Origin: Chryseobacterium mulctrae
GTDB lineage: Bacteria; Bacteroidota; Bacteroidia; Flavobacteriales; Weeksellaceae
Direction: 5' to 3'
Assembly (NCBI RefSeq): GCF_006175945.1
Contig: NZ_VAJL01000001.1
Coordinates: 2,108,001-2,172,000, forward strand
DNA length: 64,000 bases
The notes beneath the pieces were generated by a model. That model searched no databases and was not told where the DNA came from. It saw only the letters and a list, made by a program, of their open reading frames with translations. Made by a program: the position numbers and the translations under genes. Positions 1 to 64,000 of the stretch are shown here, piece after piece (position 1 is the first letter of the stretch; every line of letters starts with the position of its first letter).

Positions 1-615
1 ATATTTAATTCCTTTTACTCCACGAAGCTCTTTCTCATAAGATTTTTCAACACCAGTTTTACCGATAAGGTCACCCGGAAGGTAATAAGTAGAATCTTTT
101 TTAATTTCTCTATCGTTTACTTCACTTGTATATCCCAAAAGATTTCCGGAAGTAGAAACTTCGTATTGTCTTTGCGGACGCTGAACGATACTGAAAGCCG
201 GATATTTAAATATAATTTCCTGAACTCTTGCTATTTCTTCCCTACTCAGATCTTTAATAAAAGTCATCGGCGTGAGTTTGGAATAATATTTTTCAGCTTT
301 AATTAAATTGATTCTTTTAATAAAATCTCCTTTCTCAATTTTCATTAAACTACAGAAAGCCAAAGTATCAAAATCTGGTTTCATCAAAGCCTGAGTAAAA
401 GAAATTTCATAAGCAGGCTGGTTTCCCACCATAATTTTCCCGTTTCTGTCGAAAATAACTCCACGTTGCGGAATTACATATTCGGTTTTGATGGAAGTAT
501 TGGCTGCATTCAGTGCATAACGATCTGTAAACAGCTGTAAATAAGAAAGCCTTGCTACAAAAATAAGAGCAATGACAACGAGAATCGTTAAGATTTTTAT
601 ATGGCGTGTGTTCAA
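1..615 (-). CDS. mrdA: Penicillin-binding protein 2, N-terminal part (runs off window)
   Basis: This is the N-terminal 205 codons of a class B penicillin-binding protein, the transpeptidase that works with MreBCD in lateral wall growth. Visible are one membrane anchor (about residues 7-25, after MNTRHIK) and the pedestal region with the typical RGVIFDRNGK and NQPAYEIS motifs. The catalytic transpeptidase domain lies beyond the left edge. The start is a TTG at 613-615 that overlaps the mreD stop (TTGA), which suggests translational coupling; I see no better ATG. It is the last visible gene of the mreB-mreC-mreD-mrdA operon. Identity rests on these N-terminal motifs plus context. Confidence 0.9.
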   Translation of the reverse strand, partial: MNTRHIKILTILVVIALIFVARLSYLQLFTDRYALNAANTSIKTEYVIPQRGVIFDRNGKIMVGNQPAYEISFTQALMKPDFDTLAFCSLMKIEKGDFIKRINLIKAEKYYSKLTPMTFIKDLSREEIARVQEIIFKYPAFSIVQRPQRQYEVSTSGNLLGYTSEVNDREIKKDSTYYLPGDLIGKTGVEKSYEKELRGVKGIKY

Positions 616-1118
616 ACTTTCTGTTTGATTTTAAAGATTAATGCGTAAACTATGATAAATATAAAGGAAATTCCACTAGTTACCAACACATTAAGTAAGA
701 TTTCAAAAATTCTGCTGAATTTAAAGAACTCGATATACTGCACCAAAAGCTGATGCAGGAAGATACTTGAGAACAGAAACAGCAAAAACTGTGTCCATTG
801 CAAAGACTGAAATGAAAAGAAATCTGTAGAAGTATCTGTAGACGTACGGAAAATCAACGTACGGAAATAAGCAATCATTGTAGTCGCCAAAGCATTGATT
901 CCCCAAGAATATAAAAAGGCATCAATCGACAAACCAATTAAGAAACTTAAAGCCAAAAACTGAAATTTATTTCTGAAAAAAGGATAAAACATGACAAAAA
1001 CCGGATATAAAACCGGAGTGAATTTACCGAACAGCGTAATCCTGTTCAATACAAAAATCTGTAATGCAACTAGAAAAGCCATGATCAAAAGATCTGTAAA
1101 TACGGTTCTGCTAATCAT
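612..1118 (-). CDS. mreD: Rod shape-determining protein MreD
   Basis: A 168-residue, almost wholly hydrophobic protein with about five predicted membrane segments, the size and shape expected for MreD, the inner-membrane scaffold of the elongation machinery. The sequence itself is poorly conserved in this family, so the call leans on position. Its start overlaps the end of mreC by 8 bp, and its stop overlaps the TTG start of the PBP2 gene, so the genes are tightly coupled. Confidence 0.9.
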   Translation of the reverse strand: MISRTVFTDLLIMAFLVALQIFVLNRITLFGKFTPVLYPVFVMFYPFFRNKFQFLALSFLIGLSIDAFLYSWGINALATTMIAYFRTLIFRTSTDTSTDFFSFQSLQWTQFLLFLFSSIFLHQLLVQYIEFFKFSRIFEILLNVLVTSGISFIFIIVYALIFKIKQKV

Positions 1119-1965
1119 TTTCTTTTTTTATTACAGCTTGCATGGTATCCTGAATTTTTTGAACCTCAGCTTTTTTAAGATTTTTAACAACGTAAACTTT
1201 ATTCAAAGCTCCCATTTTCTCACTTAATTCTACTGAAATATCCCAGAATCCTGTTTTATTATCTACGGTGTAGCCCGCAATTTTACCAATCATAACTCCT
1301 TTAGGAAAAATTGCTGATTTCCCGTCAGTCTCTATTGTATCACCAATTTTCAGGGAAACATATTTTGGTACATCTGCTAAATGCATTAATCGGGAATTAT
1401 CTCCTTTCCAAGTTAAAGTACCAAAATATCCTGAATTTTTCAGTGAAGCATTAATCCTGATTTTATTTACACTCAAAACAGATTGCACTAAAGCATAACT
1501 GTCGGTAGAATTAATAACAATTCCGGCAATTCCTTTTGGAGCCATTACGCCCATTTGAGGATAAACACCATCTCTTGTACCACGGTTAATTGTAAAATAA
1601 TTGTTTCTTCTGTTGATGCTGTTGAAAACAATTTCGCCATCTACAAAAGTATAGATTTGCCCACCTCCCAAAGTATCGTGTACTTTTCTGAATTGCGGAT
1701 TTGCAGCGCCTTGTTTTCCATAAAGCTCAACCATTAAAGCCTTATTTTGAGCAACAAGATCTTCGTTGGTCTGTTTCAGTTTTAAATAAGAAACACCTTC
1801 ATCAATATATCCCGAAACCCAGGAATTGAAAGCCGCAGTCTGACCTGCAAGCCAAGATTGTTGCATGGCGTTTTTAGAGAATATCAAAATGAGAGCAATA
1901 ATTTGCAGGAAAATAAAGAATACAAAAAGAGCATTCTTAGAAAATAATCTCAGCAAAAATCCCAT
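1111..1965 (-). CDS. mreC: Rod shape-determining protein MreC
   Basis: A 284-residue bitopic protein: a membrane anchor near residues 11-29, a coiled-coil stretch near 55-80, then the periplasmic beta domains of MreC, with the family-typical run NRGTRDGVYPQMGVMAPKGI near residues 128-147. It links MreB inside the cell to the PBP2 synthase outside. It lies 31 bp downstream of mreB and overlaps mreD. The length is normal for the family. Confidence 0.94.
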   Translation of the reverse strand: MGFLLRLFSKNALFVFFIFLQIIALILIFSKNAMQQSWLAGQTAAFNSWVSGYIDEGVSYLKLKQTNEDLVAQNKALMVELYGKQGAANPQFRKVHDTLGGGQIYTFVDGEIVFNSINRRNNYFTINRGTRDGVYPQMGVMAPKGIAGIVINSTDSYALVQSVLSVNKIRINASLKNSGYFGTLTWKGDNSRLMHLADVPKYVSLKIGDTIETDGKSAIFPKGVMIGKIAGYTVDNKTGFWDISVELSEKMGALNKVYVVKNLKKAEVQKIQDTMQAVIKKEND

Positions 1966-1996
1966 TCAGATAAAAAGTCGTAAAGAGTTAAAAAAT

Positions 1997-3022
1997 TTAT
2001 TTAATTAAGAAATTGAATTTATCCATATTCTTAAGTGCAATACCCGTTCCGCGAACAACAGCTCTCAAAGGATCTTCTGCCACGAAAACCGGAAGCCCCG
2101 TTTTCTTGTGTAATCTATCTGCAAGACCTCTCAATAAAGCACCACCACCTGCAAGATAAATACCTGTTTTATAAATATCTGCAGCCAATTCCGGCGGCGT
2201 AAGAGAAAGAGTTTCCATTACAGAATCTTCAATTCTGATAATTGATTTATCCAAGGCACGAGCAATTTCTTTATACCCAACCATAATTTCTTTTGGTTTA
2301 CCGGTAATAAGATCTCTACCCTGTACTGGAATATCGTCGATATCTACATCTAGATCTTCAACTGCAGAACCTACTTCAATTTTCACTCTTTCAGCAGTTC
2401 TTTCTCCGATGTATAAGTTATGATGCGTTCTTAAGAAATAAGCAATATCGTTGGTAAATACATCACCTGCAATTTTTACAGATTTATCACAAACAATACC
2501 TCCCAAAGCAACAACTGCGATTTCCGTAGTACCACCACCTATGTCGATAATCATGTTACCTTCTGGTTTTTGTACATCAATACCAACTCCTATTGCAGCA
2601 GCCATTGGCTCATAAATCAAGCGTACTTCTTTTGCGTTTACTTTTTGAGCAGAATCTCTTACCGCTCTTTTTTCAACTTCTGTAATTCCTGAAGGAATAC
2701 AGATCACAATTCTTAAAGCAGGCTGAATAAATCTTCCTTTGATTCCCGGAATTTTTTTGATAAATTCTTTGATCATGTGCTCTGAAGCGTGGAAATCTGC
2801 AATAACCCCATCTTTCAAAGGACGGATAGTTTTTATATCTTCATGAGTTTTACCCTGCATATGTTTTGCCTGTTCTCCAACAGCAATCGGCTTTCCCGTA
2901 GAACGTTCTATTGCAACAATAGAAGGTTGATCTATAACAATTTTATTATTATGGATGATAAGCGTGTTGGCAGTTCCAAGGTCTATCGCAATTTCTTGCG
3001 TAAACATATCGAATAAACTCAT
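1997..3022 (-). CDS. mreB: Actin-like cell shape protein MreB
   Basis: A full-length 341-residue bacterial actin that forms filaments under the inner membrane and steers lateral wall synthesis. The ATPase motifs are clear: phosphate 1 IDLGTANTLI (residues 13-22), phosphate 2 IIDIGGGTTEIAV (158-170) and the adenosine motif LAGGGALLRGL near 290. The ATG at 3022 follows a good AAGGAG ribosome-binding site about 6 bases upstream, unusual for this phylum, where such sites are often weak. It is the first gene of the mreBCD-mrdA operon. Confidence 0.97.
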   Translation of the reverse strand: MSLFDMFTQEIAIDLGTANTLIIHNNKIVIDQPSIVAIERSTGKPIAVGEQAKHMQGKTHEDIKTIRPLKDGVIADFHASEHMIKEFIKKIPGIKGRFIQPALRIVICIPSGITEVEKRAVRDSAQKVNAKEVRLIYEPMAAAIGVGIDVQKPEGNMIIDIGGGTTEIAVVALGGIVCDKSVKIAGDVFTNDIAYFLRTHHNLYIGERTAERVKIEVGSAVEDLDVDIDDIPVQGRDLITGKPKEIMVGYKEIARALDKSIIRIEDSVMETLSLTPPELAADIYKTGIYLAGGGALLRGLADRLHKKTGLPVFVAEDPLRAVVRGTGIALKNMDKFNFLIK

Positions 3023-3046
3023 AATTTTCTCCTTGATTTAAGTTTA

Positions 3047-3082
3047 CAAAGATATAAATTATACAATAGTAACGATTACAAA
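3047..3082 (-). promoter_or_regulatory. Putative promoter of mreB operon
   Basis: Read on the minus strand, TTTG (3079-3082) is followed after 24 bases by TATCTTTG (3047-3054). This fits the Bacteroidota primary-sigma pattern TTTG/TAnnTTTG, with a spacer one base longer than the usual 17-23. The predicted leader to the mreB ATG is about 20 nt. Confidence 0.55.
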
Positions 3083-3245
3083 GTTTTATATAATTTGGTT
3101 AAAATTTTATTAAAATTGAAATTTTTTCTTAATTAATTGTTTTTGTAACTTTTAAGAAAAGTCATAAAATCTTAGATATTTAATTTATAGCTTTTTACGA
3201 TAATTATCATACAAACAATCAGAGAATCTTTAAGTAAAATTTGCT

Positions 3246-3253
3246 TAAATTTG
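3246..3253 (+). promoter_or_regulatory. Putative -7 element of hemA
   Basis: TAAATTTG is an exact match to TAnnTTTG. It ends only 9 bases before the hemA ATG at 3263, so the leader would be just a few nucleotides. No clear TTG sits at the expected upstream spacing, so the match is only half a promoter. Confidence 0.45.
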
Positions 3254-3262
3254 CGACTGCTT

Positions 3263-4537
3263 ATGATACAGTATTCCAATATACATCAGACGTCAAATTT
3301 TGCCGTATTATCCATCAGTTACGAAAAAGCCGATGTAGAAACAAGGGGGAAATTTGCATTTTTTGATGACAATATTAAAAACTTTGTTGCCCGAATTCAC
3401 GACGAAAATTTAGGGGACGCATTTGTGGTTTCCACATGCAACAGAACGGAAATTTATACCACGACTTCCAATTATCTTTTTGTAGCCGAAGAATATTGCA
3501 AAACAATTGGCGTAAACCTTTCGGATTTTCTTCAATTTGCCAATATTGCGACAAAAGAAGAAGCTTTAAATCACTTATTCAGAGTTGCAGCCGGACTGGA
3601 AAGTCAGATTATCGGTGATTTTGAAATCATCGGACAGATCAAAAAAGCATACGCCCGTTTTAAAAAAGAAAGACAAAACTCGAATCCTTTTTTAGAAAGA
3701 TCGATTAATTCTGCGATTCAGATTTCTAAAAGAATAAAAAACGAAACCGGAATTTCAAACGGAGCTGCTTCTGTATCATATGCGGCAGTACATTATATTT
3801 TAAACAATCAGAAAAGAATTACCGAAAAAAACATTCTTCTTCTCGGAGTTGGTGAAATCGGTCAGAATACGGTTGAAAATTTGGTAAAACACGTTTATCA
3901 GCCTAAAATAAAAATTGCCAACCGAACTCAGGAAAAAGCAGCAAAAATTTCTGAGAAATACAATATTCCCAATATTGATTATAATGATTTTGAAAAGGAA
4001 TTAGAAAACACTGACATCTTAATTGTTGCTACAGGAGCAAAAACTCCTATCATCAACAAATCTCATTTAAAAAACGGAAAAGAAATTCTGATTATTGATC
4101 TTTCTATTCCTCATAATGTTGATAAAAATGTTTCCGAACTCGATAATGTGACCTTGATCGACGTTGATGAACTTTCAAAACAAATTCAGGAAACTATTCA
4201 ACAAAGAGAAAAAGAGATCCCGAAAGCCGAGGTTATCATCAAAGAAATGACCAAAGATTTTCTGGAATGGGAAAAAAAGAGAAAACTGGCGCCTAATATT
4301 CATCATTTCAAAGCAGTGCTGAAAAACATGGAGCGTAACGAAATGCACAATTTTTACAGAAAAAATAAGTACATCAATATCAACGACATGGAGCTTTCTG
4401 AGAAGATGATTCAGAAAATAACCAACCGTTTTGCAAAATATATCATCGACAACCCTTTAAAAGCGGAGGAAATTAGTAAATTAATGCACGAAATTTTAGT
4501 CGAACAACCCAATAACGAATTCAATGAAAAGCATTAG
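3263..4537 (+). CDS. hemA: Glutamyl-tRNA reductase
   Basis: Reduces glutamyl-tRNA to glutamate-1-semialdehyde, the first committed step of C5-pathway heme synthesis. The catalytic Cys59 sits in VSTCNRTEIY, the GLESQIIGDFEI motif is present, and a Rossmann NADPH site (LLLGVGEIGQNTVENL) follows in the middle. I start at the ATG at 3263 (424 residues). The in-frame TTG at 3251 lies inside the promoter -7 element, so it is unlikely to be used. The 3' end overlaps hemC by 14 bp. Confidence 0.95.
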   Translation: MIQYSNIHQTSNFAVLSISYEKADVETRGKFAFFDDNIKNFVARIHDENLGDAFVVSTCNRTEIYTTTSNYLFVAEEYCKTIGVNLSDFLQFANIATKEEALNHLFRVAAGLESQIIGDFEIIGQIKKAYARFKKERQNSNPFLERSINSAIQISKRIKNETGISNGAASVSYAAVHYILNNQKRITEKNILLLGVGEIGQNTVENLVKHVYQPKIKIANRTQEKAAKISEKYNIPNIDYNDFEKELENTDILIVATGAKTPIINKSHLKNGKEILIIDLSIPHNVDKNVSELDNVTLIDVDELSKQIQETIQQREKEIPKAEVIIKEMTKDFLEWEKKRKLAPNIHHFKAVLKNMERNEMHNFYRKNKYININDMELSEKMIQKITNRFAKYIIDNPLKAEEISKLMHEILVEQPNNEFNEKH

Positions 4538-5432
4538 AATAGGAACCCGAAATTCTGCACTTGCACTTTGGCAGGCTAGAGAAGTTGCAAGACATTTGCA
4601 AAACCTTAATTATCTTACCGAGATTGTCCCAATCGTTTCTTCAGGCGACAAAAATCTTAATCAACCTCTTTATTCTTTAGGAATTACAGGGGTTTTTACA
4701 AGAGATTTAGACATCGCCTTGCTGAATGACGAAATTGATATTGCTGTGCATTCCCTAAAAGATGTACCCACAAAATTACCCGAAAATATAGAAATCGTCG
4801 CTTATCTTGAAAGAGATCATCCGCAGGATGTTTTGATTAAAAGAAAATCGGCAATGAATAAAGAATTTCACGAACTTAAATTGGCGACAAGCAGTTTAAG
4901 AAGAAGGGCTTTCTGGTCTAAAAATTATCCTGATACAGAATTTTTTGACATCAGAGGAAACATTCAGACCAGACTTCAGAAACTGGAAGAGCAGGATTTT
5001 GATGCAACCATTTTATCTCTGGCTGGAATTAAAAGAATGAAAATGGATATCGATTACGAATTTCTTCCATTCATGATTCCTGCGCCTTCACAAGGTGTGG
5101 TTGCCGTTGCAGGACATTCCGACAAAAAAGAAATCAACGATATTCTGAAACAAATTAGTCATAAGCAAACTCAAATTTGTATAGAGATTGAAAGAAATTT
5201 CCTGAGTACTCTTGAAGGAGGTTGTACCGCACCAATTGGAGCTTTTGCTGAAAAAATTGAAAACCAGATCAGATTCAAGGCTGCTCTTTGCTCTTTGGAT
5301 GGAAAAAACTATATCGCCACCGACGAAAGTTTTGAATATAATGAAGAAGAAAATTTTGGCGAAAAATTTGCCAAAATTGTTTTAGAAAACGGAGGTAAAG
5401 AATTGATGACTGAAATTAAAACTCAGCTTTAA
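4524..5432 (+). CDS. hemC: Hydroxymethylbilane synthase (porphobilinogen deaminase)
   Basis: Polymerises four porphobilinogens into hydroxymethylbilane. The 302-residue protein has the RIGTRNSALALWQA start (residues 5-18), the VHSLKDVPT active-site loop (75-83), arginine-rich substrate contacts (SSLRRRAF, 123-130) and the cofactor cysteine Cys234 in EGGCTAPIGA, which carries the dipyrromethane. It overlaps hemA by 14 bp in another frame. A perfect heptamer array begins on the first base after its stop. Confidence 0.96.
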   Translation: MKSIRIGTRNSALALWQAREVARHLQNLNYLTEIVPIVSSGDKNLNQPLYSLGITGVFTRDLDIALLNDEIDIAVHSLKDVPTKLPENIEIVAYLERDHPQDVLIKRKSAMNKEFHELKLATSSLRRRAFWSKNYPDTEFFDIRGNIQTRLQKLEEQDFDATILSLAGIKRMKMDIDYEFLPFMIPAPSQGVVAVAGHSDKKEINDILKQISHKQTQICIEIERNFLSTLEGGCTAPIGAFAEKIENQIRFKAALCSLDGKNYIATDESFEYNEEENFGEKFAKIVLENGGKELMTEIKTQL

Positions 5433-5467
5433 GGTTTTAGGTTTTAGGTTTTAGGTTTTAGGTTTTA
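5433..5467 (+). repeat. Perfect 7-bp tandem repeat, (GGTTTTA)x5
   Basis: Five exact copies of GGTTTTA followed by GGC, beginning at the base immediately after the hemC TAA. This is one of several 7-bp-period arrays in this window that fill intergenic spacers but use different unit sequences. Confidence 0.97.
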
Positions 5468-5474
5468 GGCAAAA

Positions 5475-5495
5475 TTAAGATTTTCTGAATCTTAA
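5475..5495 (+). terminator. Possible weak hairpin downstream of hemC
   Basis: An 8-bp AT-rich stem (TTAAGATT / AATCTTAA) with a 5-base loop. It is not followed by a clean T run, so termination here is doubtful. Confidence 0.3.
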
Positions 5496-5581
5496 CATTT
5501 CTTTATGCTTAAAGAATCTTCATGTTTAAAATTAATTTTTGAACTTTACAAGACTCGTTTTTCAATTCAAATTTTAAGCCC

Positions 5582-6163
5582 ATGAAAAAATTCTTTTCAA
5601 TATTCATTGTAGTACTTTTTGTTTTTTTTGGAAAAGCACAAGCTCAATTTGCTCAAAAATTGTCTGATGCGGCTTTGAGCTTGACGAAAGACAAAGTGAT
5701 TTACGATCCTGCTTATTACTCGATCAAGTATCCGAATGGTGATGTAGCTCCAGACAAAGGAGTTTGTACCGACGTAATTATCAGAGCATACAGAAAACTG
5801 GGAATTGATTTGCAAAAAGAAGTGCATGAAGATATGAAGAAGAATTTTTCTAAATATCCTAAAAAGTTTGGTTTGAAAAAACCAGACACGAATATTGATC
5901 ATAGAAGAGTTCCAAACCTGATGGTTTTCTTTGCGAAATTTGGAAAATCGAAATCAATCGAAACGAAACCTGAATTATATGCTCCCGGAGATATTGTAAC
6001 GTGGCTTCTTCCTGGAAATTTAACACATATCGGAATTGTGGTCAACAAAAAATCAGCAGACGGAAAAAGATATTTAATTGTACATAATATCGGCGCAGGA
6101 CAGGTTATTGAAGATTGTCTGTTTAAATTTACAATTACCGGACATTACCAATATTCAAAATAA
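5582..6163 (+). CDS. DUF1287 family exported protein (NlpC/P60-like fold likely)
   Basis: A 193-residue exported protein with a signal peptide that ends near AQA (residues 19-21). The DUF1287 hallmark GVCTDVIIRAYRKLGIDLQ starts at residue 60 and includes Cys62. Later come YAPGDIVTWLLPG and THIGIVV (His149), then IVHNIGAG (His168). The Cys plus His arrangement resembles the NlpC/P60-like cysteine hydrolases that act on peptidoglycan peptides; the activity is inferred, not shown. It sits 3 bp upstream of an amidase gene, which supports a wall role. Confidence 0.85.
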   Translation: MKKFFSIFIVVLFVFFGKAQAQFAQKLSDAALSLTKDKVIYDPAYYSIKYPNGDVAPDKGVCTDVIIRAYRKLGIDLQKEVHEDMKKNFSKYPKKFGLKKPDTNIDHRRVPNLMVFFAKFGKSKSIETKPELYAPGDIVTWLLPGNLTHIGIVVNKKSADGKRYLIVHNIGAGQVIEDCLFKFTITGHYQYSK

Positions 6164-6166
6164 TAT

Positions 6167-6826
6167 ATGATGAGAAAGGTAGTTTTCATTTTGTTTTTAT
6201 TTATTTTAAACTTGAGTTCAGCACAGAGTTCAAGCTTAAAAATCGTCGATAAACCGATCAGTTATTCTGCGGAAAGAATTCAATTAAGTTTAGAATATTT
6301 AAATGAACATCACGGTTTAACTCAAAAAACGCCGACGATTGTTCCGAAAATGATTGTTTTGCATTATACAGCGGGAGGAACAGTAGAAAGTAATCATAAA
6401 TACTTCAACAAAACCCATCTTGAAAGTGCAAGAAATACTTTAAAAAAGCAAAGCACCTTAAATGTTTCTTCGCAATTTATCATAGACCGGGACGGAACTA
6501 TTTATCAGTTGATGGAACCAACTCAATTTGCAAGACACACAATTGGTTTAAATTATTGCGCCATCGGAGTTGAAAATATCGGAAGCAAGAAACAACCGCT
6601 TACCGAAAAACAAGTTGAAGCCAACGCAGAATTGGTAAGATATTTAACCAAAAAATATAAAATAGAATATCTTATTGGCCATTCAGAATACGGGATCTTT
6701 AGAAATTCTAAATTATGGAAAGAATCTGACCCCAATTATTTTACAGGAAAAGAAGATCCAGGAAAAGACTTCATGACAAAAGTAAGAAAGCAAGTAGCAG
6801 ATTTACATTTAAAAGACAAACCTTAA
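6167..6826 (+). CDS. N-acetylmuramoyl-L-alanine amidase, AmpD/Amidase_2 type
   Basis: A 219-residue exported zinc amidase that cleaves the bond between MurNAc and the stem peptide. After the signal peptide (about 1-20), the motifs are VLHYTAGG (His66), a conserved FARHTIGLNYCAIGVENIG block (122-139), IGHSEYG (His172) and EDPGKDF (Asp197). By analogy with AmpD, His66, His172 and Asp197 are the likely zinc ligands. The stop overlaps the hemD start (TAATG), so a wall enzyme is translationally linked to heme synthesis. Confidence 0.88.
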   Translation: MMRKVVFILFLFILNLSSAQSSSLKIVDKPISYSAERIQLSLEYLNEHHGLTQKTPTIVPKMIVLHYTAGGTVESNHKYFNKTHLESARNTLKKQSTLNVSSQFIIDRDGTIYQLMEPTQFARHTIGLNYCAIGVENIGSKKQPLTEKQVEANAELVRYLTKKYKIEYLIGHSEYGIFRNSKLWKESDPNYFTGKEDPGKDFMTKVRKQVADLHLKDKP

Positions 6827-7512
6827 TGAACATTTTATTTACCAAAAACATCGATCCTAAATACATTTCTGAAAAACTGGGAAATAATATTTCGGTCGAT
6901 TGTATTGAGGTAATAAAAACAAAATCGATTTCGGTAGAACGTTTTGACCTGAAAGACCGATCGCTTATTTTCACAAGTTCCAATGGTGTAAAATCTTTTT
7001 TCGAAAACAAATTTCAGCCTAATGAAGATTTCACCGCAAAAAACTACAACAAAATATATTGTGTAGGTGAAAAAACTAAAAGAGAGCTTCGTAAAAACGG
7101 TTTCGGAACCTTTAAGGTTTTAAAAAATGCTGAAACATTATCTCAGTTTATTACTGAAAACTGCGTTCACGAAAAATTTATTCATTTTTGTGGAAATTTA
7201 GCATTGGATGTTTTAGACAAGGAGCTTCCGCTGCAGAATATTTCGTACAAAAAAGTGACAGTTTATGAGACCGAAGCACTTAATCCTGTGATACATGAAA
7301 AATATCATGCAATAGTTTTTTTTAGCCCGAGCGGAGTTCGTAGTTTTGCGAAAAATAATTCTTTAGAAAATGCTATTCTTTTTTCAATAGGAGAAACCAC
7401 TTCTAAAGAGGTAAGAAAACATACAAAATCTGAGATTTTTACGAGTACAGAAAATACTTTATTAAACATATTGTCGGTCATAAAAAGTAGATTAATGAAA
7501 GATATTTCATAG
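6826..7512 (+). CDS. hemD: Uroporphyrinogen-III synthase
   Basis: Cyclises and inverts ring D of hydroxymethylbilane. The family is very divergent. The 228-residue protein shows the two-domain pattern with [12 protein letters not shown] (about residues 48-59) and [13 protein letters not shown] (about 164-176). Position between the amidase and hemE, and the absence of another hemD in this heme cluster, support the call. ATG overlaps the previous stop by one base. Confidence 0.85.
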
Positions 7513-7514
7513 CC

Positions 7515-7549
7515 TATCAACTAAAAACCGTCAATTATCAATTAAAATT
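7515..7549 (+). repeat. Degenerate 7-bp-period array between hemD and hemE
   Basis: Five consecutive heptamers, TATCAAC / TAAAAAC / CGTCAAT / TATCAAT / TAAAATT, fill the spacer from 2 bases after the hemD stop up to the hemE ATG. Neighbouring units share 2-5 of 7 bases, so this array is weaker than those at 5433 or 43219. Confidence 0.5.
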
Positions 7550-8581
7550 ATGATTAAAAACGACCTATATTTAAAAGCACTTCGTGGTGAAACTGTAGAA
7601 AGACCACCGGTTTGGATGATGAGACAGGCAGGACGATATTTACCTGAATTTATCGCACTTCGCGACAAGTACGATTTCTTCACAAGATGTCAGACTCCGG
7701 AGTTAGCTTCTGAAATTACAGTACAGCCGATAAGAAGATATCCTTTGGATGCTGCGATTTTATTTTCTGATATTTTGGTGGTTCCTCAAGCAATGGGAAT
7801 TGATTTTAAAATGAAGGAAAATGTAGGTCCGTGGTTGGATAATCCGATCAGAACGATGGAAGACGTACAAAATGTAATTGTTCCTGATGTGAATGATACT
7901 TTAGGATACGTTTTTGATGCGATTGAGCTTACTTTAATTAAATTAGATAATGACATTCCATTGATAGGTTTTGCTGGTTCTCCGTGGACAATTCTTTGCT
8001 ATTGTGTAGAAGGAAAAGGAAGCAAGGCTTTTGATATTGCTAAATCTTTCTGTTTCCAACAACCGGAAGCTGCACATTTGTTACTTCAGAAAATTACAGA
8101 CACTACAATCGCTTATCTGAAAAGAAAAGTTGAAAAAGGAGTTTCTGCAGTACAAGTTTTCGATTCTTGGGGTGGAATGCTTTCTCCGGAAGATTACCAG
8201 GAATTTTCTTGGAAATATATCAATCAGATTGTTGAAGCTTTAAGCCCGTTAACGCACGTTGTAGTTTTTGGAAAAGGATGTTGGTTTGCTTTGGAAGAAA
8301 TGACAATGGCTCCGGTTTCAGCTTTGGGAGTTGACTGGACGATCAAACCAGAATTTGCAAGAACTTTGACGAATCACACCATGACGCTGCAAGGAAATTT
8401 TGATCCTGCAAGATTGCATTCTACCCCTGAAACGATTAAGAAAATGGTGAATGAAATGATCAACCGTTTTGGAAAAGACCGATATATTGCCAATTTAGGA
8501 CACGGAATTTTACCAAATATTCCTTTGGAAAATGCAGAAGCGTTTATCAGAGCTGTTGTAGATTGGAAGCCGAATAATTAA
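7550..8581 (+). CDS. hemE: Uroporphyrinogen decarboxylase
   Basis: Converts uroporphyrinogen III to coproporphyrinogen III. Strong family signature at the start ([17 protein letters not shown], residues 18-34), the [11 protein letters not shown] block and the [16 protein letters not shown] motif. The C-terminal part has [17 protein letters not shown]. Length of 343 residues is normal. It is the last heme gene of the cluster; a hairpin terminator is found at 8732. Confidence 0.97.
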
Positions 8582-8629
8582 ATTTTATTCCCACAGATCT
8601 TCACGGATTGACACAGATTTTTCAATACG

Positions 8630-8707
8630 TTTGTCATTCTGGGGGAATCTAAATTTAGCTTTAAAAATTACGCAAATACATTGTCGAGATTCCTACGGAA
8701 TGACAAA
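8630..8707. repeat. Dispersed inverted repeat with TTTGTCATTC ends (copy 1)
   Basis: TTTGTCATTC (8630-8639) and GAATGACAAA (8698-8707) are perfect inverted ends. Inside, GAATCT (8645-8650) pairs with AGATTC near 8687-8692, so the 78 bases could fold into a long hairpin. A second copy of the family lies at 44780-44857. Just upstream (8590-8622) is a degenerate stretch with ACAGAT twice. Confidence 0.75.
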
Positions 8708-8731
8708 CTTTATGTAATATTTATTATAAAT

Positions 8732-8768
8732 AAAATCCCTTTCAAAAATAACTTTGAAAGGGATTTTT
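8732..8768. terminator. Bidirectional terminator between hemE and nitroreductase
   Basis: A 15-bp perfect stem (8732-8746 with 8753-8767) around a 6-base loop, with A and T runs on either side. It can serve both convergent genes, hemE and the nitroreductase. Confidence 0.85.
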
Positions 8769-8790
8769 CTATGAAGAAAAAAATTAGCCG

Positions 8791-9423
8791 TTAATTAAGT
8801 TCTGTGATGAAATCTTCTTTCGATTTTCTCACTTTGGTAAGGTTTACCAACCAGTCATTTTCAGTATCTCTGTAACCGATTGGCAGAAGAAGAACACTTC
8901 TTAAACCTTTTTCTTTTAAATTTAAAATTTCGTCTACTGCTTCAGGTGAAAACCCTTCCATTGGCGTAGAATCTACCTCTTCGAAAGCTGCTGCTATAAT
9001 CGCTGCACCAAAAGAAATATAAGCCTGTTTTGCTGCGTGTGTGAAGTTTTCTTCAGCTGGTCTTGGAGGATACATTGCCAAAATCTGTTGTCTGTAATTT
9101 TCCCAACCTTCATTTTTAAAACCTCTTACATCGTTGGTTAAATCAAACATTTTGTTGATTCTTTCCTCGGTATAATTATCCCAAGCTGCAAAAACCAAAA
9201 GATGTGAGCAATCTGTAATCTGCGGCTGATTCCAAGCATGAGGCTTGATCTGTTCTTTGATTTCCTGATTGCTGATCACAATGATCTCAAAAGGCTGCAA
9301 ACCGCTTGAAGTAGGCGCTAATCTTGCCGCCTCTAATATTTTATCTAGTTTTTCCTGTGGCACTTTTTGCCCGTTCATTGCTTTTGTAGCAAATCTCCAG
9401 TTTAATTTATCTAATAATTCCAT
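8791..9423 (-). CDS. NAD(P)H-dependent nitroreductase family protein
   Basis: A 210-residue flavoprotein of the nitroreductase family (NfsB-like). The family-typical N-terminal helix WRFATKAMNGQKVP and the FMN-contacting RLAPTSSGLQPFEI segment (residues 34-47) are visible, as is GFSPEAVDEIL...LLPIGYRD near the C-terminus. The substrate is unknown; such enzymes reduce nitroaromatics, quinones or flavins. A TAATTTTG -7-like element lies at 9447-9454. It is monocistronic, convergent with hemE. Confidence 0.88.
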   Translation of the reverse strand: MELLDKLNWRFATKAMNGQKVPQEKLDKILEAARLAPTSSGLQPFEIIVISNQEIKEQIKPHAWNQPQITDCSHLLVFAAWDNYTEERINKMFDLTNDVRGFKNEGWENYRQQILAMYPPRPAEENFTHAAKQAYISFGAAIIAAAFEEVDSTPMEGFSPEAVDEILNLKEKGLRSVLLLPIGYRDTENDWLVNLTKVRKSKEDFITELN

Positions 9424-9576
9424 AGATTGAATAAAATTTTACCGGACAAAATTAGTATAAACAAACCTAAGAAAATTGCTAAAAAGCTAATTTGAACAAT
9501 TGTTAAAATCTATAATGTAACAAAATTGATTACAAAATGTTTTCAGAATAAGAAATTGCTGTTTTTTAAATTGAAA

Positions 9577-10695
9577 TTAATTTAAATACTGTAAAATATT
9601 TTTCTTCTCAAGTTTAAATTCTTTTCCAGATTCGTTTTTAATAGTCATTTCAGAACTGTTATCAATAAGCTTTTTAATCTCACAAAATTTTTCAGCATTG
9701 ATTTTTGAAACATCGATATTATTTATTTTAATAATTTTATCGGCTACATTTAATTCTGACAACTGAGGGATTTTTAGTTTATTAACGATAACCAAATGGT
9801 TTTCTACAAGAGCAAAAGCAATTCCGAAGCTATTATATTCCGCTGTTTTTCCTGTTGGATTGAGAATGACTTTTTTATTGACGAAATCTAAATTGATGAG
9901 AAAATTTTCCATGAATCTTGTTCCCACCAAATTTCGTGAATCTGAACTCGTGTCAACAATCTGATTCCCCAAAATTTTATTATCAACCTCAACTTCCATC
10001 ACATCAAGCTGTCTTTCACCTTTACTAATACTGCTTAACGATTGTGATAAAAGTCCTTCAAAAATCAAAAAATTATTGTCTTTTACTAATTGATAAGATT
10101 TTGAATCGAGTGTAAAACCAGAACCCGCTCCTGTATCGAAAAACACATTGAAATTTTGCTTTCTTATATTGACACTGATTGTAGGAACGTGAGTGAAATT
10201 TTCTTCGGAAAATGGGATTGATATTGATTGAGCAGAACTTTCTGTTACTTTATCTGAAACAATAATTGTTTTAAGCTTAAAATCTATTCGCCAAACTTTA
10301 TTGTTCATCATATTCGCTCCGAAAATTCCACTGATTTTCTTGCACGCACGAGAATCCATCCAACTAATATCTGCAAATGAAAAGTCTATATTTTTAAATT
10401 TCAGATCATCAATTTTCAACTCATTGGTTGAGAAAAGATCCATCCTTGATTTAGAATTATTGGCATCTGTAGCTTCAAATATGGCGTTGCTCTTCTTTTC
10501 GTTCAACGAACCTTTTAGTTCAGAAGAAATAATCGTTAAAGCCCCCGTGTCAAAGATGAAATTATGTTTCTTATTTTTAATGTCAACATTGATGATTATT
10601 TTTCCATCAATATATTCAAAAGGAATTGTTGTTGCGCTAAAAAACAATGGCAATAACAATAACGTAAAAGCAAAAAAAATCTTGTATTTCATCAT
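9577..10695 (-). CDS. Retropepsin-like aspartyl protease family protein with PDZ-like C-terminus
   Basis: A 372-residue exported protein. After an N-terminal signal segment it has two aspartic-protease-like repeats: NFIFDTGALTIIS near residue 50 and NVFFDTGAGSGFTL near residue 190. The C-terminal 80 residues (VADKIIKINNIDVSKIN) resemble a PDZ domain, common in Bacteroidota proteins of this type. The role is unknown; it may bind or cleave peptides in the periplasm. I start at the ATG at 10695; a TTG at 10719 would place the start inside the sufS terminator hairpin. Confidence 0.75.
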   Translation of the reverse strand: MMKYKIFFAFTLLLLPLFFSATTIPFEYIDGKIIINVDIKNKKHNFIFDTGALTIISSELKGSLNEKKSNAIFEATDANNSKSRMDLFSTNELKIDDLKFKNIDFSFADISWMDSRACKKISGIFGANMMNNKVWRIDFKLKTIIVSDKVTESSAQSISIPFSEENFTHVPTISVNIRKQNFNVFFDTGAGSGFTLDSKSYQLVKDNNFLIFEGLLSQSLSSISKGERQLDVMEVEVDNKILGNQIVDTSSDSRNLVGTRFMENFLINLDFVNKKVILNPTGKTAEYNSFGIAFALVENHLVIVNKLKIPQLSELNVADKIIKINNIDVSKINAEKFCEIKKLIDNSSEMTIKNESGKEFKLEKKNILQYLN

Positions 10696-10696
10696 A

Positions 10697-10731
10697 CTAA
10701 AAAATAAAGACTGCTTCAAAGAAACAGTCTG
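10697..10731 (-). terminator. Terminator of sufS
   Basis: On the minus strand AGACTG (10725-10730) pairs with CAGTCT (10708-10713), followed by a T-rich run down to about 10699. It lies between sufS and the retropepsin-like gene. Confidence 0.7.
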
Positions 10732-10739
10732 TTAAGTTA

Positions 10740-11960
10740 TTAAGAAAGCATTCGTTTTGCTTTTTTCACACCTTCTACAAGTAGATCGATTTCATTAAAT
10801 GTATTGTAAACCGCAAAACTTGCTCTTACGGTTCCTGCAATATTAAAGAAATCCATGATCGGTTGCGTACAATGATGTCCGGTTCTTACTGCAACTCCCA
10901 TTTTATCGAGAATCATTCCTACATCTGAAGAAATACCAATTCCTTCTAAGTTAAATGAAACTACACCTGTTCTGTGAGCTTTTTCGCCATATACTTTTAA
11001 TCCTTCAATCTCCAAAAGTTGTCTTTGCGCATATTTCAGCAAAGCATTTTCGTGAGTTTGGATATTTTCCTGCCCTACTTTTTTAATGAAATCAATAGCG
11101 GCACCCAAAGCAATATTTCCGCCTACATTTGGAGTTCCGGCTTCATATTTAAAAGGCAAACCTGCATATGTTGTTGCATCGAACGAACATACCGCAATCA
11201 TTTCACCTCCACCGTGGAAAGGCGGCAAATTTTCAAGAATTTCCTGTTTTCCGTACAATATTCCCGTTCCCATCGGAGCATACATTTTATGTCCTGAAAA
11301 CACAAAAAAATCGCAGTCTAACTTCTGCACATCAATTGTAAAATGAGGAGCCGACTGAGCACCGTCAATCACGACGTAAGCATCTGAATTGGCTCTTGTT
11401 TTAGCAATAATTTCTTCAACAGGATTTACAATTCCCAAAGCATTGGAGACCTGATTAACAGATACTACTTTTGTTTTTTCGCTTAAAAATTCGTCTAAAT
11501 AATCCAATTGAAGAATTCCGTTTTCATCAATTGGGATAACGCGAAGTTTTGCACCCGTTCTTTCGCAAAGCAATTGCCACGGAACGATATTCGAATGATG
11601 CTCAAGATAAGAGATAATAATCTCGTCATCTTTCTTTAACTTTTGAGTTAAAATATAAGCGATAAGGTTTAGACCCTCGGTTGTTCCTTTGGTGAAGATG
11701 ACTTCAAAATCATCTTTAGCATTGATGAATTTCTGGATTTTTCTTCTTGAAAGCTCCATTTCTTCGGTTGCTAATTGGCTCAATGTATGAATTCCGCGAT
11801 GTACATTAGCATTGAGCTCGGTATAATATTGATTCCAAACCTCAAGTACTGAGTTGGGTTTCTGAGACGTTGCTGCATTATCTAAATAAACCAATGGTTT
11901 ACCGTTCACCTCCTGATTTAATATAGAAAACTGACTTCTGATTTCCTGAATGTCAAACAT
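10740..11960 (-). CDS. sufS: Cysteine desulfurase SufS
   Basis: A PLP enzyme that takes sulfur from cysteine for Fe-S assembly. The 406-residue protein has the group II SufS features: LDNAATSQKP (26-35), VIDGAQSAPH (197-206), the PLP lysine Lys225 in SGHKMYAPMGTG, and the persulfide cysteine Cys364 in RTGHHCTQP. It is far (over 30 kb) from sufBCD in this window, and no sufE or sufU is adjacent. A TAAATTTG element at 12002-12009 probably drives it. Confidence 0.95.
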   Translation of the reverse strand: MFDIQEIRSQFSILNQEVNGKPLVYLDNAATSQKPNSVLEVWNQYYTELNANVHRGIHTLSQLATEEMELSRRKIQKFINAKDDFEVIFTKGTTEGLNLIAYILTQKLKKDDEIIISYLEHHSNIVPWQLLCERTGAKLRVIPIDENGILQLDYLDEFLSEKTKVVSVNQVSNALGIVNPVEEIIAKTRANSDAYVVIDGAQSAPHFTIDVQKLDCDFFVFSGHKMYAPMGTGILYGKQEILENLPPFHGGGEMIAVCSFDATTYAGLPFKYEAGTPNVGGNIALGAAIDFIKKVGQENIQTHENALLKYAQRQLLEIEGLKVYGEKAHRTGVVSFNLEGIGISSDVGMILDKMGVAVRTGHHCTQPIMDFFNIAGTVRASFAVYNTFNEIDLLVEGVKKAKRMLS

Positions 11961-12001
11961 TATTACAATTTTAATTAAAAGGTTCTTTATTTAGAACGCA
12001 T

Positions 12002-12009
12002 CAAATTTA
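12002..12009 (-). promoter_or_regulatory. Putative -7 element of sufS
   Basis: TAAATTTG on the minus strand, 41 bases before the sufS ATG. No TTG is found at the standard distance upstream. Confidence 0.4.
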
Positions 12010-12062
12010 CGATTTTTTATCTAAAAGTCTGCCAGATTAATAGAGTGATCATTTTTATCTAA

Positions 12063-12095
12063 AACAAAAAAAACCTGCCAAAAAATGACAGGTTA
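12063..12095 (-). terminator. Terminator of rplY
   Basis: On the minus strand AACCTGTCA pairs with TTGGCAGGTT around a short T-rich loop and is followed by a run of T. It lies 25 bases after the rplY stop. Confidence 0.82.
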
Positions 12096-12118
12096 ATTTA
12101 TTTAGAGTAAGAAAATTC

Positions 12119-12763
12119 TTATTCTGCTGAAGCTTCAGCTGCTTCTGGAGCTGCTCCTTCTTCAGTTGCAACTTCTTCATCCTCATCATCATCTTGAGCT
12201 GCCGCTCCACCTTTCGCTGCATTTCTAGACATTTTAACAGCTACAACAACTGCATTGTCTGGGTGCATGAAAGAATATCCTTCAGTTTTGATAGTTCCTA
12301 CATAAAGTTTGTTACCAATTTTAAGCGGAGTAATATCTACAACGATCTCATCTGGCAAGTTTGCAGGAATAGCTTTTACTTTTAACTTTCTGAAAGTCTG
12401 ACGTAAAACACCACCAGCTACAACACCTTTAGAACGACCTGTAATTCTTACAGGAACTTCCATAATAACTGGCTTATCGTCAGATAATCTGTAGAAGTCT
12501 GCGTGAATAATTTTGTCTGTAATTGGGTGGAACTGAATATCTTGAAGAACTGCAGGAATTACCTGTCCGTCAACTTCAATAGATACCGTGTGTGCTTCAG
12601 GAGTATATACCAAACCTTTGAATGACTTCTCTGTAGCAGAGAAATTCAATGGCTCACCACCTCCGTAAACAACACAAGGAACTAATTCAGCATCACGTAA
12701 AGCTTTTGTAGACTTTTTGCCCACGCTTTCTCTTTTTGTACCTTGAATTGTAATTGATTTCAT
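12119..12763 (-). CDS. rplY: 50S ribosomal protein L25 (general stress protein Ctc form)
   Basis: A 214-residue L25 of the long TL5/Ctc type: an N-terminal 5S-rRNA-binding beta-barrel ([20 protein letters not shown], with VPCVVYGG) followed by a C-terminal domain. The tail from about residue 190 is very acidic and alanine-rich ([14 protein letters not shown]). It is 55 bp downstream of prs, the usual pairing of these genes, and ends in a clear terminator. Confidence 0.95.
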
Positions 12764-12818
12764 TTATAAAAATTTAAAAAAATTGTTTCGATTTAAATCG
12801 CATTTAGCTAATTACCAA

Positions 12819-13757
12819 TTAGATAACGAACTTACTGCTAATAGATTGATGCTCGTGCACCATCTTCATAACATCTGCAAATAATGGGGCGCAAGATAGC
12901 ACTTTTATTTTAGATGACAAACCATTTTTCACAGGAATTGAGTCAGTTACAATAACTTCCAACAATTGCGAGTTCTCGATATTGTCATAAGCCTTCCCAG
13001 AAAGCACTCCGTGAGTAGCCATTGCTCTTACAGATTTTGCTCCTTTTTCCATTAAGATATCTGCAGCTTTGCAAAGTGTTCCTGCAGTATCAATCATATC
13101 ATCAATAAGGATAACATTTTTACCTTCCACATCCCCAATAAGGAACATTTCTTCTACAACGTTTGCTTTTTTTCTTTCTTTATAGGCAATTACTACGTCT
13201 GCACCAAGGTGACCTGCATAGTTTTTTGCTCTTTTTGCACCTCCCATATCCGGAGAAGCAATGGTAAGATTATCAAGCTTAAGATTCTTGATGTAGTCTA
13301 CAAAGATGGTAGAAGCATACAAATGATCCACAGGAATTTCGAAGAATCCTTGAATCTGATCTGCGTGTAAATCCATCGTCATTACTCTGGTTGCACCTGC
13401 AGCAGTTAAAAGATTTGCCACCAATTTAGCCCCAATCGGCGCTCTTGGCTTGTCTTTTCTGTCTTGTCTTGCAAGCCCAAAGTACGGAAGCACTACGGTA
13501 ATACTTTTTGCAGAAGCTCTTTTTGCTGCATCAATCATTAGAAGCAATTCTAAAAGATTGTCTGCCGGCGGAAACGTAGATCCGATTAGGAAAACTCTTC
13601 CTCCTCTTACAGATTCGTCTAAAACAGGTTCGAATTCTCCGTCGCTGAACTCCTGAAAGTTGATTTTTCCTAATTCTTTCCCATAATGCTGGGCAATTTT
13701 TTCTGCAAGATCCTTACTGGTTCTTGTAGAAAATAGATAACTTAACTGATCGGCCAT
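12819..13757 (-). CDS. prs: Ribose-phosphate pyrophosphokinase
   Basis: Makes PRPP from ribose-5-phosphate and ATP for nucleotide, histidine and tryptophan synthesis. The 312-residue protein has FSDGEFEPVLDESVRG in the N-terminal half, the flexible-loop motif YFGLARQDRKDKPR (residues 96-109) and the PRPP-binding motif VILIDDMIDTAGT near residue 214. The next gene is rplY. Confidence 0.96.
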   Translation of the reverse strand: MADQLSYLFSTRTSKDLAEKIAQHYGKELGKINFQEFSDGEFEPVLDESVRGGRVFLIGSTFPPADNLLELLLMIDAAKRASAKSITVVLPYFGLARQDRKDKPRAPIGAKLVANLLTAAGATRVMTMDLHADQIQGFFEIPVDHLYASTIFVDYIKNLKLDNLTIASPDMGGAKRAKNYAGHLGADVVIAYKERKKANVVEEMFLIGDVEGKNVILIDDMIDTAGTLCKAADILMEKGAKSVRAMATHGVLSGKAYDNIENSQLLEVIVTDSIPVKNGLSSKIKVLSCAPLFADVMKMVHEHQSISSKFVI

Positions 13758-13779
13758 TTTTACTTTTTAAAAGATTTTG

Positions 13780-13808
13780 CAAATTTAAAAAAAAACCACA
13801 AGAATCAA
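13780..13808 (-). promoter_or_regulatory. Promoter of prs, overlapping the upstream terminator
   Basis: On the minus strand TTG (13806-13808) is followed after 18 bases by TAAATTTG (13780-13787), a good Bacteroidota promoter. The TTG lies in the loop of the hairpin at 13793-13819. Confidence 0.65.
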
Positions 13809-13820
13809 TCCTGTGGTTTC
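13786..13820 (-). terminator. Terminator of the SGNH lipoprotein gene
   Basis: An 8-bp stem AAACCACA (13812-13819 on the minus strand) with TGTGGTTT (13793-13800), followed by a run of about ten T on the minus strand. Confidence 0.8.
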
Positions 13821-13842
13821 TATTATTTATTTTTATCTCCGA

Positions 13843-15408
13843 TTAAGGAAATGTAATTCCTGAATATTTATTAGGATCTACCTGTGGTAAAGTCGATTTA
13901 TATTTCATGTTGATTGCCTTTATAAATTCATTAGCAACCACTGCATATCCTCTTCCGGTAAGGTGAACTCCATCTAAAGAGAAAGTACCTCCCGTAACAA
14001 AAGTAGCTGTATACCTTACTCCATTCCAAGAAATTCCTGATTTAGAATTTAATTCAATCATTTTAGCATTCATATCAACAAAAGCCAAACCATAAGAATC
14101 TGCCATAGATCTGATAGAAGTATTATAAGCTTTAACAGCTGTAGAAATATTATTCACTTCATCTGTTGTTAAGGAATACTGATCTCCTATTGGGAAACTT
14201 GCTCCGTAAATAAACACAGAAGTTGGTGTAGCAGGTTGATTAGTTGTTGCATCTAAACCTAACAGCGCACTTGATGTAAGAAGCATTAATTCTCCAGGTT
14301 TTGCCTGACGTGCTCTTCCGAAAGCATTTCCAATAAATGCAGCCTGAGTTGCCGGAACTCCACCTGCAGTAAGTGCAGCCGTAAGTTGTGCTGAAAGATT
14401 AGCTAATTTATTATCAATAATAAGCACCGGATTATTTCCTGCTACAACAGGATTAATTCTATCACCTTGTCCAAATGCAGTAAGAGCAGCTTTTAAAGGT
14501 CCATAAAGCTGAGTATTTAAAGACTGTGCTTTTGCTGCGTCTAAAGGTATAGCATTATAAGGAACTCTTGTAAAAAACGGGATATTGGTAACATCAGGAA
14601 TATTTGCAATAACTCCTTTTGTAGATCCTACACTTTTCAATCCATCAAGAACACCTTTTATAGAACCTGCTACTACATTAGCATCTGAAATATCATTTGA
14701 TCTGTATGTCGCAGGATTTGTATTGCCGTTCTGTACTGTCGCAGCAGTATATGTAGTAACTCCTCCTGTAGTTTGCGAATTAGTTCCACCATTTGTTGCG
14801 TACGACAACACATCATTATTTCCAATCCAAAGAGAGAAAAAACTTGGTTTTTGCACCATTGCATCTGCTAAAACGCTCGTCGTTGCAGAAGAAGCAAATC
14901 TTACAAAATAAGGATTTGCAGTTCCTGTAGACAAACCTGCAGCACTTCCATAATTTGGAGCTACAAGATGAAAAGATTTTGCACCGGGAACTCCCATATT
15001 ATTATATGGTCTACCCGCAGCAACATTATCTAAAGTTGCAGCAGCAGGAGAAGCAACAGGAGCTAAAGCTCCATTAACCATTTTTAAAACGAGTTTTCCC
15101 GGAAAACCAGGTAAGTTTGTAAAACCTCCAACATTATTGGGCATCAATGGCTGCTTAAACGCTCCTCCACCTGCAAGTTTCATTTGCATTGCAATCATAC
15201 TTGGATAAGATTCGTTTTGACCATCACTGTAAAGTGTTCCATCTCTATAACCTGATGTAAGTGAGTTTCCCAGCGCAACATAATTAGAGAAATCTGCTTC
15301 ACCTTTCGTTACAACGATGTCTTCTACATCAGTATCAAAATCTGTATTACAACTTACTGTAAAAAAAAGTGCAGAAACAGCTATTGTAGATATTATTATT
15401 TTTTTCAT
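13843..15408 (-). CDS. SGNH/GDSL hydrolase family lipoprotein
   Basis: A 521-residue lipoprotein (lipobox ending TVSC20). The SGNH block I is NYVALGNSLTSGY with Ser49 as the nucleophile; the usual Asp of GDSL is Asn here (GNSL). Block III appears as SLWIGNNDVL and block V as LDGVHLTGRGY near residue 490, giving the Asp-x-x-His pair. Probably an outer-membrane or periplasmic lipase/esterase. It sits 9 bp downstream of a FadL-type porin, a pairing that suggests joint uptake and hydrolysis of lipids. Confidence 0.87.
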   Translation of the reverse strand: MKKIIISTIAVSALFFTVSCNTDFDTDVEDIVVTKGEADFSNYVALGNSLTSGYRDGTLYSDGQNESYPSMIAMQMKLAGGGAFKQPLMPNNVGGFTNLPGFPGKLVLKMVNGALAPVASPAAATLDNVAAGRPYNNMGVPGAKSFHLVAPNYGSAAGLSTGTANPYFVRFASSATTSVLADAMVQKPSFFSLWIGNNDVLSYATNGGTNSQTTGGVTTYTAATVQNGNTNPATYRSNDISDANVVAGSIKGVLDGLKSVGSTKGVIANIPDVTNIPFFTRVPYNAIPLDAAKAQSLNTQLYGPLKAALTAFGQGDRINPVVAGNNPVLIIDNKLANLSAQLTAALTAGGVPATQAAFIGNAFGRARQAKPGELMLLTSSALLGLDATTNQPATPTSVFIYGASFPIGDQYSLTTDEVNNISTAVKAYNTSIRSMADSYGLAFVDMNAKMIELNSKSGISWNGVRYTATFVTGGTFSLDGVHLTGRGYAVVANEFIKAINMKYKSTLPQVDPNKYSGITFP

Positions 15409-15417
15409 AATTTAAAA

Positions 15418-16656
15418 TTAAAAAGCATTATAAGATAAACCTAGACCAAAATAGAATGCTTTAGCCTTTGCCTGACCATAGAAACCTAAGTAATTATTTT
15501 TCACATCTCTGCTTTGTGGCATCGCATAACCACCAGCAACATCAACTCCGAATTTATTAAGTTTGAAACCTAAACCTCCTGTCAACACAAAAGAATCAAA
15601 AGATGGTGTTTCCGGAATGAAGTTTTCATCAGAATAAGGAGACTCATCGTAATAAGCACCTAAACGGCCATAAATCATATTTGTGAATGCATATTGAGTT
15701 CCTAATCTTACTGTTTTAGAATTTTTAAAGTTCTTTGGAGCAACCAATATTGTAGGATCTGTTTGATTTCCAATTGGAGCATTAGCAAAATCTAAAGTCA
15801 GCTTGCTGTATCTTTCCCAACCATGGTAGTTGAAATCTGCAGAGATTTGCCATTTTGGAGTAACCCTGTACGTTAAACCAATTGTATATTCTTCTACAAG
15901 AGGTAAAGTTGCTGTGAAACTATCCTGTCCCGCTCCGTTCAATCCTAAAAGCGTGTTTACAGTAGTTTGTGCAGGTGCAACGAAAGTTGCAGTTCCTTTT
16001 TTAGCTTTCATATCAACAGGAGAACGGTATGCAATACTCATATCAAATTTTGGATCGGGTCTGAAATAAAAACCAAAACCATAACCGTGACCACTTGCTT
16101 TCTCGTCATTAATATTAACCGTTCCGCCAAATTGCGTCACTGCTTTATCCCAGTTTACCGATCCTCTTGCGTAAATATAACTCGCACCGAAAGAAACCCA
16201 GTCTGCCATTTTCACGGAAACCATAGGCTGGAAATAAAAACTTTTCAGCTCAAGTTTCTGTACCATTTCTCTTCCTTCCCAATCGTAAGGATATTGAATT
16301 GTACTTCCAAAAGGCGTAGAAAAACTGAAACCAATCGATAATTTATTAATCGGCTTATAAGCAATCGCTGCATAAATTGGTGTACCCAACGGATTATCAG
16401 TCTCTGTACTTTGTAAAGTATTTAAATTCTGAAAAGTAACTTTATTACTTGCTCCAAAACCTCCTGCAACAATACTTAGTTTAGAAGGAATAAATGACAT
16501 ACCCGCTGGATTAAAAAATGCAACACTCGCATCTTCAGCATGAGCACTTGTGTGCGCCATTGCCAATTGTTTTACCCCTTGCAAAGAAACTCTAAAGCCT
16601 CCCGCATAAGATAAAACACCAGCCAATAAAGCAGTTGATATTAATATTTTTTTCAT
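15418..16656 (-). CDS. OmpP1/FadL family outer membrane transporter
   Basis: A 412-residue outer-membrane beta-barrel with a signal peptide (about 1-18). The FadL-like start GGFRVSLQGVKQLAMAHTSAHAEDASVAFFNPAGMSF is clear in its parts (GVKQLAMA, NPAGMSF), and the C-terminus ends in an aromatic strand (FGLGLSYNAF). FadL-family porins let hydrophobic compounds such as fatty acids cross the outer membrane. A TATATTTG element lies at 16676-16683, and the SGNH lipoprotein gene follows directly. Confidence 0.9.
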   Translation of the reverse strand: MKKILISTALLAGVLSYAGGFRVSLQGVKQLAMAHTSAHAEDASVAFFNPAGMSFIPSKLSIVAGGFGASNKVTFQNLNTLQSTETDNPLGTPIYAAIAYKPINKLSIGFSFSTPFGSTIQYPYDWEGREMVQKLELKSFYFQPMVSVKMADWVSFGASYIYARGSVNWDKAVTQFGGTVNINDEKASGHGYGFGFYFRPDPKFDMSIAYRSPVDMKAKKGTATFVAPAQTTVNTLLGLNGAGQDSFTATLPLVEEYTIGLTYRVTPKWQISADFNYHGWERYSKLTLDFANAPIGNQTDPTILVAPKNFKNSKTVRLGTQYAFTNMIYGRLGAYYDESPYSDENFIPETPSFDSFVLTGGLGFKLNKFGVDVAGGYAMPQSRDVKNNYLGFYGQAKAKAFYFGLGLSYNAF

Positions 16657-16675
16657 AGACTATTATTATATAACC

Positions 16676-16683
16676 CAAATATA
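16676..16683 (-). promoter_or_regulatory. Putative -7 element of the fadL-like gene
   Basis: TATATTTG on the minus strand, 19 bases upstream of the start codon. No matching TTG was found upstream. Confidence 0.4.
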
Positions 16684-16834
16684 AAATTATTTTGTTTAGG
16701 TCTGTTAATAAATCTTAAAATTTTAAACAAAGTAATAAAAGAAAACTATGTTTAAAATAATATCTCATGCATAAATTAAAATAACACACTCAATAACATT
16801 GCATTAAATAGAATCCAGACAATCAATTTTCACC

Positions 16835-16852
16835 ATGTTTAATATTAAACAT
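16835..16852. promoter_or_regulatory. Perfect 18-bp palindrome in the fadL/ricT divergent region
   Basis: ATGTTTAATATTAAACAT is a perfect palindrome. It lies in the 277-bp gap between the two divergent genes. A half-like site ATGTTTAA lies near 16748. Could be an operator; the binder is unknown. Apart from this and the two promoters, the gap is featureless AT-rich DNA. Confidence 0.4.
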
Positions 16853-16883
16853 TTTCAAAAATTAATATTTAGTACATTTGGAA

Positions 16884-16912
16884 TTGTATAAAGATAAAAA
16901 TCAATAAATTTG
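16884..16912 (+). promoter_or_regulatory. Promoter of ricT operon
   Basis: TTG (16884-16886), 18 bases, then TAAATTTG (16905-16912), followed by a leader of about 20 nt to the ricT ATG at 16934. Confidence 0.6.
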
Positions 16913-16933
16913 CAAGATTAAACAAATTATAAT

Positions 16934-18385
16934 ATGAGTTGTGGATGTAAAACATCCGGCGATTCTGCACATTCTTGCGGAACAAAATCTGCAAATGGCT
17001 GTGAAAGTGTAAATACCTGCGGTAATAGTTATAAATTAAGTGTTTTCGATTGGCTGTCTAACGTACAAAACCCTGCATCAAACAGGTGTGATTTTGTAGA
17101 AGTTAGATTTAAAAATGACAGAAAATTATTTTATAAAAATGTAAATAATATTCCTTTACATATAGGTAGCATTGTAACAGTAGAATCTAGTCCGGGACAT
17201 GATGTAGGCGTAGTAAGCCTCACTGGTGAATTAGTGAAAATTCAGATGAAGAAAAAAAGAGCTTCAGAAGAAAACCCACTTAAAATATATAGGCTGGCCA
17301 ACCAAAAAGACATTGAAGTTTGGCAGGAAGCTAGAAAAAAAGAGGAAAATGTAAAAATTGAAGCCCGAAAAATTTCACACAGAATAGGTCTTGAAATGAA
17401 GATTACTGATGTGGAATATCAAGGCGACTCTTCTAAAGTAACATTCTACTACACCGCCGATAACCGAGTGGATTTCAGAATGTTGATTAAAGAATTCGCA
17501 GGAGCTTTCCGTACAAAAATCGATATGAAACAGATCGGTTTCAGACAGGAAGCTGCAAAAGTAGGCGGAATAGGATCTTGCGGAAGAGAATTGTGTTGCT
17601 CTACTTGGTTAACTGACTTCAGATCAGTAAACACCAATGTGGCAAGATATCAGCAATTGAGCATTAATCCTCAAAAACTGGCAGGACAATGTGGTAAACT
17701 TAAATGTTGTCTAAACTATGAATTAGACAGCTATCTTGATGCATTAAGCCACTTCCCTTCTTCTTCAACCATGATTGATACCGAAAAAGGAAGAGCTTTT
17801 TGTATAAAAATTGATGTTTTCAAAAAGAAAATGTGGTTTGCCTACGTCGACAGCTCGATGGCGTGGTACGATTTCGACGTTGATTTGGTTAAAAAAATGA
17901 TTTCGCAAAATAAAAGAGGTGAAAAAACGTTACCTCTCGAAGATTTGAAGCAACCTGAAATTTCTATTAAAACAGTAGATTTAATTCAGGAAAACAGTGT
18001 CGATCGTTTTGAGAAGAAAAACAGAGGTTTCAACAAAAACAGAAACCAAGGAAATCAGAATCAAAACAGACCAAACAACAATCAAAATCAGGGACCTAGA
18101 AAACCTAGACCTGAAAACAACAACGAAAAACCACAGGACAGAGCAGATAAAGGCGAAAGAACAGAAAGACCTGAACGTCAGCAAAGACCTGAAAAAAGCA
18201 CAAGGCCTAATCAAAATAATAATCAAAGGCCTCAAAAACCGCAACAGCAGAAACCACAATCGGAAAAACCGCAGTTGGAAAAAACTGAAGCAGTGAATAA
18301 TGATGTTGATAAAAAACCACAGAATCAACAGCCCAAAAAGAAGTTTAAAAAGAAATTTCCTCCAAAAAAAGATAATAATGCATAA
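16934..18385 (+). CDS. ricT: PSP1-domain protein, RicT/YaaT homologue
   Basis: A 483-residue PSP1-domain protein. In Bacillus, RicT (YaaT) forms a 4Fe-4S complex with RicA and RicF that affects RNA processing and development; whether this holds here is unknown. The conserved cysteine pairs are visible in CGRELCCSTWL and CGKLKCCLNYE (residues about 214-262). Extra features are five cysteines in the first 29 residues (3, 5, 15, 23, 29) and a disordered C-terminal tail from about 365 rich in Asn, Gln, Arg, Pro and Lys. It overlaps gldH by 8 bp. Confidence 0.88.
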   Translation: MSCGCKTSGDSAHSCGTKSANGCESVNTCGNSYKLSVFDWLSNVQNPASNRCDFVEVRFKNDRKLFYKNVNNIPLHIGSIVTVESSPGHDVGVVSLTGELVKIQMKKKRASEENPLKIYRLANQKDIEVWQEARKKEENVKIEARKISHRIGLEMKITDVEYQGDSSKVTFYYTADNRVDFRMLIKEFAGAFRTKIDMKQIGFRQEAAKVGGIGSCGRELCCSTWLTDFRSVNTNVARYQQLSINPQKLAGQCGKLKCCLNYELDSYLDALSHFPSSSTMIDTEKGRAFCIKIDVFKKKMWFAYVDSSMAWYDFDVDLVKKMISQNKRGEKTLPLEDLKQPEISIKTVDLIQENSVDRFEKKNRGFNKNRNQGNQNQNRPNNNQNQGPRKPRPENNNEKPQDRADKGERTERPERQQRPEKSTRPNQNNNQRPQKPQQQKPQSEKPQLEKTEAVNNDVDKKPQNQQPKKKFKKKFPPKKDNNA

Positions 18386-18839
18386 AATTTCAGGACTTTT
18401 TCTCCTTGTTTTTTTGGTAAGCTGCAATGCTACCGGAGAAGACGTTATTATGAATAACGTTGATAATAAATGGAATAAGAAGACCGAACAAAAATTTAAT
18501 CTTGAAATTTCGGATCCGCAAAATCCTAAAAATCTTATATTTGTTGTAAGGAACAACAATGAGTACCCTTACAGTAATATAAGATTCATTGTTAATCTTA
18601 CCAACCCGAAAACCAAAGCCAAACAGATTGATACGCTGAATTATATTTTAGCAAAACCAAACGGAGAATGGCTTGGAACAGGATTTGGAGAAACGAAAGA
18701 AACTTTGTTTCAGTATAAATTAAATTACAAATTCCCGGAAAAAGGCAATTATGAAATTGCAGTTGCTCAGGCAATGAGAAACGACAATCTTCCGGGGATT
18801 GAAGACTTAGGTATAAAAGTAGAAACGGCTAAACCGTAA
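18378..18839 (+). CDS. gldH: Gliding motility lipoprotein GldH
   Basis: A 153-residue lipoprotein (lipobox LVSC at residues 13-16 after MHKISGLFLLVF). Length, the PYSNIRFIVNLTNP stretch and position between ricT and mrcA fit GldH, one of the Flavobacterium gliding proteins. Its exact role is unresolved; it belongs to the set linked to gliding and type IX secretion. The ATG at 18378 puts the signal peptide at the N-terminus; upstream in-frame codons run inside ricT and are not used. Confidence 0.82.
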   Translation: MHKISGLFLLVFLVSCNATGEDVIMNNVDNKWNKKTEQKFNLEISDPQNPKNLIFVVRNNNEYPYSNIRFIVNLTNPKTKAKQIDTLNYILAKPNGEWLGTGFGETKETLFQYKLNYKFPEKGNYEIAVAQAMRNDNLPGIEDLGIKVETAKP

Positions 18840-18845
18840 TTATAC

Positions 18846-21227
18846 ATGGAAGAAAACAAACAAAATAAAGGAAACAAGGGAAAGACGTTCCCGCTTCCTC
18901 CTAAAAAAAGTACCAAAAATTCTGCATGGAAAAGATGGGTAAAATTCATCTGGATTGGTTTTATTGCAGTAGTTTTAGGTATTTCAGGGATTTTCTTTGC
19001 AGTTTCCCAAGGCTTTCTTGGTGAAATGCCCGATGTAAAAGAACTTGAAAATCCGGATATTTATGTGGCGTCCCAAATTTATTCATCAGACGGAGTTCTT
19101 TTAGGTAAATTTGAGAAAGAGAAAACACAACCTGTTGAATACAAATCACTTCCCCCATACCTCATCTATGCATTATATGCAAAAGAAGATGAACGCTTTA
19201 AAGAACATTCTGGGATTGACTTACAATCTGTTGTTCGAGCTGTAGCGTTTAGAGGCGGAAGAGGTGGTGGATCTACTGTTACCCAACAGCTGGCAAAATT
19301 ACTTTTCACAGGCAAAAGATCTGACAATAAAGTAAAAGCTGTTATACAAAAACTAAAAGAATGGGTTGTTGCTGTAAGTCTTGAAAAACGTTACACGAAA
19401 GAAGAAATCATCACATTATATTTTAATAAGTTTGATTTTTTATATAATGCCAATGGCGTTGAAATGGCATCAAAGATATATTTCAATAAAACAACTGCAG
19501 AATTAACCTTACCAGAAGCTGCAATGTTTGTTGCAATGCTCGAAAACCCAGTTAAAAATAATCCGATGCGTAATGCTGAAAGAGCCAAATTCAGAAGAGA
19601 CGTTGTGTTGGAGCAAATGCTTAAAACTGAATATATAGATAAAGAAACTTTTGATAAAGCTGTAGCAACCCCAATTACTCTAGATTACCACCCTATTAAG
19701 AATATTACTGATGATTATTCAGCATATTATAAGTTTTACTTAAAAAAGGAAATAGATAATTATCTTAAAGATTACGAAAAAGAAACGGGAAAACCATTAA
19801 ATCTATTTAAAGACGGATTAAAAATATATGTAACCCTTGATTCTAAGATGCAGAAATATGCGGAAGAATCTATTAAAGAACATTTAACTGATCTTCAAAA
19901 AAGATTTGATGCAGAGCAGAGAGGCAGAAAAAACAGACCTTTTTACTATCTTAATGATCAGCAAGCAAACAAAGTAATGATGCAGGCGGTAAAACGAACC
20001 GGTCGTTACAAACAATTAAGCAGAGCTGGAGTTCCTGAAGATTCTATTATGATGGAATTCCGCAAGCCGATAAAAATGTCAAGGTTTACTTGGGCAGGTG
20101 AAGAAGAAGTTGAAATGTCTCCTTGGGATTCTATAAGATGGCACAAGCAAATTGCACAGGCAGGTTTAATGTCTATGGTTCCGGGAACAGGCGAAATTAA
20201 AGCTTGGGTTGGAGGAATCGATTGGCAACATTTCCAATACGATCACATCAAACAAGGAAAAAGACAGGTAGGATCTACTTTCAAACCATTTGTTTATGCA
20301 ACTGCGATTATGAAATTAGGTTTAACACCTTGTTCAACTATTTCAAATGCTAGTTTCAACAAAGGAAGTTATCATGTACCCGGAAGAGGTGGAATGTTAA
20401 CATTAAAAGATGCTTTAGCTCACTCTCAAAACCCTGTTGCATTAAGATTGGCTGAAATGACAGGAACGCAAAGTGTAATTCAGACCGCAAGAGATTTGGG
20501 GGTTACCGAAGAAATTTCTACAAGCTTACCAATGGCTTTAGGAGCTTCTGATATTACAATCTATGAAATGCTTGGAGCCTACAGCACATTTGCCAATTAC
20601 GGAAATTACAACAAACCGGAAATGATCTGGAGAATTGAAGACGTCAACGGAAGAGTGATAAAAGAGGTAATCTCAGAACCGAAAGAAGTAATGAATCCTA
20701 ATTACGCTTACACCATGATTGAACTAATGAAAGGTGTTGCTCAATACGGTACCGCTTCAGGAGAACTGGGAAGACGAGGAGTATCTAAAAACATTGAAAT
20801 TGCTGCAAAAACTGGAACAACTCAGAATAACTCTGATGGTTGGTTTATGGGAATTACTCCAAAACTGGCAACCGGAGCTTGGGTAGGCTGGGAAGACAGA
20901 GCAACCCACTTTTTTGGAACAGGAGAAGGTCAGGGAGCAAAAATGGCATTACCAATCTGGGCAATATTTATGAAAAAAGTATGGGCCGATAAAAGCTTAA
21001 AAATATCACCTGACGATAAATTTGTAAAACCTCTTGATTGGAAAGACGGATGCTCAAATCTTCAGGGACTTAGCGGTGGATACGGTGATGATGGAGGATT
21101 GCAAACCATCGATGATTTAAAAAATCCACGACCTGCAGACACAGGACCAAAAAACAACTCTGGTAAAAAAGAAGAAAATGTAAATGAGCATTTGAACACC
21201 AGTGAAGATATCGATTTTAATAAATAA
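18846..21227 (+). CDS. mrcA: Class A penicillin-binding protein 1A
   Basis: A 793-residue bifunctional wall synthase. Order: cytoplasmic tail, membrane anchor (about 33-55), GT51 glycosyltransferase with catalytic EDERFKEHSGID (Glu114) and GGSTVTQQLAK (142-152), then a transpeptidase with GSTFKPF (near 476-482), SQN and KTGTT (near 655). It polymerises and cross-links peptidoglycan. It follows gldH by 6 bp and ends in a clear terminator. Confidence 0.95.
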   Translation: MEENKQNKGNKGKTFPLPPKKSTKNSAWKRWVKFIWIGFIAVVLGISGIFFAVSQGFLGEMPDVKELENPDIYVASQIYSSDGVLLGKFEKEKTQPVEYKSLPPYLIYALYAKEDERFKEHSGIDLQSVVRAVAFRGGRGGGSTVTQQLAKLLFTGKRSDNKVKAVIQKLKEWVVAVSLEKRYTKEEIITLYFNKFDFLYNANGVEMASKIYFNKTTAELTLPEAAMFVAMLENPVKNNPMRNAERAKFRRDVVLEQMLKTEYIDKETFDKAVATPITLDYHPIKNITDDYSAYYKFYLKKEIDNYLKDYEKETGKPLNLFKDGLKIYVTLDSKMQKYAEESIKEHLTDLQKRFDAEQRGRKNRPFYYLNDQQANKVMMQAVKRTGRYKQLSRAGVPEDSIMMEFRKPIKMSRFTWAGEEEVEMSPWDSIRWHKQIAQAGLMSMVPGTGEIKAWVGGIDWQHFQYDHIKQGKRQVGSTFKPFVYATAIMKLGLTPCSTISNASFNKGSYHVPGRGGMLTLKDALAHSQNPVALRLAEMTGTQSVIQTARDLGVTEEISTSLPMALGASDITIYEMLGAYSTFANYGNYNKPEMIWRIEDVNGRVIKEVISEPKEVMNPNYAYTMIELMKGVAQYGTASGELGRRGVSKNIEIAAKTGTTQNNSDGWFMGITPKLATGAWVGWEDRATHFFGTGEGQGAKMALPIWAIFMKKVWADKSLKISPDDKFVKPLDWKDGCSNLQGLSGGYGDDGGLQTIDDLKNPRPADTGPKNNSGKKEENVNEHLNTSEDIDFNK

Positions 21228-21246
21228 ATTTCTTTATAATCATTAT

Positions 21247-21277
21247 AAGACCTTTCAATTATTGGAAGGTCTTTTTT
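21247..21277 (+). terminator. Terminator of the ricT-gldH-mrcA operon
   Basis: AAGACCTTTC (21247-21256) pairs with GGAAGGTCTT (21264-21273), followed by a T run. Confidence 0.85.
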
Positions 21278-21292
21278 ATTTCTTACTTTTAA

Positions 21293-21300
21293 TATCTTTG
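21293..21300 (+). promoter_or_regulatory. Putative -7 element of selO
   Basis: TATCTTTG ends 4 bases before the selO ATG at 21305, which implies a leaderless or almost leaderless mRNA. No TTG at the canonical spacing was seen. Confidence 0.4.
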
Positions 21301-21304
21301 AACT

Positions 21305-22846
21305 ATGAATATCGACAAGATTACCCAGCCATTTACAGAGATTTTCCCTGGAGATTTTTCAGGAAACACGATTCAGAGAAACACACCTAAAGTTCTTTTT
21401 TCAACTGTAGAACCAGTTGGTTTTGAAAATCCTGAATTAATTATTTTTAATGAAAAACTTTCAGAAGAAATAGGTTTGGGAGAATTTAATGAAGACGACC
21501 TTAATTTTTTAGCAGCAACCAACTTACCTGAAAATATAAAAACTTATGCGACAGCTTACGCAGGACATCAGTTTGGAAACTGGGCAGGTCAGTTAGGAGA
21601 TGGCCGTGCAATTCTTGCAGGTGAAATCACCAATGAAGCAGGAGAAAAAAACGAAATTCAATGGAAAGGAGCCGGAGCGACACCTTATTCTCGTCACGCA
21701 GATGGTAGAGCTGTTCTGAGATCTTCTGTTCGCGAATATCTGATGAGCGAGGCAATGCATCATTTGGGAATTCCAACGACCCGAGCTTTAAGCTTATGCT
21801 TTACAGGTGAAGAGGTTGTTCGAGATATGATGTATAGTGGGAATCCGCAGAATGAAAAAGGCGCCGTCGTTGTAAGAACTGCCGAAAGCTTCCTTCGTTT
21901 TGGTCATTTCGAATTGATTTCTGCACAGAAAGAAATAAAAACACTTACCGAACTGACAGATTTTACAATTAAAAATTATTTTAAAAATATAACTTCTCAA
22001 GGCGAACAGAAATACAAAGACTTTTTCAGTGAAGTCTGCACCAAAACAGCAGATTTAATAGTCGAATGGTTTAGAGTTGGCTTTGTACATGGCGTGATGA
22101 ATACAGACAACATGTCGATTTTAGGTTTAACAATCGATTATGGACCTTATTCTATGATGGATGAATATGATTTAAATTTCACACCCAACACGACTGATTT
22201 GCCAGGAAGAAGATATGCTTTCGGAAAACAGGGACAAATTTCACAATGGAATCTTTGGCAACTTGCCAACGCACTTTTCCCATTGATAAAAGATGAATTT
22301 TTTTTAGAAGAAACATTAAATTCTTACGGAAATTATTTTTGGAAAGCTCATGATAAAATGCTCTGCCGAAAATTTGGCTTTGATGAATTAAAAAAAGAAG
22401 ATGAAGAGTTTTTCATCAACTGGCAAGGCTTGATGCAAGAGCTTCAATTCGATTATACTCTATTTTTTAATCTTTTAGAAAAACTGGATAATATTTCAGA
22501 CATTAAAACGGACTTCCAGAAAATATCTTACGGTTTTTTAGATGATGCTAAAATAAAAAAGATTGAAGATTTCATTCAAAATTATTCCCACCGATTAAAG
22601 ACGAATCGTATTTCAAAAGAAGAGTCTTCAGGTTTAATGAAAAAAGCAAATCCGAAATTTCTGCTTAGAAATTATCTTCTTTTTGAATGCATTGAAGAAA
22701 TCAACAATGGTAAAACCGAAATATTACAAAAACTGACAAAAGCTCTAGAAAATCCATACGAAGAAATTTTCCCTGCATTTTCAGTAAAAAGACCCCTGAA
22801 TTACGATGATATTTCCGGATGTTCAATGCTTTCTTGTAGTTCTTAG
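21305..22846 (+). CDS. selO: Protein adenylyltransferase SelO (YdiU family)
   Basis: A 513-residue pseudokinase-fold enzyme that transfers AMP to Ser/Thr/Tyr of redox proteins. Family motifs are AYAGHQFGNWAGQLGDGRA (near 78-96), KGAGATPYSRHADGRAVLRSS (in its parts), and VHGVMNTDNMSILGLTIDYGPY. The C-terminus has SGCSMLSCSS; some family members carry selenocysteine there, but this one has cysteine. Length is normal. Likely linked to oxidative-stress defence. Confidence 0.94.
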   Translation: MNIDKITQPFTEIFPGDFSGNTIQRNTPKVLFSTVEPVGFENPELIIFNEKLSEEIGLGEFNEDDLNFLAATNLPENIKTYATAYAGHQFGNWAGQLGDGRAILAGEITNEAGEKNEIQWKGAGATPYSRHADGRAVLRSSVREYLMSEAMHHLGIPTTRALSLCFTGEEVVRDMMYSGNPQNEKGAVVVRTAESFLRFGHFELISAQKEIKTLTELTDFTIKNYFKNITSQGEQKYKDFFSEVCTKTADLIVEWFRVGFVHGVMNTDNMSILGLTIDYGPYSMMDEYDLNFTPNTTDLPGRRYAFGKQGQISQWNLWQLANALFPLIKDEFFLEETLNSYGNYFWKAHDKMLCRKFGFDELKKEDEEFFINWQGLMQELQFDYTLFFNLLEKLDNISDIKTDFQKISYGFLDDAKIKKIEDFIQNYSHRLKTNRISKEESSGLMKKANPKFLLRNYLLFECIEEINNGKTEILQKLTKALENPYEEIFPAFSVKRPLNYDDISGCSMLSCSS

Positions 22847-22888
22847 AATATTTGCTAAACATTTTCATTAATATGTAATTATTTTCAT

Positions 22889-22896
22889 TAATTTTG
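22889..22896 (+). promoter_or_regulatory. Putative -7 element of the T9SS cargo gene
   Basis: TAATTTTG, 17 bases upstream of the ATG at 22914. Confidence 0.4.
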
Positions 22897-22913
22897 AAAA
22901 AAAATAATTATTC

Positions 22914-24215
22914 ATGAAAAAAATTCTACTTTTTGCATTTGCATTAACATTAAGTGTAAACGCATATTCACAATTAAGTTGGACACAACAAAATTCTGCA
23001 TTCACAGCTGCAACTACAGGCATTAACACTATTGCAATCGTTGATAACAATGTCGCTTGGGCATTAGGATATGATGGTTCAGCTGTAGAAGCAAATTATC
23101 AAACATTTACCAGAACAACAAATGCAGGAACAACTTGGTCTTCAGGAACCATTAACGTAGGCAATACAAATTATATAATTTCTGATTTAACAGCAGTTTC
23201 TGGAACAACAGCTTGGGTAGTAGCAACTCCTACTGCGGGTGGAAATGGCGGTGGCGTATGGAAAACAACTAATAGTGGATCCACATGGACAAAACAAGCA
23301 AGTGCTTCATTTAGCTCTAATGCATCTTTTGCGAATACAATTCATTTTTGGGACGACAATAATGGTGTCGCAATGGGAGACCCAACCGGAACTTTATTTG
23401 AAATTTACACCACTACAAATGGAGGAACAAATTGGACAAAATTAACCTCTGCTTCTGTTGCAGCGGCTACAAGTGGGGAGGCCGGATATGTCCACCTTAA
23501 AGAAGTAGCAGGAGACAATATTTGGTTTGGTACTTCTAAAGGAAGGATTTTCAAATCAGCTAATAAAGGAGCAACATGGACAGTTGTTTCAACACCAATT
23601 TCAGATTTTGGAAGTACTACATCAAGTGGAAAGATTGCTTTAAAAGATGCTAACACCGCATGGATCCTTAATGATCTTGGAAATGTCTATTCTACTACAG
23701 ATGGAGGAGCCAATTGGACAACATTACCTACAACTCTTGCACAAGCATCAGACATTACATATGTTCCTGGAACAACTTCTACTTTAATAGCAGTAGGCAA
23801 CGGAGCTGGATCTAGTGTAAGTTACAATGGAGGAACTACTTGGACAACTATTGAAAGTACAAATAGCATGGTTAGCGTAGCCGCTCTTAATACATCAACT
23901 GTTTTTGGAGGAGGTTTTAACACAAGTGCTACTGTAGGAGGTGTATATAAGTCTTCGGGATCTTTAGGAGTAAACGATGCTATAAACAAAAAAAACAACA
24001 ACTTATCGATATATCCGAACCCAACAAAAGGAGAAGTAAACATCAAAACTGATAAGAAAATAAAATCAACAACTGTATTAGATTTATCAGGAAAAGTACT
24101 TACTGTAGGAAGCTCTGAAACAGTAAACCTTAGCGCATTTACTAAAGGAACTTACTTAGTTAAAGTAGAGTTTTCTGACGGAAGCAGCAAAACAGAAAAA
24201 ATCATTAAAGATTAA
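22914..24215 (+). CDS. Secreted BNR/Ycf48-like beta-propeller protein with T9SS sorting domain
   Basis: A 433-residue exported protein. After a signal peptide (about 1-19) it contains repeated blades with GGTTWTT/TNAGTTWSS-like motifs (for example TTNGGTNWTKL, TTDGGANWTTL, YNGGTTWTTI), typical of BNR/photosystem II stability-factor-like propellers. The last 75 residues (LSIYPNPTKGEVNI, VLDLSGKV, GTYLVKVEF) are a type A C-terminal sorting domain for the type IX system. Probably surface-exposed or released; ligand unknown. Confidence 0.9.
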   Translation: MKKILLFAFALTLSVNAYSQLSWTQQNSAFTAATTGINTIAIVDNNVAWALGYDGSAVEANYQTFTRTTNAGTTWSSGTINVGNTNYIISDLTAVSGTTAWVVATPTAGGNGGGVWKTTNSGSTWTKQASASFSSNASFANTIHFWDDNNGVAMGDPTGTLFEIYTTTNGGTNWTKLTSASVAAATSGEAGYVHLKEVAGDNIWFGTSKGRIFKSANKGATWTVVSTPISDFGSTTSSGKIALKDANTAWILNDLGNVYSTTDGGANWTTLPTTLAQASDITYVPGTTSTLIAVGNGAGSSVSYNGGTTWTTIESTNSMVSVAALNTSTVFGGGFNTSATVGGVYKSSGSLGVNDAINKKNNNLSIYPNPTKGEVNIKTDKKIKSTTVLDLSGKVLTVGSSETVNLSAFTKGTYLVKVEFSDGSSKTEKIIKD

Positions 24216-24236
24216 TTAATATCTTTTCAATATTAT

Positions 24237-24268
24237 AAAAACTCACCTTTTTGGGTGAGTTTTTTATT
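24237..24268 (+). terminator. Terminator of the T9SS cargo gene
   Basis: ACTCACC (24241-24247) pairs with GGTGAGT (24254-24260) with A and T runs on the flanks. Confidence 0.85.
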
Positions 24269-24269
24269 T

Positions 24270-24277
24270 TACTTTTG
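24270..24277 (+). promoter_or_regulatory. Putative -7 element of the membrane protein gene at 24293
   Basis: TACTTTTG. A TTTG at 24250-24253, in the loop of the preceding terminator, is 16 bases upstream, slightly short of the normal spacing. Confidence 0.4.
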
Positions 24278-24292
24278 CAAAAACTACAATTA

Positions 24293-25567
24293 GTGTCATT
24301 CAAATCAAAATTTTTAACCTTTTTTAAAATTGTTTTTCCTTCTTCGTATGTAGAATTAGGATTATTCGTATTCTTTATTGTTGTTTACGGCATATTCGGA
24401 ACCTATTTAGCGCAACATTACCGCATTATTTTTGACTCAAGAATTCCTTGGGACGGATATTTCAGTTTCGATAATAAAGCTATCGTAATGAGCGGCGGAA
24501 GCTTCGAAAGACATCCTTTATCTTATTATTTTTTCAATTGGATTCGGGAGTTGGCATTTTATATTTCTGATGGAAAAACAGGAAGTAATTTCAGATTAAC
24601 ATTAGCTTGGTTGAGTAATATTACCATCAGTTTAAGCCTGATTCAGATCTACAAATATTTAAAAAGCATCACCTATCTTCCCATAGGATTAAATCTGTTG
24701 ATTGTTGCTTTCTTCAGTGTTTTTTCAACAAATATTTTATTGTCATTCACTCCGGAAACCTATACTTACACCTTATTTTTATTGGTATTATTCAATTATT
24801 ACACAGCAATAAAATTTAAAAAAGATCAAAAAATTGCCGGTTCAGCTTTGGTTTTGGCAGGAGTCACGATTGGAGGATTAACCGTAACAAATATTGTAAA
24901 AGTTTTCATTCCGATTGCATTTGAAAAAGACATTTTTAAAAGTTGGAAAAAATTCGGTAATGCAGTTTTCAGAGTTGTACTTACTTGCGTAACTTTTATC
25001 CTTCTTTATCTTTACCGAATCGATTTTAAATACAAAAATATACTTTCAAAATCCGGAGAGCAGTACGAGAAATTTTCTAATGTAAAATCTACTCCGACCT
25101 GGGATATGATTTACTCCTATTTCTTTGGTGGAAGCATCCTTTTTCCAAACTTTTTTATCCGTGAAAAACATAATATGAAAGGTTTTTACTATAAAGCGCT
25201 TTTCATGGATGTTTACACTTCAGTTATCCCCTATTTGTTCATCGGATTACTTTTAGGACTTGTTTTATGGAGCTATTTTAGAAATTTCAAGAATAAATTG
25301 GTGCAAATCATCATGCTTTCTTTATTGGTTGACATTTTAATTCATTGTGTTTTCAGATTCGGGCTTCATACTTCTTACATTTACGGAGGACATTTTGTTT
25401 TTGTTTTTCCTATTATGTTGGGGTGGCTCTTTTTTTCTTACAGAGAATCACCAAAAATGATGTCAGCTTTCACAGTAGTCATTGGAGTAATGTTGGTGTA
25501 TTTACTCCTTAACAATTACATGAGAATGTGGGAATTTTATGATTTTGTTAATCAATTTTACAGATAA
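24293..25567 (+). CDS. Polytopic inner membrane protein, glycosyltransferase-like
   Basis: About 424 residues with roughly ten predicted membrane segments. The architecture (hydrophobic helices, large loop after the first helix with YRIIFDSRIPWDGYFSF and ERHPLSYYFFNW) resembles GT-C-type membrane glycosyltransferases, but no catalytic motif can be assigned, so function is unknown. The start is uncertain: I prefer GTG at 24293, as the TTG at 24251 falls inside the terminator hairpin of the previous gene and the TTG at 24275 inside the -7 element. Confidence 0.7.
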   Translation: MSFKSKFLTFFKIVFPSSYVELGLFVFFIVVYGIFGTYLAQHYRIIFDSRIPWDGYFSFDNKAIVMSGGSFERHPLSYYFFNWIRELAFYISDGKTGSNFRLTLAWLSNITISLSLIQIYKYLKSITYLPIGLNLLIVAFFSVFSTNILLSFTPETYTYTLFLLVLFNYYTAIKFKKDQKIAGSALVLAGVTIGGLTVTNIVKVFIPIAFEKDIFKSWKKFGNAVFRVVLTCVTFILLYLYRIDFKYKNILSKSGEQYEKFSNVKSTPTWDMIYSYFFGGSILFPNFFIREKHNMKGFYYKALFMDVYTSVIPYLFIGLLLGLVLWSYFRNFKNKLVQIIMLSLLVDILIHCVFRFGLHTSYIYGGHFVFVFPIMLGWLFFSYRESPKMMSAFTVVIGVMLVYLLLNNYMRMWEFYDFVNQFYR

Positions 25568-25600
25568 AAAAGGCTGAGAAAAATATTCTCAGCCTTTTAA
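25566..25600. terminator. Bidirectional terminator between convergent genes
   Basis: A 13-bp stem (25568-25580 with 25586-25598) with a 5-base loop, flanked by A and T runs. Serves the membrane protein gene and the SPOR gene. Confidence 0.85.
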
Positions 25601-25618
25601 TTTTATTTAGTTAAATTT

Positions 25619-26155
25619 TTATTTTGCTTCTGCACAGAAAACTCTGTACTGAATTGGTGTTGCAGATTTAAAATACTCCTTTATTCTAGCCAAATCGCTT
25701 GCTGCGCTTTGTTTTGTGAAATAACTTCCTGCCAAAATTTTATAATTTGGCCTTAAAGAAGCATCCGTTTCAACCTTTAAATTTGGAAATCTTTTTCTGA
25801 AATAAGCTTTAATTTCATTCGCTTCGTCATTACTTTTCACAGTCGTAATCTGAATTTTGAATCCTAATATTCTAGGATTTTTTCTACAGATTTCAGCATT
25901 GGTCAATTCTCTGCTAGGAACAAATATTTTCGTTGGTTTTGTAGGAGCATCATCGTCAATACCGGAAGAAACTTTTGTTGCCGTAGTCTTTGCACAGCGA
26001 TCTTCAATCGCCGATAAAGCTTCACTTACACGAGAATCCATAGTAATGGTCAGTTCAGTTCCAGATAGTGTATCTTTCTTCACAACCTGCTGTGCTTCAA
26101 GAGTATAAAAACTCATTAAAGAGAGTAGCGAAAATATTTTGATGAAATTTTTCAT
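25619..26155 (-). CDS. SPOR domain-containing exported protein
   Basis: A 178-residue protein with a signal peptide (about 1-21). The C-terminal 75 residues, from FKIQITTVKSNDEANEIKAY to the end, match a SPOR fold (RFPNLKVETDASLRPNYKILAGSYFTKQSAASDLARIK, seen in parts), which binds denuded glycan strands at division sites. The middle is a linker. It may help septal wall or outer-membrane work. Confidence 0.82.
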   Translation of the reverse strand: MKNFIKIFSLLSLMSFYTLEAQQVVKKDTLSGTELTITMDSRVSEALSAIEDRCAKTTATKVSSGIDDDAPTKPTKIFVPSRELTNAEICRKNPRILGFKIQITTVKSNDEANEIKAYFRKRFPNLKVETDASLRPNYKILAGSYFTKQSAASDLARIKEYFKSATPIQYRVFCAEAK

Positions 26156-26170
26156 TTAAACTTATTTCCG

Positions 26171-26202
26171 CAAAGTTATAATAATTTAAAAAATACAGCA
26201 AA
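26171..26202 (-). promoter_or_regulatory. Promoter of the SPOR gene
   Basis: On the minus strand TTTG (26199-26202), 20 bases, then TAACTTTG (26171-26178), a full match to the Bacteroidota pattern 15 bases before the start codon. Confidence 0.7.
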
Positions 26203-26285
26203 CACAGTTATTTAGAATAGTTACAAATTAAAGCTATATGACATTTTACCTTTTGTTAAAGCCGTTAAATTCTTCTTAAAAATAT

Positions 26286-26293
26286 TATTTTTG
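26286..26293 (+). promoter_or_regulatory. Putative -7 element of the act operon
   Basis: TATTTTTG, 46 bases upstream of the actA ATG. The nearest upstream TTTG (26252) is 30 bases away, too far for the standard spacing. Confidence 0.4.
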
Positions 26294-26339
26294 CGGGATT
26301 GATTACACATTCAATATTTACTAACATAAGACAATTTAA

Positions 26340-27698
26340 ATGATTAGTTGGAGAAAGCATTATAAAAAAGGGCTGATTGCGATAGGTTTATTGCTATCAA
26401 CGAGTGCTTCAATTTACGGGCAAGACGGCGATCCTAAAAATGGCGAGAAACTTTTTAAGGCAAACTGTACGGCATGTCACGCTTTAGGAAAACAGGTTGT
26501 AGGACCTGATTTGAAAGGAGTTGTAGACAGGTTGAAAACCGAACAAGGTTTGGATACAGATTGGCTTCACAAGTGGATTAAAGACAACAAAGCACTTAGA
26601 GCTTCTGGCGATAAGTATGCTAATGAAGTTTTTGAAAAATTTAATAAGACTGAAATGCAGGTCTTTCCAAATCTTACAGATAAGGATATTGATGACATTT
26701 TAGCTTATACAACTAATCCTCCTGCTGAGGAGCCTAAAGTTGATCCTGCTGCAGCCACTGCAACAGGTACAGCAAATGCTGCACCAGCAAACAATACAAC
26801 TTCAAGTATTGTAATCATTTCGCTTATTGCTATCGCTGGTTTATTGGTTTGGATCTTAATCAAACTAAGACAATTGGTAAAATTAGGTCAGTCTGAAGAA
26901 CTTACTGGGCTTAATGAAACTAGAGTAAAATCTTTCAGTGAAATCTACGAAAAGTACCACTTTATAGGTAAAGGTCTATTGGCTATACTAGCTATTTTAG
27001 CGACTTACGGTATCTGGAACTGGATCATGTGGATCGGTGTTTACAAAGGATATAAGCCTGAACAGCCTATCTACTTCTCTCACAAAATTCACGCTGGAGA
27101 AAATAAAATTGACTGTCAATTATGTCACTCAAGTGCTAAGTACGGTAAAGTATCTGAAATTCCTTCTATGAATGTTTGTATGAACTGTCACAGAACAATT
27201 TCTGAATATAACGGTAAATATATTGAGCCAGGAAAAGATAAAGCATTCTACGACGGAGAGATCCAGAAGATTTATGCAGCAACAGGTTGGGATTCTGCAA
27301 AACAGCAATACACAGGTAAAACAACTCCTGTAGAATGGACAAGAATCCACAATATGCCAGATTTCGTTTACTTCAACCACTCTCAACACGTAGTAGCAGG
27401 TGAGCAAGCGATTATCAATTCATTCAACAAGAAAAATCCAGACAATAAAATCGACGTAGTTTGTAAAGCTTGTCACGGAAAAATCGATACAATGAACGTT
27501 GTACAAATGGCGAACGATTTCACTATGGGATGGTGTATCGAATGTCACAGAACAACCGAAATTGATATGAACAACGGTTATAATAAAGAATACTTCAAAA
27601 ATCTACACGAAAAGCTTAAAAAGCAATACCCGAAAGATGGTGGTAAAATCACTGTAGATGCAATTGGAGGTCTTGAGTGTGGTAAATGTCATTATTAA
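26340..27698 (+). CDS. actA: Alternative complex III subunit A, multiheme cytochrome c with fused monoheme domain
   Basis: A 452-residue membrane-bound cytochrome of alternative complex III (quinol to cytochrome c). An N-terminal signal is followed by a monoheme cytochrome c domain (CTACH at 43-47), a membrane segment near 160-178, a second near 210-230, and a pentaheme domain with CQLCH, CMNCH, CKACH, CIECH and CGKCH. Six heme sites in total. It starts a six-gene act operon. Confidence 0.92.
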   Translation: MISWRKHYKKGLIAIGLLLSTSASIYGQDGDPKNGEKLFKANCTACHALGKQVVGPDLKGVVDRLKTEQGLDTDWLHKWIKDNKALRASGDKYANEVFEKFNKTEMQVFPNLTDKDIDDILAYTTNPPAEEPKVDPAAATATGTANAAPANNTTSSIVIISLIAIAGLLVWILIKLRQLVKLGQSEELTGLNETRVKSFSEIYEKYHFIGKGLLAILAILATYGIWNWIMWIGVYKGYKPEQPIYFSHKIHAGENKIDCQLCHSSAKYGKVSEIPSMNVCMNCHRTISEYNGKYIEPGKDKAFYDGEIQKIYAATGWDSAKQQYTGKTTPVEWTRIHNMPDFVYFNHSQHVVAGEQAIINSFNKKNPDNKIDVVCKACHGKIDTMNVVQMANDFTMGWCIECHRTTEIDMNNGYNKEYFKNLHEKLKKQYPKDGGKITVDAIGGLECGKCHY

Positions 27699-27722
27699 TA
27701 ACTAAAAAATTAGAAGTATAAA

Positions 27723-30700
27723 ATGGCTTCAAACAAAATACAATTTAGAAGTATTCACGAACTTAAAGACCCTGCCTTAACAGGTAAGCTGGCTCTTAAA
27801 GAGTTCCAAGAAGAAATTCCGGTAGAAGATTTTCTAGAAAGTGCCGAAAAAACTGACGGTACCTCTAGAAGAGATTTCCTAAAATTATTAGGATTCTCTA
27901 CAGCAGCAGTAACTTTGGCTGCCTGTGAAGCTCCGGTAATCAAAACGATTCCTTATGTAGTGAAACCACACGAAATTATTCCTGGGGTTCCAAATTACTA
28001 CGCTTCAACATATTTTGACGGTTTCGACTTCGCAAGTGTTTTAGTAAAAACAAGAGAAGGTAGACCCATCAAAATCGATCCGAACCCGGCAGCTGGAGAT
28101 TTAGGTAAAACTAACGCAAGAGCTCAGGCAAGTGTACTTTCACTTTATGATAATGATAAAGTAAAGCAACCTAAGCTTGACGGTAAAGACGAAACTTTCG
28201 ATAAAGTAGATGATTTCGTTTTGAAAGGATTAAACGAGGCTAAGTCTGCAGGTAAAAAGATTGTTCTTTTATCTCAGTCTTTCGCTTCACCTACATTCAA
28301 AAAATTATTTGCTGAATTTAAAGCAAAATATCCTACGGCAGAATTAGTAACTTATGATGCTTTCCCTCACTCTGCAGCTTTAGATGCAGCTCAGGAAGTT
28401 TTCGGACAAAGAGCATTGCCTGTTTACGATCTTAAAGGATCTGAATTGGTAGTTGCTTTCCAGGCTGATTTCCTAGGAGATTTTAATGCAGCTAGCTTAG
28501 AAACTTCTTATGCAGCAGCAAGAGTTCCGGGACCAAACATGTTGAGACACATTCAGGTTGAATCTAACATGTCTTTAACGGGTGCAAACTCAGACTCTAG
28601 ATACAGAGTAAAACCAAGTGATGTAAACAAGGCTTTGGTTGAAGTTTACAACGCTATCGTTACAGGATCTGCACCGACAAGTAAAGTTGCTACAGAAATT
28701 GTAAAAGAATTGCAGGCTAAAGGAAGCAAAGCTGTTGTTTTAGCTGACGGTTCTAAAGCGGCACAGGTTTTAGCACACTTAATTAACCAAAAATTAGGTT
28801 CAGTTGCTTTCACAGGTAAAGCAAACTTCTTAAAAGAATTTGATAAAGCAAGATATCAGGAATTTTTAGGTTGGGTAAATGCAGGACAGGTTGGTGTATT
28901 GATTACAAACAACGTTGACCCGATTTATTCTAACAACAAAGGTCAGGATTTCAAAAAATCTTTGGCAAAAGTTCCTTATGTAATTGCTGTTACAGATAAG
29001 AAAAACGAAATGTATAAAGCAGCAAAAGCTGTAATTCCGGTAGCTAACTGGCTAGAATCTTGGGGTGATATGGAACCTCAGACTGGAGTTTATACATTGA
29101 TGCAGCCGACTATCCAAAAAATTTACAAATCAAGACAGATCGAAGAATCTTTATTGGTTTGGAAAAACGGAAAAAACAATGCTGCAAACAATTACTACGA
29201 TTACTTAAAAGCGAGTGCGGCTTCTCTTCTAGGAGCAACTTCTTTCAACAAAGCTTTATACAACGGTATTGTTTCTTCTAATAATGCAACGATGTTGTCT
29301 TATGCTGGTGGAAACGGTGCTCAAGCTGTAGCTGAATTAGGTAATTTTAAAGCTTCAGATTTAGAATTAGTACTTTATACAAAGACTTCTATCGGAGACG
29401 GAACTCAGGCAAACAACCCTTGGTTGCAGGAATTACCAGATCCTATTACAAGAATGTCTTGGGATAACTACTTAACAATTTCTACCAAAGATGCTGAAAG
29501 ATTAGGAATTGAAAACAGTCTAAATGCTAGAATGCAGTTGGATGGTTCTCTTGTAAATCTTACAGTAAACGGAGTAAAAATAGAAAACGTACCAGTATTC
29601 ATTCAGCCAGGTCAGGCAGACGGATCTGTTGGTCTTGCTTTAGGATATGGTAAAAAAGATTCTGGAACTACTGCAGATACAGGGGTAAATGCTTATCCTT
29701 TATTTGACGGTTCAAACTTAGTGATTTCAAACGTTTCAATTGAAAAAACGGGTGAAGAGCACGAGTTTGCAGGAGTACAGCTTCAGAATACATTAATGGG
29801 ACGTTATGAAATTGCAAAAGAAGTACCTTTAGCAGAGTTTATTAATGTACCTTTCGATGACGAACATAAAGGATGGAACAAGCCTTTGGAATATCACACC
29901 ATCAGCGGAGCTCTTCCAGCAGGTAAAATTGACCTTTGGGATGCTTTTGATGATACAGATGGTCCTCACTTCAACTTATCAGTAGACTTAAACTCTTGTA
30001 CGGGTTGTGGAGCTTGTATTATTGCTTGTCAGGCAGAAAACAACGTTCCTGTAGTTGGTAAAGAAGAAATCAGAATGTCGAGAGATATGTTCTGGTTGAG
30101 AATTGACCGTTACTATTCTTCTGAACAAAAAGTTACTGTTTATGATGGTCTTAAACAAGGAATGGCAGTTCCTGAACTTTACGGAAGTAATTTATTAGGT
30201 ATTGAAGGAGCATTAGAAAACCCAGCAGAAAATCCAGATGTGATCTTCCAGCCGGTAATGTGTCAACACTGTAACCACGCTCCATGTGAAACTGTTTGTC
30301 CGGTAGCGGCAACTTCTCACAGTAAGCAAGGACAAAACCACATGGCTTACAACAGATGTATCGGTACAAGATATTGTGCAAACAACTGTCCGTACAAAGT
30401 AAGACGTTTCAACTGGTTTACCTATAACTTGAATGACAAGTTCGATTTCAACATGAATAACGATCTTGGAAGAATGGTTCTTAACCCTGATGTTGTTGTA
30501 AGAACAAGAGGGGTAATGGAGAAATGTTCAATGTGTATTCAGGAAACTCAGGCAACTATTTTGACTGCGAAGAGAGAAAACAGAAAAGTAACAGACGACG
30601 AATTTAAAAATTCTTGTGCTTGTGCAGCAGCATGTTCTACTGGAGCAATGCAGTTTGGAGATATGAATGACAAAGAATCTTCAGTTAGAAAATTATATTC

Positions 30701-30785
30701 TAGCAACAGAAGATATCATTTACTTGAAGAGATCGGAACCAAACCAAATGTGTTCTATCACGCTAAAGTAAGAAATAGAGTATAA
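27723..30785 (+). CDS. actB: Alternative complex III subunit B, molybdopterin-like/iron-sulfur fusion
   Basis: A 1020-residue protein. N-terminal Tat-like signal (SRRDFLKLLGF near 48-58, followed by a Cys at LAAC). The first 700 residues resemble the molybdopterin oxidoreductase fold, usually without cofactor in ActB. The C-terminal third holds the ferredoxin-type cysteine clusters CTGCGACIIAC, CQHCNHAPCETVC, CIGTRYCANNC and CSMC, for 4Fe-4S and 3Fe-4S centres. It passes electrons within the complex on the periplasmic side. Confidence 0.94.
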   Translation: MASNKIQFRSIHELKDPALTGKLALKEFQEEIPVEDFLESAEKTDGTSRRDFLKLLGFSTAAVTLAACEAPVIKTIPYVVKPHEIIPGVPNYYASTYFDGFDFASVLVKTREGRPIKIDPNPAAGDLGKTNARAQASVLSLYDNDKVKQPKLDGKDETFDKVDDFVLKGLNEAKSAGKKIVLLSQSFASPTFKKLFAEFKAKYPTAELVTYDAFPHSAALDAAQEVFGQRALPVYDLKGSELVVAFQADFLGDFNAASLETSYAAARVPGPNMLRHIQVESNMSLTGANSDSRYRVKPSDVNKALVEVYNAIVTGSAPTSKVATEIVKELQAKGSKAVVLADGSKAAQVLAHLINQKLGSVAFTGKANFLKEFDKARYQEFLGWVNAGQVGVLITNNVDPIYSNNKGQDFKKSLAKVPYVIAVTDKKNEMYKAAKAVIPVANWLESWGDMEPQTGVYTLMQPTIQKIYKSRQIEESLLVWKNGKNNAANNYYDYLKASAASLLGATSFNKALYNGIVSSNNATMLSYAGGNGAQAVAELGNFKASDLELVLYTKTSIGDGTQANNPWLQELPDPITRMSWDNYLTISTKDAERLGIENSLNARMQLDGSLVNLTVNGVKIENVPVFIQPGQADGSVGLALGYGKKDSGTTADTGVNAYPLFDGSNLVISNVSIEKTGEEHEFAGVQLQNTLMGRYEIAKEVPLAEFINVPFDDEHKGWNKPLEYHTISGALPAGKIDLWDAFDDTDGPHFNLSVDLNSCTGCGACIIACQAENNVPVVGKEEIRMSRDMFWLRIDRYYSSEQKVTVYDGLKQGMAVPELYGSNLLGIEGALENPAENPDVIFQPVMCQHCNHAPCETVCPVAATSHSKQGQNHMAYNRCIGTRYCANNCPYKVRRFNWFTYNLNDKFDFNMNNDLGRMVLNPDVVVRTRGVMEKCSMCIQETQATILTAKRENRKVTDDEFKNSCACAAACSTGAMQFGDMNDKESSVRKLYSSNRRYHLLEEIGTKPNVFYHAKVRNRV

Positions 30786-30815
30786 AATAAAGTTTAAATA
30801 ATAAATAGGTAAAAA

Positions 30816-32213
30816 ATGTCAGGACATTACGAAGCTCCGATAAGGGAACCTCTGATTATTGGTCACAAAACTTATCACGATATCACAGAAGATATTGCAC
30901 GACCTATCGAAGAAAGAGCAGGTAAATTATGGTGGATCTCACTATATGCAGCCTTAGTTCTTTTCATCTACGGATTCGGCTGTATCGCTTATACTATCGG
31001 AACAGGTATTGGAGCATGGGGGCTTAACAGAACTATTAACTGGGGTTGGGATATTACCAACTTCGTATGGTGGGTAGGTATCGGTCACGCCGGAACCCTA
31101 ATCTCAGCAGTATTATTATTATTTAGACAACGATGGAGAATGTCTGTAAACCGTTCTGCGGAAGCAATGACAATCTTCGCAGTTGTACAGGCGGCAATCT
31201 TCCCGCTTATTCACATGGGTAGAGTTTGGGTAGGATATTGGGTATTCCCTCTTCCTAACCAGTTTGGTTCTCTTTGGACTAACTTCAACTCTCCTCTACT
31301 TTGGGACGTATTTGCAATCTGTACGTATTTCTCTGTATCAACAGTATTCTGGTTTATCGGATTGATTCCTGACTTTGCTATGATCAGAGACAGAGCTAAA
31401 ACTCCTTGGACTAAGAAAATTTATACGCTACTATCTTTCGGATGGGGTGGAAAAGCAAAACACTGGCAGAGATTTGAAGAAGTATCTTTGGTATTGGCAG
31501 GTTTAGCAACTCCACTTGTATTCTCAGTACACACTACGGTATCTTTTGACTTCGCAACTTCAGTTATTAAAGGATGGCACTCTACGATCTATCCTCCTTA
31601 CTTCGTTGCTGGAGCAATCTTCTCAGGATTTGCAATGGTACAAACACTATTGTTAATTGCTAGAAAAGTTTGTCACTTGGAAGATTACATCACTATGTAT
31701 CATATCGAAATTATGAACATCGTAATCGTTCTTACAGGTGGTATGGTAACGGTAGCTTATGCAACTGAGTATTTTATCGGATGGTATTCTGGTTCAAGAT
31801 ATGAAGACTTTACTTACCTTTCACCAGGTGCTGCAGTAGGACCATATTGGTGGGCGTTCTGGGCGTTGATTATCTGTAACCTTGTTATCCCGGCATTGTT
31901 CTGGTTTAAAAGAGTTAGAACAAATATTATTGCAACATTTATCATTGCATTAATTATCAACATCGGTATGTGGTTTGAGCGTTTCGACATCATCGTAATT
32001 AACCTTTCAAGAGATTACTTGCCTGGTTCTTGGACGATGTTTAAACCAACCATTATTGACGTAGGTGTATATTTAGGTACAATCGGATTCTTCTCTGTAT
32101 TATTCTTATTATACGCAAGAACATTCCCTGTAATTGCACAGGCAGAATTAAAATCGATCTTGAAAATCTCAGGTGAAACTTATAAAGTAAAAGAAGGAGA
32201 TGAGCACCACTAA
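30816..32213 (+). CDS. actC: Alternative complex III subunit C, NrfD-like quinol-oxidising subunit
   Basis: A 465-residue polytopic protein of the NrfD/PsrC family with about ten membrane segments. It is one of two quinone-site membrane subunits of the complex. The family-typical N-terminal half is visible (WWVGIGHAGTLISAVLLLF). Overlaps actD by 14 bp. Confidence 0.93.
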   Translation: MSGHYEAPIREPLIIGHKTYHDITEDIARPIEERAGKLWWISLYAALVLFIYGFGCIAYTIGTGIGAWGLNRTINWGWDITNFVWWVGIGHAGTLISAVLLLFRQRWRMSVNRSAEAMTIFAVVQAAIFPLIHMGRVWVGYWVFPLPNQFGSLWTNFNSPLLWDVFAICTYFSVSTVFWFIGLIPDFAMIRDRAKTPWTKKIYTLLSFGWGGKAKHWQRFEEVSLVLAGLATPLVFSVHTTVSFDFATSVIKGWHSTIYPPYFVAGAIFSGFAMVQTLLLIARKVCHLEDYITMYHIEIMNIVIVLTGGMVTVAYATEYFIGWYSGSRYEDFTYLSPGAAVGPYWWAFWALIICNLVIPALFWFKRVRTNIIATFIIALIINIGMWFERFDIIVINLSRDYLPGSWTMFKPTIIDVGVYLGTIGFFSVLFLLYARTFPVIAQAELKSILKISGETYKVKEGDEHH

Positions 32214-32721
32214 AATTGTATACGGACTTTATGCTGACGACGACGATTTAATGAACGGCGTTAAAGCATTCAACGATAAAGGAATTGCAATAAACGAAGT
32301 TTATACCCCATTTCCTGTTCACGGCCTAGACAAAGCTTTAGGTTTAAAGAAAACCAGAATTTCTGATGCTGCTTTCATTTATGCACTTTATGGAGTTTCT
32401 ATAGGTTTGACGGTTACTTGGTACATTATGAACCATGACTGGGCACAAAACATTGGTGGTAAACCATCTTTTAGCTGGGTAAACAACTTCCCTGCTTTTA
32501 TTGACCCGATGTTTGAATTGATGGTATTCTGTGCTGCACACATGATGTCTCTTACTTTCTTTGTAAGAAATAAAATGTATCCTGGAGCTCCTGCACAAAA
32601 CCCAGATCCAAGAACTACAGATGATAAATTCCTTATGGAGTTTGTAACTGAAGATGTAGAATCTGTAAAGCAGTTGCTTATTGAAACGGGAGTAGAAGAA
32701 ATAACTGTTAAAGATGCTTAA
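32200..32721 (+). CDS. actD: Alternative complex III subunit D (DUF3341)
   Basis: A 173-residue protein with two membrane helices (about 58-78 and 102-124). The N-terminal KIVYGLYADDDDLMNGVKA and the VYTPFPVHGLDKALG motif are DUF3341 signatures. A membrane subunit of alternative complex III. Its ATG overlaps the end of actC, so the two are coupled. Confidence 0.93.
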   Translation: MSTTKIVYGLYADDDDLMNGVKAFNDKGIAINEVYTPFPVHGLDKALGLKKTRISDAAFIYALYGVSIGLTVTWYIMNHDWAQNIGGKPSFSWVNNFPAFIDPMFELMVFCAAHMMSLTFFVRNKMYPGAPAQNPDPRTTDDKFLMEFVTEDVESVKQLLIETGVEEITVKDA

Positions 32722-32722
32722 A

Positions 32723-33400
32723 ATGAAAAAGAATGTATTAAAAATTACAGCAATTTTAGGTTTAACTACAGTTTTACTTAATTCTTGCGGACCAAATGAA
32801 AATGCACCTCTAGTATATTTCCCGGATATGTATTTCCCAGTGGCATACGATCCGTTGATGAAAGCTCAAGATGCTTATTCAGATCATGAAAATGAAATTC
32901 CTGCATTTGTAAGAAACAACGGTGCAACTGGCCTTGCTCCTGTAGAAGGTTCAGTAGCTCAAAATAAAGATGGAGTATTTGAAGAAGGTAAACTTCCTAA
33001 AACTCCGGACGAATATAACGCAGGTTATGATGCTTCAAAAGCAATAAGCGCTTCTCCTCTTAATCCGGCTAATGCAGCTAAAGATATAGAAAGAGGTAAA
33101 ATGCTTTTTGATCGTACTTGTTCAGCTTGTCACGGAACTGGTGGTGACGGACAAGGGCCAATCGTACAAAGCGGAGCTTATTCTGGTGTACCAAATTATG
33201 CAGATAGAGAAATCACTGTAGGATCTGTACATTATGTATTAACAAACGGTAGAAATGCTATGGGATCTTATGCAGGACAATTAAATCCTGGAGACAGATG
33301 GAGAGTGGCAATGTATGTAATGAGTGCTTTCAAAAAAAGCGCAGCTCCGGCTCCCGCAGCAGCGACAGCAACAACTGAGACTACCGAAACTAAAAAATAA
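32723..33400 (+). CDS. actE: Alternative complex III subunit E, lipoprotein cytochrome c
   Basis: About 225 residues. A lipobox (LLNSC) follows the signal helix, and a single heme site CSACHGTGGDGQGP lies in the C-terminal half, with Met in NAMGSYAGQL as likely axial ligand. It takes electrons out of the complex towards the oxidase. I start at ATG 32723, immediately after the actD stop; an ATG at 32714 overlapping actD would add three residues. Confidence 0.92.
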   Translation: MKKNVLKITAILGLTTVLLNSCGPNENAPLVYFPDMYFPVAYDPLMKAQDAYSDHENEIPAFVRNNGATGLAPVEGSVAQNKDGVFEEGKLPKTPDEYNAGYDASKAISASPLNPANAAKDIERGKMLFDRTCSACHGTGGDGQGPIVQSGAYSGVPNYADREITVGSVHYVLTNGRNAMGSYAGQLNPGDRWRVAMYVMSAFKKSAAPAPAAATATTETTETKK

Positions 33401-33408
33401 GAAAAGAA

Positions 33409-34740
33409 ATGTATAGTTTTTCACCAAAATTAAAATCAACTTCTATTATCCTTCTTGTTGTAGGTTTAGTTTTATTTGCTGCAGGTTTCTTTTTAAATAA
33501 AGGAATTACTACAGAAAAAATAGAACACATGATGGAAGCAGTGCATTCTGCTGGTCATGATTCTCCTACACATTCAAGCGAAATGGTAGGACCTCAAGAT
33601 CATGCTGCTCACCTAGAGCACGCAGAAATGCAGGTTCACAATCAGCCATTAGCTTCAATTCATTTTGTAGCAGTATTTTTCTTCGGAGTAAGCTGTTGTG
33701 TATTGTTCTTTTACTGTATTCAACATGCCGCTCACGCAGGTTGGCCAATTATTATCACGAGAGTGATGGAAGCTATTGCTTCTTACATTCCTTGGGGGGG
33801 TGCTATTTTAGTAATCTTGATGATTCTTAATATCACACACAACGGTCACCTTTTCCACTGGATGGATCCTGAATTAACAAAAGAAGGATCTCCACACTTT
33901 GATGTCATCTTATTTGAAAAGAAAATATTCTTAAATATTCCTTTCTACGCAGTAAGAACTTTAATTTATGTAATTGGAGCTTCATTCTTCGCTTGGAAAT
34001 TAAAAGCTCAGTCTAAAAAAGTAGACGATACAAAATCTTTGGTTGAGTATCAATTCCTTTACAGATGGGCAGTAGGATATATCGCATTCTTCGGGTTTGC
34101 TTCTGCAGCTTGGGCTTGGGATTGGTTGATGTCTATTGACCCTCACTGGTATTCTACAATGTATATTTGGTATTCAATGGTTAGCTGCCTTTCAAGTGGT
34201 ATTGCGGTAATCATTCTATTAAGTGTTTATCTTAAGAAAAATGGTTTCTTACCACAGTTTAACGATAATCACTTGCACGATTTAGGAGTTTTCCTTTTCG
34301 CTACAAGTATGCTTTGGACGTACACTTGGTTTGCACAGTTCATGTTGTATTGGTATGCAAACATCCCGGAAGAAGTAAATTATTTCTTCGGAAGATTTGA
34401 GCACTACTCTCCTACTTTCTTACCAATGCTTGTTGTAAACTTCTTATTACCTTTATTGGTATTAGTAAGTAGCAGCATCAAGAGAAACTACAAAGTAGTA
34501 ACTACAATGGCAATCATTGTAATCTTAGGTCACCTTTTAGATTACTTCAATATGGTAATGCCAGGAACAGTAGGACCTTACTGGAATACTCCGGAAGTTC
34601 TGTTATTAGTATTGGGTTCTATTTTATTTATCGCAGGATTGTTTATGTTTACAGTGCTTTCAGCATTAGCTAAATTGAAACTGATTCCTACAGGTAACCC
34701 TTACTTACACGAATCTGAAATTTATGAGTATCCTTTCTAA
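33409..34740 (+). CDS. actF: Alternative complex III subunit F, second quinone-binding membrane subunit
   Basis: A 443-residue polytopic protein, the ActF (quinol:cytochrome c oxidoreductase quinone-binding subunit 2) type. It has about ten membrane helices and histidine-rich loops near 40-80 (HMMEAVHSAGHDSPTHSSE and HAAHLEHAEM). A run of seven G at 33794-33800 is inside the gene. It ends the act operon; a terminator follows. Confidence 0.92.
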   Translation: MYSFSPKLKSTSIILLVVGLVLFAAGFFLNKGITTEKIEHMMEAVHSAGHDSPTHSSEMVGPQDHAAHLEHAEMQVHNQPLASIHFVAVFFFGVSCCVLFFYCIQHAAHAGWPIIITRVMEAIASYIPWGGAILVILMILNITHNGHLFHWMDPELTKEGSPHFDVILFEKKIFLNIPFYAVRTLIYVIGASFFAWKLKAQSKKVDDTKSLVEYQFLYRWAVGYIAFFGFASAAWAWDWLMSIDPHWYSTMYIWYSMVSCLSSGIAVIILLSVYLKKNGFLPQFNDNHLHDLGVFLFATSMLWTYTWFAQFMLYWYANIPEEVNYFFGRFEHYSPTFLPMLVVNFLLPLLVLVSSSIKRNYKVVTTMAIIVILGHLLDYFNMVMPGTVGPYWNTPEVLLLVLGSILFIAGLFMFTVLSALAKLKLIPTGNPYLHESEIYEYPF

Positions 34741-34763
34741 GGACTTGTAACAAAATAAACTTT

Positions 34764-34797
34764 AAAAAGACTGATTTTAATAATCAGTCTTTTTTTT
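34764..34797 (+). terminator. Terminator of the act operon
   Basis: A 13-bp stem (34764-34776 with 34782-34794 region) followed by an eight-T run. Confidence 0.87.
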
Positions 34798-34818
34798 GCA
34801 CATAATCAAAAAAAGCTA

Positions 34819-34844
34819 GGCAACCATTTCAAAAATATTTCGTC
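34819..34844 (+). promoter_or_regulatory. Candidate ECF-sigma promoter
   Basis: GGCAACC (34819-34825), 15 bases, then CGTC (34841-34844). This fits the general ECF pattern (an AAC-type -35 and CGTC-type -10). No TAnnTTTG element was found upstream of the following gene. Confidence 0.4.
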
Positions 34845-34890
34845 ATAAGAGTAGACTTTAATGCTTACCTTTTAAACTAAATTAAAAACT

Positions 34891-35910
34891 ATGAAAAAAA
34901 CTTTTCTTTTAAACTTTCTGTTGATCGTTCTATTCAATGTAGTCAATGCGCAAAGCATTACTTTTGTTTCAGAAAAAACAGACGCACCACTTCCTAAAGT
35001 TTCGGTATTTGGAAAAAACGGAAATATTTTGGCAACATCAGACATCGATGGGAAAATTGAGAAATCAGCACTCTCTCCCGAACAGGAAAAATTTCAGTTG
35101 GTGTATGACAACATTTCTATAGCCACTTTATCATTTAACGATATCAATAAAGATATTGTAAAACTAAATGACAGAGTAAAAGATATCGAAGCGGTTGTCA
35201 TTAAAAACAATAAACCTGCAAAATATGTTCTAGTAAAAGGAAATTTTAATGCTTATCTAACCGTAAATGGTAGACTAAACTGTTACTTGGATGGAATAGC
35301 CACTTATGTTTTCGATAACAAAACAAAAAAATTGAAAAGCACGAATGTGCAACAATACAGAGTTTTCAGATTAGAAAATCCGTCAACCGACAGAAAACAA
35401 ACCGGACTTCTAGATTACAATGCATTTTTAGATCTTCCTAAATTACCAAATGTCGGAAATATTGAAGAGTACAAAAATAGAAAAGCGGTTATCAAAGAAT
35501 TGAAAGGAAAAACAAAAGACGAAATAGAAATCAGCGGAACTGCTTTACAGGAAAAAGAAATGGCTCTTTTTGGATACAGACTTTATGATATTAAAGCATT
35601 AATTAATCATTCTTATGAAAAAGACTCTAAAAAAGATTTGAGAGATTTTTTAGAATCAAACGAGATTGGTTACATTAAATTTAAACATAAAAGTGAACCA
35701 GATTACAACCAGCTTATTTCTTATAAAAACTTTTATCCAACAGAATTAGATTTCAGCGATGATAATGATGTGGAAGGAGAAGTGAAATTAAATAAAAACT
35801 ACAGCAACTACAAATCAAATTATTGGCAGGATGCGTCTTTTCCAAATATGCAGGCAATTTTCAGCTCATTCTTCAAAGATGATTTAAAAGAAAAAGAAAA
35901 CAAAAAATAA
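34891..35910 (+). CDS. Exported protein with carboxypeptidase-regulatory-like N-terminus, function unknown
   Basis: A 339-residue protein with a signal peptide (about 1-20). Residues 21-90 (SITFVSEKTDAPLPKVSVFG, SDIDGKIE) look like a carboxypeptidase-D regulatory beta-sandwich, as in the first domain of many Bacteroidota envelope proteins; the rest matches nothing I recognise. The possible ECF promoter upstream suggests stress-linked control. Confidence 0.65.
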   Translation: MKKTFLLNFLLIVLFNVVNAQSITFVSEKTDAPLPKVSVFGKNGNILATSDIDGKIEKSALSPEQEKFQLVYDNISIATLSFNDINKDIVKLNDRVKDIEAVVIKNNKPAKYVLVKGNFNAYLTVNGRLNCYLDGIATYVFDNKTKKLKSTNVQQYRVFRLENPSTDRKQTGLLDYNAFLDLPKLPNVGNIEEYKNRKAVIKELKGKTKDEIEISGTALQEKEMALFGYRLYDIKALINHSYEKDSKKDLRDFLESNEIGYIKFKHKSEPDYNQLISYKNFYPTELDFSDDNDVEGEVKLNKNYSNYKSNYWQDASFPNMQAIFSSFFKDDLKEKENKK

Positions 35911-35936
35911 AAAATCAGTTTTAATAAAGGTTTTAC

Positions 35937-35944
35937 TAAATTTG
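35937..35944 (+). promoter_or_regulatory. Putative -7 element of the lipoprotein gene
   Basis: TAAATTTG, 18 bases before the ATG at 35963. No TTG is visible at standard spacing. Confidence 0.4.
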
Positions 35945-35962
35945 CCATAAACCATAATTAAA

Positions 35963-37153
35963 ATGAAAAAGTTTTCTTTGCTACTCATCTTCAGCTTGTT
36001 GCTTTTCACAGCATGCAAAAAAGATCATGTAGATGCAACAACGACACAGACTTTGCAGTCGAGTATCAATGATATGGCGTCTGATCTTACCACCATTAAG
36101 CAGATAAAATTTAATGAAGCGCTTTATATTCTTAAAACTTTCGGTGTAGAAGCAGAAGGCGATGTAAACGAATTGAAAGCATTGGGTCAGTTGATTAACG
36201 GCAAAAAAGTGCCAGAAATATTATCATTGGCAGATCAGGTTGCACAGCAAAACGGTATCGAATGGGCAAGTACAGCTCCGCCATCATTAGGTGAAATGAA
36301 TATCTTTGGTGACGAAACCGCTAAAGAAAGTGATCCGAACGATGTAAGAGCGAGCTCATTAAGCATTCTTACCCAACTTTCAGGAGACACAGGAAATGGG
36401 CCAACTGCAATGCAAATCGTTCCAAGATTGGTTGACAATGCAGGAAATCCTATTGCGTTTACAGGTGCCGGTTTAGAAACTACGTTAGAAGTATTCAGTA
36501 ACGGTGTAAAGCTTTCAACAGCCAAAAACCTAATGCAGGATAATAATTTCAGAGGTTTTAGTCTTAAGTTTTCATCTTTATTGGCTTCAAAAATTGTTGA
36601 TAATAAAATTGATATTACCGTTTCGGTAAAAACCACTGCGAAGACTTTCAAAATGTCGAAAATTGGTTTAGATGTAAATCCTTCAGCTTTAAAAGTTCCT
36701 GAAGTACCAAAAACAGATTCTACAATGATTGTTCAGGATCCGAATGCGGTAATTGACCCAAATAATCCGACAACTCCGCCAACAACGGGTACAGATCCGG
36801 CAACAGCAGTTCCGTCTCAACCGAAACAGCCGACTGCAGATCCTAAAAATACGGTAAGTAAGTTTTTAAATAATGTAAGTTCACAAAACTTAAAAGCAGC
36901 TTTCGATTCTTCAAGTAACCCAAGTTGGGGATCTTACGAATCGTTCTCAAACCCTACTTCAGGTTTTGGAGCTGTAAAAAATGTAAGTGTTAAAAACATT
37001 TCTACAAACGGAACCGGCACCAATTCATCAAGTGTTAATGCAACATACGATGTGACCGATAAAAACGGGAAAACGACCTCCTTAAAGGTTACTTTCGGTC
37101 TTAAAAATGTAAACGGAGAGTGGAAAATCTCAAGTTATAAGATCAATCCTTAA
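35963..37153 (+). CDS. Uncharacterised lipoprotein with C-terminal NTF2/DUF4878-like domain
   Basis: A 396-residue lipoprotein (lipobox LFTAC, residues 14-18). The N-terminal part (about 25-230) is helical and unrecognised; a Pro/Thr-rich linker near 255-285 follows (TPPTTGTDPAT). The last 100 residues, VSKFLNNVSSQNLKAAFDSS...GEWKISSYKI, resemble an NTF2-like/DUF4878 fold by pattern only. Four bases separate it from apt, so they may be cotranscribed. Confidence 0.6.
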   Translation: MKKFSLLLIFSLLLFTACKKDHVDATTTQTLQSSINDMASDLTTIKQIKFNEALYILKTFGVEAEGDVNELKALGQLINGKKVPEILSLADQVAQQNGIEWASTAPPSLGEMNIFGDETAKESDPNDVRASSLSILTQLSGDTGNGPTAMQIVPRLVDNAGNPIAFTGAGLETTLEVFSNGVKLSTAKNLMQDNNFRGFSLKFSSLLASKIVDNKIDITVSVKTTAKTFKMSKIGLDVNPSALKVPEVPKTDSTMIVQDPNAVIDPNNPTTPPTTGTDPATAVPSQPKQPTADPKNTVSKFLNNVSSQNLKAAFDSSSNPSWGSYESFSNPTSGFGAVKNVSVKNISTNGTGTNSSSVNATYDVTDKNGKTTSLKVTFGLKNVNGEWKISSYKINP

Positions 37154-37156
37154 AAT

Positions 37157-37693
37157 ATGGCATCTCAGGAACTCATTAAAAAACTGGAGGAAACCATAGA
37201 AAACATTCCTGATTTTCCGATTCCGGGAATTCAGTTTAAAGATATTACACCGATTTTTCTTAATCCTAAATTGTATGAAGAAGTAATCGAAGATCTGGTA
37301 AAATTCAGTAAAGGAAAAGTAGATGCAGTCTGTGGAATTGAAAGCCGCGGTTATCTTTTCGGAATTTCAATTGCAGTCGCTTTGCAAGTTCCATTTATTT
37401 TGATCAGAAAAAAAGGAAAACTTCCACCACCGATCATCTCAGAAAAATATGATCTGGAATATGGAAGCGCAGAAATAGAAACCAGAGAAGGACAAATAAA
37501 AAAAGGACAACGAATTTTAATTCATGATGATCTTTTAGCAACGGGAGGAACAACCGAAGCAGCAGCAAAACTGATAGAAAAACAAGGCGCAGAAGTCGTT
37601 CAGTTTAGTTTTTTAATCGGGTTAAAAGATTTAAATGGTGACGAAAAACTTAAAAAGTTTAATGCTGAAATCTATCACACGTTAGAATATTAA
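37157..37693 (+). CDS. apt: Adenine phosphoribosyltransferase
   Basis: Salvages adenine to AMP with PRPP. The 178-residue protein has the family hallmarks IPDFPIPGIQFKDITPIF (17-34), GIESRGYLFG (55-64 region) and the PRPP motif ILIHDDLLATGGTTEAA (near 120-136). Starts with ATG 3 bases after the preceding gene. Confidence 0.95.
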   Translation: MASQELIKKLEETIENIPDFPIPGIQFKDITPIFLNPKLYEEVIEDLVKFSKGKVDAVCGIESRGYLFGISIAVALQVPFILIRKKGKLPPPIISEKYDLEYGSAEIETREGQIKKGQRILIHDDLLATGGTTEAAAKLIEKQGAEVVQFSFLIGLKDLNGDEKLKKFNAEIYHTLEY

Positions 37694-37728
37694 ATTTAGT
37701 AAAGAGAGTTCAAATAAATCAAAAAATA

Positions 37729-37756
37729 ACAATTCTCTATTAACAATTCACAATAT
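37729..37756 (+). repeat. Degenerate 7-bp-period array downstream of apt
   Basis: Heptamers ACAATTC / TCTATTA / ACAATTC / ACAATAT; the first and third are identical. It starts 36 bases after the apt stop. The rest of this 160-bp gap holds only the promoter at 37801. Confidence 0.45.
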
Positions 37757-37800
37757 TTACAAGTCTTTCATTCTCTTTTATTAATAATACAGATAAAGAT

Positions 37801-37831
37801 TTTGTAAATCACTCAGAAACAATTAAATTTG
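37801..37831 (+). promoter_or_regulatory. Promoter of the TPR-like membrane gene and ribH
   Basis: TTTG (37801-37804), a 19-base spacer and TAAATTTG (37824-37831), a perfect Bacteroidota promoter, 22 bases before the ATG. Confidence 0.75.
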
Positions 37832-37853
37832 CAATTCAATTTTTTAAGAATTT

Positions 37854-38564
37854 ATGGCAAAATTGGGAAAAAATGCTCCAAATGAGCAAGAAGGTAAAGA
37901 AACAGTGGAATTCTTTAAAGACCTTGACAGAGAGGCTTTAAACACAGAAAGATTCCTAGAAAAATATCAGAAACCATTAAGCATTGCTTTTGGGGTTGTT
38001 GTTTTAGGGGTTTTAGGCTTTTTCGGATACCAGCAATTTGTGGTAGCTCCAAAGAATGCTGAAGCTGTAAAAACTTATTTAGCAGCACAAAAAAACCTTA
38101 CAGAAGGTAAAGATAAAGAGGCTTTAGGTGGAAAATCTGCAGCTAATCCTGGATTTTTAGGAACTTATAACGAATATTCTTCTACGAAAGTGGGTAAACT
38201 TTCTGCTTACAACGCAGGTTTATTAAAATTAAAAGAAGGAAAATTTCAGGAAGCTCATGATCTTTTAGACAAATTTTCTTCTGATAACAAAACATTGATG
38301 GCAATGAAGTTTGGCGCAATGGCAGATGCAAAATCTGGTCTTAATAAAAATGACGAAGCTTTAGCATTATTAGACAAAGCGGCTTCAGCATCTGATGATC
38401 CTTATACTTCTTATTATTTTACAAGAAAAGCAGGGATTGTAGCTTTAGGAATGAAGAAAAATGCGGAAGCTAAAAAATACTTTGCAACAATCGACGAAAA
38501 ATATCAGGACTACGACAACGGAATGTCTGATTCTTATATCGAAATGACTAAATATTTAAATTAA
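37854..38564 (+). CDS. Membrane-anchored TPR-like protein (YfgM-like)
   Basis: A 236-residue protein with one membrane segment (about 44-64: LSIAFGVVVLGVLGFFGYQQFVV) and a periplasmic TPR-like helical region afterwards (LLKLKEGKFQEAHDLLDKF, ALALLDKAASASDDPYTSYYFTRKAGIVAL, seen in parts). The shape matches YfgM-type proteins linked to the Sec translocon and outer-membrane folding, but only by architecture. 3 bp upstream of ribH, so cotranscribed. Confidence 0.72.
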   Translation: MAKLGKNAPNEQEGKETVEFFKDLDREALNTERFLEKYQKPLSIAFGVVVLGVLGFFGYQQFVVAPKNAEAVKTYLAAQKNLTEGKDKEALGGKSAANPGFLGTYNEYSSTKVGKLSAYNAGLLKLKEGKFQEAHDLLDKFSSDNKTLMAMKFGAMADAKSGLNKNDEALALLDKAASASDDPYTSYYFTRKAGIVALGMKKNAEAKKYFATIDEKYQDYDNGMSDSYIEMTKYLN

Positions 38565-38567
38565 AAC

Positions 38568-39083
38568 ATGGCAACAGTTAATCTTTCAGATTACAAGCCA
38601 CTTAATATAGCCAATGCCGAAGATTTTTCTATCGGCATTGTTTTTTCTGAGTGGAATGACTTTGTAACATACAATCTACGCGATGCAGCTTTAGAAATTC
38701 TAGAAAAAGAAGGTGTAAAAGCTGAAAACATAAAACAGTTTTCCGTTCCCGGAGCTTTTGAATTAAATTACGCAAGCATGCAGCTTTGCAAAGAACGAAA
38801 GTTTGATGCTGTAATTGCAATCGGATGTGTCATCAGAGGAGAAACTCCTCATTTTGATTTCGTTTGTGATGCCGTTGCGCAGGGAATTAAAGACTGTAAT
38901 ATTTTAACCGATACTCCAACCATTTTCTGTGTGTTGACAGATGACACAAAAGAGCAATCAATAGCAAGAAGCGGTGGTGATTTAGGAAATAAAGGTGTTG
39001 AAGCAGCAGTTACGGCTTTAAGCATGATCAATTTTAAAAGAAATCTTTCTGATAAAAAAGGAAACATCGGTTTCGGAAATTAA
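38568..39083 (+). CDS. ribH: 6,7-dimethyl-8-ribityllumazine synthase
   Basis: Penultimate step of riboflavin synthesis. The 171-residue protein has the lumazine synthase motifs FSEWNDFVT (27-35), VPGAFELNYA (60-69), AIGCVIRGETPHFDFVC (85-101, with the active-site His) and CVLTDDTKEQSIAR. Normal length. Confidence 0.95.
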   Translation: MATVNLSDYKPLNIANAEDFSIGIVFSEWNDFVTYNLRDAALEILEKEGVKAENIKQFSVPGAFELNYASMQLCKERKFDAVIAIGCVIRGETPHFDFVCDAVAQGIKDCNILTDTPTIFCVLTDDTKEQSIARSGGDLGNKGVEAAVTALSMINFKRNLSDKKGNIGFGN

Positions 39084-39104
39084 AATCTGAATCTATTGAA
39101 ATAA

Positions 39105-39130
39105 AAAAGGAGCTTTTTACAGCTCCTTTT
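39105..39130. terminator. Bidirectional terminator overlapping the end of the synthase-like gene
   Basis: AAAAGGAGCT (39105-39114) pairs with AGCTCCTTTT (39121-39130). One arm encodes the last residues of the minus-strand gene and its stop lies in the loop. Serves ribH and the minus-strand operon. Confidence 0.78.
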
Positions 39131-40277
39131 CTTGTATGTAAATTTTATTTGAATCTATCAAATGAGGGATAAACCTACTCTGGTTATTGGTAATCAAATG
39201 TACGCTTTCTCGGATCCCAATTCCGGCAGATTCTTGCCCGATTACCCAACTTCCAATGACAGGATAATTCCCGTCGAAGTTTGGAAGCTCAAATAATTGC
39301 TGGTAAATAAAACCTTCTTTGCCGTAATCACCGCTATTTTCTTCTACCGCAACATTATTTTTAAATAAACTTACGTTATCTCCTTCTCTGGAATAGATGG
39401 GTTTTTTAACGAAGTCTGTCAAATGTTTTGGTTCAAAATAACATTCCAGCAAATACGGATGATTAGGAAATAGTTCCCAAAGAATCGGCAAAATAGCTTT
39501 TGAGGAAAGAAGAACTTTCCAGGCAGGTTCCATCCACTGAGATCTGAAATTATTACGGATTAATTTCTCGCCAAAACCATCTTCCAGGATCCATTCGTAA
39601 GGATATAGTTTAAAAATATACTCCATAATGGTTTTGTCTCCGGCAATGAATTCTTCAATATCTTCTGCCCAACCAATATCTTGGATAGGAATAAATTCTG
39701 TTTCAAAACCTGCTTGTGTAGCACAGTCCCGTAAATACTCTACATTGGTTACATCTTCAATATTCGTTAATGAAGCAAAATAAATATAATGCGGATTCAT
39801 ATATTTTTTAAGATACGTCCAATAATCGACCAGCTTTTCATGAATAGAATTGAACTGATCTTTGTAGGGAAACATTTCCTGCAGCCAATACCATTGAATG
39901 ACCGAAGCTTCGTATAAAGAAGTCGGCGTGTCTGCATTGAATTCGAGAAGCTTCAGGTTTTCACCATCAAAACCAAAATCAAACCTCCCGTAAATCGAAG
40001 GATGATCTTCTTCCCAGCTTGTAATAATATAATTTCTAAAAGATTCCGGAATATTAAATTTGTCCCAAAGATTTTTTTCAATAATATAATCTACAGCCTG
40101 AAGACACATCTGCCACAATTCGATCGTTGCGTTTTCTATTTTGTTGATTTCATCAGATGAAAATTCGTAGTAATGACTTTCATCCCAGTAAAGCCCTTCC
40201 AAAGAATGATAGCCAAAGCCGAGGTTTTCAAGTTTATGTTCCCAGTTTTTTCGGAATTGTGATTGTATTCTTTTCAT
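39117..40277 (-). CDS. Glutathionylspermidine synthase-like ATP-grasp protein (YgiC family)
   Basis: A 386-residue protein of the GSP_synth/YgiC family: RFDFGFDGENLKLLEFNADTPTSLYE (near 98-123) is the ATP-grasp/Mg-binding block, with the C-terminal KPIYSREGDNVSLFKN motif and PVIGSWVIGQESAGIGIRES. It lacks the amidase domain of E. coli Gsp. The natural substrate of YgiC is unknown, so I give no gene symbol. It is the last gene of a three-gene operon whose second gene resembles YgiB. Confidence 0.86.
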   Translation of the reverse strand: MKRIQSQFRKNWEHKLENLGFGYHSLEGLYWDESHYYEFSSDEINKIENATIELWQMCLQAVDYIIEKNLWDKFNIPESFRNYIITSWEEDHPSIYGRFDFGFDGENLKLLEFNADTPTSLYEASVIQWYWLQEMFPYKDQFNSIHEKLVDYWTYLKKYMNPHYIYFASLTNIEDVTNVEYLRDCATQAGFETEFIPIQDIGWAEDIEEFIAGDKTIMEYIFKLYPYEWILEDGFGEKLIRNNFRSQWMEPAWKVLLSSKAILPILWELFPNHPYLLECYFEPKHLTDFVKKPIYSREGDNVSLFKNNVAVEENSGDYGKEGFIYQQLFELPNFDGNYPVIGSWVIGQESAGIGIRESVHLITNNQSRFIPHLIDSNKIYIQEKEL

Positions 40278-40282
40278 AATAT

Positions 40283-40615
40283 CTAAGATGATGCTCTGAA
40301 ACCACTTTTTCCCAATCCTCCTCTCACCACATTTCCTTTATAAGTACTTCTTCCTATATTAGATTTTGTGCTGATTGCATTACTGTAATATCCCGCTTTT
40401 TGATAAGCACCATTGCTGTATGCTCCATAAGGTCGGAAGGCATGATACAGCAAAAAACCAGTCATAAAACCATGCGATCTGGAATAAGATGCAGTAGTAT
40501 CTGATCTCATGTACACCTTTTTCTCTTTATCCCATTGATTTTTGGGCTTTTCCTGAGAACAGGCAGCAAGAATTCCTGTGACGAAAAGTAATTTTATAGA
40601 ACTAGACTTTTTCAT
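40283..40615 (-). CDS. Small YgiB-like lipoprotein
   Basis: A 110-residue lipoprotein with lipobox ILAAC (residues 15-19). The middle has MTGFLLYHAF and a Tyr/Gly/Asn-rich stretch (GAYSNGAYQKAGYYSN), and it ends with VVRGGLGKSGFRASS, like the RGGFG tail of E. coli YgiB. Together with the YgiC-like gene 5 bp downstream it forms a YgiBC-like pair. Start codon overlaps the preceding stop (TAATG). Confidence 0.65.
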   Translation of the reverse strand: MKKSSSIKLLFVTGILAACSQEKPKNQWDKEKKVYMRSDTTASYSRSHGFMTGFLLYHAFRPYGAYSNGAYQKAGYYSNAISTKSNIGRSTYKGNVVRGGLGKSGFRASS

Positions 40616-40941
40616 TACTGAACGGTTATATAAAATTCGTAATCCTTTTTCACTTTAGCGTTATGCTCATTTCCGGCCTCATCTTCCACAGTCTGTAATG
40701 TATCTCCCAAACTCGGAATAGTATCTCTTTTTATAATTTCTTTAAAGAGTTTATTATTTTTCCAGATCTTATGTTTTGTTATTAAAACATCTGCAGTATC
40801 GATGTGCTGCACAGAAAGCTCGGTTTCGATTGCCGATTTTTTATCAATATCTTTTACTTCATCTTCTTTGGATTCACTGTCGTTACAGGCAGTAATACCC
40901 ATTAAACTAAAAAACAAAAGAGCAATTTGAATTTTTCTCAC
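40615..40941 (-). CDS. Small lipoprotein, first gene of the YgiBC-like operon
   Basis: About 108 residues with a lipobox ending GITAC near residue 19 (from the GTG start). The mature part is charged (DSESKEDEVKDIDKK) and predicted to be small and soluble. No known family recognised. I start at GTG 40941; the in-frame TTG at 40962 lies within the -7 element TATTTTTG (40960-40967). Stop overlaps the next ATG. Confidence 0.6.
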   Translation of the reverse strand: MRKIQIALLFFSLMGITACNDSESKEDEVKDIDKKSAIETELSVQHIDTADVLITKHKIWKNNKLFKEIIKRDTIPSLGDTLQTVEDEAGNEHNAKVKKDYEFYITVQ

Positions 40942-40959
40942 TTTAATTGTAATTTTTGA

Positions 40960-40967
40960 CAAAAATA
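40960..40967 (-). promoter_or_regulatory. Putative -7 element of the YgiBC-like operon
   Basis: TATTTTTG on the minus strand, 18 bases before the GTG start. It excludes the TTG start at 40962. Confidence 0.45.
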
Positions 40968-41007
40968 TTATTTAAAATTTTAACTTTACTCTTAAAATTA
41001 TTTTAAT

Positions 41008-41868
41008 ATGAAATGGACTGAAGACCGAAGTACAAATGTAGACGACAGACGTGCTTCAGGCGGTAGCGGAGGAGCAATTGTTGGTGGCGGATTAGGCACA
41101 ATAATTATCGCTGCTATTGTATTTTTCTTAGGTGGTGATCCTTCTGCAATTCTTTCTTCCGGAGTTTCAAATAACGGAGCGCAGACTGAGCAAAGAGAGC
41201 TTACAGAAGCTGACAAAAAAATTGGTGAAATGATCGAAATGATTACCGCCGAAAACGAAGAAACCTGGACTAAAGTTTTCGCAGAAAATGGCCTTCAATA
41301 TCGACCGGCAAGAGTCGTTTTATTCAGAAGCAACACAGATTCCGGATGTGGATTAGCACAATCTGCAATGGGTCCGTTTTATTGTCCGACAGATCAGTCA
41401 GTTTATATGGATATGAGTTTCTTTAATGAGCTACAAGAGAAATTTGGCGCAAAAGTAACCGAATTTACCGTTGCTTATGTAATGGCTCACGAAATGGGAC
41501 ATCACGTACAAAATCTTTTAGGAACTTTAAACGAAACCGATAAAGCAAGACGTAGCGGAAAATATTCTGAAGCACAGCTTAATCAAATTTCTGTAGCAAC
41601 AGAACTTCAGGCAGATTTTTATGCCGGACTTTGGTCTAGAGTTACGGGTGACAGAGAAAAATCATTTATTGAACCCGGAGATTTAGAATCAGCACTTAAT
41701 GCTGCAGAAGCAGTTGGTGATGATAACATCCAGAAGAGATCACAAGGTTATGTAAATCAGGAAAGCTTTACTCATGGCTCATCGGCACAGCGTAAAGAAT
41801 GGTTTATGAAAGGATATAATTCCGGAGACATCAAACAGGGTGACACTTTTAGTCAACTTTTAAGATAA
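41008..41868 (+). CDS. Neutral zinc metallopeptidase, YpfJ/KPN_02809 family
   Basis: A 286-residue membrane-anchored protein of the neutral zinc metallopeptidase family (Zn_peptidase_2-type): N-terminal WTEDRSTNVDDRRASGGSG motif, membrane segment near 27-46, and the zinc motif AHEMGHHVQNLLG near residue 157, with TELQADFYAGLW downstream as third-ligand region. Physiological substrate unknown. Confidence 0.9.
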   Translation: MKWTEDRSTNVDDRRASGGSGGAIVGGGLGTIIIAAIVFFLGGDPSAILSSGVSNNGAQTEQRELTEADKKIGEMIEMITAENEETWTKVFAENGLQYRPARVVLFRSNTDSGCGLAQSAMGPFYCPTDQSVYMDMSFFNELQEKFGAKVTEFTVAYVMAHEMGHHVQNLLGTLNETDKARRSGKYSEAQLNQISVATELQADFYAGLWSRVTGDREKSFIEPGDLESALNAAEAVGDDNIQKRSQGYVNQESFTHGSSAQRKEWFMKGYNSGDIKQGDTFSQLLR

Positions 41869-41902
41869 AAAAAGGTCTGAAGAAATTTCTTCAGACCTTT
41901 TT
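41869..41902. terminator. Perfect 34-bp palindromic terminator
   Basis: A 17-bp perfect inverted repeat with no spacer, AAAAAGGTCTGAAGAAA and its complement. Serves the metallopeptidase gene and the convergent GLPGLI gene. Confidence 0.85.
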
Positions 41903-41905
41903 GTT

Positions 41906-42742
41906 TTATTTTAGTTCGATAGGATTGCTGTTTCGCTTCGCCTCTTCTTTTGCTCTTTCTTCCATTCGCTTTCTCATATCTGCAGGATTTTGATTTCCGC
42001 CGCCTCCAATTCTCATTGGAGCAGAAATTCCGCCGCCTCCACGTTGGCTATTCATAAAAGACGCCGGATCAGTTTTATATTTTTCCTGTTGTTTTACATA
42101 ATCCGTTCTTTTTACTTTCATCACGTTTCCAAATGTAACCATTTCCGGAAAATCAGAAATCTTATAGTTTTTCATTAAATCGAAAGAATAATCTCCGGTA
42201 GAATCTTCCGCTTTTACAACCAAACCGGGAAGACCGCTGAATTTATACGGTCCATCCTGATAAGGAAGATCTGTGGTAAACCAAGCAATCCATTTTCTTC
42301 CGCCAAAATCCGTTTCCGCTTTTTGTACTTTATAATCACCAATTTTTGTGGTTTCAGATAAAATTTTCCAGTTCAGAGGTCTATCTTTTTCGTAAGAATA
42401 TTGATCTCTACCCAAACGATCTTTGTAAATAATTTTCTGATCTTTTTTATTTTTTTCGATTGAATAATTAATATTCGTTCTCAAACCATCCATTTGTTCT
42501 CTGTTAAAACCTCTTGCTCCCCCACTTTGAAAGTTGGCTTTCATTACAGAATCTCTTTTAATTCTATTCTCAGAATAGAACATTGATTTTTCTGCTGAAA
42601 TGTCTAAATAAGCATTTTCAGTTTTAATATCACTTTTATTATTGATATCTGGTTTTGAGGTTACCTGATAAACAAATCTGTTAGTTTGTGCGAAAGTAAC
42701 CTGCGCAAGTAAGGCTACAGCAAGGATGCCCAATTTTTTCAT
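41906..42742 (-). CDS. GLPGLI family exported protein
   Basis: A 278-residue exported protein (signal about 1-18). The GLPGLI hallmark is visible (FSGLPGLVVKAED, near 168-180), with the AWFTTDLPYQDGPYKF lead-in. The family is widespread in Bacteroidota and often near outer-membrane receptors, but the role is unknown. The C-terminus is Gly/Asn/Arg-rich (GGGGISAPMRIGGGGNQ). A TAACTTTG element lies near 42785-42792 on the minus strand. Confidence 0.88.
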   Translation of the reverse strand: MKKLGILAVALLAQVTFAQTNRFVYQVTSKPDINNKSDIKTENAYLDISAEKSMFYSENRIKRDSVMKANFQSGGARGFNREQMDGLRTNINYSIEKNKKDQKIIYKDRLGRDQYSYEKDRPLNWKILSETTKIGDYKVQKAETDFGGRKWIAWFTTDLPYQDGPYKFSGLPGLVVKAEDSTGDYSFDLMKNYKISDFPEMVTFGNVMKVKRTDYVKQQEKYKTDPASFMNSQRGGGGISAPMRIGGGGNQNPADMRKRMEERAKEEAKRNSNPIELK

Positions 42743-42851
42743 TATTTTCCTGATTTATAGTTTTGATTTTAAATACACATCAAAGTTAAAGCATCGATGA
42801 TAAAAATCGATAAAATAAAAACGTCGATTTTTATTTACTGATTATTGTTTG

Positions 42852-42859
42852 TATTTTTG
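42852..42859 (+). promoter_or_regulatory. Putative -7 element of the suf cluster
   Basis: TATTTTTG, 28 bases before the A-type carrier ATG at 42888. It probably starts transcription of the carrier and sufBCD. Confidence 0.45.
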
Positions 42860-42887
42860 CAAGATTAAATCATTCTAAATTAATACA

Positions 42888-43217
42888 ATGATAAAGGTTT
42901 CAGATCAGGCAAAGGTAAAAGCGATTCAACTGATGACAGAAGATGGCTTTAACCCTGCTGAAGATTATATAAGAGTTGGGGTAAAAAGCGGTGGATGTTC
43001 AGGACTGGAGTATATGTTAGGTTTCGACAATAAGCAAAACGAAACAGATCAGATTTTTGAAGATAACGGAATAAAAATCGTTGTTGAAAAAAAATCGATA
43101 CTTTACTTGGCAGGTACCACTTTAGAATATTCCGGAGGTTTAAATGGAAAAGGATTTATTTTTAATAATCCTAATGCATCCAGAACGTGTGGTTGTGGAG
43201 AGAGTTTTAGCTTATAA
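42888..43217 (+). CDS. A-type iron-sulfur carrier (HesB/IscA/SufA family)
   Basis: A 109-residue Fe-S carrier. The three conserved cysteines are Cys37 (GGCSGLEY) and the C-terminal pair in CGCGESF (101 and 103). It takes clusters from the SufBCD scaffold to target proteins. It lies just upstream of sufB, so probably the SufA-like carrier. No stronger assignment between SufA, IscA and ErpA is possible from sequence alone. Confidence 0.92.
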   Translation: MIKVSDQAKVKAIQLMTEDGFNPAEDYIRVGVKSGGCSGLEYMLGFDNKQNETDQIFEDNGIKIVVEKKSILYLAGTTLEYSGGLNGKGFIFNNPNASRTCGCGESFSL

Positions 43218-43218
43218 T

Positions 43219-43300
43219 TAGATACTAGATGCTAGACAATAGATTCAAGACCTTGAAAGTCTGAGATCTAATTTCTAAAATCTAATTTCTAAAATCTATT
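43219..43300. repeat. 7-bp-period array with inverted halves, between carrier gene and sufB
   Basis: From one base after the carrier stop: TAGATAC / TAGATGC / TAGACAA / TAGATTC (43219-43246), a few mixed units, then two exact copies of ATCTAATTTCTAAA (43266-43279, 43280-43293) and ATCTATT. The left half reads TAGAT and the right half ATCTA, so the halves are inverted. It ends three bases before the sufB ATG. Confidence 0.85.
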
Positions 43301-43303
43301 AAA

Positions 43304-44752
43304 ATGAGTAAATATACTGAAGACGATTTAAGAGTCGACTTAGAAAATAAAAAATATGAATTTGGTTGGGAAACCAAGATTGACTATGAAGATTTCCCAA
43401 TTGGTTTAAATGAAGACATTGTCCGTGCAATTTCTGCGAAGAAAGAGGAGCCGGAATGGATGACAGAATGGCGTTTGGAATCATTCAAAATTTGGTTGAA
43501 AATGACTGAGCCTACTTGGGCGAATATCAAATACGAAAAACCAGATTTTCAAGCAATAAAATATTATGCTGCGCCAAAAGCAAAGCCTGAATTGGAAAGC
43601 TTGGATGAAGTTGACCCGGAATTATTGGCAACTTTTGCAAAATTAGGAATCAACATCGAAGAACAGAAAAGACTTTCGGGTGTTGCTGTTGATATCGTAA
43701 TCGATTCTGTTTCTGTAAAAACAACATTCCAGGATACATTAGCTGAAAAAGGAATTATCTTCTGCTCAATCTCTGAGGCAATCAAAAATCACCCTGATTT
43801 AGTAAGAAAATATCTTGGAAAAGTAGTTCCGAGAGGAGATAACTTTTACGCAGCATTAAATTCCGCAGTATTTTCTGATGGAAGTTTCTGTTATATTCCA
43901 AAAGGAGTAAGATGTCCGATGGAACTTTCAACTTATTTCAGAATTAATCAGGCAGGAACAGGTCAGTTTGAAAGAACACTAGTTATTGCAGATGAAGGAA
44001 GCTATGTTTCTTATCTGGAAGGTTGTACTGCTCCGTCAAGAGATGAAAATCAACTTCATGCTGCCGTTGTAGAATTAATTGCAATGGATAATGCTGAAAT
44101 TAAATATTCTACCGTTCAAAACTGGTACCCAGGAAATGAAGAAGGTAAGGGTGGAGTTTTCAATTTCGTAACCAAAAGAGGACTTTGCGAGTATAAAGCA
44201 AAAATCTCTTGGACGCAAGTTGAAACAGGTTCTGCTGTAACTTGGAAATATCCTTCTTGTATCTTAAAAGGTGATGGTTCAATCGGTGAGTTCTACTCTA
44301 TCGCGGTAACCAACAATCATCAATATGCAGATACCGGTACAAAGATGATCCACATTGGAAAGAATACAAAATCAACGATTATTTCTAAAGGAATTTCTGC
44401 AGGAAAATCTCAAAACTCTTACAGAGGACAAGTAAAAGTAATGCCTTCTGCAAAAGGAGCCAGAAACTTCTCACAATGTGACTCATTATTGATGGGTAAC
44501 GAATGTGGAGCGCACACTTTCCCTTACATCGAGATTAAAGATCCAACTGCACAGTTAGAACATGAAGCTACAACTTCAAAAATCGGTGAAGACCAGATTT
44601 TCTACTGTAATCAGAGAGGTATCGATACGGAAAGAGCAATCGCTTTAATTGTAAATGGTTTCAGTAAAGAAGTTTTAAATAAACTTCCGATGGAATTTGC
44701 TATTGAAGCTCAGAAATTATTAGAGATTTCCTTGGAAGGTTCTGTTGGATAA
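43304..44752 (+). CDS. sufB: Fe-S cluster assembly protein SufB
   Basis: The scaffold subunit of the SufBC2D complex that builds iron-sulfur clusters. The 482-residue protein has the family-typical N-terminal [28 protein letters not shown] region (in parts), [23 protein letters not shown] in the middle, and [43 protein letters not shown] near the C-terminus, with conserved Cys and His. Normal length. Confidence 0.96.
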
Positions 44753-44779
44753 TACTTCTGCTCAGCTTAGTCTGACACG

Positions 44780-44857
44780 TTTTTGTCATTCTGAACGAAA
44801 TGAAATGGAGTGAAGAATCTCAATTAAAAGATTTCTCCTCCGTCGAAATAACAAAAA
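44780..44857. repeat. Dispersed inverted repeat with TTTGTCATTC-like ends (copy 2)
   Basis: TTTTTGTCATT at 44780-44790 is inverted against AATAACAAAAA at 44847-44857, and GAAGAATCT pairs with AGATTTCTC inside. It shares ACGTTT and GTCATTCTG with the copy at 8630. It lies between sufB and sufC. Confidence 0.7.
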
Positions 44858-44888
44858 TAAAATTATAAAAAAGTTTTAAACATATATA

Positions 44889-45632
44889 ATGTTAAATATT
44901 AAAAACTTACACGCCAGAATTGAAGATGGCGCACAGATATTAAAAGGTATCAATCTTGAAATAAAACCGGGCGAAGTTCATGCGATCATGGGACCAAACG
45001 GAGCTGGAAAATCTACTCTTTCTTCTGTAATTGCAGGGAAAGAAGATTACGAAGTTACTGAAGGTGAAATTTTATTTGATGGTGAAAACATCATCGAAGA
45101 TGCTCCTGAAGAAAGAGCTCACAAAGGTATTTTCCTTTCTTTTCAATATCCTGTAGAAATTCCTGGAGTTTCTGTGACCAATTTCATTAAAGCTGCTTTA
45201 AATGAAAACAGAAAAGCAAACGGATTAGAAGAAATGCCTGCAAAAGAAATGTTGGCAATGATTCGTGAGAAATCTGAGAAATTAGGTATTAAAAAAGATT
45301 TTCTTTCTAGATCATTGAACGAAGGATTTTCAGGAGGTGAGAAAAAAAGGAATGAGATTTTCCAGATGATGATGCTGAATCCTAAATTAGCTATTTTGGA
45401 TGAAACAGATTCAGGATTAGATATCGACGCATTGAGAATCGTTGCAGATGGTGTAAACACTTTCAAAAACGAAGGAAATGCAGTTCTTTTGATTACGCAC
45501 TATCAAAGATTGCTTAATTATATTCAGCCTGATTATGTACACGTTTTAGCGAACGGAAAAATCATTAAAACAGGCGACAAATCTTTAGCATTGGAATTAG
45601 AAGCAAAAGGTTACGACTGGCTACTCAATTAA
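44889..45632 (+). CDS. sufC: Fe-S cluster assembly ATPase SufC
   Basis: The ABC-type ATPase of SufBC2D. The 247-residue protein has Walker A GPNGAGKST (35-43), ABC signature LNEGFSGGEKKR (144-155), Walker B KLAILDETDSGLD (168-180) and the H-loop in LLITHYQRLL. The stop TAA is immediately followed by the left heptamer array. Confidence 0.97.
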   Translation: MLNIKNLHARIEDGAQILKGINLEIKPGEVHAIMGPNGAGKSTLSSVIAGKEDYEVTEGEILFDGENIIEDAPEERAHKGIFLSFQYPVEIPGVSVTNFIKAALNENRKANGLEEMPAKEMLAMIREKSEKLGIKKDFLSRSLNEGFSGGEKKRNEIFQMMMLNPKLAILDETDSGLDIDALRIVADGVNTFKNEGNAVLLITHYQRLLNYIQPDYVHVLANGKIIKTGDKSLALELEAKGYDWLLN

Positions 45633-45660
45633 TTTGAAATTCGATATTTGAAATTTGACA
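45633..45660 (+). repeat. Left 7-bp-period array flanking the four-helix gene
   Basis: TTTGAAA / TTCGATA / TTTGAAA / TTTGACA. It begins on the first base after the sufC stop and contains the putative TTG start of the four-helix gene. It is inverted relative to the array at 46083. Confidence 0.82.
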
Positions 45661-46061
45661 TTTTGGGGACAATAAATAATTTTGAAGATTTAGAAATTTG
45701 GCAGAGTTCTCGAAATTTCTGCCAATCAATATATCAAAATTGTCTGCAAAACGAAAAATTTCTACATCACGATAAATCTCAGATTGACAGAGCTGCTTCT
45801 TCAATAATGAATAATATTGCAGAAGGCTTTGAAAGAGAAGGGAATCGTGAATTTGTCAATTTTCTGACAATGTCTAAAGGCTCGGCTGGTGAAGTTCGTT
45901 CTCAGTTGATAAGAGCATATGACAGACAATATTTAGACAGTGAAACATTTATAAAACTTAAAAATGAAAGTCTTGAGATTTCAAAAAAACTATCGGGATT
46001 TATTACTTATTTGAAAAAATCAACTCATAAAGGAAATAAATTTAACCGAAATGATGATTAG
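45648..46061 (+). CDS. Four helix bundle protein, 23S rRNA intervening-sequence-protein family
   Basis: A 137-residue all-helical protein. Motifs NFEDLEIWQSSRNFCQSIY (near 11-29), IMNNIAEGFERE (near 53-64) and EFVNFLTMSKGSAGEVRSQL are the S23/IVP (TIGR02436) signature. Members sit inside 23S rRNA insertions or as stray copies; a related fold is Avd of retroelements. Function unknown. The start is uncertain: TTG at 45648, or TTG at 45663. It has no role in Fe-S chemistry that I know of and looks like an insertion into the suf operon. Confidence 0.8.
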   Translation: MKFDILGTINNFEDLEIWQSSRNFCQSIYQNCLQNEKFLHHDKSQIDRAASSIMNNIAEGFEREGNREFVNFLTMSKGSAGEVRSQLIRAYDRQYLDSETFIKLKNESLEISKKLSGFITYLKKSTHKGNKFNRNDD

Positions 46062-46082
46062 CCAAAAGGTTTTCATTCACAA

Positions 46083-46110
46083 TTTCAAATCTCAAACTTC
46101 AAATCTCAAA
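46083..46110 (+). repeat. Right 7-bp-period array flanking the four-helix gene
   Basis: TTTCAAA / TCTCAAA / CTTCAAA / TCTCAAA, reverse complement-like to the left array at 45633. It ends one base before the sufD ATG at 46112. Confidence 0.82.
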
Positions 46111-46111
46111 T

Positions 46112-47416
46112 ATGTTATCAGAGCAAATTTTAAATAATCACAGCGAATTTCTTAGTACCCTTCGTCATCGTTTTTTAGATGAAACGAGAGTTGAAGCATT
46201 AGGAAAATTTGTTAAACTTGGTTTTCCTACGAAGAAAGACGAAGAATATAAATATACCAACATTAAAGAAATCATCGAGAAAGATTATAATTTTTTCCCG
46301 AAAGAAAGCCATAACATCACCAAAGAGCAACTTGATGAGCTACATTTTGGAGAAGAAAATTTTGACTGGATCGTTTTTGTAAACGGCCAGCTTCACAAAG
46401 AGCTTTCTAAGATTTCTATTGAAAACGCAGAGTTTTTATCATTCAATTACGCTTTGAATGACGAAAATCACAAAGATGTTTTCGATACCTATTTCAATAC
46501 AATTGCAGCAAAAGATTTAGCCTTTACAAACCTGAATCAAGCTTACTGTAAATACGGATTTTTCCTGAAAGTGCCTAAAAATGTTGTGATTGAAAAACCA
46601 ATTCACGTTTTTTATCTTTCTCAAAATCAGGAAGAAAACACTTTCTATAACACAAGAAATTTATTGATTGTAGAAGAAGGAGCAAAAGTTGAAGTGATTG
46701 AAAGCCACCACAATTTTGATGAAACTTATGTTTTCACCAATTCTGTGACAGAAATTTTCACATCACCGAACGCAAAAGCAGATTGGCATAAATTGCAAAA
46801 TGACAATGATACTTCTTATTTGGTAGATCATACTTTCGCAAAACAGGAAAGAGACAGTTTAACGACAGTCAATACTTTTTCTTTTGGCGGAAAAATCGTT
46901 AGAAATAATTTAGATTTCATTCAAAACGGATCGAATATCAATTCTTTCATGAACGGAATCACGATTATCGGTAAAGATCAGTTGGTAGATCACCACACTG
47001 CAGTTCATCATAATCAGCCAAACTGTGAAAGTTACCAGAATTATAAAGGTATTTTTAAAGATAAATCTCACGGAGTTTTCAACGGAAAAGTTTTTGTAGA
47101 TAAATTGGCACAAAAAACCAATGCTTATCAGCAGAATAATAACGTTCTTTTAAGCGAAGGAGCTACAATTGATACAAAACCTCAGTTGGAGATTTTTGCA
47201 GACGACGTGAAGTGTTCTCACGGTTGTACCGTTGGACAGCTAAATAAAGACGCTTTATTCTATCTTAGAGCAAGAGGAATTTCTAAGAAAGAAGCTCAGG
47301 CTTTATTGTTATTTGCTTTCGCAAACGATGCAATGCAGAATATCGACATCGAGCCTTTAAAGGAAAAAATTTCAAAGCTTTTGACAGAAAAACTGGAAGT
47401 TAGTATTGAGTTTTAA
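46112..47416 (+). CDS. sufD: Fe-S cluster assembly protein SufD
   Basis: The third subunit of SufBC2D, needed for iron acquisition. The 434-residue protein shares the SufB-fold beta-helix; visible motifs are KVFVDKLAQKTNAYQQNNNVLLSEGA and DDVKCSHGCTVGQLNKDALFYLRARGI (in parts), the conserved Cys-x-His-Gly region near residue 375. Normal length, ending at a strong terminator. Confidence 0.95.
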   Translation: MLSEQILNNHSEFLSTLRHRFLDETRVEALGKFVKLGFPTKKDEEYKYTNIKEIIEKDYNFFPKESHNITKEQLDELHFGEENFDWIVFVNGQLHKELSKISIENAEFLSFNYALNDENHKDVFDTYFNTIAAKDLAFTNLNQAYCKYGFFLKVPKNVVIEKPIHVFYLSQNQEENTFYNTRNLLIVEEGAKVEVIESHHNFDETYVFTNSVTEIFTSPNAKADWHKLQNDNDTSYLVDHTFAKQERDSLTTVNTFSFGGKIVRNNLDFIQNGSNINSFMNGITIIGKDQLVDHHTAVHHNQPNCESYQNYKGIFKDKSHGVFNGKVFVDKLAQKTNAYQQNNNVLLSEGATIDTKPQLEIFADDVKCSHGCTVGQLNKDALFYLRARGISKKEAQALLLFAFANDAMQNIDIEPLKEKISKLLTEKLEVSIEF

Positions 47417-47434
47417 ACTCAAAAAAACATATAT

Positions 47435-47471
47435 AAAAAGGAAGCACTTCGATTTGAAGTGCTTCCTTTTG
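47435..47471. terminator. Bidirectional terminator after sufD
   Basis: A 15-bp perfect stem (47436-47450 with 47456-47470) and a 5-base loop, flanked by A and T runs. Serves sufD and the first DUF3078 gene. Confidence 0.88.
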
Positions 47472-47483
47472 TATTAAATTTAG

Positions 47484-48407
47484 CTATTTCTTCATCCAGG
47501 ACTGATTATCTTTTCTTTCAGATCTTTTTACACCATTATCAATATTATAGGCAAAACCAACTCCCAAAGTTTGTTTCAACTGAGTTTTCTGAATCTGATT
47601 GTGATCATACAAAACATCAACGGTAACATTGGTTGAAATAAATCGGTTGATTTTCATATTTAAAACAGCACCATAAGAAAGCACCAACCTTTCCGGATGA
47701 TCTATATAATTTGAAAATACCGAGCCTGTATTGATTAGACTTATATTTTCCATTAATTTCATTTTATAAATAGCCGTTCCCAAGAAACCGAACTGAAACA
47801 GCATAGAATCGCCATCATTTTTCAAACCATAAGTTCCGGCTTTTTGAAGTTCTTCACCCAGAACAAAAGTCATTCTTGCGTTGGCTGGTCTTAAAGTCAT
47901 TGTAAAATTATCATTCGGGCGATACGTAACACCAACACCAATATTCACAAAACCGGGAGCCATAAAATTGGAAAGTATAGCGGCTTCGGGATTATTTCCA
48001 TCTTCATAACCAGCTGCAAACTGAGATTGTAAACTCGCTCCTGCAGAAAGATACCAGTTTTTCACAAACTCTTTTCCAAAATTGGTTGATAGATTGATCA
48101 CATCCTGAGTTTTTCGTGTTCCCACTCCTTTAGTATTATTTTGTCCATATCCCAAAACAATAATATTTTCCCAGAGATATTTGCCTTTTTCGTAAGTAAG
48201 ATTATAGTTTACTCCGGCAAGCCAGCCTACATTGTTGGCTCCACCACCTACCCAATTTGAAAAGGCAGCCTGATTGAGCATTAATGTGTTTTGAGCCTGA
48301 ATAGACCATGCTTTTAAAGTATCTGCTGCAGGTGAATCTGCATTTGTTTCCTGAGCAGAAACATACATTCCCAGAAATATGGAAATTGGCAATAAAATTT
48401 TTCTCAT
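47484..48407 (-). CDS. DUF3078 domain-containing outer membrane protein
   Basis: A 307-residue exported protein (signal about 1-18) with the DUF3078 block NQAAFSNWVGGGANNVGWLAG (in parts, near 45-66), repeated beta-strands and a C-terminus like a beta-barrel. Family proteins are Bacteroidota outer-membrane proteins of unknown role. A paralogue lies just upstream at 48613; the two are clearly related over their full length. Confidence 0.85.
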   Translation of the reverse strand: MRKILLPISIFLGMYVSAQETNADSPAADTLKAWSIQAQNTLMLNQAAFSNWVGGGANNVGWLAGVNYNLTYEKGKYLWENIIVLGYGQNNTKGVGTRKTQDVINLSTNFGKEFVKNWYLSAGASLQSQFAAGYEDGNNPEAAILSNFMAPGFVNIGVGVTYRPNDNFTMTLRPANARMTFVLGEELQKAGTYGLKNDGDSMLFQFGFLGTAIYKMKLMENISLINTGSVFSNYIDHPERLVLSYGAVLNMKINRFISTNVTVDVLYDHNQIQKTQLKQTLGVGFAYNIDNGVKRSERKDNQSWMKK

Positions 48408-48561
48408 GATTAATTTATTTTAAAAATGGTTTATTTCTTTTAAATAAAAAATACATACTATTTCATGGAAATCAGTATCATTTATGTTTATCTAAGGTAT
48501 TAAAAATACAACTTATCTTAAACAAGATTTAATTAAATTAAAAAAATCACAATTTTAAGCA

Positions 48562-48594
48562 TAAAAAAAGTAACTCAAATCTGAATTACTTTTC
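48562..48594 (-). terminator. Possible terminator of the upstream DUF3078 paralogue
   Basis: AAAAGTAA (48586-48593 on minus) pairs with TTACTTTT (48566-48573), followed by a T-rich run on the minus strand. Confidence 0.55.
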
Positions 48595-48612
48595 CTGATA
48601 TTTATTTTTAGA

Positions 48613-49545
48613 TTATTTCTTTAACCACCATTGATTATCTTTTCTGGCCGAACGTTTTACACCATTATCAATATTATACGCAAATCCTATTCCGAGTGTT
48701 TGTTTCAGCTGCGTTTTTTGTATCTGATTATGATCATACATTACGTCTACGGTAACGATGGAAGAGATAAACCTATTGATTTTCATATTTAAAAGCATAT
48801 TGTACGAAAGCACCATATGATCTGGTTTATCAAGATAATTTGAGAATATAGAGGCTGTATTGGTCATTTCAATATTTTCCATCAACTTTACTTTATAGAT
48901 TGCAGAACCAAGAAAACCGAGCTGCATAAGGAAAAAATCGCCATCCGACTTTAGTCCATAATTTCCGGCAAGCTGAAGCTCTTTATCGAGGACAAATGTA
49001 AACCTTCCGTTGGCAGGTCTTAAAGTTACAGTAAGATTTTCATCAGGTCTATAAGTTATCCCTAAACCGGCATTCACATAACCCGGAGCCATAAAATTTG
49101 ATATTTTTTTTGCTTCTGGATTATTTCCATCTTCAAAACCTCCCGAAAACTGAGAAAGCAAACTCGCTCCCGCAGAAACATACCAGCTTTTTGAAAACTG
49201 TCTACCGTAGTTTGTAGAAAAATTAAGAACATCTTGTGTTTTTCTGGTACCAATTCCTTTTGTAGTATTTTGTCCATAATTTAAGATGATAATATTTTCC
49301 CAAAGATGGCGGCCTTTTTCATAGGTAAGATTATAATTTGCACTTGCAAGCCAACCTACATTATTGGCTCCACCACCAACCCAGTTAGAAAAAGCTGCCT
49401 GATTAAACATCACGCTATTCTTGGCAAGAACAGACCAATGTCTTGGCTTTTTAATAGTATCAACTGCTGCAGAATCACTGATAATTACCTGTGCAAAAGA
49501 ACTTACACTTAGATAAATAAAAAATAACATGAAAATCTTTCTCAT
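48613..49545 (-). CDS. DUF3078 domain-containing outer membrane protein, paralogue
   Basis: About 310 residues, start at ATG 49545 (MRKIFMLFF). The TTG at 49569 is within a TATTTTTG element and is rejected. It shares nearly every block with the neighbouring gene (NQAAFSNWVGGGANNVGWLA, GTRKTQDVLNFSTNYG, NNPEAKKISNFMAPGYVN, DVMYDHNQIQKTQLKQTLG, checked in parts). A tandem duplication, each copy with its own apparent transcription unit. Confidence 0.85.
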   Translation of the reverse strand: MRKIFMLFFIYLSVSSFAQVIISDSAAVDTIKKPRHWSVLAKNSVMFNQAAFSNWVGGGANNVGWLASANYNLTYEKGRHLWENIIILNYGQNTTKGIGTRKTQDVLNFSTNYGRQFSKSWYVSAGASLLSQFSGGFEDGNNPEAKKISNFMAPGYVNAGLGITYRPDENLTVTLRPANGRFTFVLDKELQLAGNYGLKSDGDFFLMQLGFLGSAIYKVKLMENIEMTNTASIFSNYLDKPDHMVLSYNMLLNMKINRFISSIVTVDVMYDHNQIQKTQLKQTLGIGFAYNIDNGVKRSARKDNQWWLKK

Positions 49546-49566
49546 AAATCCAAAATTTTTACGCCA

Positions 49567-49574
49567 CAAAAATA
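49567..49574 (-). promoter_or_regulatory. Putative -7 element of the DUF3078 paralogue
   Basis: TATTTTTG on the minus strand, 21 bases before the ATG. Confidence 0.4.
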
Positions 49575-49744
49575 AGTAAAATTATTTTCAGGACATTTTT
49601 AGAAAACCTGTTGCAGAAATATCTCATCTGTAAATATTTCATTTTAAAATCATTACTTTTTGTCTTAAATCAATTGCAATATCCCAAATCATCGCCAAAA
49701 TTTCCGAAATTTATACTTGGCTTTTGATTTGACATCTTACCTGT

Positions 49745-50512
49745 ATGATTAAAAATATAATTCACAAAAAAGCATTTATCGCTCCCTTATTGATGCTTGC
49801 TGCAATGTGGTTTGGATACCTTTTGCAGACAATGGGATTTTTCTCGAGCTGTTTCGGGGCAATTATTCCGCTTTTGCCTGAAGGTTTATTGGGAATCATA
49901 ACTTCGCCTCTTTTACATGGAAGTATCGATCATATCATAGGAAACTCTATCCCGATTGCAGTGCTTATGTTTTTATTGTATCAGTTTTATTCTGAAGTAG
50001 CCACCAAAGTTTTTGTGATAGGTTGGATAAGTACAGGTCTTCTTCTTTGGCTGTTGCCTCCGATTGATATTATGACCGGAGAGTATAATTACACATGCAC
50101 CATTGGAGCGAGTGGTGTTGTATATGTTTTGGCGTTTTTTCTTTTTTTCAGTGGAGTTTTTAAATGGAATATGAAGCTTTTGACCATTTCACTTCTGGTA
50201 GTTTTATATTATGGAAGTTTAATCTGGGGGATGTTTCCCGAAGAGCTTTTTAATAATCTTAACGAACCAAGTAAAATTTCTTGGCAGGCTCATTTATCCG
50301 GTGCTTTAATGGGAAGCGCAATGGCTTATATTTTTAAAGGATCAGGAGAAAAGAAAAAAAGATATATCTGGGAATTCCCCAATTACTACAGCGAAAAAGA
50401 TGATAAACTTTGGCAGGAATACAAAGAAAACCATCCCGATGATTTCCTGGAATTGCCTTATAAAAAAAATGAAGATGTTTGGGATTATTTGGAAGAATTA
50501 AGGCGAAAATAA
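49745..50512 (+). CDS. Rhomboid family intramembrane serine protease
   Basis: A 255-residue polytopic membrane protein, six membrane helices. The catalytic Ser is in GASGVVYVLAFF (near residue 121), the catalytic His in AHLSGALMG (near 180), and an Asn in HIIGNSIP (near 74) belongs to the oxyanion site. It cleaves membrane proteins. The C-terminal cytoplasmic tail is charged (WQEYKENHPDDFLELP). Confidence 0.9.
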   Translation: MIKNIIHKKAFIAPLLMLAAMWFGYLLQTMGFFSSCFGAIIPLLPEGLLGIITSPLLHGSIDHIIGNSIPIAVLMFLLYQFYSEVATKVFVIGWISTGLLLWLLPPIDIMTGEYNYTCTIGASGVVYVLAFFLFFSGVFKWNMKLLTISLLVVLYYGSLIWGMFPEELFNNLNEPSKISWQAHLSGALMGSAMAYIFKGSGEKKKRYIWEFPNYYSEKDDKLWQEYKENHPDDFLELPYKKNEDVWDYLEELRRK

Positions 50513-50524
50513 ATCCTAATTTGC

Positions 50525-50532
50525 TACATTTG
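50525..50532 (+). promoter_or_regulatory. Putative -7 element of dprA
   Basis: TACATTTG, 15 bases before the dprA ATG at 50548. Confidence 0.4.
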
Positions 50533-50547
50533 AATAAAATAACACAA

Positions 50548-51657
50548 ATGTATTCTGAAGAACATCTTTATTCTATCGCTCTTCGCGAGTGTAATTTTAT
50601 TGGTGATATTAATTTTTCCAAACTTGTACGCCGTTTTGGAACAGCAGAAAATGTTTGGAAAACTTCTAAGAAAGAACTCAGCAAAACCGACGGAATCGGT
50701 ATGAAAATCATTTCCGATATTGGAAATCCTGAACATCTTAAATTTGCCGAAGAAGAACTTTCATTTTGCGAAAAGAATTCCATAAAAATTAATTTGCGTC
50801 ATCAGAATGATCTTCCTTTTTTATTAAATGAATGTGATGATGCTCCTGCAATACTTTATCAGAAAGGGAGCTTTGAAACCAATTTAAAAACTATAAGTTT
50901 AGTCGGAACCAGAAATATAACGTCTTACGGAAAAAAATTCATTGAAGATTTTTTTGAAGAATCAAAATCCCATCAGTTTATTTCTGTCAGCGGTTTGGCT
51001 TTGGGTGTTGACAAAGAAGTTCATGAGCAATCTTTAAAACATCAGATTCCTACCATCGGAGTTTTAGCGCATGGTTTCCACACCTTCTATCCTTCCAAAA
51101 ACAAAAAACTTTCAGAAAAAATTCTTGAAGAAAACGGAGGTTTACTAACCGAATTTAATTCGTCAAGAAAGCCAGATCGTGAAAATTTTATCCAAAGAAA
51201 CAGAATTGTTGCCGGAATTTCTCCTGCTACTATTGTTGTAGAAACAGCATTCGGAGGCGGATCTATCAGTACAGCAACCTTCGCAAACACTTATAACAGA
51301 GACGTTTTTGCTCTTCCCGGAAGAATCGGTGACAAATACAGTCAAGGATGCAATCATTTAATTTTTCAGAATAAAGCGACTGCAATTTCCACCATTAAAG
51401 ACTTGTTTGATCTGCTCGGATTTAATGATCCTAAAGAAAAAATAGAAGAGCTTTTCCCACACAGCAAAATTACAATTCAATTATCTGAAAATCAAGAATT
51501 AATATATAAAAACATTTCAGAAAATCCACACATCACTTTAGACGATTTAGCAGAGAAAATATCGGTGTCTTCGCACAAATTATTGCCTGTAATTTTAGAA
51601 TTAGAGCTTTTGGGAAAAGTAAAATCGTTTTCCGGGAGACAATTTATAGCAATGTAA
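50548..51657 (+). CDS. dprA: DNA processing protein DprA
   Basis: Loads RecA on incoming single-stranded DNA in natural transformation. About 369 residues: Rossmann-like DprA core with LVGTRNITSYGKKF, SVSGLALGVDKEVHE, and NRIVAGISPATIVVETAFGGGSISTA (in parts), plus a C-terminal winged-helix (ISVSSHKLLPVILELELLG). I start at the ATG at 50548; upstream codons would run back into the rhomboid gene. A natural-competence gene by name, though it is present in many non-transformable bacteria. Confidence 0.92.
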   Translation: MYSEEHLYSIALRECNFIGDINFSKLVRRFGTAENVWKTSKKELSKTDGIGMKIISDIGNPEHLKFAEEELSFCEKNSIKINLRHQNDLPFLLNECDDAPAILYQKGSFETNLKTISLVGTRNITSYGKKFIEDFFEESKSHQFISVSGLALGVDKEVHEQSLKHQIPTIGVLAHGFHTFYPSKNKKLSEKILEENGGLLTEFNSSRKPDRENFIQRNRIVAGISPATIVVETAFGGGSISTATFANTYNRDVFALPGRIGDKYSQGCNHLIFQNKATAISTIKDLFDLLGFNDPKEKIEELFPHSKITIQLSENQELIYKNISENPHITLDDLAEKISVSSHKLLPVILELELLGKVKSFSGRQFIAM

Positions 51658-51791
51658 TAATTAACGATTTCTTAATATTTCATTATTTCACATATAACAT
51701 TTAATTTTTAATAAAATTTAGTTTAAAATTATCAATTTAATAATATTTTGATTCATTATTATTCAATTTTCAGCAATTATCAAATATGCTA

Positions 51792-51821
51792 TTGTGAATC
51801 TTGAAAAAAAAATTAAATTTG
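51792..51821 (+). promoter_or_regulatory. Promoter of gdhA
   Basis: TTG (51792-51794), 19 bases, then TAAATTTG (51814-51821), 27 bases before the ATG at 51849. The rest of the gap after dprA is AT-rich DNA with nothing else seen. Confidence 0.68.
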
Positions 51822-51848
51822 TTGGCATAATATTCAACCCTACCTAAT

Positions 51849-53207
51849 ATGGAACAATATAATATTGACCAGAAAATCCAGGAGTTTATTGCTAAAATTG
51901 AGGCAAAAAATCCTAACGAACCGGAATTTTTACAGGCAGTAAAAGAAGTTGCTGTAACCGTAATTCCGTTTATCTTGACAAGAAAAGAATATACCGGAAT
52001 GAAGCTCCTAGAGAGAATGGCTGAAGCGGAAAGAATTATTATTTTCAGAGTTCCATGGGTTGATGACAAAGGTGAAATTCAGGTAAACAGAGGTTTCAGA
52101 ATTCAGATGAACTCTGCAATTGGTCCTTACAAAGGAGGAATCCGTTTCCACCCTACCGTAAACCTTTCTGTACTTAAATTCTTAGCTTTTGAGCAAGTTT
52201 TCAAAAACTCTTTAACTACGCTTCCAATGGGAGGTGGAAAAGGTGGTTCTGATTTTGACCCACAAGGAAAAACGGATATGGAAGTAATGCGTTTTTGCCA
52301 GGCTTTCATGACAGAACTATGCAAGCACATTGGTCCTGAAACTGACGTTCCTGCGGGAGATATCGGTGTTGGAGCAAGAGAGATCGGATATTTATTCGGT
52401 CAGTACAAGAAAGTAAGAAACGAGTTTACAGGAGTTCTTACCGGAAAAGGTCTTGCTTACGGTGGATCATTGATCCGTCCTGAAGCGACTGGTTATGGTG
52501 TTGTTTACTTCGCTGAACAAATGCTGAAAACTATCGGACAAACTTTTAAAGATAAAACAGTAACTGTTTCAGGTTTCGGAAACGTAGCTTGGGGAGTTAT
52601 CAAAAAAGTAAACGAACTAGGTGGTAAAGTGGTTACACTTTCAGGACCTGACGGTTACATCTACGATAAAGACGGGATCGATGGTGATAAGATCGATTAT
52701 TTATTAGAGCTTAGAGCTTCTGGAAATAACAGAGCTGAAGATTACGCTAAAAAATATCCTTCTGCAGTATTCCACGCTGGAAAACGTCCTTGGGAAGTGA
52801 AGTGTGATGTAGCAATCCCTTCTGCAACTCAAAACGAACTTCATTTAGAAGATGCAAGATTATTAGTAGAAAACGGTTGCGTTTGTGTAACTGAAGCTGC
52901 TAATATGCCTTCAACTTTAGATGCTATTAATTATTTCCTTGAAAACAAAGTATTGTTCTCTCCAGGAAAAGCATCTAACGCAGGTGGTGTAGCTACTTCA
53001 GGTTTAGAAATGACTCAAAACTCTATCAGACTAAACTGGACTTCTGAGGAAGTTGACGCAAGACTGAAAGAGATCATGATCGGAATCCACAAAGCTTGTA
53101 GAGACTACGGTAAAGAGGAAGATGGCTATGTGAACTACGTAAAAGGCGCTAACATCGCTGGATTCGTAAAAGTAGCTGAAGCAATGCTTGCTCAAGGTGT
53201 AGTATAA
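51849..53207 (+). CDS. gdhA: Glutamate dehydrogenase, NADP-type
   Basis: Interconverts glutamate with 2-oxoglutarate and ammonia. The 452-residue protein belongs to the small hexameric NADP class: GFRIQMNSAIGPYKGGIRFH (near 83-102), LPMGGGKGGSDFDPQGK with the catalytic Lys, and VTVSGFGNVAWG in the dinucleotide domain. The length is normal and it ends in a clear terminator. Confidence 0.96.
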   Translation: MEQYNIDQKIQEFIAKIEAKNPNEPEFLQAVKEVAVTVIPFILTRKEYTGMKLLERMAEAERIIIFRVPWVDDKGEIQVNRGFRIQMNSAIGPYKGGIRFHPTVNLSVLKFLAFEQVFKNSLTTLPMGGGKGGSDFDPQGKTDMEVMRFCQAFMTELCKHIGPETDVPAGDIGVGAREIGYLFGQYKKVRNEFTGVLTGKGLAYGGSLIRPEATGYGVVYFAEQMLKTIGQTFKDKTVTVSGFGNVAWGVIKKVNELGGKVVTLSGPDGYIYDKDGIDGDKIDYLLELRASGNNRAEDYAKKYPSAVFHAGKRPWEVKCDVAIPSATQNELHLEDARLLVENGCVCVTEAANMPSTLDAINYFLENKVLFSPGKASNAGGVATSGLEMTQNSIRLNWTSEEVDARLKEIMIGIHKACRDYGKEEDGYVNYVKGANIAGFVKVAEAMLAQGVV

Positions 53208-53213
53208 AAATAT

Positions 53214-53243
53214 AAAGGTCGGGAAGTTTCCCCGACCTTTTTT
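53214..53243 (+). terminator. Terminator of gdhA
   Basis: AAAGGTCGGG (53214-53223) pairs with CCCGACCTTT (53231-53240), followed by a T run. Confidence 0.88.
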
Positions 53244-53294
53244 CATAAACCTGTCCCGGGATTATAAAGGGAAAAAAGTAATAGTGAAAGAGGA

Positions 53295-53328
53295 AAGCGT
53301 TGAATATCCAGTTCAGCGCTTTTTTTTA
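53295..53328 (+). terminator. Second terminator-like hairpin, no gene of its own
   Basis: AAGCGTTGAA (53295-53304) pairs with TTCAGCGCTT (53312-53321) (one mismatch) followed by an eight-T run. It lies between the gdhA terminator and the DUF1801 ATG. Confidence 0.7.
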
Positions 53329-53333
53329 TTTTT

Positions 53334-53711
53334 ATGAAAATATTTCCTATGAAAGATACATTCACAAATTTTAATGAATATTTTCTTCTCTTTCCCGAAG
53401 AAGTACAGTTGAAAATGGAGATTTTAAGAAAAGCAATACACTCCCAAAACCCCGATTTGGAAGAATATATTGGTTATCAAATGCCTGCTTTTAAATATAA
53501 AGAAAAACCTTTGGTTTATTTTGCAGCTTATAAAAATCACATTGGTTTTTATCCACTTCCAGAAGCAATTGTACATTTTGAAAATGATTTTATTAAAAGA
53601 AAATATAAGTTTTCTAAAGGTGCAGTACAGTTTCCTCTAAAAGAAGATTTACCGTTGGATTTGATTGAAAAAATGGTGCAATTCAGAATCTCTGAAATAA
53701 ATAAAGCTTGA
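53334..53711 (+). CDS. DUF1801 / YdhG-like iron-chaperone-family protein
   Basis: A 125-residue protein with a DUF1801 (frataxin-like fold) signature: LRKAIHSQNPDLEEYIGYQMPAFKYKEKPLVYFAAYKNHIGFYP (in parts). Bacillus YdhG/Fra is reported as an iron chaperone for heme and Fe-S assembly, but many family members are untested. The start is the ATG at 53334, immediately after the terminator-like hairpin. A second in-frame ATG is 15 bases on. Confidence 0.8.
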   Translation: MKIFPMKDTFTNFNEYFLLFPEEVQLKMEILRKAIHSQNPDLEEYIGYQMPAFKYKEKPLVYFAAYKNHIGFYPLPEAIVHFENDFIKRKYKFSKGAVQFPLKEDLPLDLIEKMVQFRISEINKA

Positions 53712-53724
53712 TTTAAAAGAGGTT

Positions 53725-53741
53725 CGGCTCCGTAGGAGCCG
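53725..53741. repeat. REP-like palindrome 1
   Basis: CGGCTCC GTA GGAGCCG, 7-bp arms. It shares the core TCCGTAGGA and a following TATCT with the palindrome at 53775. Confidence 0.75.
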
Positions 53742-53774
53742 TATCTGTGTAGAAATAGTTTCGTGCATGAATGA

Positions 53775-53793
53775 AGCAGTCCGTAGGACTGCT
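53775..53793. repeat. REP-like palindrome 2
   Basis: AGCAGTCC GTA GGACTGCT, 8-bp arms around the same GTA centre, followed by ATCT, 34 bases downstream of palindrome 1. Confidence 0.75.
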
Positions 53794-53830
53794 ATCTTAA
53801 AAAACCAAAACATTAACCTGAATGATAATC

Positions 53831-54319
53831 TTATTTATTCAAATTCTTCATCATACTTTCTACAAATTCAAAAGCAACCGGACAAATCACCGTGTTTTTT
53901 ATCATTAAATGATTGATTTGATAAATCTTTTTCCGGTCTGTATGTGGATATTCTCTGCATGCTTTTGGTCGAACTTCGTAAATAGAACACGTATTATCAT
54001 CATTCAAAAAATAACACGGAAGATTCTGTAACACTTTGTCATTATCTTCATCCACACGCAGAAATTTAGCTTCAAAATCTGCCTGTTTCATTCGTAAATG
54101 CTTTGAAATTCTTTCTATATCTTTTTCGACATAAAGCGGCCCAGTTGTTTTACAGCAATTGGCACACTGAAGGCAATCTACTCTTTCAAAGACTTCCTCA
54201 TGAGTTTCCTGAACAACATAATCCAGGATTTTAGGCGGTTTTTTCTTTAAACCATCCAAAAACTTTTTGTGTTCTTTCTGTTTCTGTAAAGCCTGGGTTT
54301 TATAAAAGTCTAAATTCAA
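53831..54319 (-). CDS. YkgJ family cysteine-cluster protein
   Basis: A 162-residue protein of the zinc/iron-chelating YkgJ family. Cysteines are in CLQCANCCK (near residues 48-56), CYFLNDDNTCSIYEVRPKACREYPH (in parts) and VICPVAF. Metal chelation is by family; target unknown. It is convergent with the DUF1801 gene, with REP palindromes between. Confidence 0.87.
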   Translation of the reverse strand: MNLDFYKTQALQKQKEHKKFLDGLKKKPPKILDYVVQETHEEVFERVDCLQCANCCKTTGPLYVEKDIERISKHLRMKQADFEAKFLRVDEDNDKVLQNLPCYFLNDDNTCSIYEVRPKACREYPHTDRKKIYQINHLMIKNTVICPVAFEFVESMMKNLNK

Positions 54320-54420
54320 ATCATTTTTTTTAATATGCCGAAAAGCAGACTACAAAGATAAAATATTGTTTTCATGAATTTTATCAATTAAAGGAGCTTC
54401 TTTAAGATTTAGAATTAAAC

Positions 54421-54428
54421 TAAATTTG
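54421..54428 (+). promoter_or_regulatory. Putative -7 element of the globin gene
   Basis: TAAATTTG, 19 bases before the ATG at 54448. Confidence 0.4.
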
Positions 54429-54447
54429 ATAAGATAAATTCATTACA

Positions 54448-54828
54448 ATGAAAAATTTAGAATCAAGAGAAGATATAGAGTTATTGGTTAATTCATTTTA
54501 CGACAAAGTAGTAAAAGATGAAACGATTGGTTTCTTCTTTAAAGACATTATAAAAGTAGATTGGGATAAACATTTACCAAAAATGTATTCATTCTGGGAA
54601 AGCATTCTTTTCGGGCAAATGAGCTACAAAGGAAACCCGATGGCGGTACATTTTCCCATCAACCAATTGGAAGCGATGGGAAAAAGACATTTTGAAAGAT
54701 GGCTTGAATTATGGAAACAAACAATTGAAGAGAATTTCACAGGTCAAAACGCTTCTATGGCCATCACAAAATCTGAAAACATTGCCAATCTGATGGCTTA
54801 CAAAATGGAAATGGCGAGAAAAATGTAG
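54448..54828 (+). CDS. Group III truncated hemoglobin
   Basis: A 126-residue globin of the short (2-on-2) fold. The pattern FYDKVVKDETIGFFF, WDKHLPKMYSFWESILFG and HFPINQLEAMGKRHFERWLELW matches group III truncated hemoglobins, with the proximal His likely in KRHFERW. Proposed roles are oxygen, NO or sulfide chemistry. Stop is TAG; an array starts on its last base. Confidence 0.88.
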   Translation: MKNLESREDIELLVNSFYDKVVKDETIGFFFKDIIKVDWDKHLPKMYSFWESILFGQMSYKGNPMAVHFPINQLEAMGKRHFERWLELWKQTIEENFTGQNASMAITKSENIANLMAYKMEMARKM

Positions 54829-54855
54829 AGTTCCGAGTTTTTCGTTTCGAGTTAA
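54828..54855 (+). repeat. Degenerate 7-bp-period array between globin and antiporter genes
   Basis: GAGTTCC / GAGTTTT / TCGTTTC / GAGTTAA, starting on the last base of the globin stop and reaching to within 3 bases of the antiporter stop on the other strand. Repeat quality is moderate. Confidence 0.5.
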
Positions 54856-54858
54856 AAA

Positions 54859-55929
54859 TTACGGTACAATTACAGTAAAGATATAGGCTGCTAAATTCAC
54901 CATCAAAACGGTTCCGTATAAAACATTGGTTTTCCCTCGGCTTAAGGATAACATCACGATAAATACAGACAAAGTAAGAAGTATAATATCTTTCTTATCA
55001 AGACCTAAAACCAAAGGAATGTCATACATAATACTTACTGCAGAAATTGCAGGAATACTCAATCCAATACTTGCTAAAGCAGATCCTAAAGCCAAATTTA
55101 AACTCGACTGAAACTGATTATTTCTTGCTGCTCGAATTGCCGCCAAACCTTCCGGAAGAAGCACAACACCCGCAATAATAACACCTACTAAAGATTTTGG
55201 AGCACCCATACTTTGCACCATATCTTCGATTGTTTTAGAAAGACCTTTTGCCATTAAAACAACAATGATCAGACATACAACCAACAAGAAAAAGCTCACA
55301 ATTGCCTGTGTTTTATTCGGTATAAAATGTTCTTCTGCATTTCCGTCTGCTGGAACAAAATAACTTCTGTGTCTCACGGTTTGCACCATTAAAAAGACTC
55401 CATAAATCACAAGACAGGCAATAGAAACAAAAACCAATTGTGCATTATTATAATAAGGTCCATTGACGCTTGAAGTAAAATTGGGAAGAACCAAAGTGAT
55501 CACCAAAATAGAAACAATACTTACGAGATAGGTTGTAGCAGAAGTTCGGGCAAAAAACTGTTCAAAATATTTTACACCACCCACCAATACACAAATACCA
55601 ATAATTCCGTTGAGAATAATCATTACGGCCGCAAAAACCGTATCCCTGGCTAAAGTAATGGCCTGTTCTCCACCTGCAACCATCAGCGAAACAATAAGCG
55701 CAACTTCAATAATTGTGATACAGAGCGCTAAAATGATCGTTCCGTAAGGTTCGCCAACTTTGTGAGCGACTACTTCTGCATGATGTACCGCAGATAAAAC
55801 ACTTCCGGTTAATAAAATTCCTGCAATAATATCAGAAATAAGTCCTTGTCCCATGAATCCTGCGAAGTAGTAAATTACAGCAAGAACGGGAAAAATATAG
55901 GTGTATTGTAAAAATTCTTTTGGCTTCAT
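54859..55929 (-). CDS. Calcium/cation:proton antiporter (ChaA-like)
   Basis: A 356-residue polytopic protein of the CaCA superfamily, about eleven membrane helices. The two internal repeats are visible: HKVGEPYGTIILALCITIIEVALI (near 56-79) and LLPEGLAAIRAARNNQFQSSLNLALGSALASIGLSIP (in parts). These carry the conserved acidic and Ser/Asn ion-binding residues. Likely exports Ca2+ or Na+/K+ in exchange for H+; E. coli ChaA is the close analogue. Confidence 0.87.
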   Translation of the reverse strand: MKPKEFLQYTYIFPVLAVIYYFAGFMGQGLISDIIAGILLTGSVLSAVHHAEVVAHKVGEPYGTIILALCITIIEVALIVSLMVAGGEQAITLARDTVFAAVMIILNGIIGICVLVGGVKYFEQFFARTSATTYLVSIVSILVITLVLPNFTSSVNGPYYNNAQLVFVSIACLVIYGVFLMVQTVRHRSYFVPADGNAEEHFIPNKTQAIVSFFLLVVCLIIVVLMAKGLSKTIEDMVQSMGAPKSLVGVIIAGVVLLPEGLAAIRAARNNQFQSSLNLALGSALASIGLSIPAISAVSIMYDIPLVLGLDKKDIILLTLSVFIVMLSLSRGKTNVLYGTVLMVNLAAYIFTVIVP

Positions 55930-56113
55930 AAAGTGACTCTAAAATACAAAAAATCTATCAAATTCACAATCTTAAAAGAAAATATTAATAATATTTTAAT
56001 AAGAAAATCATTCAAAATACTGAAAATCAAGCAACATGAAAAACAGCAGCCAATTTCATTTATTCTTAAATTCTTTAAAAAAGAGAAGCAAAAAATACAC
56101 CGTAAAAAGCAAA

Positions 56114-56818
56114 TTACATCCCCAACAATCTAAAAAGTTCCTCTTTCTTACTGATTGAAATAGAAATAGATTTTCCATTGAGTAGTTCTACCTTATTTCC
56201 GTGAATGCTTCTTACAAAATCTAGATTGAGAATAAATGAACGCTGGATTCTAAGAAACTTTTCATTTTTTATGCTTTCTTCCATCGAAGAAAGTGTCATT
56301 TGTGTTGAATAAACTTCTGATGATGTTTCTACATTTAAATAGTCACCTTGCGCTTCGATATATATAATTTCAGATAAAAGAATTTTAATAATTTTTCCTT
56401 CAGATTTTATAAAAATTCGGTCGCTTTGTTCTTGTAAACCATTAAAGTTTCTTTTTAAATTTAAATAATCCTTAGCTTTTTGAATGGCTTTTAAAAACCT
56501 GTCAAAGCGAACGGGTTTCACCAAATAATCTATTGCTCCTGTATCAAAACCATCCAAAGCAAACTCACGGTAAGCTGTAATAAAAATAAACACTGGTGGG
56601 TTTTCTAATGTTTTTAGTAATTCCAAGCCAGTTATTTTGGGCATTTCAATATCGCTTAAAATAAGATCTACCCTATTTTCTTTCACAAAAATCATTGCTT
56701 CTACCGGATTTTCAAAAGCTCCGAGAATATTGAGATAAGAAACTTCTTTCGCAAACGATTCTACAACATCTCTTCCAAGCGGTTCGTCATCAATGATGAT
56801 ACAGTTTATTTTGTTCAT
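56114..56818 (-). CDS. LytTR-family response regulator
   Basis: A 234-residue regulator: receiver domain (INCIIIDDEPLGRDVVESF; phospho-Asp in LILSDIEMPKITGLELL, near 55) and LytTR DNA-binding domain (ILLSEIIYIEAQGDYLNVET, FLRIQRSFILNLDFVRSI, in parts). LytTR regulators usually bind two direct repeats. The stop of the kinase and the start of this gene are 2 bp apart, so they are one unit. Confidence 0.94.
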   Translation of the reverse strand: MNKINCIIIDDEPLGRDVVESFAKEVSYLNILGAFENPVEAMIFVKENRVDLILSDIEMPKITGLELLKTLENPPVFIFITAYREFALDGFDTGAIDYLVKPVRFDRFLKAIQKAKDYLNLKRNFNGLQEQSDRIFIKSEGKIIKILLSEIIYIEAQGDYLNVETSSEVYSTQMTLSSMEESIKNEKFLRIQRSFILNLDFVRSIHGNKVELLNGKSISISISKKEELFRLLGM

Positions 56819-56820
56819 TA

Positions 56821-57987
56821 TTAGTTTAAATCGATTATTAATTTCACTCTGAAAACACTTTCTGAATTTAAAATTTCCAGCTGATGGTTATCCGGATACA
56901 AAAGCTGAAGACGTTTTCTTACATTTTCAAGTCCAATTCCGCCGTGAGTATTTTTTTTCATGCTTATTTCTAAATCATTTTCCAGTTCAAAAATAAAATT
57001 GTCATTTTCTACTTTTATTTTAAGCTTTAAAAATCCTGCGCACTTCGATTTTAAACCATATTTAAAAGCATTTTCTATAAAAGTAAACGTCAGAAGCGGA
57101 GCAATTCTCAAACCTTGACAGTCTTTTTCAGAAGGAAATTCATAATGAATATTTTTGTCTGAAGAATAACGCATTTTTTCAAGTTCGACATAATTTTTCA
57201 CAAATTCCATTTCTTTCCATAATTCCACTATTTCGGTATTAGATTCATACAAAGTGTAGCTCATTGTGTCTGAAAGATTAAGAATCACTTCAGGAACTGC
57301 ATCATCTTTTTTAAGACTAAGACTGTACAAATTATTCAAAGTATTAAAAAGAAAATGCGGATTTAGTTGAGATTTCAAAAAGTCTTTTTCAATATTAATA
57401 TTCTGAATTTCCAAAAGTGATTTCTGCTTTTGTATATTGATGGTGCGGCTGTAGAGTTTTGAAATTTCAAACAATATTTTCACAAAAAAGAAAGGTGACA
57501 AAATTGAAATGATGATAATCGCCTGAGAAACCATCCTGTTTAAAGATATTGCTTGCCAAAAAGTCTGATTTGCGCTTGCTGCAATCACTCCTTTCAATTC
57601 GCCATTTAAAATTTCATATCCGAGACTGTGATAAATCAGAGAAAAAGAAAATGTTGACAAAAGCCAAATAATAACAAACACCGGAAAGCTGAAAACCAAA
57701 CCGTAAACTGCCGAACTTAACGGTTGTTTTAGAATTTTCGGAAGAAATAAATAGAAGAACATGTAGAAAACAATCATATTTACAACACACATTCTCATCG
57801 TAAGGATAAAACTGTTGAAATAAGTAAGATGATAGGCTAATCGGTAACTCAAAAACAGCAAAAGAGCAAAACTAAGCCACATTAAAATGTGAAACATCAA
57901 TCTTTTTCGACTGGTGTAAAATTTTTCAAAATTGAACTCCCCGATTCTTGCTGTAAAATAATTGGAAGACATTTTTCTCTGTTGCAT
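56821..57987 (-). CDS. LytS/YehU-type sensor histidine kinase
   Basis: A 388-residue kinase with four membrane helices in the first 190 residues and a coiled region, then the His_kinase motif QLNPHFLFNTLNNLYSL (near 212-228, with the phospho-His) and a HATPase end (GGIGLENVRKRLQLLYP). It phosphorylates the neighbouring LytTR regulator. ATG at 57987. Upstream is a CPBP protease gene. Confidence 0.93.
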   Translation of the reverse strand: MQQRKMSSNYFTARIGEFNFEKFYTSRKRLMFHILMWLSFALLLFLSYRLAYHLTYFNSFILTMRMCVVNMIVFYMFFYLFLPKILKQPLSSAVYGLVFSFPVFVIIWLLSTFSFSLIYHSLGYEILNGELKGVIAASANQTFWQAISLNRMVSQAIIIISILSPFFFVKILFEISKLYSRTINIQKQKSLLEIQNINIEKDFLKSQLNPHFLFNTLNNLYSLSLKKDDAVPEVILNLSDTMSYTLYESNTEIVELWKEMEFVKNYVELEKMRYSSDKNIHYEFPSEKDCQGLRIAPLLTFTFIENAFKYGLKSKCAGFLKLKIKVENDNFIFELENDLEISMKKNTHGGIGLENVRKRLQLLYPDNHQLEILNSESVFRVKLIIDLN

Positions 57988-57998
57988 GATTACAATTG

Positions 57999-58033
57999 AA
58001 AAAACAGCTCCAAAGATAGTTTTTTGAAGCTGT
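57999..58033 (-). terminator. Terminator of the CPBP gene, containing the kinase -7 element
   Basis: On the minus strand ACAGCT (58028-58033) pairs with AGCTGT (58004-58009), then a T run. The loop contains TATCTTTG (58011-58018), an exact match to the -7 pattern for the kinase gene. Confidence 0.6.
58011..58018 (-). promoter_or_regulatory. Putative -7 element of the kinase-regulator pair
   Basis: TATCTTTG, 23 bases before the kinase ATG, sitting within the loop of the upstream terminator. No TTG upstream at standard spacing. Confidence 0.4.
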
Positions 58034-58047
58034 ATGAATGGTAATTA

Positions 58048-58785
58048 TTATAAAATTCTGATGACCGCGTTCATCGTATTGATTGCATTGTGGCCCAAAA
58101 TAGAAAAAATAAGATTTCCCGAAAGCTTTCTCAATATTCCAACACTTAAAGAAGAGATCAATGTTAAATAAACAATCGTAATCAGATCAAATTTAAACTC
58201 ATGATTTTCGGTCAGTACAACGCCGTGAGCAACTGCAAAAAGTATTGTTATAATGACGAATCCCCATCCGAATTTCACTCCTTTAAAATTCCAGTTTGGA
58301 GCAAAAGTCTTATCGAGCAACCAAAATAAAATTCCTCTGAAAACCAATTCTTCCGTTATACCAGGCATCGTCATTTGAAAAACAAAAGTTTCTAAATCGA
58401 AATTTCCACCTTTAGGAAATAAGATCATTTTGAAGATAAAATCGAAAATCAAAAAACCGATGAAAATCAAAACCCCTGATTTCAACTGGCTTTTAGAATT
58501 TGTTTTGGTCGTAAAACCTATCGCTACTCTATCTGATTTTGAAACAGAAAAAATAACAATTAAAGAAAGACATATACTCAGAATTTTACCAATCCAAGCA
58601 AATTTTAATCCCAAAAAACCAAGATCAAAATAGAGTTTAGACAAATGCTGAATGTAACAGTCTGCCAAGAAATAGAGAATAAAAAAGAAGAGGTATTTTA
58701 AATTTACTTTTTCTGATCTAAATAAAGCTAAAGCAATGAAAGGAAGCACAATAAGAATCCAAATAAGTGGTGTGAATAATGACAT
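58048..58785 (-). CDS. CPBP family intramembrane metalloprotease
   Basis: A 245-residue polytopic protein of the CPBP/Abi family, with the motif EELVFRGILFWLLD (EExxxR, near residue 142), FAVAHGVVL with a His, and GHNAINTMN near the C-terminus. Glu, His and Asn positions fit the metal site. These proteases cleave prenylated or membrane-bound peptides; some bacterial members process or resist bacteriocins. It is upstream of the LytTR pair, so possibly regulated by it. Confidence 0.88.
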   Translation of the reverse strand: MSLFTPLIWILIVLPFIALALFRSEKVNLKYLFFFILYFLADCYIQHLSKLYFDLGFLGLKFAWIGKILSICLSLIVIFSVSKSDRVAIGFTTKTNSKSQLKSGVLIFIGFLIFDFIFKMILFPKGGNFDLETFVFQMTMPGITEELVFRGILFWLLDKTFAPNWNFKGVKFGWGFVIITILFAVAHGVVLTENHEFKFDLITIVYLTLISSLSVGILRKLSGNLIFSILGHNAINTMNAVIRIL

Positions 58786-58802
58786 AATTGTTAATTTTTT
58801 GT

Positions 58803-58810
58803 CAAAATTA
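58803..58810 (-). promoter_or_regulatory. Putative -7 element of the CPBP gene
   Basis: TAATTTTG on the minus strand, 17 bases upstream of the ATG. Paired direct repeats lie just upstream. Confidence 0.45.
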
Positions 58811-58835
58811 TATTCCGCTGTGATCGTTTGGAAAC

Positions 58836-58866
58836 TTTACCGATGGAAACCGCTTTTTTACCGATG
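58836..58866. promoter_or_regulatory. Direct repeats TTTACCGATG, candidate LytTR operator
   Basis: TTTACCGATG at 58836-58845 and again at 58857-58866, a period of 21 bp. Located about 38 to 68 bp upstream of the predicted CPBP start site, the place where an activator binds. Confidence 0.55.
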
Positions 58867-58897
58867 AAAATTTTTCAGCTCAGCGAGAGCGTAGAAA

Positions 58898-59236
58898 TTA
58901 ATGACACCACAAAACAAAATCCTGAAAATCGGTCAGCATATGAAAGAGCAAACCGATGCCGATAATTCTTAAATTTCCTTTAAAAAAGAGCAGTAAAAAA
59001 TACACCGCAATTGCATAATAAGAATGAAGAAAATGAAAACCTACACTCATTCTGTCGGGATCGAAAATAGGATCTGCAAACAAATGATCGAGATCAACCA
59101 ATATTGTCGCCAAAAGAATAAGATAAACTCTTTTCCATTGATTACGATAAAAAACAAAAGCTATAACTGCAGGAAAAGCCAAATGCAGAAAGTAATGCGT
59201 ACACGTTTTCAGTAAATCAATTTCAGGAGGACACAT
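58898..59236 (-). CDS. DUF6122 family membrane protein
   Basis: A 112-residue protein with about three membrane helices and the motif HYFLHLAFPAVIAFVFYRNQWKR (in part), TILVDLDHLFADPIFDPDR and FHMLTDFQD. The HxxxH and DLDHL acidic/histidine pattern recalls small membrane metal-dependent hydrolases, but the family is uncharacterised. The gap upstream (to 58785) contains the candidate operator of the CPBP gene. Confidence 0.75.
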   Translation of the reverse strand: MCPPEIDLLKTCTHYFLHLAFPAVIAFVFYRNQWKRVYLILLATILVDLDHLFADPIFDPDRMSVGFHFLHSYYAIAVYFLLLFFKGNLRIIGIGLLFHMLTDFQDFVLWCH

Positions 59237-59242
59237 CTCGTT

Positions 59243-60469
59243 TTATCTTAAAATTAATGGATACTTTTCTTTCTTAAATTTAATTTTCACCGTGTAATCC
59301 TGATTTTTATTTCCATAAAAAAGATATTCTACTTCTTTAAAAATTTGGTTGTTTAATGTTTTAAACGATGAAAACAAGAGAGGATTATTTTTGACGAAAA
59401 TGTAGTTTTGTTTTTTTGTTTCGCATAATTTTACAGATTTTCTGGTAGATTTTATAGAAATCTGATTCTTATCCGAACTAATTAAATTGGGCTGAAAAGG
59501 AATTGCCGTCAACTGATTTTGTGCATTCATCCATCTTTTACGCTGGAAATATTCCAAGGTTTTATTGGGATTGGAAGATTGAAGTAGAATTTCATAATCG
59601 GGCTGAACGATTTTCTGATAAGATATTTTTTCAATTTCATTAAAATTATCGTCGTAACCATAACTGATAATCGTGTCGTTTACTTCGGCAAGATTAGCAC
59701 TCATTTTCAAATAATTAACTGATAAAGAATCTGAAATATTTTCTTTAAAAACAGAACTTATTTTTTTGATGTTTTCTGAATCTAATTCAGCATTTAAAAA
59801 TTGAGTTTCATTATTTAAATCCGAAATTAATGATTCAAAATCGATAGAATTCGTTTCGTTTTTTATTTCGATTTCGTTATCTTTTACATTGATTGAAAAG
59901 TTTTGAGTGCGCAATTCTGAAAGAAAAGAAATGCTTCCTAAACCATCATTCATAAAAGAATCTGCATTTAAAATCTGATTTCTAAATTTTTGAGAGAACG
60001 GTTTTCCGATATTCTTAAAATTCAGGTTTGATGTTCCTACAAAACATTTTTCGCCATCAATTTTTATGAAAAACTGATCGTTTTTAAATTGATCTTTTCC
60101 ATTATTTACAAATTGGTTATTCTTTAAAAATGCTGAAAATTTCATCTGATCTTTGATTTCTAAAACAGTGTACCATTCAGAAATTTTGGTATTGTTTAAA
60201 TGAAAAACTTGTAAAAAATCGGGGATTTCTAAACCGGAATCTGAAATAGAGATTTTGGTTTTATCTTTTTTAGAATCTTCAAACCATTTTGAAGGATGCG
60301 TTAAAAAGCTGAAAACATATTGTCCTATCGCTTTTTTAACATCAACCAAAACAACAACATCTGCATTTTCGGGAATATATTTCAGGTTTTTATCTTTATG
60401 AAAAAACAGAAAATAAATTCCAACCGAAAGCAGGATTATAATGACAAGAAAAATATATTTTTTCTTCAT
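59243..60469 (-). CDS. Membrane-anchored protein of unknown function
   Basis: About 408 residues with a short N-terminal cytoplasmic stretch (MKKK), one membrane segment (YIFLVIIILLSVGIYFLFF) and a large soluble domain starting NLKYIPENADVVVLVDVKKAIG. This opening resembles the DUF4836-like neighbour upstream (PQNAVFYMEVNGKQL), so the two may be distant relatives. I start at ATG 60469, as the in-frame TTG at 60508 falls inside a REP-like hairpin. Confidence 0.6.
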   Translation of the reverse strand: MKKKYIFLVIIILLSVGIYFLFFHKDKNLKYIPENADVVVLVDVKKAIGQYVFSFLTHPSKWFEDSKKDKTKISISDSGLEIPDFLQVFHLNNTKISEWYTVLEIKDQMKFSAFLKNNQFVNNGKDQFKNDQFFIKIDGEKCFVGTSNLNFKNIGKPFSQKFRNQILNADSFMNDGLGSISFLSELRTQNFSINVKDNEIEIKNETNSIDFESLISDLNNETQFLNAELDSENIKKISSVFKENISDSLSVNYLKMSANLAEVNDTIISYGYDDNFNEIEKISYQKIVQPDYEILLQSSNPNKTLEYFQRKRWMNAQNQLTAIPFQPNLISSDKNQISIKSTRKSVKLCETKKQNYIFVKNNPLLFSSFKTLNNQIFKEVEYLFYGNKNQDYTVKIKFKKEKYPLILR

Positions 60470-60494
60470 AAATTTCTTACAAAAATTATCTTTT

Positions 60495-60546
60495 TTGGCT
60501 ACAGCCAATTTACATTAAAATTAAGAAAACGGGCTAAAGCCCGTTT
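60495..60546. repeat. Paired REP-like hairpins
   Basis: Two adjacent hairpins: TTGGCT-AC-AGCCAA (60495-60508) and AAACGGGCT-AA-AGCCCGTTT (60527-60546). Like the palindromes at 53725, GTAGAAA lies next to one arm (minus strand here). Confidence 0.75.
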
Positions 60547-60559
60547 CTACTGATACCGT

Positions 60560-62632
60560 TTATAACGTTTTTGAAGGTTTTTCAGACTCTGAAATCTTGT
60601 ATATTTCATCAAACAAATCGAAGAAATACATCAAACTGTTTTCTGAAGAATTTTTAATATTATAATTCATTTCCGTCTGAATGCTTCCGCCTTTTGCTTC
60701 AGTTTTAAAATAAACTTCACCTACATTTTTTCTTAAGAAATCTAGTGTTTTTCTTTCAGATTTACTTTTAAATTCTTTGTCTAAACCAATCAGAAGTTTT
60801 TGAATATTTAATCTTCCGGACAATGGATATTTAGAAGAATCTTTCATCCATTGCTTAGAAATTTCAGACTGATTGTTGGTGTTAATATTATCTTTTGAAG
60901 TCGTTACATAAACAATTCCTTCTTTTACTGTGAAAAATAACTGATCAACATATCCGTTCTTATTCTTCTCGTCTTTAAAGACATAAAATTCGCCATTTTT
61001 AGAGAAGTTTTTGGCAAAAGCTTTATTGGAAGTCAGTACATTGAAAACGCGTTTCCAATAGTTTTCGTTTTCCGTAGCGAAGGCAAACGTAAAATCGGGA
61101 ACCATCACATCTTTGGTTTTCTTTACTTCTTTTTCGTTGTAATCATCGTCGTAATCGTAATCGGTGTATTCTACGTTTTTAGATTTCAATTCATTCAGAA
61201 CGAAAATTCCGTTTCCGGGAGCAATTTTTGCAATAGCTTCTTCATCCAAAACAATTTTCATTGTTTCCATCATCAGTTCCATTTCTTTCTGATATTCAGT
61301 TTCCCCTGTGTTTTTCAACAAACCGTACATCATATCAAAATATTTAGAACCATTCACATTCATCACATAATAACCCACACTTTTATCATTGATTAAAGCA
61401 GCCAGTTTTTTGTTCTTCTTCCCTTTATAAACCTCAGAAATATTCTTTTGTGTTTCAGAATCTTTATGCTGATAATTATTAACGAGTCTTACTTTATCTT
61501 TATCGAAATACAGGTTATAAGAAGTATTCGAATTATACATTTTACCTAAAACACCTGTAAAATTGAAGCTTGCAGGCATTTTCCCGTAGATTCCTTCATT
61601 CACAATCTTTCCATAATCTGCATAGATAAAAACATCAGAATTCGGATCTCTGAAACTCAACATATCTTTAGTCACAGAAAGCTCACCATTTGAATTGAAA
61701 TACAGATTAAAGCTATCTTCTGCAAACTTCTTAACGATTTTAAATTTTTCAATATTCAGCGAATCCATTTCTTTCTGATAACTGGAATCTACTTCATAAG
61801 GGTCTTCACTATAATAATCATCCTGCGAAATTGGCGGCGGCAAAACTTCTACATTTGGTGTGTAAGTAGAATCTTTTATCGCTTCGGTGATTTCCGGTTC
61901 TTTCTTTTCTTCTGGATATTTGTGATGCTTTTCAAGGTATTTAATGTCTTTCTGGAGCTTTGAGATTTCAGCATTATTATCTTTAATGCTTTCTTTTAAA
62001 TATTTAATATCGTCTTTCAGATATTTAATCTCTTCTTTATAATCAAAAGGCTTTACTTCTTCCTCATAAGCTGTAGCCACACTATCAATCGCAATAGCTA
62101 CAGTATCAACAACCGTTGCAGCACTGTCAATCGCATAATCATCATTCCATTTATATGGTTTATCATAGCTCATCAAGCTTAAAACTGCGCGGTTTCCGCT
62201 CCAAGCAACAAAAATATCATCTTCGATATCAACGTATGAGTAATTATTTTTCTTGGTTACTTCCTGTCCTTTTTTCTTTACCGAATTGATAAATTCCTGA
62301 AACTTTTCCGGATTTTCTAAAGTGAAATGGGTGTTGTAAGATTTCACAGAATCATTCATTGTGGCATAATGATACTGAGTTGCATCGTATTTTATCCCCG
62401 TTTTGGAATAATCGTTCCATGAAGCTTTTTTATTTTTGCCTTTATCTTTGGTGATTTCCTGTAAGAAAGGATTGAATTTTTCCCAGTTAACTTTTTTATT
62501 AAGCTGTTTTCCGTTCACTTCCATGTAAAAAACTGCATTTTGCGGAATTTTCATGCTATTTTGCGCAAAAGTCAGCACAAAACCAAAAAGAATTAAAAAA
62601 ATGGTTTGTGTTTTTAAAAATAGAGATTTCAT
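60560..62632 (-). CDS. DUF4836-like exported protein
   Basis: A 690-residue exported protein with a signal peptide (about 1-23). The N-terminal NSMKIPQNAVFYMEVNGKQLNKKVNWEKFNPF region and later GYYVMNVNGSKYFDM and SGRLNIQKLLIGLDKEF resemble the DUF4836 family by pattern. A central coiled-coil (near 200-245, with KYLKDDIKYLKESI and AEISKLQKDIKYLEK) and a Glu/Pro/Asp-rich stretch follow. Function unknown. Confidence 0.6.
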   Translation of the reverse strand: MKSLFLKTQTIFLILFGFVLTFAQNSMKIPQNAVFYMEVNGKQLNKKVNWEKFNPFLQEITKDKGKNKKASWNDYSKTGIKYDATQYHYATMNDSVKSYNTHFTLENPEKFQEFINSVKKKGQEVTKKNNYSYVDIEDDIFVAWSGNRAVLSLMSYDKPYKWNDDYAIDSAATVVDTVAIAIDSVATAYEEEVKPFDYKEEIKYLKDDIKYLKESIKDNNAEISKLQKDIKYLEKHHKYPEEKKEPEITEAIKDSTYTPNVEVLPPPISQDDYYSEDPYEVDSSYQKEMDSLNIEKFKIVKKFAEDSFNLYFNSNGELSVTKDMLSFRDPNSDVFIYADYGKIVNEGIYGKMPASFNFTGVLGKMYNSNTSYNLYFDKDKVRLVNNYQHKDSETQKNISEVYKGKKNKKLAALINDKSVGYYVMNVNGSKYFDMMYGLLKNTGETEYQKEMELMMETMKIVLDEEAIAKIAPGNGIFVLNELKSKNVEYTDYDYDDDYNEKEVKKTKDVMVPDFTFAFATENENYWKRVFNVLTSNKAFAKNFSKNGEFYVFKDEKNKNGYVDQLFFTVKEGIVYVTTSKDNINTNNQSEISKQWMKDSSKYPLSGRLNIQKLLIGLDKEFKSKSERKTLDFLRKNVGEVYFKTEAKGGSIQTEMNYNIKNSSENSLMYFFDLFDEIYKISESEKPSKTL

Positions 62633-62645
62633 ATTTTGAGGTTGG

Positions 62646-63314
62646 TTATTGTAGAATAATATTATTTTGAATCTGTTTTTTCTGAAGAATAAAGTCTAAG
62701 ATATTTCCGTCCAGCTTTAAAGCTTTCTTGTTGGGAGACAATAAATAAGCGGAATTAGATTGAGATTTAATGGTGTTTTCAAACTGTAAGATCGAAGTGT
62801 ATTTTGCTTCATTAAAAACCTCTTTATCAGCTTTACTCAGTTTCTCGTAATCACTTTTAAAAGTATTGATCTTATTTCTCGTAAAAGATTTTTTATCTGA
62901 ACTCTGACTATAAATTTGGGTAGGAACCATTTTTCCTAAAAGATTTTTTGCTTTCAGCTGCTCTAATCCGGCATTAATATTTTCGATTTTTTTGAAATTA
63001 CAGCTCAATTTAAGAATGTAGTTATCAAAATCCATAGAAGTTTTGACATTTAAAATTCCGGGAACGCTTTTAAAAATTCTTGCAGCTTCGTTAATTTTAG
63101 CTTCAATTTCAGCTTTTTTAGGAACTTTTTTCCCATTTACGGTTTCCATTTTTGAGATGGAAGCCAATCTTGTTTTGCTTTTACTGGCATTCAGAATAAG
63201 CGAATATTCTCCGCTTCCGTCTGCTTTGACATTTACTTTATCAAGAATATCAAAACAGCTTGTCAAAAGAAATAAAGAAATCAGCAGAAAAATATGTCTG
63301 AAATATATTTTCAT
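62646..63314 (-). CDS. Uncharacterised lipoprotein
   Basis: A 222-residue lipoprotein, lipobox LLTSC at residues 16-20. The mature part FDILDKVNVKADGSGEYSLILNAS looks like a periplasmic domain with beta strands; no family recognised. 13 bases upstream of the DUF4836-like gene, so likely one operon of three envelope genes (with 59243). Confidence 0.65.
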   Translation of the reverse strand: MKIYFRHIFLLISLFLLTSCFDILDKVNVKADGSGEYSLILNASKSKTRLASISKMETVNGKKVPKKAEIEAKINEAARIFKSVPGILNVKTSMDFDNYILKLSCNFKKIENINAGLEQLKAKNLLGKMVPTQIYSQSSDKKSFTRNKINTFKSDYEKLSKADKEVFNEAKYTSILQFENTIKSQSNSAYLLSPNKKALKLDGNILDFILQKKQIQNNIILQ

Positions 63315-63382
63315 AAGTTCGTGTTGAAACGCAAATTTACTTATTTTTAATTTACCTCTTCAAAAGGTGAAATCAATCATGT

Positions 63383-64000
63383 TTAAATTCTGCCTTTCAG
63401 ATAATCCTGACGTAATTCTTCGTCTAATTTTTCGATGGCATAACGAAGGCAAGTTCTTGGCATTTCTTTGTAATATTGATTTAAATAAGATATCAATTCA
63501 GCCTCGTTTTTATTTCCCATTTCTCTTAAAAGCCAGCCGTTTGCTTTGTGCATCAAATCATGCGGATGATAAAGATTTTGCGTTACAAACTCTTTCGTTA
63601 ATTCAAATGAGCCCTTTTTTATATAATGCATTGTTCCTACAACAGCAATTCTTTTGTGCCACATTTGATCGGAACCTGCAAGAGTTTTCAAAAGGTTTTC
63701 TTTCTGATTTTCAAAAGCATACCTGCCTAAAATTTTATAACAGCTCGTGTCAACCAGATCCCAATTATTGATGAAATCCAGATGTTTAAGATAGAAATCG
63801 ATGATTTCTTCTTTTACGGATAAATCTTTCGTCTTTTCAAACTTAGAAATCAGCATAATTAAAGCCGTTAAACGATGCTCATGATAAGACGAGGAAAGCA
63901 ACTCGCTCAATTCATCTAAAGAAATTTTAGCATAATATTCTTTGGCAACAGCTCTTTGATCCGGAACTTTTACTCCCAAAAACAAATCGCCTTCACCATA
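63383..64000 (-). CDS. DNA alkylation repair protein, AlkD-like (N-terminus off window)
   Basis: A protein of the DNA-glycosylase AlkD/AlkC HEAT-like family, entering from the right edge. Frame open to 64000, beginning YGEGDLFLGVKVPDQRAVAKEYY; the visible part ends in a stop at 63383. Helical repeats with HEHRLTALIMLISKF, NNWDLVDTSCYKILG, WHKRIAVVGTMHYIKKG and HDLMHKANGWLLREMG are typical. The catalytic Asp of AlkD is probably the one in NNWDLVDTS. It excises alkylated bases such as 7-methylguanine. The first residues are missing. Confidence 0.85.
   Translation of the reverse strand, partial: YGEGDLFLGVKVPDQRAVAKEYYAKISLDELSELLSSSYHEHRLTALIMLISKFEKTKDLSVKEEIIDFYLKHLDFINNWDLVDTSCYKILGRYAFENQKENLLKTLAGSDQMWHKRIAVVGTMHYIKKGSFELTKEFVTQNLYHPHDLMHKANGWLLREMGNKNEAELISYLNQYYKEMPRTCLRYAIEKLDEELRQDYLKGRI

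Follow-up and report, generated by a model that had tools for sequence, protein, structure and literature searches.

Why would a small four-helix-bundle gene sit between sufC and sufD, framed by two arrays of 7-bp repeats that are reverse-complement counterparts of each other? The question is raised by a 478-bp unit in a 64,000-nt stretch of the Chryseobacterium mulctrae genome (contig NZ_VAJL01000001.1, positions 2,108,001 to 2,172,000), the window to which the feature coordinates refer. The initial annotation had described a four-helix gene with inverted heptamer arrays, the left one flush with the sufC stop codon and the right one ending one base before the sufD ATG, and this anatomy proved exact:

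43218..43303, + strand: gene-less heptad hairpin with heptamer TAGATAC/TTTAGAT, occupying the whole spacer between an erpA/iscA-type gene and sufB (RNA fold z -3.88)
44889..45632, + strand: sufC, the upstream neighbour (TIGR01978, 358 bits; ORF list), whose stop codon abuts the left arm
45633..45660, + strand: left arm, four heptamers TTTGAAA TTCGATA TTTGAAA TTTGACA (sequence reading and arm comparison)
45663..46061, + strand: 23S_rRNA_IVP/four helix bundle gene, 132 aa (PF05635, TIGR02436), its TTG start inferred from orthologues
46083..46110, + strand: right arm, TTTCAAA TCTCAAA CTTCAAA TCTCAAA, the reverse-complement counterpart of the left arm
46112..47416, + strand: sufD, the downstream neighbour (TIGR01981, 280 bits; ORF list)

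A single base (46111) separates the right arm from the sufD ATG. The encoded protein, an IVP, matches PF05635 at 106 bits (cut-off 33.8, E 1.4e-30) in a Pfam scan and TIGR02436 at 104.9 bits (cut-off 24) in an NCBIfam scan; this four-helix family is its sole match, with no nuclease domain in either scan and no transposase domain in the Pfam scan, which returned PF05635 only. The longest open frame spans 45648-46061, and its first TTG (45648) falls within the left array; TTG 45663 (GTINNFEDLEIW...) is the more likely start because orthologues have start codons at that place, ATG in G322 and G294 and GTG in G311 and G293. The two arms align in inverted orientation at a score of 20, against a shuffled-flank 99th percentile of 15 (from 92 loci, with slightly different flank cuts), and the cassette RNA folds at z -3.35 with the arms partly paired. 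Sequence relatives in the PDB are 2gsc and 2rld, with five chains each. Two candidate identities were rejected: the protein has no PADLOC match at E 0.01 that would make it an anti-phage gene, and no known Rfam RNA lies within the window at the gathering threshold. The sufB-sufC gap (44753-44888) holds sequence of the type GTCATTCTGAACGAA...GAAGAATCTC, which we take to resemble a dispersed palindromic repeat.

Is the unit an insertion? It had been proposed that gene and arrays behave as one piece of DNA, inserted without breaking either suf gene, with a comparison of the sufC-sufD spacer across Chryseobacterium relatives as the check, and this check was positive. Among the 30 junctions read, those of the 30 closest SufC matches in 118 genomes of the genus, 23 have a plain spacer of 92-142 bp before a recognisable sufD start and lack the unit. 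The unit is intact in two (C. mulctrae itself and G018), carries an in-frame stop in the IVP gene in one (G053, by reading) and is reduced to arms with a gutted gene in two (G060, G088). Other small ORFs (L039, L063) occupy the remaining two spacers (G001, G079); by eye one is of the SRPBCC/AHSA1 type and one hydrophobic, and heptad arms were not seen. A further sufC-side IVP copy, 57% identical and with a stop inside, is present in G056. In G074 the SufC protein is identical to that of C. mulctrae, yet the junction holds an unrelated 101-bp spacer, and 100-bp flank bins match at 92-100% except one of 84%: the cassette is present in one and absent from the other of two close relatives with collinear flanks. 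Relatives without the unit do keep sufC and sufD; in other points the insertion picture needs amending. The unit (i) fills the whole junction rather than being merely added, with an unrelated spacer in its stead in relatives; (ii) is separable into gene and arms, since arms persist without the gene and gene-less hairpins occur elsewhere in the genome; and (iii) has long occupied its junction, judging by tree, orthologues and divergence, and is no recent arrival there.

The separability is visible at the suf junction itself. The left arm has the same sequence in G018 and a similar one in G060 and G088, and is still recognisable in G311, G293, G294 and G322. The right arm differs by at most one base in G060 and G088, and in G060 not at all, although both have a gutted gene. 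Here the gene decays first, and the arms can persist after it. As to long-term residence, the nearest relatives of the suf IVP among the best-scoring loci (82-71% identical; four genomes of three other genera) also lie in the sufC-sufD gap, and the next two (70% and 69%) sit in another junction. Nucleotide identities to G018, G311, G293, G294 and G322 are 0.95, 0.81, 0.80, 0.71 and 0.69 for the IVP gene, 0.97, 0.83, 0.85, 0.78 and 0.82 for sufC, and 0.92, 0.73, 0.76, 0.65 and 0.76 for sufD, so the IVP diverges roughly in step with its neighbours. The protein is under purifying selection (dN/dS about 0.07-0.11).

The same holds for IVPs at large. In a midpoint-rooted FastTree tree of 157 IVP proteins, the junction label changes 19 times over the 106 rows that belong to the 18 junctions with three or more members; 5 of the 18 (gmk-nadD, sufB-sufC, erpA-sufB and two thiolase junctions) are not single clades. 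IVPs mostly reside in one junction and rare moves did happen; frequent transposition among junctions is rejected by these counts, which also set the suf-type cassette, seldom changing its site, apart from an insertion sequence or MITE. Three further junctions, DinB-rlmB, rsmD and purC-purF, repeat the suf picture: some species have an IVP cassette, and those without it have, by eye, either a gene-less heptad hairpin with a different word or an AT-rich spacer. The four patchy junctions show four differing patterns over the species they share, and no target duplication was seen by eye in their spacers. At DinB-rlmB, the upstream gene ends in GEKY with the cassette and in GEKGR without it. Flank identity was measured at two of the four junctions; for the closest pair, C. 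mulctrae and G074, most 60-bp bins match at 93-100%, and those beside the junction are somewhat lower (0.88, 0.93 and 0.88 on three of four sides, with one inner bin at 0.78). The names sufB, sufC, sufD, erpA-type, purC, rlmB and rsmD come from family matches and the other junction names from reading of neighbouring sequences, by which no function common to IVP junctions is apparent. By the same kind of reading, one IVP junction of this genus is that of Flavobacterium columnare where, in the accessible part of the source, a four helix bundle gene between the guanylate kinase and NaMN adenylyltransferase genes appears in a table of phage regions (PMC5524665).

How do cassettes come to reside in a junction? 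A homing-type selfish element would account for junction-specific lineages, for patchiness among close relatives and for decayed copies at the same junctions: the IVP would cause the cassette to be copied into genomes that lack it, at the same junction, in a cycle of gain, fixation, decay and loss like that of homing endonuclease genes, and IVP ORFs are indeed known from rRNA insertions that otherwise mostly encode such endonucleases (PMC11270868, available text). We nevertheless consider homing unlikely. The IVP differs from a homing endonuclease in that Pfam and NCBIfam scans find no endonuclease or other nuclease domain in it, its divergence roughly tracks that of sufC and sufD, and the same junctions exchange gene-less hairpins of other heptamers even where no IVP is present, so that ordinary recombination may suffice.

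Are inverted 7-bp flanks more than a product of chance? In 1.2 Mb of the C. mulctrae genome, arrays with at least 17 of 21 matches number 35 at lag 7, 23 at lag 14 and 16 at lag 21, against 0-6 at each of the remaining lags from 5 to 20; a Markov control gives none at lags 7, 14 and 21 and 0-2 at other lags. The genome has five PF05635 genes, all with inverted 7-periodic flanks by eye and with differing words, of which four reach an inverted arm score of 16 and one (L004) does not. PF05635 was found in 116 of 118 genomes of the genus, at 0-18 copies each, and in 116 of 148 genomes of a phylum sample. These five loci and the 30 best-scoring ones from each of the genus, family and phylum searches, which is about one per genome and not a random draw, make up a set of 92 (L028 is too short and L155 repeats the own locus). 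In a first test, 61 of the 92 exceed the 99th percentile of shuffles in inverted orientation and 12 in direct orientation, with a best lag of 7 in 79 and of 8 in 9; among control ORFs of the C. mulctrae genome, 20 of 334 are inverted and 79 of 334 have a best lag of 7, and left arms match right arms of other loci in 49 of 725 comparisons. Because many of the 92 loci are orthologues, the test was repeated on a single locus from each junction; of the 57 junction labels, 47 were scorable. Inverted flanks were found at 36 of the 47 (p<0.01), a positive outcome for the check that had been proposed on other four-helix genes, and direct ones at 6; the best lag is 7 in 37, 8 in 8 and 10 in 2. Co-directional control ORFs, taken from the C. 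mulctrae genome only, are inverted in 6 of 137 cases and have a best lag of 7 in 38 of 137. Lag counts, shuffles and control genes disfavour chance or base composition. By eye, the arms of L128, L132, L144 and L147 in the phylum sample look to have period 8 rather than 7.

Placement is as regular as periodicity. IVP genes lie in sense orientation between two same-direction genes at 84 of the 92 loci, against a background of 112 of 199 (C. mulctrae ORFs of 100-160 aa). In the 56 of these 84 with an arm score of 16 or more, no more than 10 nt separate the upstream stop codon from the left arm in 46 and the right arm from the following ATG in 34, and the median loop length is 405 nt. At 61 loci, the paired stretch of an arm is 36 nt on average, or about five heptads. 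The heptamer words vary between junctions but agree between both arms of a locus, with a mean arm-to-arm match of 18.6 within a locus and 10.6 against arms of other junctions. A fixed recognition word is thereby rejected; what is common is a weak core, TNAGNTT, in 251 arms of 192 loci, a set that includes orthologues and three repeated loci (A 0.88, G 0.76; 2.40 bits of information, against 1.84-1.93 with columns permuted within arms). Own arms score 18.6 on average against each other and 17.0 against arms from the same junction in other species. Between close species, own arms pair no better than swapped ones, whereas with diverged words they are clearly better (22.4 vs 14.6 at sufB-sufC, for example); own arms are better in 54 cases and worse in 52, and the Wilcoxon p of 0.006, by size of difference, is due to the junctions with diverged words.

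A second alternative is that the IVP serves its host: it would bind the stem of its own mRNA and tune expression or processing at the junction, with the arms as operator or RNase III site. Sense orientation inside operons of core genes, a dN/dS of about 0.1, arms that outlast the gene and folding better than shuffles (z -3.9 for the 43218-43303 hairpin and -3.4 for the suf cassette) all speak for such a regulator. Close relatives manage without the cassette at the same junction, though, the IVP junctions show no common function by reading of neighbours, and sense-strand G-U pairs are not in excess: stem mismatches include 71 sense and 85 antisense wobbles. Such a regulator is improbable. With no G-U preference in sense RNA, RNA pairing is not the evident selected form, and a stem under selection on the sense transcript is not favoured. 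Long-range duplex energies computed over whole flanks fail to set the loci apart, since at the 1% level only 2 of 92 differ from shuffles. Stop codons are enriched in the arms, all three frames being closed by 39% of left arms (shuffled, 17%) and 25% of right arms (shuffled, 5%); selection of left arms for stops is only a hint because right arms exceed shuffles too. Net charge has a median of +1 in 88 IVPs and +5 in 12 bAvd proteins, and since IVPs are only weakly basic, nucleic-acid binding is not obvious.

The arrangement extends to several phyla. Within the best 80 loci listed for one alignment, with phylum assigned by record titles, 11 of 14 non-Bacteroidota loci (two titled only 'bacterium') are inverted and 13 of 14 have a best lag of 7; the Bacteroidota loci of the same listing give 48 and 52 of 66. 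Further copies from ten non-Bacteroidota genomes, 30 loci of which 5 were too short and 8 of the remaining 25 repeat loci of the 14-locus set, are inverted in 24 of 25 cases (p ≤ 1/60), with a best lag of 7 in 19 of 25. The taxa, by record title, include Ruminococcus, Clostridia, Acidobacteriota, SAR324, Peregrinibacteria, Ignavibacteriae, Opitutae and Fodinibius. A Chryseobacterium aahli IVP copy is 95% identical to another IVP of the own genome (L302). Two loci (L356 and L405, from a Muribaculaceae MAG and an Ignavibacteriae genome) have a best period of 9 and are still strongly inverted; the flanks of L341, L376 and L378 have strong direct-repeat similarity, with inverted similarity also in L376 and absent from L341 and L378. 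A natural comparison is the DGR accessory protein Avd (PF22296), a family related to IVPs whose weaker hits are IVP-like proteins. Here the flanks part ways: strong DGR-type bAvd loci are inverted in 0 of 13, with a best lag of 7 in 3 of 13 (3 of 16 were too short), and weak bAvd hits that resemble IVPs are inverted in 11 of 12, with a best lag of 7 in 6 of 12. In this comparison, the direct neighbours of the suf IVP are suf genes.

If the arms belong with the gene, what are the gene-less arrays? The hairpin at 43218-43303 matches the arms of a resident IVP, L001, at a score of 24, and two other genomes (G009, G087) have an IVP gene in the very erpA-type/sufB junction that it fills in C. mulctrae. 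Inverted heptad pairs in spacers of 55-200 bp are found in 18 of 318 co-directional, 1 of 85 divergent and 1 of 58 convergent spacers of this genome, one of the 18 being part of the suf element and a few AT-rich ones doubtful by eye. Compared with the arms of the five resident IVPs, 50 gene-less arrays score 16.3 on average, with 16 of the 50 at 20 or more and 34 below 20. Thirty control sets of five from 22 other junctions of the genus average 14.2 (maximum 15.6), so that none reaches 16.3, and thirty sets of five IVPs from other genera average 11.7 (maximum 12.7). The match was not repeated in G181, which has only 5 arrays in 660 kb: its own mean is 12.0, and 28, 26 and 30 of 30 control sets are as good or better. 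Other arrays were seen in passing. A tandem TTTTAGG, five perfect copies in a row, is intergenic in the window (5421-5475) and has one arm as far as seen; elsewhere in the genome, compound arrays of perfect copies look recently expanded (1154356-1154482, GTTAGGA x9 then TTTTTAC x5; 4390860-4390974, AAAAGTA x9 then ACCCTAA x4).

The weakest alternative, that all of these are simple sequence repeats made by polymerase slippage and inverted by hairpin-guided correction, with the link to four-helix genes coincidental, can draw on the many gene-less arrays of this genome and on heptanucleotides being reported, in the available texts, to outnumber the other longer repeats in most of the surveyed genomes (PMC4679880, PMC4692102), but is disfavoured, and very improbable, given inverted flanks at 36 of 47 IVP junctions against 6 of 137 own-genome controls, at none of 13 bAvd loci, and again beside IVPs of other phyla.

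The explanation that we advance, with moderate confidence, is that the unit is a junction-resident IVP cassette, built like the intervening sequence (IVS) of 23S rRNA and organised like RAYT and REPIN, whose alleles would be swapped and whose protein ring would act on its own stems. The anatomy itself is observed: an S23/IVP four-helix-bundle gene lies in the loop of a long imperfect stem of tandem 7-bp arms, and together they fill a whole operon spacer. Cassettes and gene-less heptad hairpins would be alternative alleles of one junction, exchanged mainly when homologous recombination takes place in the conserved genes on either side. The arms may render an insertion harmless to its neighbours because they carry stops in several frames while both genes stay complete or almost so. 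As a ring-shaped oligomer, the IVP may act on stems built from its own family of heptamers, folded from either single-stranded DNA or RNA; gene and gene-less hairpins would then form an autonomous/non-autonomous pair like that of RAYT and REPIN. Counted against the cassette reading are the weak charge of IVPs, the missing match in G181, the 34 of 50 arrays below 20, the moves between junctions, the lower bins beside the junction, spacer replacement with no visible target duplication, the lack of a wobble excess and the lack of an own-arm advantage among close species.

How does such a cassette compare with known systems? It shares with the 23S rRNA IVS of Leptospira and Coxiella the S23/IVP protein family, a gene enclosed by complementary ends that can pair into a stem, patchy presence at fixed sites and decay of the ORF. 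The accessible text on the IVS describes the complementary ends, the Coxiella case of a patchy IVS with a decaying ORF, a ring-shaped homopentamer for the Xanthomonas S23 protein and a family with no known function (PMC4990558). An IVS has its defining place in rRNA and is cut out of its transcript by RNase III. The suf cassette lies between protein genes, outside 16S and 23S rRNA, and its arms are built of 7-bp tandem units whose word is specific to the junction. The second parallel is RAYT and REPIN. A RAYT is by definition a Y1/HUH tyrosine transposase. The IVP has no transposase domain, the hairpins are heptad arrays of many words and any mobilisation is putative; what is alike is that single genes are inherited in place beside a population of short, intergenic, gene-less hairpins (PMC8049555, as far as available), with a match between gene and hairpin family that is indicated in C. 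mulctrae and failed in G181 (5 arrays).

Stems and arrays of heptanucleotides have also been described apart from IVPs. The P6b stem of the Nostoc trnL intron consists of complementary degenerate heptanucleotides, and its repeat classes swap at one place while the structure is kept; it differs from the IVP cassette in lying within a group I intron, and a gene in the loop is not mentioned in the available part of that text (PMC4476775). TAACTGA heptamers of Beggiatoaceae, Cyanobacteria and some Bacteroidetes likewise form intergenic 7-bp tandem arrays beside start and stop codons; unlike IVP arms, they have one fixed word and, in the portion of the source available, one inverted case (PMC4679880). 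The terms 'four helix' and 'intervening sequence' are absent from the main text of that paper. A literature search that mostly fell short of subscription papers found no description of IVP genes with heptad arms, which is no proof of absence.

Could one principle cover all phyla? Possibly, although we regard this wider reading as doubtful: in a cross-phylum class of elements, a pentameric four-helix ring would read spacing rather than sequence. Each subunit would take one short unit, the arms having about 4-5 heptads and sharing an A-G core that recurs at 7-nt intervals. Every lineage would have its own heptamer word, the IVP would spread and persist at operon junctions jointly with its gene-less hairpins, and the 23S IVS would be just the rRNA branch of the class.

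IVP genes framed by heptad arms point to an overlooked kind of genetic cassette. For the IVP/S23 family, which has solved structures (2gsc, 2rld), inverted heptad arrays are a consistent partner in cis and offer a testable substrate. Some of the heptanucleotide repeats that have been noted in bacterial intergenic regions may be due to IVP cassettes. For Chryseobacterium and its relatives, the spacers of core operons such as suf and pur and, going by reading of neighbours, those of groES-groEL, nuo and car are replaceable as whole cassettes between close relatives.
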